Assembly (NCBI GenBank): GCA_958295745.1
Contig: OY282370.1
Span: 2,144,548-2,208,547 of the forward strand
Origin: an uncultured Acidimicrobiia bacterium
GTDB taxonomy: Bacteria > Actinomycetota > Acidimicrobiia > Spongiisociales > Spongiisociaceae
DNA: 64,000 bases
Reading direction: 5' to 3'
Below are positions 1 through 64,000 of this stretch, in pieces. The translations under genes were made by a program, and so were the position numbers. Within the stretch, counting starts at the first letter, position 1. Each line of letters begins with the position of its first letter. The notes beneath the pieces are model-generated. The model made no database searches. It was not told where the DNA came from and saw only the letters and a program-made list of their open reading frames with translations.

Positions 1-2976
1 CGCGAGGAGCTGGTGACCGCGCTGAGGACCACCATCGGGCCCGAGTCCAACCTGTTCGGCCTCGGTCCCGACTCGTGCCGCTTGATCGAGATGGACAGCC
101 CCGTCATAGACAACCGCGAGCTGGAGAGCCTGCTCCGGATGCACGAGTCGCCGCGGGTGGGCGGGGCGGCGGCGGTGGTGCCGGGGCACTTCCCCCCCGA
201 GGGCGGGGGCGAAGCCCTGCGGGAGTCGATCGAGGCGGTATGCGCCAGGGTGGACGAGCTGATCGAGGAGGGTGTATGGGCCGTGGTCCTATCCGACCGC
301 GGCGTGGACCGGAACCGGGTCCCGATCCCGTCCCTGCTCCTGACCGCCGCCGTGCACCATCATCTGCTCCGCACCAAGAACCGCACCCGGGTGGGCCTGA
401 TCGTGGAGACCGGAGACGCCCGGGAGGTACATCACCTCTGCCTGTTGCTGGGCTACGGCGCCACGGCCGTCAACCCCTACATGGCCTTCGACGCCATCGA
501 CCACCTGATAGACGAGCGGCTCCACGGTCTGGAGAACACGGGCCGCGAGAAGGCGCACGCCAACTACATCAAAGCGGCCGACAAGGGCATCCTGAAGGTG
601 ATGTCCAAGATGGGCATCTCCACCGTCGCCTCCTACATCGGCGCCCAGATCTTCGAGGCGGTGGGGATCGGGTCCGAGATGATCGACCGCTACTTCACCG
701 GGACGGGCAGCCAGATCGGAGGGGTGGGTCTCGATGTGATCGCGGCGGAGGCGGTCGGACGTCATCGGATGGCCTTCTCTGACAATCCCGGTGAGCTGGC
801 CCATCGGGACCTGGACGGGGGCGGCGAGTATCAGTGGCGGAGGGAAGGCGAACATCATCTGTTCAACCCTATGACGGTGTTCAAGCTCCAGCACTCCGCC
901 CGGGAGGGCCGTTACGAGATATTCAACGAGTACACCGAGCTGGTGAACGAGCAGTCGGAGCGGCTGGGCACCCTCCGGGGAATGTTCCGTCTGAAGACCG
1001 AGGAACGCACCCCGGTCCCGATCGAAGAGGTCGAGCCCGCCTCCGAGATCGTGAAACGGTTCAGCACAGGGGCCATGTCCTACGGTTCGATATCCAAAGA
1101 AGCGCACGAGACCCTGGCCGTCGCCATGAACCGGATCGGCGGCAAGTCGAACTCGGGGGAGGGGGGCGAGGATGCGGACCGCAACATGCCCGATCCGAAC
1201 GGCGACTCCCGTCGGAGCGTCGTCAGGCAGGTGGCTTCGGGGAGGTTCGGGGTCACCTCCGAGTACCTGGTCTACGCCGAGGATCTCCAGATCAAGATGG
1301 CCCAGGGGGCCAAACCGGGCGAGGGAGGCCAGCTCCCCGGCTACAAGGTGTATCCCTGGATCGCCGAGACCCGCATGTCCACCCCGGGGGTGGGTCTCAT
1401 ATCGCCCCCGCCGCACCACGACATCTACTCGATCGAGGACATAAAACAGCTGATCCACGATCTCAAGAACTCCAACCCCACGGCCCGTATACATGTGAAG
1501 CTGGTGGCCCAGCCCGGGGTCGGGACGGTGGCCGCCGGGGTGGCCAAGGCCAAGTCCGACGTGGTCCTGATCTCCGGCCACGACGGCGGCACCGGCGCCT
1601 CCCCCCTCACTTCCATCAAGCACGCCGGCGGCCCCTGGGAGATCGGGCTTGCCGAGACCCAGCAGACCCTGCTGCTCAACGACCTGCGGGAACGGACCGT
1701 CGTGCAGGTGGACGGGCAGCTCAAGACCGGCCGCGACGTGATGATCGCCGCCCTGCTGGGGGCGGACGAATTCGGGTTCGCCACCGCCCCGCTGGTCGTC
1801 TCCGGCTGCATAATGATGAGGGTCTGCCATCTGGACACCTGTCCGGTGGGGGTGGCCACCCAGAACCCGGAGCTCCGCAAGAGGTTCAGCGGGAAGGCCC
1901 GTTACATCATCAACTTCATGATGTTCGTCGCCGAACAGGTGCGGGAGCACTTGGCCGAGCTGGGTTTCCGCACTCTGGACGAGGCCATCGGCCAAGCCGA
2001 TCTGCTGGACGCGCAGGAGGCCTTGGATTATTGGAAGGCCGACGGGCTGGACCTGTCGCCGATCTTCTACATGCCGGAGGTTCCTGCGGGCAAGCCCAGG
2101 TGCAATATCGGGAAGCAGGATCATGGACTGGACCACGCCTTGGATCTGACCCTCGTCAAGCTGGCGGAGGAAGCATTGGACGCGGGCACACCCGTGACCC
2201 TGGATATGCCGATCCGGAACGTCAACCGCACGGTGGGGACCATGCTGGGGTTCCACGTGACGCTGAGGCACGGTGCGCACGGGCTGCCGGACGGGACGAT
2301 CACCGTCAACTTCACGGGATCGGCCGGGATGAGCTTCGGCGCCTTCCTGCCCAAGGGGATCACCCTGAACCTGGCCGGGGACGCCAACGACTATGTCGGA
2401 AAGGGTCTGTCCGGCGGCCGGATCGTGGTCAGGCCTCCGCCCGAATGTCCGATCACGGCCGAGGAGAACATCATCGCGGGCAACGTGATCCTCTACGGGG
2501 CCACCTCCGGCGAGATGTTCCTGCGCGGGGTGGTGGGGGAGCGGTTCTGCGTCCGCAATTCGGGGGCGGTGGCGGTGGTCGAAGGGGTCGGTGACCACGG
2601 ATGCGAGTACATGACCGGGGGCCGGGCGGTGATCCTCGGCGGCACCGGACGCAACTTCGCCGCCGGTATGTCCGGGGGCATCGCCTACGTCTACGACCGG
2701 GACGGATCGTTTCCCGACCGGGTCAACATGGAGATGGTGGCGCTCGATCCCCTCACCGACGAGGACCGGCGTTTCCTGCATGAGCGGGTTGCCGCCCACC
2801 ACAGGGAGACCGATTCGGCGGTGGCGGCCCGGTTGCTCGCCCGGTGGGGCGGGGAGGTGGACAGGTTCGTGAAGGTGATGCCTGACGATTACAAGCGGGT
2901 TCTGGATGCAGTCCGACAGGCCGAGCAGGCAGGCGAACCCGTGATGGAAGCGATCATGGCCTCTGCCCATGGGTGA
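1..2976 (+). CDS. gltB: glutamate synthase large subunit, C-terminal two thirds (5' end outside window)
   Basis: The reading frame is open from base 1, so the gene begins upstream; the family is about 1500 residues and the N-terminal glutaminase domain is missing here. The fragment contains the central domain, the FMN-binding synthase barrel ([36 protein letters not shown]) and the C-terminal GXGXG beta-helix. Three cysteines spaced C-x5-C-x4-C, encoded at 1807, 1825 and 1840, match the 3Fe-4S ligands of GltB. The enzyme transfers the glutamine amide to 2-oxoglutarate, giving two glutamates. The stop overlaps the start of gltD by 8 bases, so the subunits are translationally coupled. Confidence 0.97.
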
Positions 2977-4432
2977 TCTCTGGGGGTTCCTGGAGCACGG
3001 GCGCCGGACGCCTACCCGCCGCCCGGTGACGGTCCGGATCCGCGACTGGCGCGAGGTCTACGAGGATTTCCCTTCCGAAATCCTGCGCGAGCAGGCATCG
3101 AGATGCATGGACTGCGGAATACCGTTCTGCAATGGAGGATGCCCGCTGGGGAACCTGATTCCCGACTGGAACGATCTCGTGCACCGGGATATGTGGCAGA
3201 GCGCCATCGACCGGCTGCACGCCACCAACAACTTCCCGGAGTTCACCGGCCGTTTGTGTCCGGCGCCGTGCGAGGCCGCTTGTGTGCTGGGCATCAACTC
3301 GGACCCGGTAACCATCAAACAGGTGGAGCTCGAGATCATAGAACGGGCCTGGGGGGAGGGCCGGGTTGCTCCGGTGATCCCGGCCACCGTAACGGGCAGG
3401 CGGGCGGCGGTGGTGGGATCCGGACCCGCCGGACTGGCCGCCGCCCAGCAGCTCACCCGGGCCGGCCATGCGGTGACCGTTTTCGAGCGGGACGACCGCT
3501 GCGGCGGGCTGATGCGCTACGGGATACCCGAGTTCAAGATGGAGAAGCGCTTTCTCGACCGGCGTCTGGAGCAGATGGAACAGGAAGGCACCGAATTCCG
3601 CACCAACGCCGAGGTGGGGGTCGATCCGACCGCCGATCGCCTCAGGGCCGAATTCGACGCCGTGGTGCTGGCGGGAGGAGCCCTGGCCGGCCGCGATCTG
3701 CCGATACCGGGTAGGGAGCTGGACGGAATCCATATGGCGATGGAGTACCTGACCTGGGCTAACCGGGTTCAGGCCGGGGATCTGAACGAGTCTCCGATAT
3801 CGGCTCACGGCAAGCAGGTGATCATCATCGGCGGCGGTGATACGGGGGCCGACTGTCTGGGGACGGCCCACCGGCAGGGCGCGGCTTCGGTCCATCAGTT
3901 CGAGATACTGCCGCGTCCCCCCGACCGGCGGGCCCCCTCTACTCCTTGGCCTACCTGGCCGCTCATGTATCAGGTTTCCGCCGCCCACGAGGAGGGGGGG
4001 GTGCGCGAGTTCGCCATCAACACCGAAGAGTTCGCAGGGGACGGAGAGGGCCGGGTGACCGCCCTGCGAACCTATAGGGTCGAGCAGTCCTTGCGGAACG
4101 GGCGGCTTCACTTCGAGCGGGTCGAAGGCACCGAAGAGGAGTTCCCGGCCGATCTGGTGCTGCTGGCGCTCGGGTTCACCGGACCGGAACGCTCGCCGAT
4201 GCTGGAGCAGCTGGGTGTGGAGATGACACCGAGGGGCAACGTGGCCAGGGACGCCCGCTGGTACACCGGCGTGGAAGGCGTTTTCGTGGCCGGCGATATG
4301 GGGCGGGGTCAGTCGTTGATCGTCTGGGCCATCGCCGAGGGCCGCAGCTGCGCGGCGGCGGTGGACCGTTATCTGATGGGGGACACCATGATGCCTACCC
4401 CGGTGATCCCCACCGACATGCCGTGGCGGTAG
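2969..4432 (+). CDS. gltD: glutamate synthase small subunit
   Basis: This 487-residue protein has the family length and N-terminus ([12 protein letters not shown]). An N-terminal cysteine-rich segment (CMDCGIPFC, then CPAPCEAAC) binds the 4Fe-4S clusters. A first Rossmann motif ([12 protein letters not shown]) binds FAD and a second ([12 protein letters not shown]) binds NADPH. It passes electrons from NADPH to GltB. The ATG at 2969 lies inside the last codons of gltB, typical of the coupled gltBD pair. A closing FAD-contact motif ([18 protein letters not shown]) is intact, so the gene looks complete. Confidence 0.97.
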
Positions 4433-4510
4433 CCATGATCTTCGTCGACCGAGTGTTTCGGTCGGGGTGGACGGCGGACGCCGATTGCTGTTCCGTGAAG
4501 GCCCGAGGGC

Positions 4511-4519
4511 TGGTATGAT
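4511..4519 (+). promoter_or_regulatory. extended -10 promoter upstream of sufB
   Basis: TGG followed by TATGAT is a TGn-extended -10 element matching TATAAT at five of six positions. A weak -35 (TTCCGT, 4491-4496) lies 17 bases upstream. The predicted start near 4526 coincides with the first base of the long inverted repeat in the leader. This is pattern matching only. Confidence 0.4.
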
Positions 4520-4525
4520 TCAAAT

Positions 4526-4641
4526 CGAACCTTCGACGCGGATTCTTCGACAGATGCCTCTGGGCAGGAGCGAGGAAGCCCGAAGAGCAGAGTCAAGGTA
4601 TGAAGTTGTAGTAGAGGTCGAAGGTTGAGAAAGGGAATACC
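4526..4641 (+). promoter_or_regulatory. foldable 5' leader of sufB
   Basis: The leader is closed by a perfect 10-base inverted repeat: AACCTTCGAC at 4528-4537 and GTCGAAGGTT at 4617-4626. Inside it, TTCTTCG (4543-4549) can pair with CGAAGAG (4581-4587), and smaller stems (CCTC/GAGG or GGC/GCC) fit within that. The right arm of the outer stem ends 15 bases before the ATG, close to the ribosome-binding site (AAAGGGA), so folding could affect translation. I recognise no known riboswitch class; a protein-binding site for a SufR-type repressor is an alternative reading of the repeat. Confidence 0.4.
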
Positions 4642-6057
4642 ATGACCGCTATGGTCGACATAGACCTCGGTGCCTACAGGCTGGGTTGGAGTGACCCCGA
4701 GGACGACTACGTCTTCAAGCCCGAGAAGGGTCTGAACGAGGACATCATCCGCGAGATGTCTCATATAAAGGGAGAACCGCAGTGGATGCTCGACTTCCGG
4801 CTCAAGGCGTATCAGAGGTTCCTGCGCCGGCCCATGCCCACCTGGGGGGGCGGCGGGTTGCTGGACGAGATCGACTTCGACGACATCTACTACTACATCA
4901 AGCCGGCCCAGGAACAGGCCAAGGACTGGGACATGGTTCCCGAGTCCATCAAGGACACCTATGAGAAGCTGGGCATACCCCAGGCGGAGCGCAAGTTCCT
5001 GGCGGGGGTGACCGCCCAGTACGAGTCGGAGGTCGTCTATCACCGGAACCGTGAGGATCTGGAGAGCCTCGGGGTGCTGTTCATGGACATGGACTCGGCG
5101 GTGAGGGATCATCCGGACCTGGTCAGGGAGTATTTCGGTACGGTCATACCGCCCAACGACAACAAGTTCGCCGCCCTCAACTCGTCGGTCTGGTCGGGGG
5201 GCTCCTTCATCTATGTGCCGCCCGGCGTCCATGTGGACCAGCCCCTCCAGGCCTATTTCAGGATCAACTCGGAGAACATGGGCCAGTTCGAGCGTACGTT
5301 GATCATTGTCGACGAGGGGGGCTTCTGCCACTACGTCGAGGGATGCAGCGCTCCTGTCTACTCGACCGACTCGCTGCATTCGGCGGTTGTGGAGATCGTG
5401 GTGAAGCGAGGGGGCCGCTGCCGGTACACGACCATCCAGAACTGGTCCAACAACGTGTACAACCTGGTCACCAAACGGGCCGCCGCCTACGCCGACGCCA
5501 CCATGGAGTGGGTGGACGGGAACCTCGGTTCCAAGCTGACCATGAAATATCCGGCGGTGTGGCTGATGGAACCTGGCGCCCACGGGGAAGTGCTGTCGAT
5601 TGCCTTCGCCGGATCGGGCCAGCATCAGGACACCGGGGCCAAGATGGTGCACGCCGCCCCCGGCACTACCTCCACCATCCTGTCCAAGTCGATCTCGAAG
5701 GGCGGAGGCCGGGCCGGCTACCGGGGGTTGGTGCGTGTCGAGCCGGGCGCCGAGAACGCCAAATCGTTCGTCCGGTGCGACGCTCTGATCTTGGACGACG
5801 ACAGCCGGTCGGACACCTACCCCTACATGGAGATCGAGGAAGCCGATACCGAGATCGGTCATGAGGCCACCGTGTCCAAGGTGGGTGAGGATCAGCTCTT
5901 CTACCTGATGAGCAGAGGCCTCACCGAGGACGAGGCCACCTCGATGGTGGTGGCGGGTTTCATCGAACCCATCGTCAAGGAGCTTCCGATGGAGTACGCG
6001 GTCGAGATGAACCGCCTCATCGAGCTCAACATGGTGGAGGCCGGCGCGGTCGGTTGA
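4642..6057 (+). CDS. sufB: Fe-S cluster assembly scaffold protein SufB
   Basis: The 471-residue product matches full-length SufB, the scaffold subunit of the SufBCD complex on which iron-sulfur clusters are built in the cytoplasm. Recognisable blocks are the N-terminal region ([20 protein letters not shown]), the beta-helix core, and the C-terminal signature with a conserved cysteine ([11 protein letters not shown]), [20 protein letters not shown] and the final GFIEP motif. A GGGA-type ribosome site precedes ATG 4642. Its partners sufD and sufC lie at 10092-12492, separated from sufB by three unrelated genes, which is unusual because suf genes normally form one operon. Confidence 0.96.
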
Positions 6058-6110
6058 CCCCCCCCGATTTCATGGGGCCCCGATCTTCATGGGATTTCGG
6101 GGGATGCAAT
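6058..6110. terminator. likely bidirectional terminator between sufB and the sigma-factor gene
   Basis: CCCCCGA (6061-6067) and TCGGGGG (6097-6103) form an inverted repeat around two near-copies of TTCATGGG. It begins directly after the sufB stop and lies between convergent genes. There is no long T-run, so termination strength is uncertain. Confidence 0.4.
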
Positions 6111-6248
6111 TGATTGGGGCCCCTCATGAACGGCCGGTGGACAGCGGTCAGGGTTGACGTGCGGGCTCGGCGTGCCGACGATCCCGAGTAGATTCCGTCT
6201 TTCGATTCTTCCTCGACCGGTGCGGCGATTCGCCGCCGAGGGGGGCGG

Positions 6249-7184
6249 TCAGATATCCAGCAGGTACCTGAGTTCCAGGGAGAAGGAAGGATGCCGGAGC
6301 TTGGAAAGAGCCCGGTTCTCGATCTGGCGGATGTGTTCGCGGGTAACCCCCATCATCTCGCCGATGCCGGTGAGAGTGTTCGGCTCGTTGCCGTCCAAGC
6401 CGTACCGTCTGACGATTACCGTCCGTTCCTCCTCGTCGAGAATGCTCATCGCATCTTCGATATGCCATCGCCGGAGGACGGTGGCCGTATGGACGAAGGG
6501 ATCGATGGCGGTTTTGTCCTCCACGAAGTCCCCGAGGGTGGCATCTCCGTCCTCCCCTACGGACTTGTCGAGGGAGGCGGTGTTGTTGGGGGCGTCCAGA
6601 GCCGCATGCACCCGTTCGATGTCCAAGCCGCTGGCCTCGGCTATCTCCTCACGGGTAGGGGTCCGTCGGTACTCCTCGGTCAGTGTGTAGTTGGTTTCAT
6701 TGACTGTCCGCACGATGTCCACCATGTGGACCGGGAGGCGGATGGTGCGGGCCTGGTTGCCGAGGCCCCGGGTGATGGCCTGGCGGATCCACCAGGTTGC
6801 GTAGGTGGAGAACTTGAAGCCCTTGCGCCAGTCGAACTTCTCGACAGCCCGGATCAGACCCAGGTTGCCCTCCTGTATGAGGTCTATGAGATCCAGACCT
6901 CGGCCGGCGTAACGTTTGGCGATCGAGATGACCAGGCGGAGGTTCGACTGTATGAAGACCGCCTTGGCTTCCTCACCTTGCCGCACCAGCCGCCGGAGCC
7001 GGATTTCCATGAGCCCGAGATCGCACGACGAGTCCAGCTTTTCCTGGGCCATCACACCTAGCTCCATCGTGCGGGCCAGATCTACCTCGTCTTCGGCTGT
7101 AAGCAGGGAATGTGCGGATACCTTTTCCAGGTACATGCCGACGGTATCGGCGAGAGGCAACACCTCCTGGGCCACGATCGCCAC
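6249..7184 (-). CDS. RNA polymerase sigma-70 family factor (primary-like, group 1/2)
   Basis: This protein of about 311 residues contains a short region 1.2, complete region 2 (SNLRLVISIAKRYAGRGLDL, IQEGNLGLIRAVEKFDW, FSTYATWWIRQAITR), region 3 and region 4 with the helix-turn-helix ending in REHIRQIENRALSKLRHP. It directs RNA polymerase to -10/-35 promoters. It lacks the long acidic N-terminal region 1.1 of large RpoD proteins, so it could be a compact primary factor or a group 2 paralogue. I chose GTG at 7184 because GGAAAGGGG lies about nine bases upstream; the frame is open to a GTG at 7229. It converges on sufB. Confidence 0.93.
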   Translation of the reverse strand: MAIVAQEVLPLADTVGMYLEKVSAHSLLTAEDEVDLARTMELGVMAQEKLDSSCDLGLMEIRLRRLVRQGEEAKAVFIQSNLRLVISIAKRYAGRGLDLIDLIQEGNLGLIRAVEKFDWRKGFKFSTYATWWIRQAITRGLGNQARTIRLPVHMVDIVRTVNETNYTLTEEYRRTPTREEIAEASGLDIERVHAALDAPNNTASLDKSVGEDGDATLGDFVEDKTAIDPFVHTATVLRRWHIEDAMSILDEEERTVIVRRYGLDGNEPNTLTGIGEMMGVTREHIRQIENRALSKLRHPSFSLELRYLLDI

Positions 7185-7568
7185 GCTAATGAGCCCCTTT
7201 CCGAAACCTGACTCAAGGCAAAATATCACTCTGAGCCGGATTTCGCAAAGTGATTTTCTCGTTCTCCGGTCGGCGGGCTCGATCGAAGGTGTCCTGGGAG
7301 ACCGCCGCCGCCCTCGGCTCCGATCATCCCCGGGGCCGGTCGGCGGTGGTGGAAATACTCGTGGGGGGTCTTCTGACCTGGGATTGCCGGTCGTTGTTGT
7401 ATCCTTGGGGCCAGGTCAGGAGGGTTCAACGTAACGTATGGTGGAAGGGCAACAGCGCGGTGGAATGCACGGTGGACGGATCCGGCGATGCATCCGGGCC
7501 GGACCGGTGGGGAACGGCCGTTCATGAACGATCTGGGGTTTGGAAACGTTCGAGCAGACGGGTTGCAG
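7185..7568. other. divergent intergenic region between sigma factor and lipoprotein genes
   Basis: This stretch must hold the promoters of both flanking genes. I see no hexamer pair good enough to call and no repeat shared with other gaps. If the downstream gene uses an earlier in-frame ATG (7488 or 7524), the right end of this stretch is coding. Confidence 0.3.
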
Positions 7569-9182
7569 ATGGATTCTTCGAGCAACAGGCGCCGCCCCCG
7601 GCGTAGAAGGGTTCCGGCCGCCTTCCGGCTGTGGGTCGTTCTGATCGGGGTGGCCGCATCCGGATGTATGGCGCAGGCGGTGGTGGTGGTCGGGGAGGCG
7701 CCCCTCCCGTCGGCGAGCCCCGTTCCCATGGTGAAGCTCCTGGTTACAGATGACGACGGGGTGCCGTTGGACGGCGCCCGGGTGATGACCGGGGATGCCC
7801 GGATAGCCACCGACGATGCCGGTCTGGTCGGCGTCCGCTGGGAAGGAGAGCAGATATCGATCTCCGTAGAGGCAACCGGATTCTTCCCCGGCGCCGTGGC
7901 GGTGGACGAGTTCCAGGAGGAACCTCTGGAGCTGGTGCTTCGCCCTGTGGTGCTGCGCGGCGCGGTGCTGGATGCGGGGGGCTTCGGGTTGCCGGGAGCT
8001 TCAGTCTCCTTGGGGGGCAACGAGGTGGTGACCGACCGTTCGGGCCGGTTCGAGATCAGGCGGGCTGTGGCTGGAACCATCACCGTCAGCCGTCCGGGCT
8101 GGCAGAGCGCGGAGTTCGCATGGGACGGCGAGATGCTGGTCACCGAGATCGAGATACAACCCCGGTTCATCAGAGGATTGCATGTTGCTTTCTCGGCCTT
8201 CATCGACCGTGAAAAGTGGCGGGAACTCTTGACAGTCGCCGAGGAGACGGTCGTGAACGCCCTGGTGATCGACGCCAAAGACGAGTCAGGCCGGGTGTTC
8301 TACGAGACCGGAGTGGGTTTGGCCAACCGGATCGGTGCGGTCGATCCGTTGTTCGACATGGACCGGGTGGTAACCGAAATGGACAGTCGGGGCCTCTACA
8401 AGATCGCCCGCGTCGTGGCCTTCCAGGACCCCATAGCCGCCCGGGCCGAGGTCGATATGGCAGTCTTCGACACCGCCACCGGAGAACCCTTCCGCAAGGG
8501 CAACCAATATTTCCTCGATCCTACCGACCGCCGCGCCCGGGCCTACGCGCTCGATCTGGCCGAAGAGGTATGCGGTGCGGGTTTCGACGAGGTGCAATTC
8601 GACTACGTGCGGTTCCCCGACGGCTATCCGGATTCCGCCGTTTTCGACCTGGGGGATACCGAGGAGGTGCGGGTCCAGGCCATCGCCGGTTTCCTGCAGG
8701 AAGCCGCCGACCGCCTGCATCCGCTCGGATGCGTGGTGGCCGCCGACATCTTCGGCTTCATCACCTCGGTAGTCGGCGATGGCGGGATAGGCCAAGAGAT
8801 TGGCGCTTTGTCCACGTCGGTCGATGTCCTATCGCCGATGGTGTACCCCAGCCACTACTCGAAGGGTTGGTTCGGGTTCGACAAACCCAACGACCACCCC
8901 GGTGCGGTGGTCGGCCAAGCCCTCGACGCCGGGTTGGAGCGGCTAGAAGGTCCCGCCGTCGTGCGGCCCTGGCTGCAGGACTTCTACTACGACCCGTCGC
9001 AGGTGAGAGAGGAGATCGAGGCGGCGGAAGCCCGGTCGCTGGGGTGGATGCTGTGGAACGCCAGGAGTCGTTTCCAGACGGATGCCCTGGACGCCGCCCG
9101 CCCGATCTCCGACGCGCCGACCGGGGAAGGCAACGCCGGGACCGCCGCAGGACCGGACTCACCGGACCCCTCCGGGCAATGA
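7569..9182 (+). CDS. lipoprotein with carboxypeptidase-regulatory-like domains and DUF4015 glycoside-hydrolase-like barrel
   Basis: From ATG 7569 the N-terminus is arginine-rich, followed by a hydrophobic stretch and a lipobox (AASGC), so the protein is probably exported and lipid-anchored. Next come beta-rich segments resembling carboxypeptidase-regulatory-like (Ig-fold) repeats (LLVTDDDGVPLDGARVMT; GAVLDAGGFGLPGASVSLGG). The C-terminal half resembles DUF4015: RGLHVAFSAFIDREKWREL, VNALVIDAKDESGRV, DEVQFDYVRFPDGYP, LSPMVYPSHYSKGW. That family has a TIM-barrel fold like glycoside hydrolases; its substrate is not established. Earlier in-frame ATGs (7488, 7524) would put an atypical extension before the signal peptide. 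The stop overlaps the next start as ATGA. Confidence 0.8.
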   Translation: MDSSSNRRRPRRRRVPAAFRLWVVLIGVAASGCMAQAVVVVGEAPLPSASPVPMVKLLVTDDDGVPLDGARVMTGDARIATDDAGLVGVRWEGEQISISVEATGFFPGAVAVDEFQEEPLELVLRPVVLRGAVLDAGGFGLPGASVSLGGNEVVTDRSGRFEIRRAVAGTITVSRPGWQSAEFAWDGEMLVTEIEIQPRFIRGLHVAFSAFIDREKWRELLTVAEETVVNALVIDAKDESGRVFYETGVGLANRIGAVDPLFDMDRVVTEMDSRGLYKIARVVAFQDPIAARAEVDMAVFDTATGEPFRKGNQYFLDPTDRRARAYALDLAEEVCGAGFDEVQFDYVRFPDGYPDSAVFDLGDTEEVRVQAIAGFLQEAADRLHPLGCVVAADIFGFITSVVGDGGIGQEIGALSTSVDVLSPMVYPSHYSKGWFGFDKPNDHPGAVVGQALDAGLERLEGPAVVRPWLQDFYYDPSQVREEIEAAEARSLGWMLWNARSRFQTDALDAARPISDAPTGEGNAGTAAGPDSPDPSGQ

Positions 9183-9949
9183 ACAGCATCGCGGGCGCCG
9201 CACCCGATCGTCACGGCGGGGAGGGTCGGTCGACGGCCGGCGCCCATGGAGAAGACCGAAAAGACGAGGCTTTCCGCCTGCTCCAGGAATCGCTGGTCGA
9301 ATGCCGGAGATGCCCGCGGCTGGTCGCCTGGCTCGAACAGGTGGCCGCAAACAAGCGCGCTTCCTACGCCGATCAGGAATACTGGGCCCGTCCGGTCCCT
9401 ATGCTCGGTTCCCGCACCGCCCGGCTGTTGATCGTCGGACTGGCGCCCGGCGCCCACGGATCCAACCGTACCGGCCGTATGTTCACGGGTGACCGCTCCG
9501 GCGAGTGGCTGTTCCGGGCCATGTATCGGGCCGGTTTCGCCAACCAGCCCGCAGCTGTGAGCCGGGATGACGGATTCGAGCTGCGAGACGCCGCCATAAC
9601 CGCCATCGTCAGGTGCGCGCCGCCCGCCAACCGCCCCACCCCCGGGGAGCGGGACGCCTGCTCAGGATGGCTGGAACGCGAGCTCGACCTGTGCGATCGG
9701 GTGCGGGTGGTACTGGCCTTGGGCGGCATGGCTTTCGACCAGACCCTGCGGCTGGGTAGGCGGCGGGGTTGGGAGGTCCCCCGCCCCAAGCCCCGGTTCG
9801 CGCACGGGGTAGAGGTAGGGTTGGGCGCCGACGCCCCCGTTCTGGTCGGCAGCTACCATCCATCCCAGCAGAACACCTTCACCGGACGGCTCACCGAGGA
9901 GATGCTGGACGGCGTGTTCGCCAGGGTCTCCCGTCTCATAGGGGGCTGA
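9179..9949 (+). CDS. uracil-DNA glycosylase, family 5 (UdgB-like)
   Basis: This 256-residue DNA repair enzyme would excise uracil, and in this family other deaminated bases, from DNA. Motif 1 (GLAPGAHGSNRTGRMFTGD) and the late motif (SYHPSQQNTFTGRL) are diagnostic for family 5. Cysteines in VECRRCPRL, VRCAPPANRP and the following DACSGW segment fit the family's 4Fe-4S cluster. The start ATG at 9179 shares bases with the previous stop. The reading frame is open far upstream as a shadow of the lipoprotein gene; the family-like sequence only begins after this ATG. It may depend on SUF for its cluster. Confidence 0.9.
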   Translation: MNSIAGAAPDRHGGEGRSTAGAHGEDRKDEAFRLLQESLVECRRCPRLVAWLEQVAANKRASYADQEYWARPVPMLGSRTARLLIVGLAPGAHGSNRTGRMFTGDRSGEWLFRAMYRAGFANQPAAVSRDDGFELRDAAITAIVRCAPPANRPTPGERDACSGWLERELDLCDRVRVVLALGGMAFDQTLRLGRRRGWEVPRPKPRFAHGVEVGLGADAPVLVGSYHPSQQNTFTGRLTEEMLDGVFARVSRLIGG

Positions 9950-10091
9950 TCCCCGCCCTCGTGCCTTCCAAGGCCGCCCCCGACACGCCGGCGTAGGTCA
10001 GGGATGCCATGTGGACGCAGGAGTGGAGGACTGCTGATACCATCGGCGGCCCGTCTACCATCCGTTCCCCGTCCCTTTGGAGGATGAGTCC

Positions 10092-11363
10092 GTGCCCGGA
10101 TCATCACCTTATGCAACTGTTCCCCGGCTGGACCGCGCCGAGCCCGAATGGCTGGCCGCGCTGCGTCGGCACGGGTTCGAAGCCTGGTCCAGGGCTTCCA
10201 TGCCCGGTCCGGGCAACGAGGACTGGAAGTACGTGGATCTCGATTTCACCCTCGATGACTTCAGCCCCGCGGCCGAACCGTCCGATCCCTTGGGAGGCGA
10301 CGAGTACCTGGAGCACCTAGAGGGCGCCTGCGCACGGGTAACCCTGGTCGATGGTTTTTTGGTGTCCTCCGAAGGCGGTGAGGTAGAGGTAGGCGGGGTC
10401 CTGGATATCCCGGATGGCCGAATCGCACCGCGCTACGGCGCCGCCGCACCGCCCGGCATCGATATCTTCACCGCCGCCAATCACGCCTTCGGTCCGGCCG
10501 GCGCGGCGGTGCTCATACCCGCCGGGAGAGCGGTCTCCGCTCCGGTTGTGGTGGAAGTCCAGGCGGTGGCCGACGGTGCGGTCAGCTTTCCCCACCTCAC
10601 AGTGATCGGCGGGCCGGATTCGGAGGGCTCGGTAGTGGTCGTGTACCGCTCCGCTCCCGGCGCCGAGGTTCTGGTCAGCCCGATTCTGGAGGTGCTGGCC
10701 GACCAGAACGCCAGGCTCTCCGTGTCGGTGGTGCAGCACTTGGAGGACTCGGCCCGCATGGTCGCCCATCACCAGTACGTAGCCGAGCGCGACGCCACGG
10801 TGCGCATCGACGAGATAGGCCTGGGAGGCCGCTACACCCGTCAGCGGCTGGGGGTGGCCCTGGCCGGGCAGGGGTCGTCCGTCAAGATGGGGGGCATCTA
10901 CTTCGGCGACGGCAGCCAGGTGCTCGACTACCGGGTCTACGTTACCCATCGAGGCCCCCGCACCACCTCGAACATCTTCCTCAAGGGGGCGGTCACCGAC
11001 GCCGCCCGGGCGGTGTGGACCGGGTTGATGAGGATCGAGAAGCAGGCGGTGGGCACTTCCGCTTTCGAGACCAACCGCAATCTGGTGCTCTCGGACCGCG
11101 CCAAGGTGCATTCGGTGCCCAACCTGGAGATACTCACCGACGATCTCCAGTGCGGGCATGGATCGTCTTCCGGTCCCTTGGACGAGGATCACCTGTATTA
11201 CTCGATGAGCAGGGGTATACCGAGACGCCGGGCGGAACGCCTGCTGGTGCGGAGTTTCTTCGACGAGATACTATCCGACCTGGCCGTACCTCGTCTGGCG
11301 GTTCCTTCCAGGAGGGCGGTGGCCGCCAAGTTCACGGGGGCGCAGCAGAGGGCGGATTCCTGA
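10092..11363 (+). CDS. sufD: Fe-S cluster assembly protein SufD
   Basis: SufD is the partner of SufB in the SufBCD scaffold. The 423-residue product shows an N-terminal GNEDWKYVDLD motif, the beta-helix core, and the C-terminal SufBD signature (LVLSDRAKVHSVPNLEI, DLQCGHGSSSGPLDEDHLYY, MSRGIPRRRAERLLVRSFF). I chose GTG at 10092 because GGAGG (10079-10083) lies eight bases upstream; a TTG at 10077 is the alternative. Its stop TGA shares one base with the ATG of the Rieske gene, so sufD, the Rieske gene and sufC form a tightly coupled unit. Confidence 0.94.
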   Translation: MPGSSPYATVPRLDRAEPEWLAALRRHGFEAWSRASMPGPGNEDWKYVDLDFTLDDFSPAAEPSDPLGGDEYLEHLEGACARVTLVDGFLVSSEGGEVEVGGVLDIPDGRIAPRYGAAAPPGIDIFTAANHAFGPAGAAVLIPAGRAVSAPVVVEVQAVADGAVSFPHLTVIGGPDSEGSVVVVYRSAPGAEVLVSPILEVLADQNARLSVSVVQHLEDSARMVAHHQYVAERDATVRIDEIGLGGRYTRQRLGVALAGQGSSVKMGGIYFGDGSQVLDYRVYVTHRGPRTTSNIFLKGAVTDAARAVWTGLMRIEKQAVGTSAFETNRNLVLSDRAKVHSVPNLEILTDDLQCGHGSSSGPLDEDHLYYSMSRGIPRRRAERLLVRSFFDEILSDLAVPRLAVPSRRAVAAKFTGAQQRADS

Positions 11364-11683
11364 TGGAGTGGGTGGAGGCCGGCAAGGTGGACGGGTTCCC
11401 GCCCGGCGGCGCCAGGGTCGAGGCGGCGGGCCACCGTCTGGCGGTTTTCCGGATAGGCGGCGATTTCTACGCGATCGGCGATCGGTGCAGCCACGCCGAG
11501 GCCTCACTCTCCGAGGGCGAGCTATTCGGCTACGACGTGGAGTGCCCCCGCCACGGCTCCGAGTTCGATGTGCGGACCGGGCGGCCGGCTTCCCTGCCCG
11601 CCACCCGCCCGGTTCCCGTCTATCAGGTGAAGGTGGAAGCCGGTCGGCTCATGGTGTTGCTCGAACCGGTCGAGGAGGAATGA
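11363..11683 (+). CDS. Rieske-type [2Fe-2S] ferredoxin embedded in the suf operon
   Basis: The 106-residue protein is a single Rieske domain with the two ligand pairs C-x-H (CSHAEASLSEG) and C-x2-H (CPRHGSEFDV). Such small Rieske proteins resemble NirD or dioxygenase ferredoxins and are probably electron carriers. The location between sufD and sufC, with one-base or few-base overlaps on both sides, suggests a role with or dependence on Fe-S assembly, for example supplying electrons. That role is inferred from position. The start ATG overlaps the sufD stop as TGATG. Confidence 0.92.
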   Translation: MEWVEAGKVDGFPPGGARVEAAGHRLAVFRIGGDFYAIGDRCSHAEASLSEGELFGYDVECPRHGSEFDVRTGRPASLPATRPVPVYQVKVEAGRLMVLLEPVEEE

Positions 11684-12492
11684 TGGAGCGGACGGCGCTC
11701 AGGTTGGAAGGCCTCGAGGCCTCGGTGGGTGATCTGGAAATCCTCAAGGGCGTCGACATGTCCCTTCCATACGGGGAGGTGCATGCCATCATGGGCCCCA
11801 ACGGATCCGGGAAGTCGACCCTCTGCCATGTTCTGACCGGCAAGTCCGGTTACCGGGTTTCCGGGTCGGTGCTGATGGACGGTCTGGCCCTGGCCGGAAT
11901 GGCGGTCGACGAGCGGGCCAGAGCCGGTTTGCTCCAGGCTTTTCAGTATCCGGTGGAGGTGCCGGGTTTGGGTTTGGGGGTATTGATGGAGGAGGCGGCC
12001 GACTCCTTGGGGATTACAGAGGAGGAAGCGGGCGCCCGCATCGCCTCGGAAGCCCGGCGGTTCGGAATGGAACCATTTCTCGACCGAGCGGTCAACAGGG
12101 ATCTGTCGGGGGGGGAGAAGAAGCGCTCCGAGATATTCCAGATGGCGGTTCTGGCGCCGAAGGTGGTGGTGTTGGACGAGATCGATTCCGGCCTGGACAT
12201 CGACACCGTGCGGGAAGTCGCACAGGCGGTGTCGGAGATGCGGAGCGACGGCACGGCCGTGTTGATGATCACCCACTACAGCCGCATCCTCGATTACGTG
12301 AAACCAGATCGGGTCCACATCATGATCGGTGGACGCATCGTCGACTCGGGAGGCCCTGAGCTTGCCGACGAGCTGGAAGAAGGCGGATACGATGCGGTGC
12401 GGTCCCGGCTGGGCTTGGCGGTTCATGCAACGCCCCGGCCCGAGTCGAAAGTAAGCGACCTGTTCACCGACACGCCTTTCGACTTCGACTGA
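11683..12492 (+). CDS. sufC: Fe-S cluster assembly ATPase SufC
   Basis: This 269-residue soluble ABC ATPase powers the SufBCD scaffold. It has Walker A (GPNGSGKST), a SufC-type Q-loop ([11 protein letters not shown]), the ABC signature ([10 protein letters not shown]), Walker B ([12 protein letters not shown]) and the switch histidine (ITHYSRIL). Two adjacent ATGs exist (11680 and 11683); 11683 is better spaced from the GAGGAGG ribosome site. The last 25 residues ([22 protein letters not shown]) extend slightly beyond the usual SufC end. No cysteine desulfurase (SufS) or SufU follows; fumC does. Confidence 0.95.
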
Positions 12493-12568
12493 CCCTCACT
12501 CCGCCCATTGCCGCCTCGTTACACTCCGGACTCCGTTGCGCCGGGCGGGATCGAAGGTCGGAGGAGCC

Positions 12569-13960
12569 GTGCGTCACCGCGTAGAGAAGGATTCGATGGG
12601 CGAGGTTCGTGTGCCGCACGAGGCGTTGTACGGGGCCTCGACCCAGCGGGCCGTCGAGAACTTCCCGATTTCTCGCCTGCGGTTCGGCCGCCGGTTCATC
12701 TGGGCGCTGGGTCTGATCAAGGGTTCGGCCGCCCGGGCCGCCCGGGAGGCCGGATACCTGCCCGAAGGGACGGCCTCTGCGGTGGAGTTGGCCGCCTCCG
12801 AGGCGGCGGTCGGGCTTCTCGACGACCACTTCGTGCTCGACATCTTCCAGACCGGGTCGGGGACGTCTACCAACACCAACGCCAACGAGGTGATCGCCAA
12901 CCGGGCCGCGCAGCTGCTCGGAGGGGAGATAGGCGGCGGCCTGGTTCACCCCAACGACCACGTCAACTTCGGCCAGTCGTCCAACGACGTTATCCCCACA
13001 GCCATTCATATGGCTGCGTCCGCCGCCGTCCGCGAGGAGCTGCTGCCGGCCCTGGAGGCCTTGGCCCGGTCCTTGGAGGACAAGGCGGAGGAATTCTCCG
13101 ATGTGGTCAAATCAGGCCGGACCCACCTCATGGACGCCACCCCGGTGACGTTGGGCCAGGAGTTCTCCGCCTACGGGTTGCAGGTCCGCAGAAGCGGGGA
13201 GCGGCTGCTGGGGGTGCTCCCCGGCCTCGATGAGTTGGCGCTGGGCGGCACCGCGGTGGGAACGGGCATCAACGCCCCTCCAGGATTCGCCGCTTCGGTT
13301 ATTCGGCTGATCGCCGAAGAGACCGGATACCCGTTCCGCGAGGCGGAGAACCATTTCGAAGCCCAATCCGCCAAGGATGCGGTGGTTTTGGCTTCCGGGG
13401 CGCTGAAGACGGCGGCGGTGTCGCTGTTCAAAATCGTCAACGACCTGCGCTGGCTCTCGTCGGGCCCCCGCACCGGTCTGGCCGAGATTCGGCTTCCGGC
13501 CCTCCAGCCCGGGTCCTCGATCATGCCGGGCAAGGTGAATCCGGTCATCCCCGAGATGGTGATGCAGGTAGCCGCCCAAGTGATCGGCAACGATGCCGCC
13601 ATCACCTGGGGGGGCGCCAACGGCAACCTGGAGCTGAACACGATGATGCCGTTGATGGCCCACAACCTGCTCGAATCGATCGAACTTCTGGCCAACGCCT
13701 CCACCACCCTGCGGGTGCGCTGCGTGGAGGGGATAGAGGCCGATCGCGTCCGGGCCGGGGAGCTGGCCGAGGCCAACCTGATCGTGGTGACCGCCCTCAA
13801 CCCTCATATCGGCTACGACAGGGGCGCAGAGGTGGCCAAGGAGGCCTTCGCCTCGGGGCGTACGATCCGAGAGGTGGTGCTGGAGAGAGGTCTCATGGAA
13901 GAGGAGGAGCTCGACCGAGTTCTCGACATCGAGCGGATGACCGAAGGCGGCGTCCTCTAG
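12569..13960 (+). CDS. fumC: fumarate hydratase class II
   Basis: This cytosolic TCA-cycle enzyme interconverts fumarate and malate without an Fe-S cluster. The 463-residue product has the superfamily signature [11 protein letters not shown], the substrate motifs [15 protein letters not shown] and [14 protein letters not shown], and TGINAPPGF. The last two favour fumarase over aspartate ammonia-lyase, although the two families are close. I chose GTG at 12569, just after GGAGGA; the frame remains open to 12536. The stop codon TAG at 13958-13960 is the first part of the inverted repeat element between fumC and clpB. Confidence 0.88.
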
Positions 13961-14066
13961 GAGGGTGCTGAACGGTGACGATTGGCTTTGGGGCCTTGTC
14001 CCTCGTTGACCAGGCATTTTATCAGCTATCGACCGGGCCGCCGCCGGTGTACGGCTCAGCACCCTT

Positions 14067-14070
<4 letters not shown>
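13958..14070. repeat. convergent-gene repeat element, complete copy with terminal inverted repeats
   Basis: The element is bounded by CTAGGAGGGTGCTGA (13958-13972) and TCAGCACCCTTCTAG (14056-14070), inverted repeats matching at 14 of 15 positions. The left arm supplies the fumC stop and the right arm the clpB stop. The internal part, including CCCTCGTTGACCAGGCATTT near 14000, recurs at 17728. It could act as a two-way terminator or be a small transposon-like unit. Confidence 0.6.
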
Positions 14071-16661
<2,591 letters not shown>

Positions 16662-16729
16662 GTCGATCGTCCGTTTCTCTTGGGGTTCGGTGGATGTCCT
16701 CTACCTAGTAGAACACCGATCCCTAGTTG

Positions 16730-16758
16730 ATTATGCCATATAATCTGAGTCTAGTCAT
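16730..16758 (-). promoter_or_regulatory. candidate clpB promoter overlapped by a palindrome
   Basis: On the minus strand ATGACT (16753-16758) and CATAAT (16730-16735) are separated by 17 bases, a good match to a housekeeping promoter about 70 bases before the clpB start. The palindrome CATATC-A-GATATG (16756-16768) overlaps the -35, and GCCATAT/ATATGGC arms lie at 16735-16741 and 16764-16770. This layout suits a repressor operator. On the opposite strand TATAAT occurs at 16739-16744 but has no good -35. Confidence 0.4.
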
Positions 16759-16879
16759 ATCAGATATGGCAATCGCTCCCCGGAAGGCGGGTTGTCTCGG
16801 CTCTCGGGCGAAAGGCCGGGGCGGAGACCCGGAGGGGGGTACGGTGACTCCGGTCGGCGATGCGGGAGAAGGTGGGCTC

Positions 16880-17113
16880 ATGAACTGTTTCTGGTGCGGT
16901 AGACCTCTCGGGTACGTCCACGGCCACGCCGCCTGCCTGGACGGGCGTTGCCCCATGTTCGGCCTCAACCAGGCGGAATGCTGCAGCGGGGAGACCATGG
17001 AGGCGGGTGGAATCCCGGCTCTCGGTGTCGTCCTGCCAAGGGGGTCCCGAGAATGCCAAAAAAACGGGGGCCTTCGCGAAAAATCTTTGGTGGATTGGCG
17101 GGGGTCTGACTGA
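16880..17113 (+). CDS. small zinc-ribbon-like protein
   Basis: From ATG 16880 this 77-residue protein begins MNCFWCGRPLGYVHGHAACL and continues with CPMFGLNQAECCSGE. The CxxC pair, the following His/Cys residues and the CP-FG-NQ-CC pattern look like a compact metal-binding ribbon. GGGAGAAGG lies about ten bases upstream of the ATG. The reading frame is open further upstream, but that part is low-complexity. The C-terminal 40 residues show no motif. It is divergent from clpB and just upstream of the coiled-coil gene. Function unknown; a redox or metal role is conjecture. Confidence 0.55.
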   Translation: MNCFWCGRPLGYVHGHAACLDGRCPMFGLNQAECCSGETMEAGGIPALGVVLPRGSRECQKNGGLREKSLVDWRGSD

Positions 17114-17137
17114 TCGCCTGCTGGTAGACTACCGAGC

Positions 17138-17671
17138 ATGGACCTACAGACCCTATACCAGTTGGCCGTGGTGGTGCTCATCGCCGTCATCGGTTGGCAG
17201 TTTCGTATGTTGTTGCACGACCGTAGGGCCAACCAGGCGTTCCAGCGTGAGTCAACCCAGAGGATGGACGCCATTCAGCGTGAGACGCTCCAGAGGATGG
17301 ACGCCATTCAGCGTGAGACGCTCCAGAGGATGGACGCCATTCAGCGTGAGACGCACCAGAGGATGGACGCCATCGCCGCCGACCTCCGTGAAGAGATGAG
17401 GAAGGGCTTCGAAGATGCCAGGATGGACACCCAAAACCTCCGTGAAGAGATGAAGGAAGGTTTCGCGGAGTTGCGTGGGGAGATGAAGGAGGGCTTTGCG
17501 GAGTTGCGTGGGGAGATGAAGGAGGGCTTCACGGAGCAGGGCAGCAAGATCGATAAGGTAGACGACAAGGTCGAAGATACCCGTAAGCAGGTAAGTGGTA
17601 TAGCAGAGCGGGCGGCCTGGATCGGCGGCCGCATAGGGGAACCCTCCCCCTACAGCCTCGCCGCCGACTGA
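17138..17671 (+). CDS. membrane-anchored coiled-coil protein with hendecad repeats
   Basis: I recognise no family. The 177-residue product starts with one membrane helix (LYQLAVVVLIAVIGWQF) and continues as a charged coiled coil. Four 11-residue units of the type QRETLQRMDAI occupy residues 36-79, and three units of EMKEGFAELRG follow from about residue 104. Eleven-residue periodicity fits a hendecad coiled coil. A final segment (SKIDKVDDKVEDTRKQVSGI) resembles the tail of small proteins annotated as DUF1640-like or phage coiled-coil proteins, but I cannot assign it. The repeats are near-perfect at DNA level, implying recent expansion. Confidence 0.6.
   Translation: MDLQTLYQLAVVVLIAVIGWQFRMLLHDRRANQAFQRESTQRMDAIQRETLQRMDAIQRETLQRMDAIQRETHQRMDAIAADLREEMRKGFEDARMDTQNLREEMKEGFAELRGEMKEGFAELRGEMKEGFTEQGSKIDKVDDKVEDTRKQVSGIAERAAWIGGRIGEPSPYSLAAD
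17243..17535 (+). repeat. two in-frame 33-bp tandem arrays
   Basis: Array 1 has four units (17243-17275, 17276-17308, 17309-17341, 17342-17374); the middle units are identical. Array 2 has about three units starting at 17447, 17480 and 17513. Both unit lengths equal 11 codons, so copy-number change keeps the reading frame. Confidence 0.85.
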
Positions 17672-17727
17672 CGGCCTTCATTTCCTCGGTTTCCCTGCCT
17701 TCGGATATCTCTCTCGGCTGTTGATCC

Positions 17728-17798
17728 ACCCTCGCTGACTAGGCATTTCACCATTGACCGGCGGGCCGACGGGGTTTGTTCCCAGCACCCCCTCCTAG
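17728..17798. repeat. convergent-gene repeat element, partial copy
   Basis: CCCTCGCTGACTAGGCATTT is followed by GACCGG, GGGCCG, CAGCACCC and CCTAG in the same order and spacing as the right part of the element at 13958-14070. The left terminal arm is not visible. As in the first copy, the CTA at its right edge is the reverse-strand stop codon of the adjacent minus-strand gene. Confidence 0.55.
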
Positions 17799-18493
17799 AT
17801 CGGGTTCGTCGGCAGGCGGGGGAAGATGTTGTTGACCTGCAGCCAGTGCCGTCCTCTGAATTCTCTGGTCAGCCCGACCGAGATAAGACACCCGTCGAGC
17901 CGCCCTTGGAGTTGTTCGATTTTGCCGGAGGCGGGAGTCCGGTGATCGTCCTTCCACAACCTCAGGTCGTTGACCTTGATCGCTATGAAGCCCAGGTCGG
18001 GATCTGTTAACCGCAGACGCACCTCTGGCTTGTTTTTATACCCGGTTTCTTCGGCCAATTCGACTTCTCCCGGACTGAGGACGCCCAGCGACGCCCGCCC
18101 TCGGTCCGCGGGGAGGAAGGCCGCGGTTCGCGATTTTGCTGTCAGCTCGGGGCCGAAGACGGCCCTGAGCGAACCCTCGGCCGCCTTTTCCAGCATTTCC
18201 CAGGATCTCTCAGGTGGAAGACGCCCCAGCCTTTTCACCCGGTCGGGGCGGAATACGACATTTTCGACTTGCGGCGGCATCGGGCGAGGTTCGATCCACT
18301 CCAGGTCGACCACCCTTCGCAATTCGAACGGTCCTCCATTGCAAGCGAGCAGGTCGCGCCCCAGCTGCTCGTAACCGCCGCCGTATGCAGGAGAATCAAG
18401 CACCGGGCGCCAATGCCGTCCGCTCCCGTCCATACCGGCGACACAAATACGGCGTCTCCGCATTCTGGTCAGGTGGTTGATGACTATCTCCAT
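17795..18493 (-). CDS. dual OB-fold domain-like protein, operon with DUF488 genes
   Basis: The 232-residue product starts MEIVINHLTRMRRRRICVAG followed by a GRHWRPVL motif, the pattern I associate with the dual-OB-containing family of putative nucleic-acid-binding proteins. The later part (KNKPEVRLRLTDPDLGFIA, RLDGCLISVGLTREF, RHWLQVNNIFP) fits a second beta-barrel. I chose the ATG at 18493, eight bases after the DUF488 stop, rather than the open frame above it. It is the last gene of a three-gene operon. Family assignment is from memory of the N-terminal motif and is moderate. Confidence 0.6.
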   Translation of the reverse strand: MEIVINHLTRMRRRRICVAGMDGSGRHWRPVLDSPAYGGGYEQLGRDLLACNGGPFELRRVVDLEWIEPRPMPPQVENVVFRPDRVKRLGRLPPERSWEMLEKAAEGSLRAVFGPELTAKSRTAAFLPADRGRASLGVLSPGEVELAEETGYKNKPEVRLRLTDPDLGFIAIKVNDLRLWKDDHRTPASGKIEQLQGRLDGCLISVGLTREFRGRHWLQVNNIFPRLPTNPI

Positions 18494-18500
18494 CGGCTTC

Positions 18501-18938
18501 TCAAAGATGGACGGCTTCGACTTCCCCCCAGGTTCGGTCCAGGTACTCCACCACCAGACGGCGGTGGCATTCCTCCGGGGTGAACTCACTGCATAACAAG
18601 ACGGCCCGTTGCTCGAACCACTCCCGGGGGATTTGGTTCTCCACCTCCCGGGTGGTTATCAGGTCCAGGTACTCCAGCTCGTATTCTTCCCAGGTCATCT
18701 CCTTCTTGCGGTAGGCTTTGAGCATCTCGCCGGTGGGCGCCAGCAGAGGCTTATGTTCATAGCGGGCGCCGATCAGCTCCTGCAGGAAGTAGGGCAGATC
18801 GCGGTGCTTCGTGAACCCGGCCATCTGCGAGGTGTTGTTGAGCCGCACATCCACCAGCAGCTCGATCCGGTGGTTTTTCAACGGCTCGAAGAACTCGGCT
18901 GCCGTCTTTTTTGCAAAACCGGTTGTGAAGATTTCCAT
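18501..18938 (-). CDS. DUF488 domain protein (second copy)
   Basis: The 145-residue protein has the DUF488 core: N-terminal FTTGFAKKTAAEFFEPLK, LLVDVRLNNTSQMAGFTK, and the C-terminal LLCSEFTPEECHRRLVVEYL with the conserved C-x(n)-CHR element. DUF488 proteins are small and of unknown biochemical role; the conserved Asp-Val-Arg and Cys-His-Arg suggest an enzyme or a nucleic-acid-related function. Its start lies inside the upstream DUF488 gene (61-base overlap), indicating coupled translation. The two copies differ strongly, so this is an old duplication or a heteromeric pair. Confidence 0.88.
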   Translation of the reverse strand: MEIFTTGFAKKTAAEFFEPLKNHRIELLVDVRLNNTSQMAGFTKHRDLPYFLQELIGARYEHKPLLAPTGEMLKAYRKKEMTWEEYELEYLDLITTREVENQIPREWFEQRAVLLCSEFTPEECHRRLVVEYLDRTWGEVEAVHL

Positions 18939-19510
18939 GTGGTTCTCCCTGGTTCTCCGAACAGAGTGGGTGCAGTCATGGACATCAAGTCATTGTAGGC
19001 AGGGACCTGCCTAGTATGTTCCAGAGAGCCGTTCTTCCCGATGTGGCCCACCCGCACCCCCATGTCCTCCAGCACCTTGGTGATGAGCAGGTAGCGGTGG
19101 CATTCGGACGGGTCCCCTTCGCTGCACATCATAATCGTCCGCGAAGTTCCGGCCTCCTCGCGTAACCTCTCCACACCATCGAGAAACACCGGCCAGGAGG
19201 CCATCTCTCCATATAGCACTCGGCCTTCCTGGTCGTAGAACCGGTCGTCCGGCGGGCGTCCGCCCAACTCCTCTCCCAAGAAAACATACCGGATGCTTTT
19301 CGCCGCCAATCGGGACTCCAAGGCCCGCCGGTTGAAATGAGGGGAGTATCGGGAATACGGGGCTGACCGGACATCCGCCAGCACTTCGATTCCGTACTGC
19401 TCGAGCAACTCCAAGAACCGTTCCGGCGAATGGTCGGAATGGCCGATCGAATAGAGAGCGGGTTCCTGCGGCACTGCTCGATCCTCCCGTCTGGGCCACC
19501 CTACTAACAT
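18878..19510 (-). CDS. DUF488 domain protein (first copy)
   Basis: This protein of up to 210 residues carries the classic DUF488 layout: YSIGHSDHSPERFLELLEQY, VLADVRSAPYSRYSPHFNR, the middle LGGRPPDDRFYD segment and CSEGDPSECHRYLLI. The last 20 residues (PGRTTWKSSQPVLQKRRQPS) are encoded in the overlap with the next gene and are not family-like. The true start may be a GTG a few codons in (before PQEPALYSIGH). It is the first gene of the minus-strand operon and is divergent from the metallo-hydrolase gene. Confidence 0.88.
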   Translation of the reverse strand: MLVGWPRREDRAVPQEPALYSIGHSDHSPERFLELLEQYGIEVLADVRSAPYSRYSPHFNRRALESRLAAKSIRYVFLGEELGGRPPDDRFYDQEGRVLYGEMASWPVFLDGVERLREEAGTSRTIMMCSEGDPSECHRYLLITKVLEDMGVRVGHIGKNGSLEHTRQVPAYNDLMSMTAPTLFGEPGRTTWKSSQPVLQKRRQPSSSSR

Positions 19511-19565
19511 GGCCGCGGCAGCCGAAGGCTAGGAGAGCCTGCCGGATGGCGGAGATGAGGACGCG

Positions 19566-20183
19566 ATGAGCTGGACGTTCGACAACGGCACGATCCTGAC
19601 GAAGGCGGCGCTGGTGGGCGAGTACGAGAACAATGCCTTCGCGGTCGCCTGCGCCCAGACCGGTAAGGCCGTGATCATCGACGCCGCCGCCGAGCCCGAA
19701 CGGGTGCTCGAGCTGGCCGACGGGATGGATGTACAGGCGGTGCTGACCACGCACGGGCATTTCGACCATCTACGGGCGGTGGCGCCGGTGGTGGAGTCGC
19801 TCGGGGTGCCGTTCCTGCTCCATCCGGACGACCATGAGATGGCGGCGCAGTACACGCCGGTCAGCCCCATACCTCTATTGGACGACGAGGTGATATCCCT
19901 CGGCGACACCAGCCTGCTGACCATTCACACCCCGGGCCACACCCCGGGGTCGGTGTGCTTCCTCAGCCCGGGTGTGCTCTTCTCGGGGGATACCCTCTTT
20001 CCCGGCGGCCCGGGCGCCACCCACTTCGATTACGGCGACTTCGACATGATCATCAAGAGCATCGAAGAGCGTCTGCTGGTGCTCGGGGACGAGACCGATG
20101 TCTATCCGGGGCACGGCCCCACCGCCACCTCCATCGCCGAGGCGCGGCGGGACATTCCCGAATGGATCGAGCGGGGTTGGTAG
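19566..20183 (+). CDS. MBL-fold metallo-hydrolase (glyoxalase II-like)
   Basis: The 205-residue product has the metallo-beta-lactamase metal motif TTHGHFDHLRA, the third ligand block HTPGHTPGSVCFL, an Asp block (LFSGDTLFPGG) and the C-terminal GHGPTAT. The compact size and FSGDTLF/GHGP pattern match glyoxalase II-like hydrolases acting on thioesters, but the substrate cannot be read from sequence. ATG 19566 follows a GGAGATGAGGA ribosome site. It is divergent from the DUF488 operon and followed at 188 bases by panB. Confidence 0.9.
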   Translation: MSWTFDNGTILTKAALVGEYENNAFAVACAQTGKAVIIDAAAEPERVLELADGMDVQAVLTTHGHFDHLRAVAPVVESLGVPFLLHPDDHEMAAQYTPVSPIPLLDDEVISLGDTSLLTIHTPGHTPGSVCFLSPGVLFSGDTLFPGGPGATHFDYGDFDMIIKSIEERLLVLGDETDVYPGHGPTATSIAEARRDIPEWIERGW

Positions 20184-20217
20184 CTGCCGGCGGCGCCCGG
20201 CAACAGGCAACCGGTGG

Positions 20218-20371
20218 TAGACTGGTGGCGCCGATCGCAATAGGACAAGCGCGACCTACCGGGTAGGCGGGCAAGTCCTCAACCGATCCCAAGACCTACG
20301 CCCATTGCTCTCCGGCTGCCGGCCGGGAGAAGTCCCCCAACCCGATGAGGTGGGGAGAAACGGAGCAACCA
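20218..20371 (+). promoter_or_regulatory. panB upstream leader with nested stems
   Basis: TGG-TAGACT at 20215-20223 could be an extended -10. Downstream, AGGAC and GTCCT (near 20243 and 20275) enclose the hairpin CCTAC-CGG-GTAGG, and GGGA-GAAG-TCCC lies near 20327. The structure is suggestive of a regulated leader; an RNA motif called pan is known upstream of panB in several phyla, but I cannot confirm a match. Confidence 0.3.
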
Positions 20372-21331
20372 ATGCCGCAGACGGCCTCTATCCAGCCATC
20401 CGGCCCATCCGTCCAGGCCCGAAGAACCCGCCGAAAGGTCACCGCCCCCGCCGTTCGGTCCCGCAAAGGGGGGGAGCGGATCACCATGGTTACCGCCTAC
20501 GACTATCCGGGGGGCAAGGTCGCCGACCGGGCCGGGGTGGACATGATCCTGGTGGGCGACTCGGTCGCCAACGTGGTGCTCGGATACGAGACCACCAACG
20601 AGGTCACCCTCGAAGACATGATCCACCACACCGCGGCGGTGGCCCGTTCCCGGCCAAAGGCCTTGTTGGTAGGGGACATGCCGTGGATGAGCTTCCATGT
20701 CAACCCCGACGAGACCCTCCGCAACGCCGCCCGGCTGGTGCGGGAGGGGGGCGCCGAGGCGGTCAAGCTCGAAGGAGGAGCGGAACGAACCGAGATGATC
20801 CGCAAGATACGCTCGGCGGAGATCCCGGTAATGGGCCACATCGGTTTGACCCCCCAGTCGGTCCACTCCATGGGCGGCTACAAGGTCATGGGCCGGAGTA
20901 TCGAGGACGCCCGGCGGTTGATCAGCGACGCCAGGGCCCTCGACGAGGCCGGGGTGTTCGCCTTGGTGCTCGAAGGCGTCCCGGCGGTCCTGGCGCAGGT
21001 GATCACCCGGCAGGTGAGCATGCCCACCATCGGGATCGGCGCCGGGTCCCACACCGACGGCCAGGTGTTGGTCATGCATGACCTGCTCGGATACAACTTC
21101 GGCCGCTATCCCAAGTTCGTGAGGCGGTATGCGGCCCTGGCCGATACGGCCATTGCGGCGCTGGGCGGCTGGGTGGAGGATGTCCGCACGGGGGCTTTCC
21201 CGAACGAGGGGGAGTCCTACCACATGATCGAGGAGGCGGACTTCCAGCTTCTCGCCGAACAGGTGCGGAGTGTGAACGGGGGAGCGGCCCCGGCCCGCAC
21301 CCGGCAGACGTCAGGGGCGCATCTGTCCTGA
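20372..21331 (+). CDS. panB: 3-methyl-2-oxobutanoate hydroxymethyltransferase
   Basis: PanB makes ketopantoate from 2-oxoisovalerate and methylene-tetrahydrofolate, the first committed step to pantothenate and CoA. Family motifs are ITMVTAYDYPGGKVADRAG, ILVGDSVANVVLGYETT, VGDMPWMSFHVNPDETLRNA, EAVKLEGG, MGHIGLTPQSVHSMGGYKV and IGIGAGSHTDGQVLVMHDLL. ATG 20372 is preceded by CGGAG at six bases; an ATG at 20345 would add nine residues. The N-terminal 30 residues are basic and poorly conserved. No other pantothenate gene is in the window. Confidence 0.95.
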   Translation: MPQTASIQPSGPSVQARRTRRKVTAPAVRSRKGGERITMVTAYDYPGGKVADRAGVDMILVGDSVANVVLGYETTNEVTLEDMIHHTAAVARSRPKALLVGDMPWMSFHVNPDETLRNAARLVREGGAEAVKLEGGAERTEMIRKIRSAEIPVMGHIGLTPQSVHSMGGYKVMGRSIEDARRLISDARALDEAGVFALVLEGVPAVLAQVITRQVSMPTIGIGAGSHTDGQVLVMHDLLGYNFGRYPKFVRRYAALADTAIAALGGWVEDVRTGAFPNEGESYHMIEEADFQLLAEQVRSVNGGAAPARTRQTSGAHLS

Positions 21332-22039
21332 TCTCGCCCGGTCGCAGGGGGTGTGCCGGAGGATCCATCCCCGGGGTACCGACCGGGCTCGGTCGGTCGA
21401 GCAACATCCGGTTCGTGAATCCGTCCGGTGATCCGTTCGAACCGCCGAATCTGCACCGGAGCGCGAAGAAACCTCCCCGGCTCTGACTTTCCTGCCGTGA
21501 ACACCCCGGCCGTGTCCCCGCGCCGACCCCGAGACCGCGAAATTCTCGCCGCCGACCTCCTCCCCTCTGGGCCCAGCCCCCACCTCCACCGCTTCAGCAT
21601 TGGATATCCAGCTCGGCCGCGTGGGTCCGGCCCCGGCCCTGAAGGAGGAGCGGCCGGATGGTATCCGTTGATGATCGCCGCTCTCTCCAGAACCTGTCGG
21701 CGATGTTTGTGTTTTGGTAGATATGTTTATACCACATACATGCGACAATTTCAAGACCCTTGACCCGGATTGGCCGGTTGGCCGGGTTTTGCGGATTAGG
21801 AAAAGGTCGGCGCCGCCGCGTCCTTAGTTCCTGAACCGGGCAACTCGGTCTCCCGGGCTCTCGGTTTCTTTGGTTGCAGGAGGGCGCGCTATTGTCCCTT
21901 TTCGGTGTGTGGGTATTCGCGAGAGCAAATGTCCGGCAGGCGGCGCAGGACTACGGTCCACGGGGCCGGCGGGGCTTTTCATCTCACAACCCACACGGCG
22001 CGGTTCACTTAGTGATCAGGGCAAAGGGCGGAGGACTTT
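21332..22039. other. 708-base gap between panB and hydantoinase A gene
   Basis: The middle holds the first dispersed repeat copy in minus orientation. Between the repeat and the next gene I see GGCCGGTTGGCC followed by GGGTTTT (near 21770), a possible weak terminator, and no credible coding sequence. The right edge carries the GGAGG ribosome site of the gene starting at 22040. Confidence 0.5.
21510..21752 (-). repeat. dispersed intergenic element, copy 1
   Basis: Read on the minus strand, the element begins with the AT-rich GTGGTATAAACATATCTACC, then ACAAACATCGCCG, a 17-base loop containing GGTTCT and GAGAG, CGGCGATCA, then GGACCCACGCGGCC, GGTGGGGCTGGGCCCAGAGG and AATTTCGCG. The hairpin arms are 21698-21704 and 21674-21680. 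The same order of blocks occurs at 34932 and 60884. It points back towards the 3' end of panB. Confidence 0.8.
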
Positions 22040-24079
22040 GTGCGGGTTGCCGTTGACATAGGAGGAACTTTCACGGACGCGGTGGCCATCGACGACGACG
22101 GCCGCACCCGCACCGCGAAGGTCCTCACCACACCCCACAGGCTGCAGGACGGTGTTCTGGCCGTTCTGGACGAGCTCGACATCGATTGGCACCGGTTGGA
22201 GTCCGTCACCAACGGCACCACGGCCGGGTTGAACGCCTTCCTCGAGGGGAAGGGGGCCAAGGTGGCGCTGCTCACCACCCGCGGCTTCCGAGACGTCTAC
22301 GAGCTCGGACGCGCCAACCGGCCCGACATGTACAACGTCCGCTACCGGCCGCCCACACCGCTGACCCCCCGCCGTTCCATCTACGAGATCGACGAAAGGG
22401 TGGCCGCCGACGGGGCTGTGCTGGTTCCTGTCGATGAGGAGTCCGTACTGGAGCTGGGCCGCCGGCTGGCCGAGAACTACGAAGCGGCGGCTGTCTGTTT
22501 CCTCCATTCCTACGCCAACCCGGCCCACGAACAGCAGGTGGCGGGTTTGCTGAAGAAGGCGTCCCGGTCGCTGTCGGTGGTGTGCTCTCACGAAGTGGCG
22601 CCGGAGTGGCGGGAATACGAGCGCACCAGCACCACGGTTATCGCCGCCTACGTAGCCCCCATCGTCGAGAAATACCTGGTGGAGCTGGAGAAGGAAACTA
22701 CCGGGCGGGGAATGCGGGGGTCCCTGCGGGTGATGCAGTCCAACGGCGGGGTGATGACCGCCTCGTCAGCCCGCCGCAAGCCCATACAGACCCTCTTCTC
22801 GGGTCCGGTGGGCGGGACCATCGCCTGTTTGTCGGTGGCCGACGACCTTCAGAACGAGGGCGAGAGCGGGGAAGAATCGGCCGGGAACCGCCTCATCTGC
22901 GTCGATATGGGCGGCACGTCCTTCGATATGAGCCTGGTCATCGACGGCAAGGCGGATGTGGAGCTGGAGTCCGAGCTGCAGCGCCACCCCGTGCTGGCGC
23001 CCACGGTGGCCATCCACACCATCGGCGCCGGAGGGGGAAGCATCGGCCATACCGCCGGGGGCGGGCTCCGGGTCGGACCCCGCTCGGCCGGCGCGGTCCC
23101 GGGTCCGGCCTGTTACGGATCGGGGGGCGAAGAGCCCACCATCACCGACGCCAACCTGTATCTCGGGCGGCTGCCCGGCCTGGCCCGGCTGGCGGGAGGG
23201 ATCTCCCTGGACAAGCAAGCCGCCGACCGGGCCTTGGCGGCGGTGGCGGGGGAGCTGGGAATGGACGCTCTGGAGCTGGCCGCCGGAATGGCGGCGGTGG
23301 CCGACGCCACAATGGCCAATGCCATACGAGAGATCACCGTGATGAGAGGGATCGACCCCCGGGGTTTCACCTTGGTGGCCTTCGGGGGCGCCGGTCCTCT
23401 CCACGCCGCCTCGCTGGCCGACGAGCTGGATCTCGACAGGGTGGTGGTGCCGGCCAACCCGGGCGTCCTGTCCGCCTATGGAATGCTCCAGTCGGACACC
23501 CGCCACGATGCGGTCCAGAGCTTCTACGTGCGGGTTTCCGACCTCGACCCCGAAGCTCTCGAGGCCGCTCTGGCTGATCTGGGGGAACGGGCCCGGCTGA
23601 TGATGAAAGAGGACGGCGTCGACGACCAAGCGATCACCCTCGAGCCCTCTGCCGACCTGCGGTACGTGGGCCAGGAATACACCGTTACCCTGCCTCTGGA
23701 CACCGATCCGGGGGCGAGGGCGCTGATCGACCAGATACCGGAACAGTTCGCCGAGGCTCACGATGTCCGGTACGGCCACAGCAACCCCGGGGAGGCCGTG
23801 GAGTTCGTGAACCTTCGGATGGCGGCCTACGGCGGGATACAGCGGCCCCGCCCGCAAGCCGTCCCGGGCGGCGCGACCCCACCGCCTGCGGGAGTGGAAC
23901 GCACCTGGTTCGAAGGCGCCTGGCACGACACGGCCATCCACAGCCGGTCGGTCTTGCCGGGAGGGGCCGAGGTAGCGGGGCCGGCCATAGTCATGGAAGA
24001 CGCCTGCACCACCCTCGTTCCGCCCCTTTGGAACGCCCGGGTCTCCGAGCACGGCCATCTCGTGATCGAACGGACCTGA
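22040..24079 (+). CDS. hydantoinase/oxoprolinase family protein, subunit A
   Basis: HyuA-type subunits bind ATP and, with HyuB, open five-membered cyclic amides such as hydantoins or 5-oxoproline. The 679-residue product has the N-terminal ATPase motif VDIGGTFTDAV, TNGTTAGLNAFLE, EYERTSTTVIAAY, MQSNGGVM, VDMGGTSFDMS and AIHTIGAGGGSI, as expected for the whole family. It starts with GTG at 22040 after GGAGGACTTT. Its partner HyuB is more than 6 kb downstream, separated by a racemase and a complete ABC importer. The exact substrate cannot be inferred; N-methylhydantoin, oxoproline and acetone-carboxylase-like relatives share this fold. Confidence 0.93.
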   Translation: MRVAVDIGGTFTDAVAIDDDGRTRTAKVLTTPHRLQDGVLAVLDELDIDWHRLESVTNGTTAGLNAFLEGKGAKVALLTTRGFRDVYELGRANRPDMYNVRYRPPTPLTPRRSIYEIDERVAADGAVLVPVDEESVLELGRRLAENYEAAAVCFLHSYANPAHEQQVAGLLKKASRSLSVVCSHEVAPEWREYERTSTTVIAAYVAPIVEKYLVELEKETTGRGMRGSLRVMQSNGGVMTASSARRKPIQTLFSGPVGGTIACLSVADDLQNEGESGEESAGNRLICVDMGGTSFDMSLVIDGKADVELESELQRHPVLAPTVAIHTIGAGGGSIGHTAGGGLRVGPRSAGAVPGPACYGSGGEEPTITDANLYLGRLPGLARLAGGISLDKQAADRALAAVAGELGMDALELAAGMAAVADATMANAIREITVMRGIDPRGFTLVAFGGAGPLHAASLADELDLDRVVVPANPGVLSAYGMLQSDTRHDAVQSFYVRVSDLDPEALEAALADLGERARLMMKEDGVDDQAITLEPSADLRYVGQEYTVTLPLDTDPGARALIDQIPEQFAEAHDVRYGHSNPGEAVEFVNLRMAAYGGIQRPRPQAVPGGATPPPAGVERTWFEGAWHDTAIHSRSVLPGGAEVAGPAIVMEDACTTLVPPLWNARVSEHGHLVIERT

Positions 24080-24179
24080 TGCCGAGCCGCGAATGCTGTA
24101 AGTTATAGGAGGAAACGCCGGTACACCGGAAAGAAGAGAGACGAGAACTCACACGAGCGACCCGAGGAGCATGTAGGAA

Positions 24180-24917
24180 ATGCGAATCCTGATCATCAAC
24201 CCGATGGGTGTAGATATCTACGATCCCCTGATAGAGCAGGCCGTCGTTCCGGCGGTTTCGCCGGACACCAAGATCGAAGTCCGATCCCTGGCCGGGACGG
24301 GCGTCCCCCCCACGGCCTTCCTTCCGGCGGCTTCGCTGTTCATGAACCAGCTGCTGTCGAAGGTCGAGGAGGCGGAACGGGACGGCTTCGATGCGGCTGT
24401 CATCGCCTGTGCCGCCGATCCGGGATTGGAGGACGCCAAGGACTTGGTTGACATCCCGGTTACCGCGCCCATGGAGGCGGGGATCGCCGCCGGGCGGGGT
24501 TTGGGGCGGTTGGCGGTCATAGCGCCCCGCATCGAGAGCGGCGAGGGGGAGAACCTGCCGCAGAATGCCAACTGGGTGCGCCGCCTGGTCCACCGATATG
24601 GAGGAGAGTCGTTCTCGGCCGGGGTCATCTCGGCCCCGAGCGGCCATCCCTCCGGCGACGAGGTCGACCGGTTGCTGGCCGAAGATCCGGACGGGCTCCG
24701 GGCCGCGGTCCGCGCCGAGATGGAAGCGTCGATCCGCGGGTCGGCCCTCCAAGCGGCCGAGCAGGCCTGGCGTGATCGCGACGCCACGGTGCTGTTCTTC
24801 GCCTGCACCCTGTGGTCGGGTCTTCTGGATCACATCCGGGCCAGGGTGCCGGTGCCGGTGCTCGACCCCCTGATCACCCCGGCCCTCTATGCCGAGATGC
24901 TGGCCCGGGCCCGGTAG
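24180..24917 (+). CDS. aspartate/glutamate/hydantoin racemase family protein
   Basis: The 245-residue protein starts MRILIINPMGV, typical of hydantoin-type racemases, and retains both catalytic cysteines: AVIACAADPGLED in the N-terminal half and VLFFACTLWSGLLD near the C-terminus. Cofactor-independent racemases use the pair to remove and add the alpha proton. Placed right after a hydantoinase A gene, it probably racemises a hydantoin or an amino-acid derivative so that both enantiomers can be used. The 100-base gap before it contains TGTAAGTTAT and a small CCGGT-AC-ACCGG hairpin, possibly an internal promoter. Confidence 0.88.
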   Translation: MRILIINPMGVDIYDPLIEQAVVPAVSPDTKIEVRSLAGTGVPPTAFLPAASLFMNQLLSKVEEAERDGFDAAVIACAADPGLEDAKDLVDIPVTAPMEAGIAAGRGLGRLAVIAPRIESGEGENLPQNANWVRRLVHRYGGESFSAGVISAPSGHPSGDEVDRLLAEDPDGLRAAVRAEMEASIRGSALQAAEQAWRDRDATVLFFACTLWSGLLDHIRARVPVPVLDPLITPALYAEMLARAR

Positions 24918-25056
24918 GCGGCGGAGGCGGACAGGCAACGGGAAGGAACGGAGGCTCGATTCGGAGGATGACCAAAAACCAATCCGGGCCGGCCTCGGCG
25001 TTTCCCGAAATGCGAAAATCGACAACCCAAGAATCCGAGTAGGAGGTAAACACGTA

Positions 25057-26817
25057 ATGAGCACGAGTAGATGGACGGTGCGGCGCTGCCTGCTGACCGC
25101 GATGGTCGTATTGGCGATGGCGGCGGCGTCCTGCGGAGGCGACGACGGTGACGACACGCCGGCGACAACCGCCGCCCAGGCACAGGACACCACAACGGCG
25201 GCGACGATGGCCGACACAATGGATGATGACACCGCCATGGAGGAAGAATCCGCCATGGATGACGACACCGCCATGGATGATGACACCGCCATGGATGACG
25301 AGGCCATGGAACCGGCGGAGGAGAAGGTGCTGACCATCGGGGTTCCGGGCGACATCGAAACCCTGGATCCGTGTTGCGCCAACTTCATCCGCAGCCACGA
25401 GGCCCTTCTGATGGTGTACGACGTGCCGGTCATCCATCCGATAATCGAGCAGGCCGGGGCCATGGTCGGCGACGCCGACAACCTGCTTCCCCGCTACTTC
25501 GAGTCGTGGGAGGAGCACGAGGACGGCCTCACCTTCACGATCAAGATACGCGAAGGCATGACCTTCGACGACGGTACGCCGATCACCGCCGAGACCGTGC
25601 GGTTCATGATCGACCGGAACCTCAACACTCCGGGCGGCGGCGCCTGGCTGCTCACCAACATCGCCTTCGTAACCCAACCACCCACGGTGATCGACGAGTA
25701 CACCCTCGAGCTGAAGTCCGACCGGCGCAGCCCGATGGTCATGCAGTCCTTCTACATGTCTAGCTCGGCGGCCATCGACCCGAAGGTGGTGGCGGCCAAT
25801 GCCACGGACGACGATCCGTGGGCGATCGAGTACATGAAGCGCAACGCCGACAACCCCAGCGGGCCGTACCGGCTGGTGAGCCGGACCCCCGACCAGGAAG
25901 CGGTATTCGAGGCGAGGGACAACTTCTGGGATGGCCGCCCTGCTTACGACAAGGTGGTGTGGAAGGTCATCCCCTCTCCGGCCGAGCGGGTGCAGCTGCT
26001 CCAGTCTGGCGATATCGATCTGGCGGTCGGCCTGGGCACCGAGGAGTTCAACGCCCTCGACGGCTCGCCGGGCGTGATGGTGGTCCGGGCGCCCTCGAAG
26101 AACATGGCGTACGTGGGCATGAACAACGGGATCGCTCCGTTCGACGATGTGGCTGTGAGGCGTGCGGTCTCCTATGCGGTGGACTACGACGACATCCTCG
26201 AGAACGTCTACAAGGGCGACGCCCGGCGCCTGTACGGTGCGATCCCCAACGGCTCGGCCGTGTCGCTCGGCGACCAGGTCGGATACACGCAGGACATGGC
26301 CCAGGCCCGGCAGATGCTGGAATCGAGCGGTTACGACGGCAGCCCGGTGACGCTGTCGATCGATTCGGCCAAGGCGGAGCATCAGCTGATCGCAGTGCGG
26401 ATACAGGCGGCCCTGCGGGAGGTCGGTATGCCCGTCGAGATCGAGACGCTCCCTTCGCCGGTGTTCGCCGAGCGCAAGGTGGGCAAGCAGCTCCAGATGT
26501 TCGTGGACGAGCTGCTGGCCTGGATCGACGACCCGAACTACCAGCTGTCTTTGACGCTGGAGTCCGGGGTGTTCGGCAACTACGCCGACTACTCGAACGC
26601 TCGGGTCGACGAGATCATCAGCGACGGCTGGGCGGAGCAGGATCCGGCCGCCCGCCGGGCGATATTCGAGGAGGCGCAGCGGCTCATCTCCGACGACGCC
26701 CCGTGGGTGTTCCTGGCCCAGCCGGACTTCAAGTTCGCGATGCGCGAGAACGTGGACGGGTTCGTCCTGTACCCGAACGCCATTCCGCGCTTCGCCGACC
26801 TGCGGCCGGCCGGCTGA
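25057..26817 (+). CDS. ABC transporter substrate-binding lipoprotein, family 5 (peptide/nickel type)
   Basis: This is the extracellular solute receptor of the importer encoded downstream. The 586-residue precursor has a signal peptide with lipobox (AAASC-GG, cysteine at residue 26), then an Ala/Thr/Asp/Met-rich linker, then the solute-binding fold: EKVLTIGVPGDIETLDPC, FTIKIREGMTFDDGTPITAE, RAVSYAVDYDDILENVYKG and the typical C-terminal FKFAMRENVDGFVLYP. AGGAGG at 25041-25046 is ideally placed for ATG 25057; the open frame before it is not coding. The family binds oligopeptides, nickel or other small compounds; context favours a cyclic amide or peptide. Confidence 0.94.
   Translation: MSTSRWTVRRCLLTAMVVLAMAAASCGGDDGDDTPATTAAQAQDTTTAATMADTMDDDTAMEEESAMDDDTAMDDDTAMDDEAMEPAEEKVLTIGVPGDIETLDPCCANFIRSHEALLMVYDVPVIHPIIEQAGAMVGDADNLLPRYFESWEEHEDGLTFTIKIREGMTFDDGTPITAETVRFMIDRNLNTPGGGAWLLTNIAFVTQPPTVIDEYTLELKSDRRSPMVMQSFYMSSSAAIDPKVVAANATDDDPWAIEYMKRNADNPSGPYRLVSRTPDQEAVFEARDNFWDGRPAYDKVVWKVIPSPAERVQLLQSGDIDLAVGLGTEEFNALDGSPGVMVVRAPSKNMAYVGMNNGIAPFDDVAVRRAVSYAVDYDDILENVYKGDARRLYGAIPNGSAVSLGDQVGYTQDMAQARQMLESSGYDGSPVTLSIDSAKAEHQLIAVRIQAALREVGMPVEIETLPSPVFAERKVGKQLQMFVDELLAWIDDPNYQLSLTLESGVFGNYADYSNARVDEIISDGWAEQDPAARRAIFEEAQRLISDDAPWVFLAQPDFKFAMRENVDGFVLYPNAIPRFADLRPAG
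25219..25310 (+). repeat. 18-bp tandem repeats in the lipoprotein linker
   Basis: About five imperfect units of GCCATGGATGAYGACACC encode the acidic DDDTAMD-type linker between lipid anchor and binding domain. Variation is mostly at third codon positions, so the array is not brand new. Confidence 0.75.
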
Positions 26818-26828
26818 GCAGGAGTTCA

Positions 26829-26889
26829 TAGGAGGGCGTTCCCGAACGGCCCTGGCCTCGGAGCAGGCGGCCGTTCGGGGCCTCTCCTA
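26829..26889 (+). terminator. long stem-loop between binding-protein and permease genes
   Basis: CCCGAACGGCC (26841-26851) and GGCCGTTCGGG (26869-26879) form a perfect 11-bp stem around a 17-base loop; outer TAGGAG/CTCCTA arms extend it. There is no T-run. Hairpins at this position commonly protect the binding-protein message or limit read-through, giving more receptor than permease. Confidence 0.6.
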
Positions 26890-26944
26890 GTACATCTGTC
26901 CGTCCCCGAAGCCCGACAACAGAGGAACCAACCGGGAAAACGGT

Positions 26945-27952
26945 ATGCCCCTCGCTATCTACATATCGCGCCGTTTGGCGTACATGCTGGTGGCGTTGTT
27001 CGGTGTGTCCCTGGTCACCTTCGTGGTGACCAGGGTGCTGCCCGGCAACCCCGCCTACCTGATCGTGGGGGCCATGGCCGACGAGTCGACGGTGGCGGCC
27101 GTGGTCGAGCGGCTCGGCTTGGACCAATCCATCTACGAGCAGTACGTCCGGTACATCAGACAGCTGTTGTCGGGCGATCTCGGTGACAGCTGGCGGACCA
27201 GCAACCCGGTGTCCGTCGACATAGGAGCCCGCTGGCCGGCCACCATCGAGCTGGGCAGCACGGCGCTGGTGCTGGCTCTCGCCTGGTCGGTGCCGTTCGG
27301 GATACTGTCGGCCCTGAGGCGGCGCTCCCTCTCGGACCGGCTGGCCAACGCCGTATCGGGGCTGGGCGTTTCGATACCGGAGTTCTGGCTGGGTCTGATC
27401 CTGTTGCTGATCTTCTTCGGGACACTGGAGTGGGCCCCCGCACCGATCGGCCGCACGCTGGGTGAAGTGCCCGCCCATACCACCGGCCTGTACACCATCG
27501 ACGCCATCCTGGCCCGGGACTGGGAAGCCTTCAAGGCGGCGGCGGCGCAGCTGATCCTTCCCGCGTCCACCCTGGCCTTGGTGGTGGGGGCGCCCCTCCT
27601 GCGGGTCACGCGCGGCTTCATGCGCGAGACGATGGCCTCCCACCATATCCGGTCGGCCCGGGCGCTGGGCATCCCGGAGCGGTCGATCGTGCTGCGGCAC
27701 GCCCTTCCCAACGTCCTGTTGCCGGTGTCCACCATGGTGGCGATCATGTACGGCTACCTGCTGGGCGGCACCGTGCTGGTGGAATTCGTGTTCGCCTGGC
27801 CCGGCATCGGCAAGTACGCCATCGATTCCATCGCCGCCTCCGACTCCATCCCTGTGCTGGCCGCGGTGCTGCTCAGCGCCATCACCTACCTGTTCGTCTA
27901 CCTGATGATGGACGTCCTGCATTTCGTGATAGACCCGAGGACCCGCACATGA
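26945..27952 (+). CDS. ABC transporter permease, DppB/OppB type
   Basis: The 335-residue integral membrane protein has the DppB N-terminal block (RRLAYMLVALFGVSLVTFVV, RVLPGNPAYLI) and six predicted membrane segments. The EAA-type loop contacting the ATPases reads ARALGIPERSIVLRHALPNV. It is one half of the membrane channel. The start follows GAGGAACC at a somewhat long distance. It ends in a 4-base ATGA overlap with the second permease, so both halves are made together. Confidence 0.95.
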   Translation: MPLAIYISRRLAYMLVALFGVSLVTFVVTRVLPGNPAYLIVGAMADESTVAAVVERLGLDQSIYEQYVRYIRQLLSGDLGDSWRTSNPVSVDIGARWPATIELGSTALVLALAWSVPFGILSALRRRSLSDRLANAVSGLGVSIPEFWLGLILLLIFFGTLEWAPAPIGRTLGEVPAHTTGLYTIDAILARDWEAFKAAAAQLILPASTLALVVGAPLLRVTRGFMRETMASHHIRSARALGIPERSIVLRHALPNVLLPVSTMVAIMYGYLLGGTVLVEFVFAWPGIGKYAIDSIAASDSIPVLAAVLLSAITYLFVYLMMDVLHFVIDPRTRT

Positions 27953-28800
27953 CCGCCACCGCCGACGGACAGGCGCCCGCAGTTTCGAAGCCGCCCCGGC
28001 GGCGGGCCCGGGCCGCCGGCAGGTTGCTCCGCCGTCCGGCCTTCGTCGTCTTGCTCCTCATCGTGCTGATCGCCCTGTTCGGACCCTTCTTCCTAGGGGA
28101 CCCTCTGGAGCTGGGGCCGGACACCCTGGCCGCCCCCTCGATGCAGAACTGGTTCGGCACTGACCAATTCAGCATGGACATCTTCACCCGGGTGGTCCAT
28201 GCGGCGCGGCTCGACTTGTTGGTGGGGTTCATCGCGGCCGCCCTGGCCGTCTTGGCGGGGATGCCGCTGGGCGCCCTGGCCGCCTACCGGGGCGGCGCCT
28301 TCGACACCCTGCTGCTGCGGGTCTCGGAGTCGCTGCAGGCCTTTCCCACCCTCCTGCTGGCCCTCGGAATCGTGACCGCCCTGAGTCCGAGCATCCCGGT
28401 CCTGGTGATGATCATCGCCCTGGTCAACGTTCCGGTCTACCTGCGCCTCACCCGCAGCGCCGTTCAGCCCCTGGTCAACGCCGATTTCGTCCTGGCGGCC
28501 CGCTGTGCGGGGAAGGGGCAGTTCACCATCCTCCGCCGCCATGTGCTGCCCAACGTCTCGGAGGTGGTGTTCGCCCAGTTCTCCGTGAACGTGGCCTGGG
28601 CCATCCAGATACTGGCGGCCCTGAGCTTCGTAGGGGTGGGCGTCAAGCTACCCACCCCCGAGTGGGGGGCCATGGTGCGCGGAGGGGCGGACTACATGAT
28701 CTACGGACAGTGGTGGGTGGCCCTGTTCCCGGGTCTGGCCATCCTGGCCACCGTGCTCACCCTCAACCAGGTGGCCGACGAGATCAGGCACGGATCGTGA
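27949..28800 (+). CDS. ABC transporter permease, DppC/OppC type
   Basis: The 283-residue partner permease starts with a cytoplasmic Arg-rich segment, one membrane helix (FVVLLLIVLIALFGPFF), the family motif NWFGTDQFSMDIFTRVVHAARL, and the BPD transporter domain with the EAA loop AARCAGKGQFTILRRHVLPNV. It overlaps the upstream permease (ATGA) and the downstream ATPase (GTGA). With DppB-, DppD- and DppF-like products it completes a heterotetrameric importer. Confidence 0.95.
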   Translation: MTATADGQAPAVSKPPRRRARAAGRLLRRPAFVVLLLIVLIALFGPFFLGDPLELGPDTLAAPSMQNWFGTDQFSMDIFTRVVHAARLDLLVGFIAAALAVLAGMPLGALAAYRGGAFDTLLLRVSESLQAFPTLLLALGIVTALSPSIPVLVMIIALVNVPVYLRLTRSAVQPLVNADFVLAARCAGKGQFTILRRHVLPNVSEVVFAQFSVNVAWAIQILAALSFVGVGVKLPTPEWGAMVRGGADYMIYGQWWVALFPGLAILATVLTLNQVADEIRHGS

Positions 28801-29804
28801 ACGCCGGCGGCGGGATGGACGGGATCGATAGGGGCCCCGGCGCCGGGGAGATACCCCTGCTCACGGTCGAGGATCTGACCGTAGGGTTCGGGGGCGGCGA
28901 GGACGGGGGCATGTCCATACCGCTCCAAGGGGTGAGCCTGCGCGTGCCCCGCGCCACCCGCATGTCCCTGGTGGGGGAGTCGGGATCCGGCAAGAGCCTG
29001 ACCGCCTCCGCGGTGCTGGGGCTGCTCCCGGAGGGCGCCCGGGTGCTGCGGGGCTCGATCCGGCTGGAGGGGGAGGAGCTGATCGGAGCGGACGAACGGC
29101 GCATGCGGCGGTTGCGGGGGGGGCGTATAGCGATCATGTTCCAGAACCCGAGGGCCTCCCTGAACCCGGTCCACACCGTGGGCGGGCAGATAGCCGAGGT
29201 GATCCGGGTCCATTCCGGGGCGGGCCGCCGGGAAAGCCGGAACCGGGCCGTCGACCTGCTGGACCAGATGGGCATCCCCGACGCCCGCCGCCGGGCAAGC
29301 GACTACGTGCACCAGTATTCGGGCGGGATGGCCCAGCGGGCGGTGCTCGCCATGGCCCTCTCCTGCCGTCCGGATCTCCTGATCGCCGACGAGCCCACCA
29401 CCGGACTCGACGCCACCCTTCAGCAACAGGTGCTGGATCTGGTCATCGAGCAGGTGAAAGCCCGGGGGGCCTCCCTGCTGCTCATCACCCACGACATCGC
29501 AATCGCCCGGCAGACCTGCGAGCAGATCGCGGTCATGTATGCGGGCCGGGTCATGGAGAGCGGGCCGACCGAAGAGGTCACCGCCGCGGCGGCCAACCCC
29601 TACACCGCCGCCCTGCTCAAAGCCTTCGTGACGGTCGACCGCGGCCGCATGTACGCCATACCGGGGACGGTGCCCACCCTGTCGGGTCCGCTGGCGGAGT
29701 GCCCCTTCGCCGACCGGTGCGAGATGGTGGGGCCGGAGTGCCGGGAGAGGGTGCCGGAGCTGCGCCGGATCGGGGGTCGCGAGGTGGCATGCGTGAAGGC
29801 ATGA
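28797..29804 (+). CDS. ABC transporter ATP-binding protein, DppD/OppD type
   Basis: The 335-residue ATPase has Walker A (GESGSGKS), Q-loop ([12 protein letters not shown]), signature ([13 protein letters not shown]), Walker B ([12 protein letters not shown]) and switch His (LITHDIAI). The C-terminal oligopeptide-transport extension ([14 protein letters not shown]) is present; in this family its cysteines can hold an Fe-S cluster. I chose the GTG overlapping the permease stop (GTGA) because all neighbouring genes are joined this way; a Met six codons later is possible. Confidence 0.94.
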
Positions 29805-30814
29805 ACGGCCCGGTGCTGGAGGTCGGCGAGCTGGTCAAGGACTACGTGACCCGCGACGCCAAGCTCCGGCAGCGGGTGGCCCGGGCGGTGGACGGGATCA
29901 GCTTCGCCGTACAGCCCGGCGAGACCTTCGCCATCGTCGGCGAGTCGGGGTCGGGCAAGTCGACGGTGGGGCGGGTGCTCCTCAAGTTGACGGATGCGAC
30001 CGAAGGGAACGTGCATCTGCTCGGCGAGGAGATACTCGGCATGCCGGAGAGGCGGTTCCGGGCCCTGCGCCGCCATATACAGATGGTGTTCCAGGATCCG
30101 CTGGCCGCTTTCGATCCGCGGGCCACCATCCGGTCCAGCCTCCGCGAGTTCGCCGGGTTCGGGGGAGGACGCAGCCGCGCCGAGCAGAACCGGGCCATCG
30201 ACCAGGCGATCAGGGACGTGGGCCTGCCCCCCGAGATATCCTGGCGGCGGCCCTCACAGGTCAGCGGGGGGCAGCTCCAGCGGCTGAGCATCGCCCGCTC
30301 GCTGCTCGTGAAGCCGCAGCTGCTGTTCCTGGACGAGCCCACCTCCTCGCTCGACGTGTCGATCCGCGGCCAGATCGTCAACCTGCTGGTCGAGATACAG
30401 GACCGGGAGGGCATCGCCTACCTGCTGGTGGCCCACGATCTGCGGGTGGTCTACGTGATGGCCCATCGGGTGGCGGTGATGTACCTCGGGCAGTTCGTGG
30501 AAATAGGTACGCGCGACCAGATATACGAGCGGGCCCGTCATCCTTATACTCGCGGTCTGCTGGAAGCCGCCCTGCTCGACGAGCCGGCGCGGGCCGGCGA
30601 TCCGGTCCGGTTGACCGGGGAGATCAGCGAAGAGCAGGTCCGCAAGCCCGGGTGCCGCCTCACTCCGCGGTGCCCCTTTGCGGAAGCGCGATGCGACGAG
30701 CCCCAGCAGCTGCGTCCGACCGGTGACGGGCGCCTCGTGCGGTGCTGGAAGGCCGTGGAGGTGCCTGTCTCGATCGGGTTGCACGGATCGGGTTCATCGA
30801 GCGAAGGGAGATGA
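29801..30814 (+). CDS. ABC transporter ATP-binding protein, DppF/OppF type
   Basis: The 337-residue second ATPase has Walker A (GESGSGKST), Q-loop (MVFQDPLAAFDPRATI), signature (VSGGQLQRLSIARSL), Walker B (LLFLDEPTSSLDV), H-loop (LVAHDLRV) and the C-terminal cysteine region (CRLTPRCPFAEARC). ATG 29801 overlaps the DppD-like stop; ATG 29789 would add four residues. It completes the five-gene importer, which sits between the two hydantoinase subunit genes. Confidence 0.94.
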   Translation: MNGPVLEVGELVKDYVTRDAKLRQRVARAVDGISFAVQPGETFAIVGESGSGKSTVGRVLLKLTDATEGNVHLLGEEILGMPERRFRALRRHIQMVFQDPLAAFDPRATIRSSLREFAGFGGGRSRAEQNRAIDQAIRDVGLPPEISWRRPSQVSGGQLQRLSIARSLLVKPQLLFLDEPTSSLDVSIRGQIVNLLVEIQDREGIAYLLVAHDLRVVYVMAHRVAVMYLGQFVEIGTRDQIYERARHPYTRGLLEAALLDEPARAGDPVRLTGEISEEQVRKPGCRLTPRCPFAEARCDEPQQLRPTGDGRLVRCWKAVEVPVSIGLHGSGSSSEGR

Positions 30815-32448
30815 AGATGAGCGTGGACCCCGTAACGGTGGAGGTGATTCGCAACGCCTTCATCTCGATCGCCTCGCAGATGAACAACAACCTGGCCCGT
30901 TCGGCCTACACGCCGATCATCTACGAGATGAAGGACTGCTCAGTGGGTTTGTTCGGGGCCAACGGCGACCTGTTGGGGCAGGCGCCCGGCCTGCCTATCT
31001 TCCTGGGCAGCCTGGAGGCGGCCATCACCGCCACCACCGAGCACTTCGGAGGCGAGGACATCTACCGGCCGGGCGATGTGTACGCGGTCAACGACAGCTA
31101 TCTCGTGGGGAGCCACCTCAACGATGTCAACGTGATCTCGCCCATCTTCCATGGGGGGGAGCTGGTGGGTTTCGGGGCCACCAAGGCCCACTGGCTGGAC
31201 ATCGGCTCCAAAGATCCGGGCCAGGCGATGGACTCCACGACCATATATCAGGAGGGCTACCGGATCGCTCCGGTCCATCTCTACCGGGAGGGCGAGCCCC
31301 AGCGGGGGATACTCGATTTTCTGACATACAACAGCCGGCTGCCGCGTTCGGTATGGGGGGACATGCATGCCCAGATCGCCGCCTGCCGCACCGGGGAGCG
31401 CGGCCTCGGCGAGCTGATCGACCGCTTCGGCCTCGACACCGTCAACGCGGCGGCGGCGGAGGTCTTCGATCAGTGCGAACGGCTCGACCGGGAGGCGGTG
31501 GCCGCCATCCCCGACGGTGTCTACCGGACCAGCGGGGAAATGGACAGCTGGGGCCCGGGCGGCGATCCCGTGTACGTCCAGGTGACCGTTGTCGTGGAGG
31601 GGGACGAGCTGGTGATCGACCTGGAGGGGTCGGACCCGCAGACGCCCGGCTGTATGAACTGCGGCTTCGCCCAGACGGCGGCGGCGGGCCGCCTGGCGTT
31701 CAAGATGCTCGTCAACTCCGACGTGCCGGTGACCGCCGGCACCTTCCGTAACGTGACCGTAACGGCGCCGGAGGCTTCCGTGTTCGACGCCCGGGAACCG
31801 GCCGCCTGCCAGTACTACTACCCCCACCTCGGGATGATGATCGATCTCGTCATCCGGGCGCTAGCCCCCGCCCTGCCCGGCCGGGTGGTGGCGGGCCAGG
31901 CCGCCGACCCGATGAACGTCCTGTTCAGCGGTCTGGACCCCCGCAGCAAAGAACCCTTCGTGGTGGGCGAGGCCACCGCGGTGGGATGGGGCGCCTACCA
32001 GGGCGGTGACGGCACCAACGGCCTGATCAACTACGGAGGCGGCGACCTCAAGAACATCCCGGTGGAGGTGATGGAATCTCGGTACCCGGTCCGGGTTCAC
32101 AAGTACGCCCTCTGGCAGGATTCGGGGGGCCGCGGCCGCTGGCGCGGCGGGATGGGAATAGAGCGCGAATACGAGGTGCTGGCCGACCACATCACCGTCT
32201 CCACCTGGTTCGAGCGGACCCGGACGCCCGGATGGGGGCTGTTCGGCGGGGAGTCGGGGGCGGTCACCGAGGTCACCCTCACCGTGGACGGCGAGACGAA
32301 AGACCTGCTCAAGGTCAACCAGCATCCGGCCCCGGCGGGCGCCCGCCTCCATGTCGCCACCGGGGGCGGAGGGGGTTACGGCAACCCGGCGGAACGGGAC
32401 CCGGAGCTGGCGCGCCGCGATCTGATAGACGGGTACACCTCCCAGTGA
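30811..32448 (+). CDS. hydantoinase/oxoprolinase family protein, subunit B
   Basis: HyuB subunits carry the hydrolytic site of the ATP-dependent amidohydrolase. The 545-residue product opens with VDPVTVEVIRNAFISIASQM and NNNLARSAYTPIIYEMKDCS, family-defining, followed by PGDVYAVNDSYLVGSHLNDV and the glycine-rich C-terminal block ending RLHVATGGGGGYGNPAERD. ATG 30811 overlaps the upstream ATPase stop (ATGA); a second ATG at 30817 is also usable. With the A subunit at 22040 it makes a complete enzyme. Confidence 0.95.
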   Translation: MKMSVDPVTVEVIRNAFISIASQMNNNLARSAYTPIIYEMKDCSVGLFGANGDLLGQAPGLPIFLGSLEAAITATTEHFGGEDIYRPGDVYAVNDSYLVGSHLNDVNVISPIFHGGELVGFGATKAHWLDIGSKDPGQAMDSTTIYQEGYRIAPVHLYREGEPQRGILDFLTYNSRLPRSVWGDMHAQIAACRTGERGLGELIDRFGLDTVNAAAAEVFDQCERLDREAVAAIPDGVYRTSGEMDSWGPGGDPVYVQVTVVVEGDELVIDLEGSDPQTPGCMNCGFAQTAAAGRLAFKMLVNSDVPVTAGTFRNVTVTAPEASVFDAREPAACQYYYPHLGMMIDLVIRALAPALPGRVVAGQAADPMNVLFSGLDPRSKEPFVVGEATAVGWGAYQGGDGTNGLINYGGGDLKNIPVEVMESRYPVRVHKYALWQDSGGRGRWRGGMGIEREYEVLADHITVSTWFERTRTPGWGLFGGESGAVTEVTLTVDGETKDLLKVNQHPAPAGARLHVATGGGGGYGNPAERDPELARRDLIDGYTSQ

Positions 32449-33665
32449 CGGCCTCTCCGCATCCGGCCGCCCCTCCCCTCCGCATCACAGGGGCCTCCTG
32501 GCTCGACACCGCCGCCGGGGAGGCCCGGGCGATGGATCTGCTCATAGAGAACGGGGTGTTCCAGGCCGAGGACGGGCGTCCGGCCGACACGGTGGACGGG
32601 TCGGGACTGACCGCCATGTTCGGGCTGTGGGACTGCCACGCCCATGCGGGCGGGTTGATGTACGACCCTGACGCGGCCGGGTACTTCGAGGGGGCGCCCG
32701 ATCGGACCATCCGCGCCGGACAGAACTTCCGCCAAGCGGTGGAAATGGGGGTGACGGGGGTGCGCTGCGTAGATGAGGCCGACGATCTGGATCTGGCCTG
32801 GGGCAGGGCCTATCAGGCCGGCGTCTTCCTCGGGCCGAGAGTGGTGGGCGCCGGGCGGGGGATCCGCACCACCGGAGGGCACGGAACCGCTTTTCCCCGC
32901 GTCTACACGCAGATGGAAGCCGAGCTGATCGTGGACGGGCCGTCCGCCATGGCCCGAGCCGTGCGCCGCCAGGTGGAGCGGGGGGCGCAGTGGATCAAGA
33001 TCATGCTCACCGGCGGCCTCTACAGCCCTCACGAGGCCGCCTCCGACGGCCAGTTCACGGAAGCGGAGCTGGCCGTCCTGATGGAGGTGGCCAACCAGCG
33101 CCGGATTCCGGTGGCGGCCCACTGCGGGGGAACGGAACCCGCCATCGCCTTCTCCAGGCTCGGCGGACGGTCCATCGAGCACGGTTACGAGCTGGACGAG
33201 CGGGCGGCCGAGGTGATGGCCCGCAACGGCACGTGGCTGGTGCCCACCCTGGGCGTCACCCACGATCAGGAATACATCGCCGCCGAGGGATGGCCGGAGC
33301 ACGCCGCGGCCCGTTCCCGTGAGCTCATGCCCGCCCACGCCGCCGCCCTGCACGCCTGTGTGGAGGCCGGAGTCAAGGTGGCGGTGGGCGCCGACCTGAA
33401 CCCGATCGGACCGCGCCTCCACCGAGAGCTGGAGATGCTGGAGCGGGCCGGGATGGATCGGCGGTGGGTGCTGCATGCCGCTTCGGTCGGCGGCAGGGAG
33501 CTCAATGGTCTGGGCGGGGCGTCCACTCCGGATCCGGGAACGGCCGCTGATATGGTGCTGGTGGAAGGGAATCCCATGGAATCTATTTCGACGTTGCGCA
33601 GGCCTGTCTTGGTGGTTGCCCACGGGCGGGTGGTGTTCTCCCGCCGAGGCCGGGGAGAGGTGTGA
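32445..33665 (+). CDS. amidohydrolase family protein (imidazolonepropionase-like)
   Basis: The 406-residue product has the amidohydrolase plan: N-terminal small barrel, metal motif H-x-H (LWDCHAHAGG), a lysine in WIKIMLTGGL that may be carbamylated, histidines in VAAHCGGTEPA and IEHGYELDE, the catalytic Asp in VGADLNPIG, and a closing GTAADMVLVEGNPMES strand. It would hydrolyse a C-N bond of a cyclic or acyl amide. GTG at 32445 overlaps the hydantoinase B stop. It probably acts downstream of, or in parallel to, the hydantoinase; the substrate is not visible. Confidence 0.92.
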   Translation: MTASPHPAAPPLRITGASWLDTAAGEARAMDLLIENGVFQAEDGRPADTVDGSGLTAMFGLWDCHAHAGGLMYDPDAAGYFEGAPDRTIRAGQNFRQAVEMGVTGVRCVDEADDLDLAWGRAYQAGVFLGPRVVGAGRGIRTTGGHGTAFPRVYTQMEAELIVDGPSAMARAVRRQVERGAQWIKIMLTGGLYSPHEAASDGQFTEAELAVLMEVANQRRIPVAAHCGGTEPAIAFSRLGGRSIEHGYELDERAAEVMARNGTWLVPTLGVTHDQEYIAAEGWPEHAAARSRELMPAHAAALHACVEAGVKVAVGADLNPIGPRLHRELEMLERAGMDRRWVLHAASVGGRELNGLGGASTPDPGTAADMVLVEGNPMESISTLRRPVLVVAHGRVVFSRRGRGEV

Positions 33666-34819
33666 TGCCGGGGGCGGCGGGTGTCCGATTCGACTATCGG
33701 GCCCGGAGGCGGGCGTTCGGGGCGATACTCGAAGAAACCGGGGTGGAAGCGGCGTGGTTGCCGATCGGCGCCGACCTCGAGTATCTCACCGGTTTGCAGC
33801 GGCGGGTCCCCACCTTCGGCGAGGTGAACTACGCGCACGGCTGGATAGCGGGGGCCTTCCTGGTGCGGGGGCGGGACCCGATTTTCCTGTTGCCCCGCAA
33901 CTACGTGGAGTTCGACCTGCCCGAAGGGGTTCCGGGCGAGGTGGTAAAGGTGGATGAGATGGACGACGGCGAGGCCCTCTTCGCCCGGACGGCGGCGTCG
34001 CTACCCCCGGTCGAGACCGCGGCGGTGGGCGCCCGCACCTGGGCCTCGGCCACCATGCATATCCTCGACGAGCTGGGGGGACCCCGGCTGGTGAACGCCA
34101 CCCGGCTGCTCAACCGGCTGAGGCGGATCAAGAGCCCGGACGAGCTGGACCTGATGCGGCGGGCCTGCCGGATCGCCGACCGGGCGATGGAGGAGACCGG
34201 CGGGCGGGTCGGCGCCGGGGTCACCGAGCTGGCCTTGGCCGAGGAGGTCAACTATCACCTGCTGCGGCTCGGGTCGCGCACCTGGTCGTTCGACACAGCC
34301 GTGTGGCAGATGGGCCCGGGGGACGACCGAGATGCCAACGTGCGCCTCTCCCAACAGGAGGTCCGGGGAGGAATGGGGGTTTCCTTCGACTTCGGGGCGG
34401 TGGTCCAGGGTTATTGCTCCGACTTCGGGCGGACCCTCCGGGTGGGCGAACCGGACGACGAGTACCGGCGGGCCTACGAGACGGTGATGGCCGCCCAGCA
34501 GGCCGGGATCGATGCGGTCCGGCCGGGCGTTCCCGCCTCCGCGGTGCATAGAGCCACGCGAGCGGTGATCGAGGAGGCGGGGTACGGCGACTGGTTCCGC
34601 CACCGGACCGGCCACTGCATCGGGCTCGACGTTCATGAGGAGCCCTTCATCTCTCCGGAGGACGACACCCCGCTGGAGGCCGGCATGACCTTCACGATCG
34701 AGCCCTCCATCTTCTGGCCGGGCCGGGTGGGGGTGCGGGTGGAGGACATCATCCTCTGCACGGAAGAGGGAGGCGTCAAGCTCAACGAGCACCCGACCAC
34801 CCTCGTGGTGCGTGACTAG
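33662..34819 (+). CDS. M24 family metallopeptidase (Xaa-Pro aminopeptidase/dipeptidase-like)
   Basis: The 385-residue protein has a creatinase-type N-terminal domain and a C-terminal pita-bread domain with all five metal ligands: Asp in SFDFGAVVQG, Asp in CSDFGRTLRVG, His in RTGHCIGLDVHEEP, Glu in MTFTIEPSIF and Glu in GVRVEDIIL. It is therefore probably an active metallopeptidase or amidase cutting a short peptide. The start is GTG 33662 or the adjacent ATG 33665, overlapping the amidohydrolase stop. It is the last gene of the operon; a dispersed repeat follows. Confidence 0.92.
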   Translation: MMPGAAGVRFDYRARRRAFGAILEETGVEAAWLPIGADLEYLTGLQRRVPTFGEVNYAHGWIAGAFLVRGRDPIFLLPRNYVEFDLPEGVPGEVVKVDEMDDGEALFARTAASLPPVETAAVGARTWASATMHILDELGGPRLVNATRLLNRLRRIKSPDELDLMRRACRIADRAMEETGGRVGAGVTELALAEEVNYHLLRLGSRTWSFDTAVWQMGPGDDRDANVRLSQQEVRGGMGVSFDFGAVVQGYCSDFGRTLRVGEPDDEYRRAYETVMAAQQAGIDAVRPGVPASAVHRATRAVIEEAGYGDWFRHRTGHCIGLDVHEEPFISPEDDTPLEAGMTFTIEPSIFWPGRVGVRVEDIILCTEEGGVKLNEHPTTLVVRD

Positions 34820-35292
34820 GTTTTGACGACCGGAGAAGCTGTCATCGCCATGCGGCCGCATACGACCGGCAACCTCGACCGGCTCCTCTCGGATCGCGAA
34901 AAAAATCCGGCGAAACCCGCCGCGAGGGTATTGGTGTTGTCTCACATATGCGATATAAAGGTATCTACCGAATCACAAACATCGCCGCGAGGTTCTAGAG
35001 AGGGCGGCGATCACATCGGTGTCTCATCAGCCCCATCCCTAGTACCGGGATCAGGCCCACGCGGCCAGGGCTGGGATCCGATCCTTGGTGGTGGCGGTGG
35101 GGGCGGGCCCGGCGGGAGGGGCCGGGTGCGGGGTTTTTCGCGTTCTCGGACGGGGTTTCAAGGGGTTTCAGGCGGTTTCAGGGGTGGTTTTCGCGAGTCT
35201 GTCCGATTGCTCCGTCAACGGTCCGGTACCTGCTCGGGTACGGTCTTCACGCGTTGCGCAACCGGGCGGTATACAACCGGGATGCTCCGCTG
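34820..35292. other. 473-base gap between M24 peptidase and SDR genes
   Basis: Most of it is the second dispersed repeat copy. To its right lie three short units of GGTTTCA-rich sequence (about 35153-35185), apparently a degenerate tandem repeat. I see no coding sequence and no clear promoter for the SDR gene. Confidence 0.5.
34932..35155 (+). repeat. dispersed intergenic element, copy 2
   Basis: The AT-rich start (CATATGCGATATAAAGGTAT) is followed by the hairpin ATCGCCG (34981-34987) / CGGCGAT (35005-35011) with a 17-base loop containing GGTTCTAGAGAGG. Then come GGCCCACGCGGCC, GGTGGCGGTGGGGGCGGGCC and TTTTTCGCGTTCTCGG. The order matches copies 1 and 3. It is co-directional with the SDR-LLM-RidA genes that begin about 140 bases downstream. 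Confidence 0.85.
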
Positions 35293-36024
35293 ATGGCCGC
35301 CGTTCCCTCTGCTGCGCTGGTAACCGGGGGCGTCCGGGGCATCGGGCGTGCCATCGCCGAGCGGCTGGCGGCCCGGGGCGATGTGGTGTTCGTGGGGGAT
35401 ATCGAAGAGCCGTGCGGGGTGGGCGGCGCCGATAGCGGGATCCGGTGGGTGGAGATGGACGTGAGGGATACGGGGGCCATGGCGGCGGCGGTTGAGGAAA
35501 TCGACCGGGAGGTACCGCTCGGGACCATGGTCAACAACGCCGGAGTAGCCTGGATGCGCCCCTTGGTGGATGTGACTCCTGAAGAGTTCGACGACCTGAT
35601 GGCGGTCAACCTGCGGGGGGCGTTCTTCGGGACGCAGGCGGCGGCGAAGGTCATGATCCCCCGCAGCCGGGGGTCTATCGTCAACATAGCTTCTACCTCG
35701 TCTTTCTCCGCCTCGACCACCCCTATGACCCCGTACGACACCTCGAAAGGCGGGGTGCGGATGCTCACCCTGGCTGCTGCCAGAGAGCTGGCCCCGCACG
35801 GGATCCGGGTGAACGCGGTGGCGCCGGGAACCATGGACACCGATCTGACCCGCAGGCTCCTGGGCAGCACCGGGGCGCTGGAGGAACAGCCCGGCACCCT
35901 CATACCTCTGGGCCGCTTGGGCCGCCCCGAGGACGTTGCCGGAGCGGTCGATTTCTTGACTTCGGAGGATGCGTCCTATATCACCGGCCATGTGATGGCG
36001 GTCGACGGCGGGTGGCTGGCGTGA
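35293..36024 (+). CDS. SDR family NAD(P)-dependent oxidoreductase
   Basis: This 243-residue classical short-chain dehydrogenase has the cofactor motif TGGVRGIGRA, NNAGVAWM, the active-site Ser (SIVNIASTSS), the catalytic Tyr-x3-Lys (YDTSKGG) and the C-terminal MAVDGGWLA. The substrate is unknown. I chose ATG 35293, which gives the family N-terminus AALVTGG; the frame is open to 35254. Its stop overlaps the GTG of the LLM oxidoreductase, so the two probably act in one pathway. Confidence 0.9.
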   Translation: MAAVPSAALVTGGVRGIGRAIAERLAARGDVVFVGDIEEPCGVGGADSGIRWVEMDVRDTGAMAAAVEEIDREVPLGTMVNNAGVAWMRPLVDVTPEEFDDLMAVNLRGAFFGTQAAAKVMIPRSRGSIVNIASTSSFSASTTPMTPYDTSKGGVRMLTLAAARELAPHGIRVNAVAPGTMDTDLTRRLLGSTGALEEQPGTLIPLGRLGRPEDVAGAVDFLTSEDASYITGHVMAVDGGWLA

Positions 36025-36899
36025 GCCCCGTCCGGATCGGGGTCGGCCTCCCCGCCCACGGTCCTGCCTCGCCGAACATGTCGGTCTCCGAGGCGGCGCG
36101 GGCGGCCGAGCGCATGGGCTTCGACTCGGTGTGGATGAGCGACCACGTGGTCATGGTGGAGGGCGCCGCGTCGCCCTACCCGTTCGCGGCGGATGCGAAG
36201 ATCACCTGGCCGGAAGACGCCCCCATGTTCGACTGCCTCATCGCCCTAGCGGCGGCCGGGGCGGCCACCTCCCGCATCGAGCTGGGGACCTGCGTGCTGA
36301 TAGCCCCCCAGCGGAACCCGATCGTGCTGGCCAAACAGGCCGCCACCCTCGATGTCCTCACCGGAGGGCGGTTCACCCTCGGGGTGGGCGCCGGATGGCT
36401 GGCCGAAGAGTTCAGGGCCCTGGAAGCGCCGTTCGCGGGCCGCGGGGAACGCCTAGACGAATGGATCGCCATTTTCCGGGACTGCTGGACGGGCCGCCCC
36501 CGAGCCCATGATTACCGGCATTGGAGCGTGCCGCCCGGCGTGTTGTGCTATCCCACCCCGGTACATGAGGTGCCCGTCCTGGTAGGCGGGATGTCACGGG
36601 CCGCTCTGCGCCGCACCGGACGGCTCGCCGATGGGTGGATGGCCTTCCAGTACACCTACGAGGTCGATCCCGAAGAGATCGCCGAGGGCCGCCGGATCAT
36701 CGAGGACGAAGTCGCCGCGGTGGGCCGCCCCCCGCTCGTTCGGATGGCGATGCAGTCCCCGGGGCCGGCCGAACCGCTGGCCGAACGCCTGGTCGATTTG
36801 GCGGCGGCGGGCCTCACCGACGTGGTGATCTCGGTGGACTGGTCGAAGCCGGAGAAGGTAGAGGACATCCTGCGGATGCTCAGGCGGGTCTTTACATGA
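36021..36899 (+). CDS. LLM-class (F420- or flavin-dependent) oxidoreductase
   Basis: The 292-residue bacterial-luciferase-like barrel shows FDSVWMSDHVVM, IELGTCVLIAPQRNPIVLAKQ, GRFTLGVGAGWLAEEF, and VLVGGMSRAALRRTGRLADGW. These blocks match the LLM families that in actinobacteria often use coenzyme F420; the cofactor cannot be fixed from sequence alone. GTG 36021 forms a GTGA overlap with the SDR stop; GTG 36012 is an alternative. Pairing with an SDR and a RidA protein suggests a small oxidative catabolic unit. Confidence 0.9.
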   Translation: MSPVRIGVGLPAHGPASPNMSVSEAARAAERMGFDSVWMSDHVVMVEGAASPYPFAADAKITWPEDAPMFDCLIALAAAGAATSRIELGTCVLIAPQRNPIVLAKQAATLDVLTGGRFTLGVGAGWLAEEFRALEAPFAGRGERLDEWIAIFRDCWTGRPRAHDYRHWSVPPGVLCYPTPVHEVPVLVGGMSRAALRRTGRLADGWMAFQYTYEVDPEEIAEGRRIIEDEVAAVGRPPLVRMAMQSPGPAEPLAERLVDLAAAGLTDVVISVDWSKPEKVEDILRMLRRVFT

Positions 36900-36991
36900 C
36901 CCGCCGGGGAAGGTTCCATGGTCCGAGTTTTCGGATTGCGGTCCAACCTGATTGTCCATGGCCGGGGTCAACGGATAGGTAAGGAGGCGGT

Positions 36992-37387
36992 ATGCCAGAA
37001 ACCAAGGCTCTGATCAGCAAGGACGCCCCCGAACCGCGCGGGCCCTACCCGCACGTGCGGATCGAAGGTGATCTGGTTTGGGTGACAGGCCAGATCGGGC
37101 GGGTCCCCGATACAGGCGACTTCGTGGAGGGCGGCTTCGAGCCGGAGTTCCGCCAAGCCATCACCAACCTCGAGCGGATACTGTCCGAGGTAGGCGCCTC
37201 GCTGGCCGACGTGGTGCACACCTGCGTGCAGTTCGTAGAGGAGGACGACCTCGATGCCATGAACCGCATCTACGGCGAGCGCTTCCCGATCCCGCGCCCC
37301 GCCCGCACCAGCTTCGGCGCCGCCTTCCTGTGGAAGGGCGCCAAGGTGCAGATCGACGCGGTGGCCCGCTTCCCCCACGCCCGTTGA
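36992..37387 (+). CDS. RidA/YjgF/Rut family protein
   Basis: The 131-residue trimeric-type protein contains the RidA pattern: GPYPHVRIEGDLVWVTGQIG, an amphipathic helix (FRQAITNLERILSEVGASLADVV), and PARTSFGAAFL with the conserved arginine. Archetypal RidA hydrolyses reactive enamine/imine intermediates; here the usual Glu near the end is replaced by Asp in KVQIDAVARF, so it may belong to another Rid subgroup. AAGGAGG sits just before the ATG. It is the last high-GC gene before the A+T-richer island. Confidence 0.9.
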   Translation: MPETKALISKDAPEPRGPYPHVRIEGDLVWVTGQIGRVPDTGDFVEGGFEPEFRQAITNLERILSEVGASLADVVHTCVQFVEEDDLDAMNRIYGERFPIPRPARTSFGAAFLWKGAKVQIDAVARFPHAR

Positions 37388-37512
37388 CCAGTTTTTCTGA
37401 TACTGCGTTGAGTATGGGTGCCGAGTTGCGAAATCTGAAGCCAGCTCTGCCCGTCACGGCGACAATCTCCTGGCTAAGCTGGGGATCCCACCAGATACGA
37501 AGGGTTCCGTAG

Positions 37513-38646
37513 ATGGTCGAAACCGCCGAGGAACAGGTGACGGCATCCTTGGATGATGTAGTGGACATTCCAGCCGAGGAGCTGCGCTTCGATAGCAGTA
37601 ACCCGAGGCTGTTCCTTGAAAATGACCTGTCGGATGAGGAACTTGTTCTTATTCTCTGGCGAGAATTTGCCGTTGATGAGGTAGCCCTATCTATCGCTAA
37701 CAATGGTTATTTCCGTCATGAGCCGTTGTTCGTTGCTCGCGAGAGTGGACGACTCATAGTTGTAGAGGGCAACCGACGCTTGGCTGCTGTTCGTCTGCTG
37801 GTAGACGGTGATCTCCGCAAGAGGGTCAAGGCAACCGACCTACCACAGATCACTGAGGCACGTGAAAAGGAGCTCAAAGAGCTACCTGTAGTAATCTGCC
37901 AACGTGAAAATGTATGGCAATATATCGGTTTCAAGCATGTCAATGGTCCGCAAGCTTGGCAGTCCTATGCAAAGGCCCAGTATACCGCTTGGGTGCATAA
38001 TAATCTCGATGTTTCCCTGGATAAGATCGCTCGTAGTATCGGAGACAGACATTGGACTGTTCGTCGTCATTATCGTGGACTTATGATTCTCCGACAAGCA
38101 GAACGTTCAGGCGTGTTTGATTTGGAAGACAGATGGAAAAAGCATTTTTCCTTTTCGCATCTTTATACTGGACTGGATTATCAGAATATTCGAGAATTTA
38201 TTGGGATTGATAATGAAACGAGCTATCGCCCTGATCCAATACCAAAAAAATATCTTAAGAATTTGGGTGAATTATTTCTTTGGTTGTATGGTCAGAAGTC
38301 CACTAATACAATGCCTATAGTACAGTCTCAAAATCCTCATTTACGTCAGCTAGTCTCAGTGATAGGCAACGGTGCTGGTCTTGTTGCACTCAGGCGAGGC
38401 CTTTCACTTGATATTGCTCTAGATTTCAGCAAAGGAGATGAATTATTATTCAAGGGAGATCTCCTTGAAGCTCGTAGATTTCTCCAAAAGGCACGCGGTA
38501 GACAGCCGACTGGTGATTTGGGTGATCCGGGGACCCTCCGGACTGCGAACGAGATACTTGACCTTGCAGAACGACTTGTCATAGACATGGAACAACATCG
38601 ACGAGAAGAGCGAACGTCCCGCCGTAGTCGCCGCGCGGTGTCGTGA
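37513..38646 (+). CDS. ParB/sulfiredoxin-like domain protein of the A+T-rich island
   Basis: The 377-residue product starts with a ParB N-terminal-like domain: IPAEELRFDSSNPRLF, NGYFRHEPLFVARESGRL, then VVEGNRRLAAVRLLVDGD, the conserved ParB-type nucleotide-binding box. A helical middle (WQSYAKAQYTAWVHNNLDVS, then a helix-turn-helix-like RSIGDRHWTVRRHYRGLMI) resembles the KorB/ParB DNA-binding part. It is not a chromosomal ParB; no parA is near. The stop and the next start overlap as GTGA, so it works with the following gene. Codon use shifts to A/T third positions within this gene. Confidence 0.75.
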   Translation: MVETAEEQVTASLDDVVDIPAEELRFDSSNPRLFLENDLSDEELVLILWREFAVDEVALSIANNGYFRHEPLFVARESGRLIVVEGNRRLAAVRLLVDGDLRKRVKATDLPQITEAREKELKELPVVICQRENVWQYIGFKHVNGPQAWQSYAKAQYTAWVHNNLDVSLDKIARSIGDRHWTVRRHYRGLMILRQAERSGVFDLEDRWKKHFSFSHLYTGLDYQNIREFIGIDNETSYRPDPIPKKYLKNLGELFLWLYGQKSTNTMPIVQSQNPHLRQLVSVIGNGAGLVALRRGLSLDIALDFSKGDELLFKGDLLEARRFLQKARGRQPTGDLGDPGTLRTANEILDLAERLVIDMEQHRREERTSRRSRRAVS

Positions 38647-39596
38647 ATACCTCTCTTCAATCACCTGCTGCAGCAAACGGACCAAGCCAACTTGCTGATT
38701 GGATAGAGCTCAAAGCACTCTTTAGTGATGATCGCAATGCTAGCCTGCAGGACCTCGTAGCAGAACTTCGCCGTGATGGATCGTTTGACGCAGTATTAGA
38801 AGAAGATAACATATATGAACTAACCGATTCCGGTGGTGAAACCACTGAACGTATTGCGAATGATGCCTTCTCAGAAATCGAGGATAGAAATACAGCTACC
38901 GGATCGGGATATCCCTTTTTCTTAAATGGGCAGTATATACAGCTCAAATCTTCAATAGAAGCCAATGATTCTACCTATATTTTTTTGCTACTATTGAGCT
39001 ACTTTGGTGCTGATGCTGGAAGATCGGCACAAGTACATCCGGAGCGAGACTTTGAAGACATCAGTTTTGAAGCGGCTAAAGGCTATTTCGGGCATAATTT
39101 GCATGATAAATCATATCTCTTTGCCTATCCTAGGAGAACGAAGGAAAAAGAATTTACCAAAGCGATAAATAAACTGACAAAGTTACTCTATGAAGGTGGG
39201 GGTGCTAGTAGAACTCCATCAGCTAAGCATAAGAAGGATGCTGGTCTAGACCTGGTTATTTGGCACGGATTTGTTGACCAAAGACCTGGCCAACTTATAG
39301 CCTTTGGCCAGTGCACAATAAGTAAAAACTGGAGACACAAAGTCCACGATCTACCGCAAACAATAGACTGGTGTAGCTTGTGGATGTTAAAAATCCCTGC
39401 TGTTCCTCCGGTTCGAATGTTTTTTATTCCTCACCGACCTGACAACGACGGTCAATGGCTGGAAGCTTCTAGATACGGCGGTATCATATTGGATCGTTGC
39501 AGAATAGCATACCATGCACCGATGATACCTGATCATGTGTCTGCCAGTTGTGCAAGATGGATAGACACCGTCCTAAATACATATGTACATGCGTAG
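38643..39596 (+). CDS. candidate PD-(D/E)xK-like nuclease paired with ParB-like protein
   Basis: No family is recognised with certainty. The 317-residue protein has a predicted alpha-helical N-terminal half and a segment KKDAGLDLVIWHGF (residues 197-210) followed by GQLIAFGQCTISKNWRHK (216-233). Asp in a first strand followed by Gln-x-x-x-x-Lys in a second resembles the D-(E/Q)xK site of restriction-type nucleases, though the spacing is not classical. The GTG start overlaps the ParB-like stop. Two DNA methylase genes follow, which supports a restriction or defence role. A+T content is clearly above the window average. Confidence 0.5.
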   Translation: MNTSLQSPAAANGPSQLADWIELKALFSDDRNASLQDLVAELRRDGSFDAVLEEDNIYELTDSGGETTERIANDAFSEIEDRNTATGSGYPFFLNGQYIQLKSSIEANDSTYIFLLLLSYFGADAGRSAQVHPERDFEDISFEAAKGYFGHNLHDKSYLFAYPRRTKEKEFTKAINKLTKLLYEGGGASRTPSAKHKKDAGLDLVIWHGFVDQRPGQLIAFGQCTISKNWRHKVHDLPQTIDWCSLWMLKIPAVPPVRMFFIPHRPDNDGQWLEASRYGGIILDRCRIAYHAPMIPDHVSASCARWIDTVLNTYVHA

Positions 39597-39645
39597 GTTG
39601 CCAAGAGCGGTGAGTCGTTATGACTATGGATAGTCGGTGTGATGC

Positions 39646-40530
39646 ATGAATCCATATAGCGATGAATCGCCGTTCCCGATTTCGTCGATTCCGGCCGCTA
39701 ACGTCGCATCGGTGCCGCAACGTAGCCCTTTACGGTATCCAGGCGGCAAGACCTGGCTGATACCGCATATCCGGAAATGGTTGCGTTCTATGGCGCGCCC
39801 ACCCAGGCTGTTGGTTGAGCCGTTCTGTGGCGGTGCCGTTGTGTCCTTGACCGCCGCGGCGGAGGGCTTGGCGGAGCGATGCCTGATGGCCGAGATAGAT
39901 AAGGATGTGGCTGCCTTCTGGCATGCGGCGCTACACCACGGGCCGGAGTTGCGCGGACAGATCGCCGCTTTCGATCCGTCCCGCGCCGCTGTCGACTTGC
40001 TTGAATCCGATCGCCGCGAAGACGATGTGGTAAGCACAGGGTTTCGGACTTTCGTGTTGAACCGGACCCGGCGCGGCGGGATCCTCGCTCCAGGTGCTTC
40101 GTTGATTCGGTCCGGGGAGAACGGCAAAGGTATCGCGTCCCGCTGGTATCCCGAGACCTTGATCGCCCGGCTAGAAGCGATTGAGGAAAATGCTCACAGG
40201 ATCACCTTCCGTGAAATAGATGGGATGCACTTGCTGGAGGCTAGCGTGGGCGACGAGGATACAGTCGTGTTTGCTGATCCGCCCTATACGGTGGGGTCAA
40301 AACAAGCCGGGTCGCGCCTCTATAGGTATTCGGAGATTGATCATGACCGACTTTTCAGGACTCTCTCCGATTCAAGCGTAGAATTTTTGATGACCTACCA
40401 CGCTTCGCCGGAGATCATTCAGCTCATCGGAGATCACGGCTTCTATGCGGTGACAGTAGCCATGAAGAACACCCACCATGCCCGGATCCCGGAACTGGTC
40501 ATAACCAACCGCCCGATATTTCATAACTAG
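39646..40530 (+). CDS. D12-class DNA adenine methylase (Dam-like)
   Basis: The 294-residue enzyme has SAM motif I preceded by RYPGGKTWLIPHI (residues 30-42), LVEPFCGGAVVSL (56-68) and the catalytic DPPYTVGSK (211-219), the arrangement of Dam and Type II alpha-class N6-adenine methylases. It would transfer a methyl group from SAM to adenine in a short target site. It lies 49 bases after the nuclease-like gene in the same orientation and converges on the nuclease-methylase gene. It may protect host DNA from that gene product or from the nuclease-like protein. Confidence 0.9.
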   Translation: MNPYSDESPFPISSIPAANVASVPQRSPLRYPGGKTWLIPHIRKWLRSMARPPRLLVEPFCGGAVVSLTAAAEGLAERCLMAEIDKDVAAFWHAALHHGPELRGQIAAFDPSRAAVDLLESDRREDDVVSTGFRTFVLNRTRRGGILAPGASLIRSGENGKGIASRWYPETLIARLEAIEENAHRITFREIDGMHLLEASVGDEDTVVFADPPYTVGSKQAGSRLYRYSEIDHDRLFRTLSDSSVEFLMTYHASPEIIQLIGDHGFYAVTVAMKNTHHARIPELVITNRPIFHN

Positions 40531-40567
40531 TAAGTTATCATTTGGTTTACCTTGTGATATCGTCTTT

Positions 40568-43500
40568 TTATGTTAGGTTCATGACCTGATCAACTAGACT
40601 TTCAACCCTCTGGGATTCCTGGTTCGTGCTGAGCCAATCTCGCAAGACCTGCCGAGCTACCTTTACTGATATGGATCCTCCGGATAAAGCTCTATTTTCA
40701 CTTTCTTCAGCCCACCTACTCTGGGCTTGCGAGTGGAGAATCCTGCCCAACGAAGCGAGTTCGGTATGTATAGAGTTCTCGCTATCGTATTCGGGAATGG
40801 GTAATCTCCATAGATGTTTATGTAGATCGCGCGCCCCGAAGGCTCCTCTGGCCATCAAGTCCTCTACATTCTGACGCAATACGCTGCTGTTGATAATGGC
40901 AGCTAGATAATAAGCTTCGTTTAGAGATTCACAATTTATCCAATACAGTTTGGTATCTATCAATATGTCCGGATCGCTCAGAACAGCTGCAGTTGGTTTA
41001 CCTGATGTTGTATATAGTAAACGTGTGCGCATGCTTTTTATTTGATTACTCAGTTTGTTCATGTAATTAAGTTGTTCTATTAGATCCAGAGTGTTGTTCT
41101 GCCCCTTGTGTTTGTTCCATAAATTACACATGGCTTTCCATCGAGCTCGCATTCTCGTTCCTAATGTTCTTGGTTCTACTCCACCTATATTGCCGAGGCC
41201 ATCAGAGAACTCGATTCCTCGCCAACGATTTTGCAAAGGTAGAACTACTTGACGCGGTGCCAGTATTAGGAAGGGGGCGATGGTCTCACCCAGGTGAATA
41301 GAGTAAATATGCTGTTCTTCTATCGGTCCTGAGAGAGGATACAAAGCACTAGAGCGTAGACTCTTCCAAGGATCCTTTTCATGTGGGCTGCGTCTCGGTG
41401 TCACGTTGCATATACCGCTGACAAGGGCTGCCGGTGCCTCTGATACTTCGACAGAAAATAGTAGCCTTGGTACGATGGTAGCACCCTGGAAAGCACGATC
41501 TCCGTAGGGAGACATGAACTCCCTCGATGAGTCCAGCAGATCTATGGTCTCGTGCCGGAAGGGGCCGCCTTGAGGCCCACGCCAGAGATGCCCCTGGTTG
41601 CCTAAGGGGTTGGCTCTATGAGTTCCGTCTGCCTTGATTGCGAATATCACACAGGAAGGAACCGGGAAAAAATCATTCGGCATAATCTTATCAAGATCCC
41701 AAGGCATAAAGTGATTCATATCTACTTCCACAACGCTCCACTCACCCTTTCTCCATTTTGCATACTGTCCTGCTTGGAGAGCGCTGTGAGGCAACACCAT
41801 TCCGATCTTGCCTCCTTGTTTCAAGTAGAGGTCGACACATCGAGTGTAGAACAGCCCTGCTATATCTTGATGAGGGGCGTACCTACCGCCTTGCCAGATC
41901 CTATATAAGTTTTTGCTCTGACTTTCCAATGTTTCACGCAAACTCGCATGGGTTCTTGAGTAGGTGATCCAGGGTGGATTCCCAACGATGGCATCCACCT
42001 TTCCTTCCTCTGTAGACAACCATACAGGACGAACCAAGTTACGGGTGTAGTATGCCCAGATGTGGTTGCGACCTTCGCTGTGAAGATGCTCCATCTCCTT
42101 TACCGTCGCTTCGAGGATGTCTCGATCCAGTCCTGGTGGGATGCCGGCGTCATCCAAAGCCACTGTACCGATTCCGCCTGTTCCGATGGTCTCGGCGATA
42201 CGCAACATGGTTTCGTCGAACCAGTCGCCTTGATCCACGAGGGAACGGGGAAATTGAAGGAGCCTGTGCCGCCCTCCGATTTGGGAAGGAACCGTGATGG
42301 TTACCTGCCTTTCCCCGAGCAGGTTCCCATTGTCGGTCCGTAACTGCAGTGAATCTCCAAGATAAACAGGGACTGTTATCTCACCTTCCTGTGCTGCCGC
42401 CTCAATGATGATTTCGCGAGCGGCGAGCACCCAGGTAGCGCGGGCGAGATGGACGGATACCGGGTGAACATCCACACCGATAATAGACTGTATAAGCCCA
42501 TCCAGAATGCGGTTGGGTTGCCAACCTTTTGTTTTCGCCGCAACAATATATTGGTGAATGGCAGCTCGTAGGAAGGTGCCTGACCCACATGCTGGGTCCA
42601 GAACGCGTTTACCAATTGGCTGGGGAACGACCTTCTTCACAATGGCTTCGGCAAGCCAGTCAGGAGTGTAGTATTCACCTAATCTTCGGCGGTCTTCGCT
42701 GGGCATAACCGACTGATACAGCACTCGAGCGATGTCATAATCAGCGTTGGTCCAATCGAAGCCCGAGACTCTTGTGGCAAGGTCAACTACCCAGTCTACG
42801 CCCTGTTCTACTTCAGCAGGCCAGATGAAAAAATCTGATTCGACCACCCCTCTTATTCCGGTATTAGCCACGAAGATATGTCCGCCTAAAAGCCTCTCCG
42901 GATTGGGTGCCGAGTTCTGACGAATATCGATCCCGAAGGCGCTTTGTACTGCAAGACCAACCACGGCAGATAGATATGTGTGTCTCAAGAAGAGCCGATC
43001 GAGATCGGTCTCTTCTTCTACCACCTCTCCTAGAGCGGTTGCGAGCAGATTACGCCAGAGATTCCTCTTGACTCTTATCGACGGATCCTCTTTGTGCTGT
43101 TCATACAACCTCTCTAGAGAGGCCATATCGCGTTCGAAGTAAGGTCCACCTCCTAGCCGATCCCGTACCTTATCTTCGCTTGGATCGCTTATCGCTTGCT
43201 CAAGAAGGCCTAGTTCATCACGTAGCCATTCGAATAGAGGAATACCGTCGTCCACGCCGTTCATCTCGAATCCGTAGGGTGGCCGGGTAATGATTTCTGG
43301 CCTTCCATGAACTCGAAGAAGCCAATACCTTCCGTCGGTCAATATCCCCAGCCTTCGAGGGTTCCCGGCTACGATAGAGTTTTGCATGTAACCGTCGAGC
43401 TGTTGCACGTTTTCCGGGTCGGGAGTGAATCCAGGTCTGGTGCCGATTCGCCGTTTGGTCTCGATGATCAGATTGGTGCTTTGGAGATCGATCCGGTTCC

Positions 43501-43672
43501 GCTCCCGGTGCAGGTCTGCTTCGGTAGCGATGCCCGTGAACACGAGAAAGTTGCCGACGGCGGCCCGAATATCCGCCTCCGGTGCGTTCTGTCGATGGCG
43601 ATCGATCATCAACCTGACGGTGTCCAAGAAAGCGGACTCCTCAGGATCGAAGTGATTCTGTCGATCGGTCAT
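40568..43672 (-). CDS. Type IIG/Eco57I-like restriction endonuclease-methyltransferase fusion
   Basis: The 1034-residue protein has an N-terminal nuclease-like motif (Asp62 in RIDLQS, then Glu71-x-Lys73 in LIIETKRR), a helical spacer, an N6-adenine methylase core with motif I DPACGSGTFL (359-368) and catalytic NPPW (565-568), and a C-terminal region that probably recognises DNA (RLLYTTSGKPTAAVLSDPDI, GARDLHKHLWRLPIP). Cleavage, methylation and recognition in one chain is the Type IIG layout. It is convergent with the Dam-like gene, only 37 bases apart. It is A+T-rich compared with both flanks, pointing to transfer. It looks intact. Confidence 0.88.
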   Translation of the reverse strand: MTDRQNHFDPEESAFLDTVRLMIDRHRQNAPEADIRAAVGNFLVFTGIATEADLHRERNRIDLQSTNLIIETKRRIGTRPGFTPDPENVQQLDGYMQNSIVAGNPRRLGILTDGRYWLLRVHGRPEIITRPPYGFEMNGVDDGIPLFEWLRDELGLLEQAISDPSEDKVRDRLGGGPYFERDMASLERLYEQHKEDPSIRVKRNLWRNLLATALGEVVEEETDLDRLFLRHTYLSAVVGLAVQSAFGIDIRQNSAPNPERLLGGHIFVANTGIRGVVESDFFIWPAEVEQGVDWVVDLATRVSGFDWTNADYDIARVLYQSVMPSEDRRRLGEYYTPDWLAEAIVKKVVPQPIGKRVLDPACGSGTFLRAAIHQYIVAAKTKGWQPNRILDGLIQSIIGVDVHPVSVHLARATWVLAAREIIIEAAAQEGEITVPVYLGDSLQLRTDNGNLLGERQVTITVPSQIGGRHRLLQFPRSLVDQGDWFDETMLRIAETIGTGGIGTVALDDAGIPPGLDRDILEATVKEMEHLHSEGRNHIWAYYTRNLVRPVWLSTEEGKVDAIVGNPPWITYSRTHASLRETLESQSKNLYRIWQGGRYAPHQDIAGLFYTRCVDLYLKQGGKIGMVLPHSALQAGQYAKWRKGEWSVVEVDMNHFMPWDLDKIMPNDFFPVPSCVIFAIKADGTHRANPLGNQGHLWRGPQGGPFRHETIDLLDSSREFMSPYGDRAFQGATIVPRLLFSVEVSEAPAALVSGICNVTPRRSPHEKDPWKSLRSSALYPLSGPIEEQHIYSIHLGETIAPFLILAPRQVVLPLQNRWRGIEFSDGLGNIGGVEPRTLGTRMRARWKAMCNLWNKHKGQNNTLDLIEQLNYMNKLSNQIKSMRTRLLYTTSGKPTAAVLSDPDILIDTKLYWINCESLNEAYYLAAIINSSVLRQNVEDLMARGAFGARDLHKHLWRLPIPEYDSENSIHTELASLGRILHSQAQSRWAEESENRALSGGSISVKVARQVLRDWLSTNQESQRVESLVDQVMNLT

Positions 43673-43758
43673 GTCTCCGGTCTCCGGTCGGATTCAGCGT
43701 CATCGTACCCCAGGGGGTGTGACATGTCTCCGAAAGTTCGGCGCCGTTCCGGAGATGG

Positions 43759-44040
43759 TCAGGGCGGGAGAACCGCCGGCGACCGGGCCACTACCCCCGT
43801 CACTCCTTTGACTCGCCGCAGGAGCAGGGCTTCTATTCCGGCGGTCAGGGTTACTACCGACAGAGGGCAGGTTCCGCAGGCGCCCAGTAGTTCTACGGCC
43901 ACCACTCCGTCTTCGTCTACTTCCAGAAAAACCAGATCCCCGCCGTCGGCTTGCAGGGCGGGGCGCAGGAAGGCGATCGCCTCCTGCAGGGCGTCGAGAT
44001 CGACCGGCGTCCGGTCGGCGGTGGAGACATCCGCGGGCAT
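43759..44040 (-). CDS. NifU-like C-terminal domain protein (Fe-S carrier)
   Basis: The 93-residue protein is a lone NifU C-terminal domain: LRPALQADGGDLVFLEV and GACGTCPLSVVTLTAGIE, the CxxC being the cluster-binding pair. It would carry or hand over Fe-S clusters built by the SUF machinery at the other end of the window. ATG 44040 overlaps the upstream stop as TGATG, so it is co-translated with a metabolic gene rather than with suf genes, which is unexpected. An ATG six codons upstream exists but overlaps more. Confidence 0.9.
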   Translation of the reverse strand: MPADVSTADRTPVDLDALQEAIAFLRPALQADGGDLVFLEVDEDGVVAVELLGACGTCPLSVVTLTAGIEALLLRRVKGVTGVVARSPAVLPP

Positions 44041-45119
44041 CAGAAGACCTCTATCCATCGTCCGGCGCCGGCGGAGATCGCCAGGTCGTAGACCAAGGAG
44101 GCCACCGCCGCGTCCAGGGCGGGCATGCCCATGTGGGTCATTATGGTTCGCTCCCGGTCGTCCTCACGGCCCGGTTTGCGGCCCGATACGATCTCGGTGG
44201 CTATGTCGGCGTGTATGTCCGCCCGGGACAGGGCCTTCGGCTCGAGGCACCCGAGCCGGCCCACTTCGTCCCCTTCGATCCAGGCCAGGTCCCGCCCGTA
44301 CCATCCCACCACCCACTTGTCGAACCCGGCGGCGCATCCCGGATCGACATCGCAGAACCCGTTGGCGGCGCAGACATGGGCGCCCTCCGGCACCCAGGCC
44401 TCCATAAGCACAGGTTGCCTGGCGGTGGTTACCACGCAGATGATGTCGGCATCGCCCACCGCCGTCTCCACGTCCGGGGCCGCCGAGATCGGAACCCCGA
44501 TCCTGGATTCCATCTCCTCGGCGAAACGGGCCAGTCCTGCGGGGTCGATGTCGAAGGCGGACACCTCGGCGATATCGAACAGCTCGTTGAGGGCCAGCAG
44601 GTGGGTTCGGCCTTCGTTGCCGCATCCGACGACCGCCACGCGGGAGGATTCCGGGCGGGCCAGGAACTTGGCGCCCACCGCCGAATGGCCGCCGGTGCGC
44701 ATGTTGGTGACCGACGTGCCGTCCACCAGCGCCAGCGGCATCCCGGTCTCTATGTCGGTCACCAGATCGAGGGCCGAGATGGCCGGGAGGCCCCGGAGGG
44801 GATTGTTCCGAAAGCTGCTCAGCCACTTCACGGCCGCCCGTCCGATAGGGCGGACCATGGCCGGAAACGACTGCACGACGCCGTGTCCGTAAGGAGGTTC
44901 CGGCCCCGAGCGGTCCGTCACGTAGAGGTTGGCCGGATTCTCCTGCTCCACGAGACCCTCGCCCACCCAGCGGAAGGTATCCAGGCAACGCTCCAGGCAG
45001 GCCGCCGGAGTGAGCAGGGCTTCCACCTCATCGCGGGACACCACCAGGATCTCGCCGGGGCGTGAGGGCGCTTCGGTTGCCGAGGACGGCGGCGATCCGG
45101 AGGACGCTTCCACGGTCAC
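44040..45119 (-). CDS. ornithine cyclodeaminase/mu-crystallin family protein
   Basis: The 359-residue product matches the OCD family: AAVKWLSSFRNNPLRGLP, ALVDGTSVTNMRTGGHSAVG, and the NAD-binding GxGxxG in VAVVGCGNEGRTHLLAL, followed by DADIICVVTTARQPVLMEAWV. Members act as cyclodeaminases, imine reductases or amino-acid dehydrogenases. The GTG start at 45119 overlaps the DHDPS-family stop (GTGA); the long open frame above it is a shadow of that gene. Coupling to a DHDPS-like lyase suggests a pathway through a cyclic imine or keto acid. Confidence 0.88.
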   Translation of the reverse strand: MTVEASSGSPPSSATEAPSRPGEILVVSRDEVEALLTPAACLERCLDTFRWVGEGLVEQENPANLYVTDRSGPEPPYGHGVVQSFPAMVRPIGRAAVKWLSSFRNNPLRGLPAISALDLVTDIETGMPLALVDGTSVTNMRTGGHSAVGAKFLARPESSRVAVVGCGNEGRTHLLALNELFDIAEVSAFDIDPAGLARFAEEMESRIGVPISAAPDVETAVGDADIICVVTTARQPVLMEAWVPEGAHVCAANGFCDVDPGCAAGFDKWVVGWYGRDLAWIEGDEVGRLGCLEPKALSRADIHADIATEIVSGRKPGREDDRERTIMTHMGMPALDAAVASLVYDLAISAGAGRWIEVF

Positions 45120-46060
45120 AGTTCGGATTCCAACGCCCGGAGGGGTTCGGCGGCGTCCTCCAGCTCGGCCCGGGCGGCTTCGGGCAAGGCGCCGTAGGGC
45201 TTGCGGGGCGCCCCCGGCCGCGCCCCCCCCAGGGCGGCGACGGCGTTGAGGTAGCCGTGCTCGTAGTTGAGCATGCGGGGCATGTGGGCTTGCCGGATAG
45301 AGGCGGACATCCGCTGCAGGGCGGTGAAAGCTTCCCTCACCCATGGGTCGTTGTGGTTTCCCTTTCGGCACTCTTCGACGAACCGGGTTCCGGTCTTGAG
45401 GCCCGCCCAGCTGAAGATGCCGGTCGCCCCGGCCGCTCCCAGCGTCGAGGCGTGGAAGAAGGCCGGGTCGTTGCCGCTGAACACGTTCACCCGATCGCCG
45501 ATGGACAGCAGCACCTCGTCGAAGTGCGCCAAGGCGAAGTTGGATTCCTTGACGGCTTTGATGTTCGGGATGTCGAGGAGCCGGTCCCACATGCGGGCGG
45601 TGATCTCCAGGCCGTTGAGAGGCGAGTAGTTGTAGAGCATCAGGGCCATCCGGCCGTCGAGCGACTCGGCCGCTTCGGTGAAAAAGCGCAGAGCCCACTC
45701 CGGTGTCAGGGGCAGGGCGTAGGGGGCGGCCAGCATCGACCCGTCGGCCCCGGCCTGCTCGGCGTAGCGCGCCCTGCGGACCGATTCCCGCTGGTAGGAG
45801 GAGGTGCTGCCCACCACCACCGCTATACCGGCGCGGTGGCTGGCATCCACCGCGGTGTCGCACACCGCGTCGAACTCCCGCTCGGAGACGCTGGACATCT
45901 GGCCCATCGAACCGAAGACGATGCAGCCGGGGGCGCCCCCGGCCGCCACCAGCCCGATGCTGTGCCGCACTCCTTCGAGATCGATCTCCTGGTCGTCGTG
46001 GAGGCTCAGAGGGATCAGCGGGAACAGACCCTCCAGAGGCTTGCGGACGAAATCGGGCAT
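45116..46060 (-). CDS. dihydrodipicolinate synthase/N-acetylneuraminate lyase family protein
   Basis: The 314-residue aldolase-type barrel has the Schiff-base lysine in NIKAVKESNFALAHF, the YNYSPLNG tyrosine motif and GCIVFGSMGQMSSVSERE, a variant of the substrate-binding GTTGE loop. Family members condense or cleave keto acids such as pyruvate. The variant loop and a catabolic setting argue against lysine biosynthesis DapA. It is coupled upstream (TGATG overlap at 46060) and downstream (GTGA). Confidence 0.88.
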   Translation of the reverse strand: MPDFVRKPLEGLFPLIPLSLHDDQEIDLEGVRHSIGLVAAGGAPGCIVFGSMGQMSSVSEREFDAVCDTAVDASHRAGIAVVVGSTSSYQRESVRRARYAEQAGADGSMLAAPYALPLTPEWALRFFTEAAESLDGRMALMLYNYSPLNGLEITARMWDRLLDIPNIKAVKESNFALAHFDEVLLSIGDRVNVFSGNDPAFFHASTLGAAGATGIFSWAGLKTGTRFVEECRKGNHNDPWVREAFTALQRMSASIRQAHMPRMLNYEHGYLNAVAALGGARPGAPRKPYGALPEAARAELEDAAEPLRALESEL

Positions 46061-47172
46061 CAGGCGCTCCCTCTCGTGACTAGATCCGTGTACAGGCCCC
46101 GGAGCTCACGGCAACGGTGGGGCAGCTCTTCGAAGGTCACGGCATCGCACCGATAGCCGAGGCTCTCCATGACTCCGCGGATTTCGGGAGTGTATACCAC
46201 GGCGCCGTCGGATTCGATGCGGTCGATGCCGTCGAGGCGGGCCGCCGCCTCGTTCAGGGACACAGCCTCCTCGACGGTGAGGCCGGGGGGTAGATCCAGG
46301 TCGATCCGATCCCTGGAGATGAAGGCGGGGTAGCCGCCCGGTTTCCCCATCGGGCCCGTTACGTGGGTCCGCAGGGGCTCCGCGCGCAGGAGGGCGGCCG
46401 CGTTCTTGACCGCCGAGGCCGCGAACAGCGCGAAGGAATCGGTCCGGCTCCAGGTGATCGGTTCGGGCCACGAGGAGAGGATCATGGCGAGGTCGTGGTC
46501 CGCCGTGACGTCGACACCCTCCACCTCGAGCCGGAAGCGGTGGGGCGCGGCGTCCGCCCCGAAGGCCATCAGGGCGTGTGAGCCGACCAGCCACACCCCG
46601 ATGTCGTCGGCGGGGCGCCCGGAGGCGGCCATCGCGTATCGGAGCACGGCGGTGGCGCACACTTCCACGTTGCCGATCCCGGCCGCAGGTCCGTGCCCGA
46701 AATGTTTCCAGAGGGCCTCGTTCACCACGTCGGGGAAGGCCGCGTTCACTATGCGGGTCTTGACGCCGGCCCGTTCGACGGCCCGTACCAGGAGGGCGGC
46801 GGGCAGCAGGTGCCAGGGGAGCCAGAGGCTGAAGGTCGCCGCCCTGATCTCGGCCCGCAGCCCCTCGTCGATCGGGGCATTCATGAACACGCGGGGCGAC
46901 TGCACCGTTGCCGAGTGGAGGATCACGTCGGGCTCGACCTCGGCCAGCAGGCGGGCGGCGGCGTCCTCATCGGCCAGGTCCAACCTGTGGTGTTCGAACT
47001 GCTTGGTATGCCCCTGGAAGGTCGAACCGAGCATGGCCAGGTTGGTTAGCGAGGCGCCCGTCCACGGGCTGCGCTTGACGGTGACGATGCGGTCCACTTC
47101 CGGGGTGCGGGCCAGGAACTCCAAGGCCCAGCCGCCGAGGTCGCCGACCCCCGTCAGCAGCACCGTGCTCAC
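46060..47172 (-). CDS. Rossmann-fold protein of unknown function (saccharopine-dehydrogenase/epimerase-like N-terminus)
   Basis: The 370-residue protein begins MSTVLLTGVGDLGGWALEFLAR, a dinucleotide-binding fingerprint, followed by DVILHSATVQSPRVFMNAP typical of extended NAD-binding folds. The second half (GVWLVGSHALMAFG, FALFAASAVKNAAALLRAEP) resembles a catalytic domain of the NAD(P)-dependent dehydrogenases, but I cannot name a family. It overlaps the DHDPS-family gene and is preceded nine bases upstream by the NTF2-like gene. It probably carries out a redox step on the same substrate series. Confidence 0.65.
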   Translation of the reverse strand: MSTVLLTGVGDLGGWALEFLARTPEVDRIVTVKRSPWTGASLTNLAMLGSTFQGHTKQFEHHRLDLADEDAAARLLAEVEPDVILHSATVQSPRVFMNAPIDEGLRAEIRAATFSLWLPWHLLPAALLVRAVERAGVKTRIVNAAFPDVVNEALWKHFGHGPAAGIGNVEVCATAVLRYAMAASGRPADDIGVWLVGSHALMAFGADAAPHRFRLEVEGVDVTADHDLAMILSSWPEPITWSRTDSFALFAASAVKNAAALLRAEPLRTHVTGPMGKPGGYPAFISRDRIDLDLPPGLTVEEAVSLNEAAARLDGIDRIESDGAVVYTPEIRGVMESLGYRCDAVTFEELPHRCRELRGLYTDLVTRGSA

Positions 47173-47181
47173 AGCGGACGC

Positions 47182-47634
47182 TCAGGGCCGCCGTTCCACC
47201 GGATGCATGTCCGCCCGGTGAAAGTCCTGCAGCCCCATCACCTTCAGCACCAGCTCGGCGATCCTCCAACCTTCCTCGGTGCGGCGGAACCGGTAGGCGT
47301 ACTGCCCCCACATATGCCCGTCGGGGGCGCCGGAGTGATAGGCGTGCCAGGCGTATACGTAGGAGGTTCCCGCCGCGGCGTCATCGCCGTCGGCGTGGAG
47401 CCGCACGTTGGATATGTTATGGGAGGTGGCGGAGAACAGTGTCCGCAGGCCGGGCTCGATAGCCGGAACTATCGCCTCCCGACCGACGATGGTGGTGAAG
47501 TTGGGCCCGTAGTCGATGACCGCATCGGTCGTGAACAGCGCCGCCAGGTCTTCGGGTTCGTTCCGGTCGAAATGCCAGGCGTAGGCATAGATGAGGTCGG
47601 CTATGGCAACTCGGTCTTCGGCGCCGATGGTCAT
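47182..47634 (-). CDS. nuclear transport factor 2 (SnoaL)-like protein
   Basis: The 150-residue protein fits the SnoaL-like cone fold: an N-terminal helix (EDRVAIADLIYAYAWHFDRN), LFTTDAVIDYGP, IVGREAIVPAIEP and AYRFRRTEEGWRIAELVLKV. Members are hydrolases, isomerases or dehydratases with a buried His/Asp pocket; the histidine in YAWHFDRN fits. ATG 47634 follows GGCGAGAAG; the frame above it is not coding. It heads the minus-strand operon that continues to the NifU-like gene and is divergent from the VOC gene. Confidence 0.85.
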   Translation of the reverse strand: MTIGAEDRVAIADLIYAYAWHFDRNEPEDLAALFTTDAVIDYGPNFTTIVGREAIVPAIEPGLRTLFSATSHNISNVRLHADGDDAAAGTSYVYAWHAYHSGAPDGHMWGQYAYRFRRTEEGWRIAELVLKVMGLQDFHRADMHPVERRP

Positions 47635-47834
47635 GGTCTTCTCGCCTTTCGACGGGTGGTCGAAAACCCTACCAGGAAGGGTGTGATGGCCGTCTTTCTT
47701 GGTTTGCGTTTTGGCGGCGGCGAAGGGATGTTGTTTGTGAACATCGGAGGTGACCTTGGAACCGCCCATCTAGAGTACGGCGTCCGGCAGGTCGTCTGAA
47801 CGAAGGCCCGGAGGGGCAGCAAGGAGGGTGAACA

Positions 47835-48308
47835 GTGTCAGATAAGCCGACGCTCCGCGAGGATCTCTGGTCGAGGACATACCAGGTGGGGGTGGTGGTG
47901 CGGGACATCGACAAGGCCGTCGAGTTCTACGAGCGGCTCGGCATCGGCCCGTTCGTGGAGGGACCCTCCGCCCACGCCCTTGAGCGGAAGATCTACGGCG
48001 AGGACTCTCCGGATGTGGAGGTCAAAGGCCTGATCACCCAGATGGGTCCCATTGAGTTCGAGCTGCTGCAGCCGGTGTCGGGCCGCAGCGTCCAGGCCGA
48101 GTTCCTCGAAAAGCACGGTGAAGGAGTGGTGCATCTGTGCGCCCACACCGACGACCTGGACCGGGACATGGCAGACCTCACCGCCCTCGGCTGCCGGGTG
48201 ATCTCCTCCGCGGTGCTCGAGGACGGAGGCAAGTTCGCCTATTTCGACACCAGGGAGGTGGGGGGCCTGGTACTGGAGCTGTTCCAGACCGGAACCGATT
48301 GGCAGTGA
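47835..48308 (+). CDS. VOC family protein (glyoxalase/epimerase-like)
   Basis: The 157-residue protein contains two beta-alpha-beta-beta-beta modules: QVGVVVRDIDKAVEFYERLG with IEFELLQPV, and VVHLCAHTDDLDRDMADL with GLVLELFQTG. Metal ligands expected in the fold (Glu in FELL, His in VVHLC, Glu in LELF) are present, while the first His is replaced by Gln in TYQVG. This resembles methylmalonyl-CoA epimerase-like or lyase-type VOC proteins. GGAGGGTG precedes the ATG. It is divergent from the NTF2-like operon and probably shares its control region. Confidence 0.88.
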   Translation: MSDKPTLREDLWSRTYQVGVVVRDIDKAVEFYERLGIGPFVEGPSAHALERKIYGEDSPDVEVKGLITQMGPIEFELLQPVSGRSVQAEFLEKHGEGVVHLCAHTDDLDRDMADLTALGCRVISSAVLEDGGKFAYFDTREVGGLVLELFQTGTDWQ

Positions 48309-48496
48309 GCTTGCCCGGCGAATGAAGGTGACGCCTTCAACCGCAGGGTTCGACCTGCAGGTTCGACTGTGACTCGAATGCCACCCCTTCGGCGGCAAAG
48401 GTTCGTGGGCGGGTTCGCAACCCTGTAACCTTGGGTATGCCGCGCCCCTGCCCGCTCGGGCGTCCGGTTGGAATACACAGTGGAGGTGATCAGGGA

Positions 48497-49168
48497 ATGA
48501 GCGAGTACAGCCGGGTAGAGATTGCCCAGACGGAATTGAAGGAGCTGGCCGACGCGATCGACGACGCGCCCGCCGACCGGTATTCCAGGACCAAGCAGAG
48601 GATCGACCTCGAGGGCCAGCAGCGCTACATGGAGCGCTACCGCGAGGTGTCGGCCTCCGACCCTATCCAGCAGGGATGGGACGCCAACGAACCGGAGTTC
48701 CACGCCAAGACGAAGATATTCTCGGTGCTGGCCGACGCCATGGAATACGAGCTCGGCAAGGAGGAAGGACGGGCGGCGGTGGCCCGGGCCCGGAAGCGGC
48801 AGGGCGACCAGATGGGCGCCGCGATGGTGGAGAAGTCCAGGGAGAAGGGTGATCGTTTGAGCCTGAACAACTTCTTCAAGGAGTTCTGGGGTTACTTCCA
48901 GTGGTCGCCGAAGTTGGACACGGAGCGCTACTTCGACGACCAGGGCAACATGGTCAGGTACACGCTGCGGCTCAACTGCCCGATCGGGGACTACCTGCGC
49001 GACAACGCCCCTGACGTCGAGTTCTCGTCTAACTTCTGCGACCTCGACGAGCACATAGCCCACGCCTACAACCCGAACATCCGGTACTCCCGCAAGCGCT
49101 GGGTCCCGGCCGGGGATCAGTTCACCGAGCTGACCTGGGAGCTCGACACCGCCGACATCCTCGACTGA
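48497..49168 (+). CDS. L-2-amino-thiazoline-4-carboxylic acid hydrolase family protein
   Basis: The 223-residue product matches the ATC-hydrolase family in its C-terminal half: RYTLRLNCPIGDYL, FSSNFCDLDEHIAHAYNPN and the final WVPAGDQFTELTWEL strand. The archetype opens the thiazoline ring of ATC on the way to L-cysteine; homologues are mostly unassigned. The N-terminal 90 residues are helical. GGAGGT at 48482-48487 supports ATG 48497 over the open frame above. In this window full of ring-opening enzymes it may act on another small cyclic amide or thiazoline. Confidence 0.65.
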   Translation: MSEYSRVEIAQTELKELADAIDDAPADRYSRTKQRIDLEGQQRYMERYREVSASDPIQQGWDANEPEFHAKTKIFSVLADAMEYELGKEEGRAAVARARKRQGDQMGAAMVEKSREKGDRLSLNNFFKEFWGYFQWSPKLDTERYFDDQGNMVRYTLRLNCPIGDYLRDNAPDVEFSSNFCDLDEHIAHAYNPNIRYSRKRWVPAGDQFTELTWELDTADILD

Positions 49169-49253
49169 TCGGGTCGGGGCTGGTGAGCGAACGGTTGCCG
49201 CCCGTCTGCGCCGGTTGCATCGGCCTCGGACGGGCCGGCGGCTGAGGGCCGGT

Positions 49254-50303
49254 ATGCGGGCGTTGCTGTTGTTCGATGAGGGGCGGCTGGAGCTGGGCGA
49301 GGTTCCGGTGCCCGAACCTCCCCCCGGCTGGGCGCTGGTGCGCACGTTGGCGTCGTCCGCGGGCCTTTTCCACTCACAGATGGCCTCCGGGATGCTCGAC
49401 ACGGACGGTTTTCCTCGCATCCTCGGCCACGAGGTGGTGGGGGAGGTGGCGGCGGTCACATCGGAAGCCGCCCCTCCGGAGGGGTCGCGGGTGGTGCTGG
49501 ATGCGGTGGTCGGCTGCGGGGTATGCGAGTGGTGCATCCGCGGCGAGGAGAGCATCTGCCCCTGGATGCGCCATCTGGGCATAGACGTGGACGGCGGCTT
49601 CGCCGATTACGTGATCGTTCCCGAGTCGAACGTGTTCGGCATCCCCGCCGATATCCCCGTCGAGGAAGCGGTGATGATGGGGTCGGCCCTGCCGGCGGCG
49701 GTCCACGCCGCTCTCCGGTCGGGAGTGGGGGGAGGTTCCAAGGTGATCGTCAGCGGGGTCGGAAGCATCGGCATGATGTTGTGCCAGGCGGCGCGGGCGA
49801 TGGGCGCGGCGGTTGTAGTGGCCGCCGACGTGGCGGAAGACCACCTGGAGGCGGCCGGGCCGTGGATCGACCGGGCCGTGAACGTGTCGGATCTGGCGGC
49901 GGACGAGGCGGCTTCCCTGTTGTGCGAGGCGCTGGATGCGCCCTACGGCGCCGATGTGGTGTTCGAGGCGGCCGGGCAGCCGGCGAGCGTGGACGTTTCG
50001 ATTCGGTCGGTGCGGTCCGGCGGGACGGTGCTGCTGATGGGCATCTGCGACGGCGCGGCTTCGATATCCTTCGACCATTACCTGAGCGAGTTCCTCCGGC
50101 GAGAAGTGTCATTGGTGACCACTTTCGGTTTCACCCGCCGGGATTTCCTGGTCGGCAACGCCCTCTACCGCACCGGGAAGCTCGACTTGTCCCCGTTGCT
50201 CGGTCCGACGGTGCCGCTGGACGAGGTCCCCGAAGTCTTGGCCGCCATCGCCGCCGGAGGAACCGGAGGGAAGCGGTATGTGGTCGATGTGGCTATGGGG
50301 TGA
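49254..50303 (+). CDS. zinc-binding alcohol dehydrogenase family protein (MDR)
   Basis: The 349-residue protein has the MDR layout: GroES-like N-terminal domain with ILGHEVVGEV, the structural-zinc cysteines C-x2-C-x2-C-x7-C (CGVCEWCIRGEESIC), and a Rossmann domain (VIVSGVGSIGMMLCQAARAMG). The usual catalytic cysteine near residue 40 is not seen: the segment reads ASSAGLFHSQ where GxCxxD is expected, so catalytic zinc binding may be altered. The starting ATG 49254 gives the family N-terminus MRALLLFDEG. It converges on the SDR gene at 50322. Confidence 0.88.
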   Translation: MRALLLFDEGRLELGEVPVPEPPPGWALVRTLASSAGLFHSQMASGMLDTDGFPRILGHEVVGEVAAVTSEAAPPEGSRVVLDAVVGCGVCEWCIRGEESICPWMRHLGIDVDGGFADYVIVPESNVFGIPADIPVEEAVMMGSALPAAVHAALRSGVGGGSKVIVSGVGSIGMMLCQAARAMGAAVVVAADVAEDHLEAAGPWIDRAVNVSDLAADEAASLLCEALDAPYGADVVFEAAGQPASVDVSIRSVRSGGTVLLMGICDGAASISFDHYLSEFLRREVSLVTTFGFTRRDFLVGNALYRTGKLDLSPLLGPTVPLDEVPEVLAAIAAGGTGGKRYVVDVAMG

Positions 50304-50321
50304 CCGCCCGGGGTGTTCTAC

Positions 50322-51050
50322 CTACCGGGTCAGCCATCCGCCGTCAACCGGCACGAAGGCGCCGGTCATGAAGCTGGATGCGTCTGAAGTGAGAAAGGCG
50401 GCCACCTCGGCGATCTCTTCGGGGTTGCCCGGGCGCCCCAACGGGGTGCGCTCCATGAGCATCTCTCTCCGGGCCGAATCGGCCAGGCTGTCGGAGGTCA
50501 TGGGGGTGTCGATGACTCCCGGTCCGATCACGTTGACCCTTATTCCGTGCGGAGCCAGGTCCAAGGCCAGGGCGCGTCCGAGCATGAGCACACCGCCTTT
50601 CGAGGCGATGTAGGCGGCCGCCCCCGGCAGGGCGGCCTGGGAGTTGATGGATCCGATGAGGACAATCCACCCTCCCTCGCCTTGGGCTTTCATGACCCTC
50701 GCGGTGCGCTGGGCGGTGAGGAAGCTGCCGGTGAGGTTGACGTCCACGATTCGGCGGAAGGCGGCCGGGTCGAACTCCAGCGAGTCGCCCATAGTCTCGA
50801 TCCCGGCGCAGGTAACCACCGCATCCATGCCTCCAAAACGGTCCACGGCCATGGAAACCATGGCGTCGCATTGGGCTTCGTCGGTGATATCCGCCGTGAA
50901 TGCCAGGGCGTGTTCGATGCCGTCGGCCACCTCGGCGGCCCGGTCGCCGTCGATGTCGACGCAGACCACACGGTCGCCCCGGTCTCCGAGGCGGCGGGCT
51001 GTGGCCGCTCCGATTCCGGATCCTGCGCCGGTGACGAGCGATACGGTCAT
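50322..51050 (-). CDS. SDR family oxidoreductase
   Basis: This 242-residue classical SDR has TGAGSGIGAAT, CVDIDGDRAAEV (acidic residue favouring NAD), a VTCAG variant of the NNAG motif, the active Ser in LIGSINSQ, Tyr-x3-Lys in YIASKGG and the C-terminal PVDGGWLTR. AGGAGGACAAAC just before the codon fixes ATG 51050. It is on the strand opposite to the alcohol dehydrogenase and reads towards it; another SDR lies 165 bases upstream. Confidence 0.92.
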   Translation of the reverse strand: MTVSLVTGAGSGIGAATARRLGDRGDRVVCVDIDGDRAAEVADGIEHALAFTADITDEAQCDAMVSMAVDRFGGMDAVVTCAGIETMGDSLEFDPAAFRRIVDVNLTGSFLTAQRTARVMKAQGEGGWIVLIGSINSQAALPGAAAYIASKGGVLMLGRALALDLAPHGIRVNVIGPGVIDTPMTSDSLADSARREMLMERTPLGRPGNPEEIAEVAAFLTSDASSFMTGAFVPVDGGWLTR

Positions 51051-51214
51051 GTTTGTCCTCCTGTGAGCGGCCGCGCCGAACATGCTACCGCCCGCATCCC
51101 GCGGTTCTTCACAGCCCGTCGGGCTTGTTGCCGCTTTGTCGTTGCGAGAAGAGGTGCTTCGCATACTCTCCTCACAAGCTCTCTAGCTGCGCGTTGCCTG
51201 TTTACGAGCGGCGG

Positions 51215-52027
51215 TCAGTGGACCTCTTCGCCGCCGCTCACGTTCAGGGCTTGGCCGGTGGTGAAGGCCCCCGCCTCGCCTGCCAGCAGCAGGACGGCCC
51301 GCGCCGCGTCGAGGGGCTGTCCGAGGCGGCCCAGCGGGATAGCATCCACCCAGCGCCGCCTGAGGTCATCTGGCGAGATGCCCTCCCTCTCGCCGAAGAA
51401 CTCGAAGTCTTTCTCCATGATCCCGGTTTCGACGTTGGTGGGGCAGAGACAGTTGACGGTCACCTCGGGGGCGGCCTCCTTGGCTACGGCCTGGGTGAAG
51501 CCGATGATCCCCGCCTTGGCCGCCGAGTAATGGGCCGTGTAGCGGGCGGGGGTCTTGCCCAGCATCGACGAGAGTGAGATGATGCGGCCCCAGCCCGACT
51601 TTCTCATGGCCGGCAGGAGCGCCCTGGTCATCAGGTAGGCGCCGCGCAGGCTCACCGCCAGCACCGAGTCGAACTCCTCCTCCGGCAGGTCCAGGAAAGG
51701 GGCCATGGTGACGATCCCGGCGTTGTTGACCAGTATGTGGATCACCCCGGCATCCCGCTCTGCTTCTTGGGTGAACCCCGCCACCTGGTGCTCGTCCGTG
51801 ACATCGAGGGGAAAGGCGGAGGCCGAGCCGCCCTCGTCGCGGATACGGCCGGCGGTTTCCTCGGCGGCCTGCTCGTCGATATCGGTCACCAGGGTGTGCG
51901 CCCCGGCGGCGGCGAGGATGCGGGCGGTCTCTCGTCCGATTCCCCGCCCCGCTCCGGTCACGGCGGCCACCCGGCCATCGAGTCGAAGGTCGGGTATCAG
52001 CCGGTCATAGGCGGTGTCGGATGCCAT
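51215..52027 (-). CDS. SDR family oxidoreductase
   Basis: This 270-residue SDR has TGAGRGIGRETAR, TDIDEQAAEETAG, NNAGIVTMAP, the Ser block ISLSSMLGKT, Tyr-x3-Lys in YSAAKAG and a C-terminal NVSGGEEVH in place of the common DGG. It is similar in design to glucose or 3-oxoacyl-ACP reductases, without a certain substrate. ATG 52027 lies only seven bases from, and opposite to, the first possible ATG of the phosphotriesterase-family gene, so one divergent control region would overlap both starts. Confidence 0.9.
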   Translation of the reverse strand: MASDTAYDRLIPDLRLDGRVAAVTGAGRGIGRETARILAAAGAHTLVTDIDEQAAEETAGRIRDEGGSASAFPLDVTDEHQVAGFTQEAERDAGVIHILVNNAGIVTMAPFLDLPEEEFDSVLAVSLRGAYLMTRALLPAMRKSGWGRIISLSSMLGKTPARYTAHYSAAKAGIIGFTQAVAKEAAPEVTVNCLCPTNVETGIMEKDFEFFGEREGISPDDLRRRWVDAIPLGRLGQPLDAARAVLLLAGEAGAFTTGQALNVSGGEEVH

Positions 52028-53109
52028 CCCTGCCGGCGAGCCTACCGATCCCGCTCCGGCATGGCTTACCCTTGGACGACCGGGAGGCCGCACTGCCTGT
52101 AAACACCGTACTCGGACCTGTAGATCCCAGGGATCTGGGTCCCACCACCATGCATGAACACCTGTTGATCGATGCGGTGGAAGCCCTCGACGACCCGGAC
52201 ACCGAGGTGATCGACCGGCCTATCACAATCGACCAGCTGGGCGGCCTTCGATGGAACGCGGTATCGAACAAGGCCAACCTATCCCTGGACGATCCCGAGA
52301 TCACGGTTGCCGAGCTGCGCCGTTTCCACGCCGCCGGAGGCCGGGGCCTGGTCGACGTGACCCCGGTCGGAATAGGCCGCCGGGTGGCCGAGCTTCCGGC
52401 CATCTCGGAGCGCAGCGGGGTCCACATCATGGTCGGATGCGGTTTCTACCGCGGTCCGAGTCATCCGGCCTGGGTCAGGGAGCGACCGGCCGAGGAGCTG
52501 GCCGCCTACCTCGTCGACGAGCTGGAGAACGAGCTGGACGGCACCGGTATCCGCCCGGCTCTCATCGGGGAGATCGGGACGACCGTCCCGGTGACCGACG
52601 GCGAATGGAAGGTGCTGGAGGCCTCGGCCATCGCCGCGGTGCGGACCGGCGCCGCCGTCAGCGTGCACCTGGACCCGCAAGGCCAGCACCAAGCCGGACG
52701 GATCCTCGAATGGTTGACTGGCCGCGGGGCCGACCCCTCCCGCATCGTCTTCGGCCACTCCGACGAGATCCTCGACCTGGACAACCACCGGGACTTGATG
52801 GACACCGGGGCCACCGTCGAATACGACCTGTTCGGGACGGAGTTCTACTACCCGGGGAGGGGCAACTACGCCACCGATTACGAGCGCATGGAAGCGGTGG
52901 CCCTGCTCGCGTCCCAGGGGTACGCCGACCGGCTTGTGCTGGCCGGGGACGTCCACCTGAAGATGATGCTCGCCGCCTATGGGGGCATGGGTTACGCCCA
53001 TGTGATGGGGAGGATCGTTCCCGCTCTGCGGGACCGTTTCGGGGTGGCCGTCGAAGACCTGGACCAGATGCTGGTGCGCAACCCCGCCCGGCTGCTCGAC
53101 CGCCCATGA
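52021..53109 (+). CDS. phosphotriesterase family hydrolase
   Basis: This TIM-barrel metal hydrolase has the H-x-H motif in TTMHEHLLID, a bridging Glu in LIGEIGTT where phosphotriesterase itself uses a carbamylated lysine, His in VSVHLDPQ, His in VFGHSDE and Asp in LAGDVHLK. The Glu variant is known in lactonase-like members, so a lactone or ester/amide substrate is more likely than a phosphotriester. The start is unclear: ATG 52021 overlaps the divergent SDR start, whereas family N-termini begin near VNTVLGPVDP; a CTG at 52093 has GGGAGG five bases upstream, and TTG 52072 is also in frame. Confidence 0.9.
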   Translation: MPSLPASLPIPLRHGLPLDDREAALPVNTVLGPVDPRDLGPTTMHEHLLIDAVEALDDPDTEVIDRPITIDQLGGLRWNAVSNKANLSLDDPEITVAELRRFHAAGGRGLVDVTPVGIGRRVAELPAISERSGVHIMVGCGFYRGPSHPAWVRERPAEELAAYLVDELENELDGTGIRPALIGEIGTTVPVTDGEWKVLEASAIAAVRTGAAVSVHLDPQGQHQAGRILEWLTGRGADPSRIVFGHSDEILDLDNHRDLMDTGATVEYDLFGTEFYYPGRGNYATDYERMEAVALLASQGYADRLVLAGDVHLKMMLAAYGGMGYAHVMGRIVPALRDRFGVAVEDLDQMLVRNPARLLDRP

Positions 53110-53163
53110 GACTTCGGCCGGAATAGGCCGCCGGCCGGTTTCGGGTTATCGTGATCGCCGGTC

Positions 53164-53208
53164 ATGTCGATGGATGCAGTCGTGTTCGATTTCGGAGGGG
53201 TGGTTTAG
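53164..53208 (+). pseudogene. relic start of an HAD-superfamily hydrolase gene
   Basis: ATG 53164 encodes MSMDAVVFDFGGVV and then stops at TAG 53206. This is the classic N-terminus of HAD hydrolases, including the catalytic Asp of the FDFGGVV motif. The remaining 190 or more residues are absent. Five bases after the stop, the carbonic anhydrase gene starts, with AGGAGG partly inside the relic. It may now serve only as a leader or be untranslated. Confidence 0.6.
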
Positions 53209-53212
53209 GAGG

Positions 53213-54025
53213 ATGTACAGCCGCCGTCAAGTGTTGAGAACCGGCGTGCTCGGCGCGGCGGGTTTGGTCGTCGGCGCCTGCGCAAGCAACGATTCGACCA
53301 CTGCCGCCAACGCCTACACCCCCACCGCGGATACAGGTGAGGTCAAATGGGGTTATTCCGGCGCCGGAGGCCCCGCAAACTGGGCGGACCTGTCGCTTGA
53401 ATACGAACGATGCCGGTCGGGAAGGATGCAGTCCCCGATCGACATCACGGGTTATACGCCCGGCGATCTGTCGCCGTTGCGGTTCTCGTACCGGTCCGAG
53501 CCGACCGAACTGACCAACAACGGGCACGCGATCTACCTCCACTATCCGGAGGGCAACCGGTTCGAGTTCTCCGGTCGTACCTACGAATTGGATGCAGGGC
53601 ATTTCCATACCCCCTCGGAGCACACGCTGGACGGCGAGCAGCTCGCGGCCGAGCTGCATCTGGTGCACCGGCAGTCGTCCGGAGGCCTGGCGGTGGTGGG
53701 TTTCCTCTTCCGGCTCGGCGACCCCGACCCCCGGCTGCAGCTGCTCCTGGACAGCGCCCCCGCCGCCGGGGGAGCGGCCGGCGCGCCGGCCGATCTCTAT
53801 GCCGGGCGGTGGGTTCCCTCCGACCTCGGTTTCTACATGTATCGAGGTTCGACCACCACCCCTCCGTGCGTGGAACCGGTAGAGTGGTTCGTGATGCTGG
53901 AAACCGGCACGGTGTCCCAAGAGCAGGCCGACCGATGGCAGGAGATGACCGCGGGCGGCCCCACCAACCGCCCCATCCAACCTCGCAACGACCGAGAGAT
54001 TGTTTTCTCCGGTTCCCGAAGTTGA
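53213..54025 (+). CDS. alpha-class carbonic anhydrase, exported lipoprotein
   Basis: This enzyme hydrates CO2 to bicarbonate outside the membrane. The 270-residue precursor has a twin-arginine-like start (MYSRRQVLRTGVLG) and lipobox LVVGAC (Cys23), then the alpha-CA fold: QSPIDI, NNGHAIYLH, zinc ligands His130 and His132 in AGHFHTPSEH and His149 in ELHLVHR, and the TTTPPC block that lines the active site. All catalytic residues appear present. Export by Tat with lipid anchoring is inferred from the N-terminus. AGGAGG lies directly upstream of the ATG. Confidence 0.93.
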   Translation: MYSRRQVLRTGVLGAAGLVVGACASNDSTTAANAYTPTADTGEVKWGYSGAGGPANWADLSLEYERCRSGRMQSPIDITGYTPGDLSPLRFSYRSEPTELTNNGHAIYLHYPEGNRFEFSGRTYELDAGHFHTPSEHTLDGEQLAAELHLVHRQSSGGLAVVGFLFRLGDPDPRLQLLLDSAPAAGGAAGAPADLYAGRWVPSDLGFYMYRGSTTTPPCVEPVEWFVMLETGTVSQEQADRWQEMTAGGPTNRPIQPRNDREIVFSGSRS

Positions 54026-54064
54026 CCTCCGTGCTGTCGCGACCCATGAAACAGGAGATGGATT

Positions 54065-54403
54065 ATGGACAGTCGAGTCCCCCCAAACCGTGACTTCTTA
54101 TGGCCGGTGGTTTGCGCCATCCGGGAGCAGGGCGGCTCGGGGGTAGGGGTCAGCCAGATGTTCGAGAGGGTGGTACGCCGGATGGGAATCACCGAGGAAC
54201 AGCTGAGGGTGACCTCCCCGCAAGGGAACCCGACCGTAAAGTACCGGATAGGCTTTACGCGGACCCGCCTCAAGCAGATAGGAGTGATCGACAACCCGGA
54301 GTGGGGATTTTGGGTGTTGACCGAGCGCGGGCGTACGGCGACGGAAGATCAGATCCTGAGATGGTACGACGAATCGGAGCGGAATCGCCGCAATCGATAC
54401 TGA
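54065..54403 (+). CDS. truncated Mrr-like protein: N-terminal winged-helix domain only
   Basis: The 112-residue product aligns with the N-terminal domain of the intact Mrr protein at 55705: both share PN-F-WPV-CA-R, a G-GF-R--LK-IG--DN- segment and a G-WVLT--GR end. It stops where the linker and nuclease domain should follow. The sequence after the stop still encodes the last residues of an Mrr protein (next entry), so this is the surviving half of a gene that lost its catalytic part. The domain could still bind DNA. It is 40 bases after the carbonic anhydrase gene. Confidence 0.75.
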   Translation: MDSRVPPNRDFLWPVVCAIREQGGSGVGVSQMFERVVRRMGITEEQLRVTSPQGNPTVKYRIGFTRTRLKQIGVIDNPEWGFWVLTERGRTATEDQILRWYDESERNRRNRY

Positions 54404-54493
54404 CCCTGTCGAGTTTTCGGGTTGGGCGCGAAGGTCGCTGTGCGGCAGATAGAAGACGTAGAGATAGATACCGGTTTCTTCGACCGATTCTGA
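54404..54493 (+). pseudogene. 3' remnant of the deleted mrr paralogue
   Basis: In the same frame as the truncated protein, this stretch encodes FGLGAKVAVRQIEDVEI followed by DTGFFDRF and a stop at 54491. The intact Mrr at 55705-56577 ends YGLGVRVTTRTVEDIEV then TPDFFDQF. The match shows that an internal segment of about 160 codons was lost and a stop gained, leaving both ends. Confidence 0.75.
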
Positions 54494-54509
54494 ACCGGTA
54501 CCCGAACCG

Positions 54510-55601
54510 CTAATCGGCCGTCTTCGGAACGGCGGCCCGGCGGCGGGTCAGGCGGTACATGGCCAGGAGCGGCCAGGTGGCGATAGCGGGGCCGATCAGC
54601 CAGACAGGCCGGGTGAGCCACCATTCCACGGTGGGTTCGGCGGGCGGCGTGTAGCGGGCGACGACGAACAACACCGCCACCACCGCGGCCATGCCGGTGG
54701 AGTGGAACAGGTAGAGCGGCATGGCGTTCTCGTTGATCCATCCCAGCACCCGTTGCGGCAACCCTCCTCTGTCCAGCCACGCCAAGACCCTGGGCCGGAT
54801 CACCAACACCAGCCCCACCTGCAGGAAGGTCAAGGCGACGATCGCCAGGGTGGGCGGCCCCATGTTGGAGAAGCGTTCGCCGGGTACGCCCACCAGGGAG
54901 CGCGGGTAGAACCCCATGTTGGTCAGGGCGACGAGTGCGAAGAAGCCGGCCCAGAACATCATCCATCCGGTGCGGGGAGGGGCGGCCGCCAGCCGTTCGT
55001 AGAAGAACCCGAGCTGGTGGGCCAGCCCCCAGATCACCAGGAAATTGGCCCATGCCGCCCACCCCTGGCCCTGGGTGAAGCGAAGCACGTCCAAGACCCC
55101 GGCCAGCCCCAGCAGCCATACGGGCGCCAGCTCCCCCCATCGCCAGTGGGCCCGGATGGCCAGGGGGGCGATGAGTACCAGCACCACGTATATCACCAGG
55201 AACCAGAGGGGCGACAGCACCAGTATCACCGCCGACCAGGTCCAGGCCGGGTCGATGGTCAGCTCCAGCAACAAACCGATTCCGATCCACACCGCGACCA
55301 GCCCGACCGCCGGCCCCAGCAGCCTGCCCATCCGCCGCTTGAGGAAACGGCGGGAGGTCCCCGGCGTGTAGTCGGCGAAGGACCGGTGGTGGGTGTACCC
55401 GCCCACGAAGAAGAACACCGGCATCACTTGGAGCACCCAGGTAGCCACCCACAGGCCGCGGGTGGAACCGATCGGGTTGGAAGGCGAGACCGTCTCGGGC
55501 GAGACCGCCAGGATGGTGAATACCCAGTGCCATATCACCACCACCACCAGGGAGACCGAACGTAGAAGATCTACATATCGATCCCGCTCCGGTTTCGCCA
55601 T
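54510..55601 (-). CDS. acyltransferase 3 family membrane protein
   Basis: The 363-residue integral membrane protein has about ten hydrophobic helices and the acyltransferase-3 N-terminus (RDRYVDLLRSVSLVVVVIWH) in which the conserved His lies in the first helix. Other matches are VMPVFFFVGGYTHHRSFADY and the C-terminal INENAMPLYLFHSTGM. Such enzymes O-acylate cell-surface sugars or lipids. It lies on the minus strand between the broken and intact mrr genes, and its gene order there may result from insertion between duplicates. Confidence 0.88.
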   Translation of the reverse strand: MAKPERDRYVDLLRSVSLVVVVIWHWVFTILAVSPETVSPSNPIGSTRGLWVATWVLQVMPVFFFVGGYTHHRSFADYTPGTSRRFLKRRMGRLLGPAVGLVAVWIGIGLLLELTIDPAWTWSAVILVLSPLWFLVIYVVLVLIAPLAIRAHWRWGELAPVWLLGLAGVLDVLRFTQGQGWAAWANFLVIWGLAHQLGFFYERLAAAPPRTGWMMFWAGFFALVALTNMGFYPRSLVGVPGERFSNMGPPTLAIVALTFLQVGLVLVIRPRVLAWLDRGGLPQRVLGWINENAMPLYLFHSTGMAAVVAVLFVVARYTPPAEPTVEWWLTRPVWLIGPAIATWPLLAMYRLTRRRAAVPKTAD

Positions 55602-55704
55602 CGCCGGAAGCCTACAACCGGTTCCCTTCCGAATGCGGGCCCCTTCTTCCTGCTACATGTGAGGTCGGTCCGGTTTGGCGGGCGGTGTTGGTAGCATCCC
55701 CGAC

Positions 55705-56577
55705 ATGCAGGTAGGGAAGGCAGCCCACGGAATACCCAACTACCGGTACTTCATGTGGCCGGTGCTGTGCGCTGTTCGGGACTTGGGCGGCTCAGGCCGC
55801 ATTAGCGAGATCGTCGAGCATGTGGTCGAGGGCTACACGGAGGAGCAACAGGCGAAGAGGCACCCGTCGTCCGGAGGGTTGATTCTGGAGGGTCGGCTCG
55901 GCTTTGCTCGGTCCGCCCTGAAGCTGATCGGGGCGCTCGACAACTCCGAGCGGGGAGTGTGGGTGTTGACCGGCGCCGGACGCGAGTTGGAGTCCGAGGA
56001 GCAGGTCCTGCAATTGCACAAGGAGGCGGAGAAGGAAAGGTTGGCTCGTAGGAAGGCAGAGGCTGAAGCAGGCCTAGAGGATGACGACCCAGACGAAGAT
56101 GTCGATGATCCCGACGCATGGAAGGGGCTGTTGCTGAAGCGCCTGCTGAACATGTCGCCCGACGGGTTCGAGCGGCTGGCCCAACGATTGCTCCGTGAAG
56201 CCGGTTTCCGCAACGTCGAAGTGCTGGGCAAGTCGGGTGACGGTGGGATCGACGGGGTGGGCGTCTACCGGGTGTCCCTGATCTCGTTTCCCATCTACTT
56301 CCAGTGCAAGCGCTACCAAGGCTCGGTGTCGGTCTCCAAGGTGCGGGATTTCCGAGGGGCTATGGTCGGGCGGGGCGAAAAGGGTCTCTTGATCACCACC
56401 GGATCGTTCACCCGAGGATCCCGCGAAGAAGCCGCCAGGGACGGGGCCCCTCCCATTGATTTGGTGGACGGCGACGAGCTCTGCAACCTGCTCAAGGAGT
56501 ACGGCCTAGGCGTGAGGGTCACCACCCGGACGGTCGAAGACATAGAGGTAACCCCCGACTTCTTCGATCAATTCTGA
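55705..56577 (+). CDS. mrr: Mrr-type restriction endonuclease
   Basis: The 290-residue protein has an N-terminal winged-helix domain (residues 10-95), a charged linker rich in Asp/Glu (110-138) and a PD-(D/E)xK catalytic domain: LLREAGFRNVEVLGKSGDGG, Asp183, then Gln200-x-Lys202 in YFQCKRYQG, and TTGSFTRGSREEA. Mrr enzymes cut methylated or otherwise foreign DNA. It is followed at 78 bases by a Rad50-like ATPase and a small protein in the same direction, suggesting a joint defence cassette. An in-frame TTG upstream (55675) is unlikely. Confidence 0.9.
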   Translation: MQVGKAAHGIPNYRYFMWPVLCAVRDLGGSGRISEIVEHVVEGYTEEQQAKRHPSSGGLILEGRLGFARSALKLIGALDNSERGVWVLTGAGRELESEEQVLQLHKEAEKERLARRKAEAEAGLEDDDPDEDVDDPDAWKGLLLKRLLNMSPDGFERLAQRLLREAGFRNVEVLGKSGDGGIDGVGVYRVSLISFPIYFQCKRYQGSVSVSKVRDFRGAMVGRGEKGLLITTGSFTRGSREEAARDGAPPIDLVDGDELCNLLKEYGLGVRVTTRTVEDIEVTPDFFDQF

Positions 56578-56655
56578 CCCTCATCCATCAGGCCGGCCAC
56601 CCGTTTTTGTCACACCCGCCCGATATGTTGTCAGGAGGCGATTGAGAGGACGGGA

Positions 56656-59067
56656 ATGACCCTCTACCGAGATGCGATGCGGGAGCTGGCCCGCCTGGAA
56701 GCGGACGACCGGACCAAGGAGCTGGTGCAGGCGGCCCTGCTGGGGGAGGATGAGGTGGAGCAGGTGCTCGAGGGGGAACCTTTGGATATCCCGGATACGG
56801 GGGAACCCGCCGCCGGGGGTGAAGACGGCGAGGTTCCATCGGTCTACCTGCAGGACATCACCGTCTCGGGATTCCGGGGGATCGGGCCGGAGGTTACCCT
56901 GGAGATACCGCCCGGCCCCGGCTTGACAGTGGTGGTGGGCCGCAACGGTTCCGGCAAGTCCAGCTTCGCCGAGGCGCTGGAGGTATTGCTCACAGGCAAC
57001 TCCCTACGCTGGGACGACAAGGCAGGCCCGTGGAAGCAGGGCTGGAAGAACCTCCACGATTCACTCGCCCCCCGGATCACCGGCCGATTCCAGGTGGAGG
57101 GCAAAAGAGGCCTCACCACCGCCGATCGGGCCTGGTCTGAGGGAGACAATTTCGCCGACGCCGCCGTCACCGTTCAACACCACGGTGAGATACGTACCAA
57201 CCTCACCGGAGTCGGCTGGGCAGGGCCCCTAGAACTGTACCGGCCACTCTTGTCCTACAACGAGCTGGGCCGGATAAACACGATCCCGCCTTCGAAGCTG
57301 TTCGACACCCTTGCCGCAGTGCTCGGCGTCGATCTATTGAACGAAGCGACCAAAGCACTGACAGACGCTCGCCTCCTGCGACAGAGGCGCTACAGGGAGA
57401 TCAATAGGGAGCGTCGCGACCATCTTATCCCCACCCTGGCAAGCATTGAGGACGAGCGGGCCGAGGCCGCTGTAACCGCCCTCAGGAAGCGTGGTTGGGA
57501 TCTCGACGCCCTCGCCCGGCTCGGGTCGGTGCCCGATCCCAACCAGAACGCTCTCAGCAAGCTGGCCGCATTGAAGGCGCCGGACGAGGAGCAGGTGTTG
57601 AACGCGGCGGGGGATCTCGAGGCCGCCCGCGCCGAGGCGTCTTCCTTGGCCGGCACCGAGGCGGAGAATGCCAGAAGTTTGGTCCGGCTGTTGCGGACGG
57701 CTATGGAGCATCATCAACAGCACGGCGGCGATTCGTGTCCGGTATGCGGGGTGGGAACCCTCGATGCGGCATGGAGGGAATCGACCGAGAAACAGATCGG
57801 CCGGTTGCGCAAGTTGGCCGACGAGTGCAGGCAGGTGGAGCGTAACTTGCAAAATGCGATGGAGGCGGTACAACGATTGGTGACGGCGCCGTCCTTGCCA
57901 ACCTCCTCCGACGTCGATATCACCGTGTTGCGCGCCGCCTGGGCGCGGTGGGGATCTCTGCCCAACGATCACGGCGAGATACCCGATCACCTCATAACGG
58001 TTCACCAAGAGCTGCAGCGTGAAACGGTCAGCGTGTCCGAACGGGCCGCCGACCAACACTCGGAGCGCGAGGAGAGGTGGGCGGAGGTGTTGCCCGATCT
58101 CATGGCTTGGCTGTCCGAGGCCCGCCGGGCGGTGAAAATGCGGGCAGTCACAAAGGAGATAAAGAAGGCCGAGGATGCGATGAAGAAGATCACCAAGGCG
58201 GTGCGCAGCGATCGCTGGGCGCCCATCCAGGAACAGGCGCTCGGTATATGGGGCCGGCTCAGCCTTCGGAGCAACGTCGACCTGCGGGCAGTCGAGCTAA
58301 CCGGAGTTGGCAAGCAACGCAGGGTCGATCTACCTGTGGACGTAGACGGGGCGGAAGCCCCTGCGCTGGCGGTGGCCAGCCAGGGGGAGGTCAGTTGCCT
58401 GGCCCTTTCACTGTTCTTCCCCCGCGCCGCCTTGCCGGAAAGCCCCTTCCGGTTCCTGGTGATCGACGATCCGGTGCAGGCCATGGACCCGGCCCGGGTG
58501 GACGGCCTGGCCAGGGTCCTCTCCGATATCGCCGCAGACCGTCAGCTCGTCGTGTTCACCCACGACGACCGCCTGCCCGAATCGCTGCGCCGTCTGAGGA
58601 TTGATTTCACCTGCAAGCAGGTGACCCGCCGCCCCGGTTCGGTGGTCGAGGTGCGGGATGTCGAGAATCCTGTCAAACAGTGCTTCATGGATGCCCGGGC
58701 TGTCGCAAAGGACAGCGAATTACCGGAGGGGATAGCCAGGAGAGTGGTGCCTGGATTCTGCCGCGAGGGGTTGGAGGCGGCCTGCGCAGAGGCGGTACGC
58801 CGCCGCAGGTTAGGTCGGGGCGAACCCCACGCTGAGGTGGAAAGGGAGCTGGGGGAGGCTAAACGGCTAACCCAAAAAGCAGCCTTGGCGTTCTTCGACG
58901 ACGCCGGTCGCGGAGGGGATGTGTTGAACAGGATCAACCGGTGGAGGCGTACCTTCGGCGACGCATTTCAGGATGCCAACAGGGGCGCCCATGGATCGTA
59001 TCCGGGCAGTTTGATGGACCTTGTCAACGACTGCCATAGCCTGGCTGAAAGGATCCGCCGCTCATGA
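56656..59067 (+). CDS. Rad50/SMC-like ATPase with zinc-hook motif
   Basis: The 803-residue protein has Walker A GRNGSGKSS (95-103) after the strand SVYLQDITVSGFRGIG, two helical arms around a CPVC motif (Cys361, Cys364) like the Rad50 zinc hook, a signature-like SQGEVSCLALSLF and Walker B FRFLVIDDPVQAMDP (about 598-612), then a 160-residue helical C-terminal domain ending NRGAHGSYPGSLMDL. Short arms and the extra domain distinguish it from SbcC. Similar ATPases act as sensors in Lamassu, RloC and ABC three-component systems. The stop overlaps the next start (ATGA). It follows mrr. Confidence 0.85.
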   Translation: MTLYRDAMRELARLEADDRTKELVQAALLGEDEVEQVLEGEPLDIPDTGEPAAGGEDGEVPSVYLQDITVSGFRGIGPEVTLEIPPGPGLTVVVGRNGSGKSSFAEALEVLLTGNSLRWDDKAGPWKQGWKNLHDSLAPRITGRFQVEGKRGLTTADRAWSEGDNFADAAVTVQHHGEIRTNLTGVGWAGPLELYRPLLSYNELGRINTIPPSKLFDTLAAVLGVDLLNEATKALTDARLLRQRRYREINRERRDHLIPTLASIEDERAEAAVTALRKRGWDLDALARLGSVPDPNQNALSKLAALKAPDEEQVLNAAGDLEAARAEASSLAGTEAENARSLVRLLRTAMEHHQQHGGDSCPVCGVGTLDAAWRESTEKQIGRLRKLADECRQVERNLQNAMEAVQRLVTAPSLPTSSDVDITVLRAAWARWGSLPNDHGEIPDHLITVHQELQRETVSVSERAADQHSEREERWAEVLPDLMAWLSEARRAVKMRAVTKEIKKAEDAMKKITKAVRSDRWAPIQEQALGIWGRLSLRSNVDLRAVELTGVGKQRRVDLPVDVDGAEAPALAVASQGEVSCLALSLFFPRAALPESPFRFLVIDDPVQAMDPARVDGLARVLSDIAADRQLVVFTHDDRLPESLRRLRIDFTCKQVTRRPGSVVEVRDVENPVKQCFMDARAVAKDSELPEGIARRVVPGFCREGLEAACAEAVRRRRLGRGEPHAEVERELGEAKRLTQKAALAFFDDAGRGGDVLNRINRWRRTFGDAFQDANRGAHGSYPGSLMDLVNDCHSLAERIRRS

Positions 59068-59438
59068 ACCCTTTGCTTCGTCACGCCCGCCGGCTATTCG
59101 AAGATCCCAAAGGTCCGGAAGGGGTGTGGCCGCGAGCGACGGCCCTGCTGACCCGCCAAGCTCTAGAGGAGGCTATGGACCGCCTCTGGGTAGGCCGCCT
59201 CGCCGGCATGGAACGCACCAACCGCTCTACTCAGCTGGCCTGCCTGGGTCATATCCTTGTAGACCAGACCCTGGTGTCCGGCGTGCGCAACGCCTGGCAC
59301 TCCCTCAGCCGGGCCTGCCACCATCACCATTACGAGCTGGTCCCCATCGCCGCCGAACTGGAGCGGTGGATACGACAGACCGAGCGGCTGGTGCAAGCCC
59401 TCGACTCTTCTGATCAGGAGGAGGCCGCGCCGTGCTGA
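59064..59438 (+). CDS. small HEPN-like partner protein
   Basis: The 124-residue all-helical-looking protein contains R83-A-C-H-H-H88 (R-x4-H), the catalytic pattern of HEPN ribonucleases, within LVSGVRNAWHSLSRACHHHH, and ends with an amphipathic helix (ELERWIRQTERLVQALD). ATG 59064 overlaps the ATPase stop, so the two are made together. HEPN assignment is based on size, helicity and this motif only. It could be a toxin-like effector or a structural partner of the ATPase. Confidence 0.6.
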   Translation: MNPLLRHARRLFEDPKGPEGVWPRATALLTRQALEEAMDRLWVGRLAGMERTNRSTQLACLGHILVDQTLVSGVRNAWHSLSRACHHHHYELVPIAAELERWIRQTERLVQALDSSDQEEAAPC

Positions 59439-59504
59439 TCCCCCTAGTTACAGGGGTCATTACGAGTTGACACGATGATGAAGGCAGTGAGGCGGTTGTA
59501 GCGG

Positions 59505-60836
59505 ATGTCCAACGTGTCCGATCCTTACAGGGAGTTTCTGCGCCGCACCCGGAGGTCGCGGGAGTTCCACGAACGCTCCCGCAAGTCGACCGCCCTCGAG
59601 GTGGTGGGCACCGTCGACATGCCCCACCCCGTGTACATCGCGGAGGGTTCGGGTTCCCGGGTCGTGGATGTGGACGGCAACGAATACATCGACCTGTCGA
59701 TGGGGTTCGGCTGCCACGTGCTGGGCCACGCCCACCCCGAGATCACGGCGGCGGTGTCGGAGGCGGCCGCCCTAGGCGTCCAGTTCGGGATACACACCCC
59801 CTGCCAGCAGCCGCTGGCGGAGCTGCTGTGCGAGGCCGCCGCCTGCGCCGACCTGGTCATGTTCTGCAACACCGGCACCGAGGCCACCATGTACGGAATC
59901 CGGGCTGCCCGGGCCCACACCGGCAAGCAGGGGATAGCGGTGTTCGAGGGCGCCTACCACGGGGCGCACGACGGGGTGCTGGTGGAAGCGGCGGACGGCA
60001 GCCCGCGGGACCGGCCCGCGGCGGCGGCCATGGGGTGGGGGGTTCCCGAGGCGGCGGTCGAGCAGGTTCTGATGCTTCCCTACCGGCATGAGGCCGCCTT
60101 CGATCTGATCCGCGGCAACCGGGGCCGGCTGGCGGTTGTGCTCGTCGAACCGGTGCAGGGCGCCAACCCCACCCTCGATTGCGGGGACTTCCTCCACCGG
60201 CTGGCCGAGGTCTGCCGGGAGGCGGGGGTGCTGCTCATGTTCGACGAGGTGATAACCGGATTCCGACTGGCGTACGGGGGTGCCCAGGAGGTGTTCGGCG
60301 TGACGCCCGATCTGGCCGCCTACGGCAAGGCGCTGGGGGGAGGCCTCCCGATCGGGGCGGTGGCGGGCCGCGCCGACATAATGCGGCGGTTCGAGTGGCA
60401 GAAACATCGGGAGCAACAGGACAAGGTGTTCTCCGGCGGGACCTTCGGCGGCAACCCCCTCACGATGGCTGCCGGGCTGGCCGCCGTGAGCCGCCTGCGG
60501 TCCCATCCCGAGCTGTACGACCGGCTCGCCGGGCACGGCAGGAGGCTGGAGGAGGAGATCGGCCGATTCTGCCGCGAGCGCTCCCTGCCGATGCAGGTGC
60601 TGACCGCCCGCTCGATGATCCACCTTCGGTTCCAGCGGGGGAGGATCGTCAGCGCCCGCGACGTGGACCGCTCCCTGGCGGAGGCCGAGCGCGAGTTCTA
60701 TACCCGCCTGATGCTGGAGGGGGTGCTCATACCGGGGGACCATCTGGCGCTCACCTCGACGGCCCACACGGACGGGGACATCACCCGGGTGATCGAGGCG
60801 GTCGAAGCGGCAGCGTCGGCGACGAGAGGCCTGTAG
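59505..60836 (+). CDS. class-III aminotransferase, glutamate-1-semialdehyde aminomutase-like
   Basis: The 443-residue PLP enzyme has SRVVDVDGNEYIDLSMGFG, CNTGTEATMYGIRAARAHTG, the Asp block LLMFDEVITGFRLAYGG and the Schiff-base lysine in AAYGKALGGGLPIG. Closest in style to HemL, but a second relative lies at 63684 and heme genes are absent, so a role as a catabolic aminotransferase or aminomutase is more likely. It ends with a C-terminal small domain (LTSTAHTDGDITRVIEAVE). A hairpin CCCC-tagttaca-GGGG (59442-59457) separates it from the HEPN-like gene. Confidence 0.88.
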   Translation: MSNVSDPYREFLRRTRRSREFHERSRKSTALEVVGTVDMPHPVYIAEGSGSRVVDVDGNEYIDLSMGFGCHVLGHAHPEITAAVSEAAALGVQFGIHTPCQQPLAELLCEAAACADLVMFCNTGTEATMYGIRAARAHTGKQGIAVFEGAYHGAHDGVLVEAADGSPRDRPAAAAMGWGVPEAAVEQVLMLPYRHEAAFDLIRGNRGRLAVVLVEPVQGANPTLDCGDFLHRLAEVCREAGVLLMFDEVITGFRLAYGGAQEVFGVTPDLAAYGKALGGGLPIGAVAGRADIMRRFEWQKHREQQDKVFSGGTFGGNPLTMAAGLAAVSRLRSHPELYDRLAGHGRRLEEEIGRFCRERSLPMQVLTARSMIHLRFQRGRIVSARDVDRSLAEAEREFYTRLMLEGVLIPGDHLALTSTAHTDGDITRVIEAVEAAASATRGL

Positions 60837-60883
60837 GACTAGCTGGATATTCGGGGGAGCTTGTTCCGAGAAGGGGGTTGATC

Positions 60884-61105
60884 ATGTCATAGTTATGGTA
60901 TATAGTGATATATACCGAACTACAAACATCGCTGCCGAGTTCTAGAGAGGGCGGTGATCATATCGGAATACTCGCCCGGCCCCCCTAAGGCCGGGGCCCG
61001 GCCCACGCGCCGGCAAGAGGTCCGATACTGTGTGGTGGCGGTGGGGGCTGGGCCCAGAGGGCGGCGGCGCGTGGCTGCGAATTTCGCGTTCTCGGTGGGG
61101 TCGTT
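60884..61105 (+). repeat. dispersed intergenic element, copy 3
   Basis: It opens with the perfect palindrome GGTATATA-gtga-TATATACC (60897-60916), then ATCGCTG (60928-60934) / CGGTGAT (60952-60958) around a 17-base loop with GTTCTAGAGAGGG, then GGCCCACGCGCCGG, GGTGGCGGTGGGGGCTGGGC and AATTTCGCGTTCTCGG. Relative to copies 1 and 2 the stem has two changes, both giving G-U pairs in RNA of this strand. Confidence 0.85.
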
Positions 61106-61244
61106 CTCGGCAGGGTCTCGGAGGTTCTCCGGGTGGACAGTCGATCCCTGCCGGTTCGGTTTCGCTTGCTTTGGGTGTCGGCGGGCGGTCGGTCGGGTAT
61201 CGCGTGTGTTGGTTGGGGTTGGTCTCGTGTGTGGTGACGAAGCA

Positions 61245-61490
61245 CCTTATTACTGCCCGGCCAGATGCTTTCGTCGATGATCACGCTGTGGCTGATGGCG
61301 GCGGCCTCGTCGGAGGCCAGGAAGGCGTAGAGGGCGGCCACCTCCTCGAGTTTTGCCCAGGCGGCCTAGGGGGATGCCGTCCTTCAATGCGGCGAAGAAG
61401 GTCTCATCGGCCCCCCTCCAGGGAGAGGTCGGTCGGTCCGACTTGGCTGGTTCCACCGCCATCGTCTTGGTGAGCAGCACCACGCCGAAG
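61245..61490 (-). pseudogene. decayed 3' end of an SDR gene
   Basis: On the minus strand the sequence encodes GVVLLTKTMAVEPAKSDR, then DETFFAALKDGIPLGRLGK, and after a frameshift VAALYAFLASDEAAAISHSV ending IDESIWPG. This is the order of the C-terminal third of a short-chain dehydrogenase (lysine helix, loop, PLGRLG, FLASDEA, DGG-type end). The N-terminal half, the catalytic Tyr and the middle loop are missing, and the frame is broken near 61350. Confidence 0.7.
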
Positions 61491-61510
61491 GGTACCGGCC
61501 CGGCGGCGGG

Positions 61511-62230
61511 TTATCGGCGGGTGGTGAACAGACGACCGCCGGTCGGGTAGTTGCCTTTCCACCCGGCCAGGTTCAGCGTGTCCCACATGGTGACCTGGTT
61601 GGCGGTCAGGACCACGGTTCCGGCCGCCATTTCGAGGTCGTCGAGGAAACCTGCGGTGCCCAGGGCGGTGTCCGGCACCAGCACGGCGTCCGCGTTGGGG
61701 GGAGTGGAGTCCGCCACGAACTCGATCACCCGGTCGGGGGTCAGTGTTCCGACTTCCACTCCGGTGATGATGTCCAGGCACCGCACCGAGGCCACGGACA
61801 CCCCGCCCGCCTCTACGTACCGAGCGAACAGCATGGACACGTCTTCGGGATAGGTGGCGGCTACGGCTGCCCGCTCGATACCCATGTGTTCGAGAGCCGC
61901 CAGGAAGGCCAGGGCAGTGCTCGAACACCGTATCCCGTAGGCTTTCTCTATCCGTTCGACCTGCCGCCTGGCGCCCTCCGATCCGAAGATGAAGCTCCCG
62001 CTGGTGCACGCCCACGACAGGGCGTCGGGGGCGAAGGTTCGCACCTCTTCCATCGGGGCGGCCAGATGCTCGATCGCGCCCACCCGCCGCAGGGCATCCG
62101 GCCTATGGGCGTCCTCGGGTACATGGGTGTGGAACACGCGGGCCTCGACCGGCGGTTCCAGGGCGGCGGCCATAAGCGGGTAGTCGTCCTCGCTGGCATA
62201 GTCGGGGTAGAGGAAACCGAGCCGCTTCAC
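61511..62230 (-). CDS. maleate isomerase/arylmalonate decarboxylase-like protein of the Asp/Glu racemase fold
   Basis: The 239-residue protein starts MKRLGFLYPDYASEDDYP and has the first catalytic-cysteine loop (LSWACTSGSFIFG). At the second site, where racemases carry another cysteine, it has VPDTALGTAGFLDD, so only one cysteine remains. Single-cysteine members of this fold include arylmalonate decarboxylase; two-cysteine members are racemases and maleate isomerases. A decarboxylase or isomerase role is therefore possible. Its 3' end abuts the SDR relic. It is downstream of and co-oriented with the M24-fold gene. Confidence 0.82.
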   Translation of the reverse strand: MKRLGFLYPDYASEDDYPLMAAALEPPVEARVFHTHVPEDAHRPDALRRVGAIEHLAAPMEEVRTFAPDALSWACTSGSFIFGSEGARRQVERIEKAYGIRCSSTALAFLAALEHMGIERAAVAATYPEDVSMLFARYVEAGGVSVASVRCLDIITGVEVGTLTPDRVIEFVADSTPPNADAVLVPDTALGTAGFLDDLEMAAGTVVLTANQVTMWDTLNLAGWKGNYPTGGRLFTTRR

Positions 62231-62283
62231 CGGGGCGGCCCTCCTGATCCGGGTTTCATGTGTAGCTGCTCACCGTTGCCGTC

Positions 62284-63432
62284 TCATACCACGGCCAGGG
62301 CGGCGGGGGAGGAACCCAGCACACGGGCGCCGCCGTCCTCCACGACGAGGGTATGGCTCAGGTTGACCCCGTACTCACCGTATTTGCGGATCGACATCGG
62401 CAGGTGGAAGGTCATCCCGCGCTCGAGGGGACGGTCGTTGTCGGTGCGGATGAAGAACCCGAGCGCTTCGATCCAGGACGGGGGATACCCGATCCCGACC
62501 GGATAGCCGAAGTAGTGATGGAAAATGCGCCCCTCCAGGACCGGTTCGAGGGCGGTTAGGCCGAGGGCGGCTACCGAGCAGGCCGAAGCACCCGCCTTGG
62601 CGTTCGTCCGGATCTCGTACAGGGCGGACGTTACCGCCGCCTCGACCCGGAGCATCTCGGGAGACGGTTCGCCCGCCACCACGGTCCGCATGAGCGGGGA
62701 CACGTACCGGGACGCCTCCCCGGTGATCTCCAGGAACACCGTCTCTCCTAGCCCGATCCGGTGGCCGTTGAAGGTGCTGTGGGCCGCCCCCGCCCTATAA
62801 CCGGCGGCCACGATTGGCCCCCAGCAGAGGGTGTCGCTCCCCGCCCGGTACATGGCGTCCACGGCGGCCGCTGCCACCGTCCGGTCCTCCACCCCGTCCG
62901 CTATGGCCGCGGTGGCCGCACCTACGCCGATGTCGGTGAGCGCCGCCGCCCGTTCCATCAGCTCCAGCTCGGCTTCCGACTTGACCAGCCGCCCCCCTTC
63001 CACCAGCCCGAAGGCGTCGAGCAGCTCGTAGCCGGCCAGTCCGGCGGTGAGGCTGCCGTAGCGGGCCACGGCCAGGGTGTTCCGGTCGAGGGCGATCCGC
63101 CTTCCCGGCAGCCCGGTCAGCTGGGCGAGTGTGAAGGCAATGGGGTCGTCGAACGGCCCGTAGGAACGGATGTCGTCCACCAACGCCGAGTTCTCGGCCC
63201 GGGCCAGCTCGAACTCGAAGATCACCAGCACCGGTGCATCCCGGTCGGCAGAGACGATGGCGCACTGGTAGTCGAACAGGTTCTCGGAGTCCATACCCGT
63301 GAGATAGAAGACGTTGTGCGGGCCGAAGGTCACCAGGATGTCCACCCCGGCTTCCTCCATCTCTCCCCTGACTCCCTCCCAGCGCCTGCGGAACTCGGCC
63401 AAACCGAACGCCGGCTGCCGCGGAATCGTCAC
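62284..63432 (-). CDS. M24-fold hydrolase, creatinase/ectoine-hydrolase-like, without the usual metal ligands
   Basis: The 382-residue protein has the creatinase N-terminal domain (VDILVTFGPHNVFYLTGMDS, LVIFEFELARAENSALVDD) and a pita-bread C-terminal domain (VKSEAELELMERAAALTDIG). The metal positions of M24 peptidases are changed: the two Asp segments read VFLEITGEASRY and VSPLMRTVV, and the final Glu blocks read MTFHLPMSIRKYG and GVNLSHTLVV. Creatinase and some amidinohydrolases of this fold work without metal, and ectoine hydrolase (DoeA) belongs here. A ring- or C-N-bond hydrolase is likely. It is followed by the racemase-fold gene. Confidence 0.82.
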   Translation of the reverse strand: MTIPRQPAFGLAEFRRRWEGVRGEMEEAGVDILVTFGPHNVFYLTGMDSENLFDYQCAIVSADRDAPVLVIFEFELARAENSALVDDIRSYGPFDDPIAFTLAQLTGLPGRRIALDRNTLAVARYGSLTAGLAGYELLDAFGLVEGGRLVKSEAELELMERAAALTDIGVGAATAAIADGVEDRTVAAAAVDAMYRAGSDTLCWGPIVAAGYRAGAAHSTFNGHRIGLGETVFLEITGEASRYVSPLMRTVVAGEPSPEMLRVEAAVTSALYEIRTNAKAGASACSVAALGLTALEPVLEGRIFHHYFGYPVGIGYPPSWIEALGFFIRTDNDRPLERGMTFHLPMSIRKYGEYGVNLSHTLVVEDGGARVLGSSPAALAVV

Positions 63433-63683
63433 CCGGCGCCTCCCTTATGTCTGATGGAGGATGCGCCGCTAGACACGGAACACTTTCATTACTTCGTCAC
63501 CCAGATGGTTTATCACCTTTACGGCGATACGGCAGGAGGACGGTTTGTCATTTCTCCATCGTAATAGCGGCGTGTGACAGACCTTGCCGGTGAAGCGGGA
63601 GGCCGCGGCGGGTCCGGGCGGATGGGTGAAGGCTGTTCGCAGGCGCGGCTACCATCCTCCCGGCAGGGACGGAAGGAGCAAGT

Positions 63684-64000
63684 GTGCAAGCCGGCGCCGG
63701 CAAGTTCGGTTTCGAGCGGTCTCGCCTGCTCCACGAGGCATCCAAGAAGGTCATTCCCGGCGGGGTCAACAGCAACATCCGTCTGGGGGAGAGGCCGCAC
63801 CCGATCTTCTTCGAGTCGGGCGAGGGGCCTTACCTGTACGACGTAGACGGGAATCGGCTGATCGACTACGTGATGGGGCAGGGGCCGATGCTCCTCGGCC
63901 ATAGACCAGGGTTCGTCGTGGAGGCGGTCGAGGCGCAGCTGGCCAAGGGAATCCTGTACGGGGCCCAGCATGAGCTGGAGGTGGAGGCCGCCCGCCTCGT
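63684..64000 (+). CDS. class-III aminotransferase, glutamate-1-semialdehyde aminomutase-like (3' end outside window)
   Basis: GTG 63684 follows GGAAGGAG at about five bases. The frame stays open to the window edge and encodes SRLLHEASKKVIPGGVNSNI, PIFFESGEGPYLYDVDGNRL and IDYVMGQGPMLLGHRPGFV, the N-terminal substrate and cofactor region of HemL-like enzymes. The catalytic lysine lies beyond the window. It is a second such enzyme within 4.5 kb. It is divergent from the M24-fold gene; the 250 bases between contain no clear element, apart from a 36-codon open frame of doubtful value at 63454-63564. Confidence 0.85.
   Translation, partial: MQAGAGKFGFERSRLLHEASKKVIPGGVNSNIRLGERPHPIFFESGEGPYLYDVDGNRLIDYVMGQGPMLLGHRPGFVVEAVEAQLAKGILYGAQHELEVEAARL

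Follow-up and report, generated by a model that had tools for sequence, protein, structure and literature searches.

An A+T-rich insertion carries four genes

The window, the whole 64,000-nucleotide stretch of DNA from an uncultured Acidimicrobiia bacterium that was analysed here, includes an A+T-rich island of approximately 6.4 kb (37388..43758, no strand assigned) located between a RidA-like gene (36992-37387) and a NifU-like gene (43759-44058). Measured in 1-kb windows, GC content drops from 0.66-0.69 into the range 0.44-0.57 over approximately 37.4-43.7 kb and then rises again, and GC3 is 0.41, 0.35, 0.66 and 0.51 for the four island genes P1 through P4, versus 0.70-0.89 for the genes that flank them. 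These values confirm the drop and recovery in base composition from which the island was originally predicted. Elsewhere in the window, there is a weaker second GC dip (to about 0.60) at 17000-19500.

The island is a true insertion. In 10 relatives from the same family, the matches to the RidA-like and NifU-like genes are spaced by approximately 105-440 bp, compared to 6.37 kb in the window, and DNA-level similarity to these relatives ends near position 37,368 and restarts near position 43,772. These limits place the predicted coordinates correctly to within about 100 bp. One of the relatives, genome G004, is empty at this site but holds a cassette copy of its own (locus L184) on a different contig. 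As had been predicted, the borders are marked by neither a tRNA nor a direct repeat: there is no tRNA gene in the window, and no direct or inverted word of at least 9 bp is common to both borders.

The first two genes encode a ParB-like protein (P1) and a nuclease-like protein (P2), and are coupled through a GTGA sequence wherein the GTG start codon of P2 overlaps the TGA stop codon of P1, exactly as proposed. They are followed by a Dam-like methylase (P3) and a convergent Type IIG-like enzyme (P4), and both of these assignments hold, with the proteins passing their Pfam cut-offs. P4 (1034 aa, 40568..43672, - strand) passes for N6_Mtase and Eco57I, matches REase_MTase_IIG with an E value of 1.9e-70, and carries a nuclease motif (ETK at 71) and an N6 methylase motif (NPPW at 565) in one chain, as is characteristic of Type IIG enzymes. 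We considered P4 as a component of a system with P1 through P3, and rejected it because no homologue adjoins the P1-P2 pair in the loci compared. Relatives of P4 are present at E <1e-40 in one of 197 other genomes of the phylum (G236), a genome that is not listed as having P2. P4 is a passenger of the same island in its own right, and the original prediction likewise grouped only the first three genes into one possible system.

P1 is predicted to have the architecture of ParB

P1 (377 aa, 37513..38646, + strand) is recognized by its fold match and conserved motifs. No Pfam family passes for this protein. However it is covered nearly full length by PHROG 3694 (unknown function; E 1e-70), and residues ~16-177 match the PADLOC PD-Lambda-5_A models with E values down to 1.7e-13. 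An AlphaFold2 model built from 57 sequences (pLDDT 92) predicts a ParB/Srx NTPase fold at residues ~15-145, a helix-turn-helix (HTH) region at ~150-200, and a long C-terminal helix at 339-376. The best matches of this model among solved structures are Noc, ParB and KorB, with the HTH region included, at a Foldseek E value of 7e-7 for Noc and a Z score of 10.7 over 91 residues for ParB from M. xanthus. Across all 57 sequences, the NPR (30-32) and EGNRR (85-89, including R88 and R89) motifs, H142 and W149 are invariant, the last two within an H142xxG..W149 segment; the residues of the predicted NTP site are included. As modelled, P1 has a complete ParB architecture in which the ParB/Srx fold retains its P-motif arginine.

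In other proteins of the ParB fold, nucleotide binding was lost when a conserved arginine of the P motif was changed to alanine (PMC12704722). The nucleotide that such proteins use is not deducible from sequence (PMC12704722), and this holds for P1 as well. Judging from its fold and conserved residues, P1 may bind an NTP and load onto DNA, as was originally proposed.

P2 is predicted to be a nuclease

P2 (317 aa, 38643..39596, + strand, GTG start) has no match in Pfam or NCBIfam and no convincing match in PADLOC, and the PHROGs that match it (14650 and 3984) are both of unknown function. A model based on 64 sequences (pLDDT 90) predicts two domains. Residues 11-105 align to winged helices, and for residues 106-305 the top VIA alignments are to nucleases: MspJI (Z 7.9), Nt.BspD6I (7.6), FokI (6.7) and Card1 (6.6), along with Can2, HamA and NucC. 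These matches are moderate, with Z scores of 5-7.9 (all below 8) and Foldseek E values above 0.05. In independent support, a profile of P2 sets its D..Q segment on MspJI residues 323-358, though with a weak E value of about 1, and a PDB sequence search yields nothing besides this segment. BFVD provides no significant fold match.

The putative active site is strongly conserved. D199, D203 and Q223 are identical in 64 of 64 sequences, and a lysine is present at either position 225 or position 233 in 63 of 64; in the window's protein, the predicted domain also has W230 and R285. Only four sequences have the lysine at 225, its expected position two residues after Q223, and K233 is missing from three of them; of the 60 others, 59 have K233. 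Such a shift of the lysine from a strand to the next helix would be the behaviour expected of a PD-(D/E)XK site, and as these four are near neighbours on the P1 tree, the lysine likely moved in a single event. We therefore predict that P2 consists of a winged helix (~11-105) joined to a PD-(D/E)XK-type nuclease domain (~106-305). The proposal that the 317-residue protein is nuclease-like is supported by the nucleases that lead the fold list together with the conserved D..Q..K site, although Z scores remain below 8, too low for the fold match to count by itself.

P1 and P2 form an inherited pair

When IMG/VR was scanned separately with P1 and with P2, using no methylase as a seed, both scans led to the two genes side by side, P1 before P2. 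Together, IMG/VR, phages, plasmids and genomes yield 137 adjacent P1-P2 pairs (54 representatives at 70% identity), whose genes usually overlap or are separated by no more than 12 bp. Unpaired pieces amount to two P1 and three P2 genes, mostly at contig ends or in broken genes. Moreover, distances among P1 sequences correlate tightly with those among P2 sequences (Mantel r 0.93 and 0.84). By these sequence comparisons, the pairing is obligate and the two genes are inherited as one unit.

Two loci have unusual arrangements. In L056 (7956-10097), an insertion-sequence-like element with transposase open reading frames at 8674-9836 (minus strand) splits P2 and leaves P1 and an m5C methylase intact; this P1 is near-identical to that of Pseudomonas phage D14A. 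Loss of the nuclease-like gene with retention of the methylase would be in keeping with a restriction-modification system. In the faecal phage contig MT835579 (L005:4722-9561), two different P1-P2 pairs face each other, neither with an adjoining methylase, and an m5C enzyme is encoded 2 kb upstream of them.

The methylase is linked to the pair and exchanged beside it

Of 53 divergent representatives, 46 have a methylase gene no more than 100 bp from the pair, compared to 5% of random intervals on the same contigs. The finding that would have refuted the original prediction, a pair usually apart from DNA methylases, was therefore not made. Downstream methylases occur on either strand, and upstream ones share the strand of the pair. 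Two further m5C genes are found 475 and 863 bp from their pairs, and four pairs (L009, L007 and two in L005) have no methylase within 1 kb.

The 46 partner enzymes belong to three unrelated classes: 23 are m5C methylases, 17 are D12 (Dam-like) enzymes, and six, which carry an SPPY motif, are of the PF01555 type. The SPPY enzymes were also considered as Dam-like, but Pfam assigns sampled members to PF01555. On the P1 tree, a quick tree with long branches on which all such counts depend, there is one change between m5C and amino-methylases, at least four between D12 and PF01555, and at least 10 in gene layout. Thus, the methylation type tracks the pair despite rearrangement, as protection would require. 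Distances between P1 and the methylase correlate at only 0.59 and 0.22, well below the values for P1 and P2; the restriction half is thus kept together while the methylase is exchanged.

The window appears to capture one such exchange. P3 (294 aa, 39646..40530, + strand) has intact PFCGG and DPPY motifs, passes the Pfam cut-off for MethyltransfD12, and matches the PADLOC PD-Lambda-5_B model with an E value of 8.8e-43; we infer that it is the modification subunit. In the nearest relatives of the window's pair, L184 (in G004) and L004, whose P2 proteins are 58 and 57% identical to that of the window, the slot of P3 is occupied by a PF01555-type methylase, which in L184 overlaps the stop codon of P2. 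The D12 enzyme of the window starts 49 bp past P2, and its GC3 of 0.66 is unlike the 0.35-0.41 of P1 and P2. Given the different class in the same slot and the unlike GC3, P3 appears to have been swapped in for another methylase. Among these three loci the HTH region of P1 is conserved at 0.73-0.76, which is higher than for the rest of the protein, and this better conservation would fit a target site that is unchanged after the exchange. The original prediction that the first three genes may be one system is therefore supported for the pair plus a methylase, but not for this methylase specifically, which seems to be a replacement.

The gene set recurs in phages, plasmids and bacteria

By sequence, the P1-P2-methylase set is a recurring unit of phages, plasmids and bacteria. 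In Escherichia phage WPhi (AY135739; L140:96-3266), orf98 encodes the ParB-like protein, orf96 the nuclease-like protein, and mth a convergent cytosine methylase. The three genes carry annotations that do not join them in a common system. This set belongs to the same family as that of the window, and differs by its m5C methylase on the opposite strand. In the P2-like phage 12474III and in E. coli prophages, the set is located between the portal and replication genes, a position in P2-like prophages that is a reported defence hotspot (PMC9519451). A near-identical WPhi-type set is present in 103 of 5,426 complete E. coli genomes. A further 36 genomes match at 90-95%, among the matches listed over the methylase only, and the single genome of this kind that was inspected has its own P1-P2 pair beside the methylase.

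Outside phages, the pair adjoins a methylase in the window, L184, L004, and the plasmid-collection records L008 and L010. The cassette of L004 (1917-10010), from a metagenome-assembled bacterium, has, as judged from their sequences, genes for a tyrosine-integrase-like protein, an HTH-peptidase (ImmA/IrrE-like) and a second DNA methylase as neighbours, which suggests a mobile element. On a Neorhizobium plasmid (L007:1-9667), the pair is clustered with Dcm pieces, a DUF262 protein, a Z1-domain protein and another PD-(D/E)XK protein.

A probable restriction-modification system with a ParB-type NTPase

We consider it about two-thirds probable (0.66) that P1, P2 and P3 constitute a restriction-modification system in which a ParB-type NTPase and a separate nuclease make up the restriction half, and that the cassette probably cleaves incoming DNA on which the host's methyl mark is absent. 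Two general features of such systems are present: a putative nuclease gene is linked to a methylase, and the catalytic motifs of P3 and those predicted for P2 are intact. Specifically, we hypothesize that P3 methylates a short site across the host genome, and that P1, a ParB-type NTPase with an HTH, binds DNA bearing the same site, with NTP binding or hydrolysis serving as a switch. P2, a free nuclease with its own winged helix, would then be recruited or licensed by P1 and would cut DNA in which the sites are unmethylated. In such a scheme the methylase would be an exchangeable partner of a constant pair. A more specific version, which we put forward tentatively and hold to be somewhat less probable than its opposite, is that the cassette represents a separate kind of restriction-modification: a nucleotide-switched ParB-type clamp is loaded at unmethylated sites and recruits a free-standing nuclease, and the protective methylase can be exchanged among three unrelated classes while the pair remains unchanged.

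Adjacency to a methylase alone calls for caution, as is illustrated by MspJI, the best structural match of P2. This enzyme was at one time taken for an ordinary restriction enzyme owing to its neighbouring methylase, but it cuts methylated DNA (PMC3874153). P1-P2 might likewise cut foreign methylated DNA in the manner of Type IV enzymes, leaving the adjoining methylase with some other use for the element. This is improbable, because the methylases present at 46 of 53 loci, drawn from three classes, would make self-targets, and P2 shows no SRA-like domain, its residues 11-105 aligning instead to winged helices. The pair could also be a stand-alone defence module, with the methylase as a separate anti-restriction gene of phages that is brought near by common hotspots. 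Many copies do occupy the P2-like prophage hotspot, and some pairs have no close methylase. Nevertheless, adjacency extends to the five loci outside phages, and the methylation type tracks the lineage of P1, with its single change between m5C and amino-methylases, making this account quite unlikely. Most improbable is a conventional ParB role for P1, in partition or regulation, with unrelated neighbours. The top fold matches of P1 are indeed ParB, Noc and KorB, but it scores 15.7 bits against a cut-off of 58.45 for the ParABS partition family (TIGR00180), and P2 nearly always follows it.

An unlikely alternative is licensing by the mark of the host: the ParB-like NTPase would be stimulated on binding modified DNA and would in turn switch on the nuclease, which would attack invader DNA lacking the modification. 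In restriction by SspE and GmrSD, an NTPase domain of the ParB/Srx superfamily is coupled to a DNase (PMC4619093, PMC13251355), the GTPase of SspE is stimulated by the phosphorothioate marks of its host (PMC13251355), and such licensing predicts equal adjacency to methylases. However, these proteins combine DUF262 (DGQQR) with HNH, whereas P1 has EGNRR and keeps a canonical ParB HTH region, P2 is predicted to be of the PD-(D/E)XK type, and the cassette includes a dedicated base methylase. Pfam searches of P1 and P2 at E values up to 10 find neither DUF262 (DGQ(Q/H)R) nor HNH. Furthermore, each of the three methylation classes would require its own matching sensor. The reading in which P1 directs P2 to unmethylated sites is therefore preferred.

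Relation to known systems

In Type II systems, a small nuclease gene sits beside a protective-type methylase whose class is variable. The cassette likewise has a small putative nuclease gene adjoining a methylase of varying class, but its constant ParB-type NTPase subunit falls outside Type II as generally defined.

Among the closest known systems is PD-Lambda-5 (Vassallo et al., 2022; PMC9519451), which PADLOC detects with the PD-Lambda-5_A and PD-Lambda-5_B models. This prophage-borne system has a component A whose ParB-like N-terminal domain aligns with P1 over ~180 residues, and a component B that is a D12 methylase, as is P3. In the window's family, by contrast, the ParB-like protein and the nuclease-like protein are encoded separately, and an m5C or PF01555 enzyme can take the place of the D12 methylase. 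All P1 matches to the PD-Lambda-5_A models end near profile position 183, leaving residues ~200-480 of component A unmatched, and membership in PD-Lambda-5 was rejected because P1 is without this C-terminal part. P2 was compared with one relative of PD-Lambda-5_A, the component A homologue AS1_27 of Marinobacter phage AS1, and this comparison with a single sequence gave a probability of 0.1. The C-terminal part of the AS1 protein has no match among solved structures, the phage has no separate nuclease gene between components A and B, and an IMG/VR scan for PD-Lambda-5_A relatives found none. By sequence, the P1-P2-methylase set thus resembles PD-Lambda-5 but seems to have a different effector. 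PADLOC may label the window locus PD-Lambda-5 from P1 and P3, overlooking P2.

P1 relatives also align to the first half of PDC-M38A. This protein was considered as a P1-P2 fusion, but it yields no P2 match, and a genome search gave mainly short, unspecific matches. In the literature searched, we found no prior description of the P1-P2-methylase gene set.

Current defence annotation would probably leave the nuclease gene hypothetical or mislabel the cassette as PD-Lambda-5. If the proposed mechanism is true, an NTP-switched ParB clamp would join the few modes by which restriction enzymes are regulated. With the restriction pair constant and the methylase repeatedly changed beside it, what keeps a restriction enzyme and its methylase in step can be tested directly. 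A version of the cassette is present in the E. coli phage WPhi, which makes it testable at once, and the ParB-CTPase fold would gain a defence role that can be studied with a classical laboratory phage.
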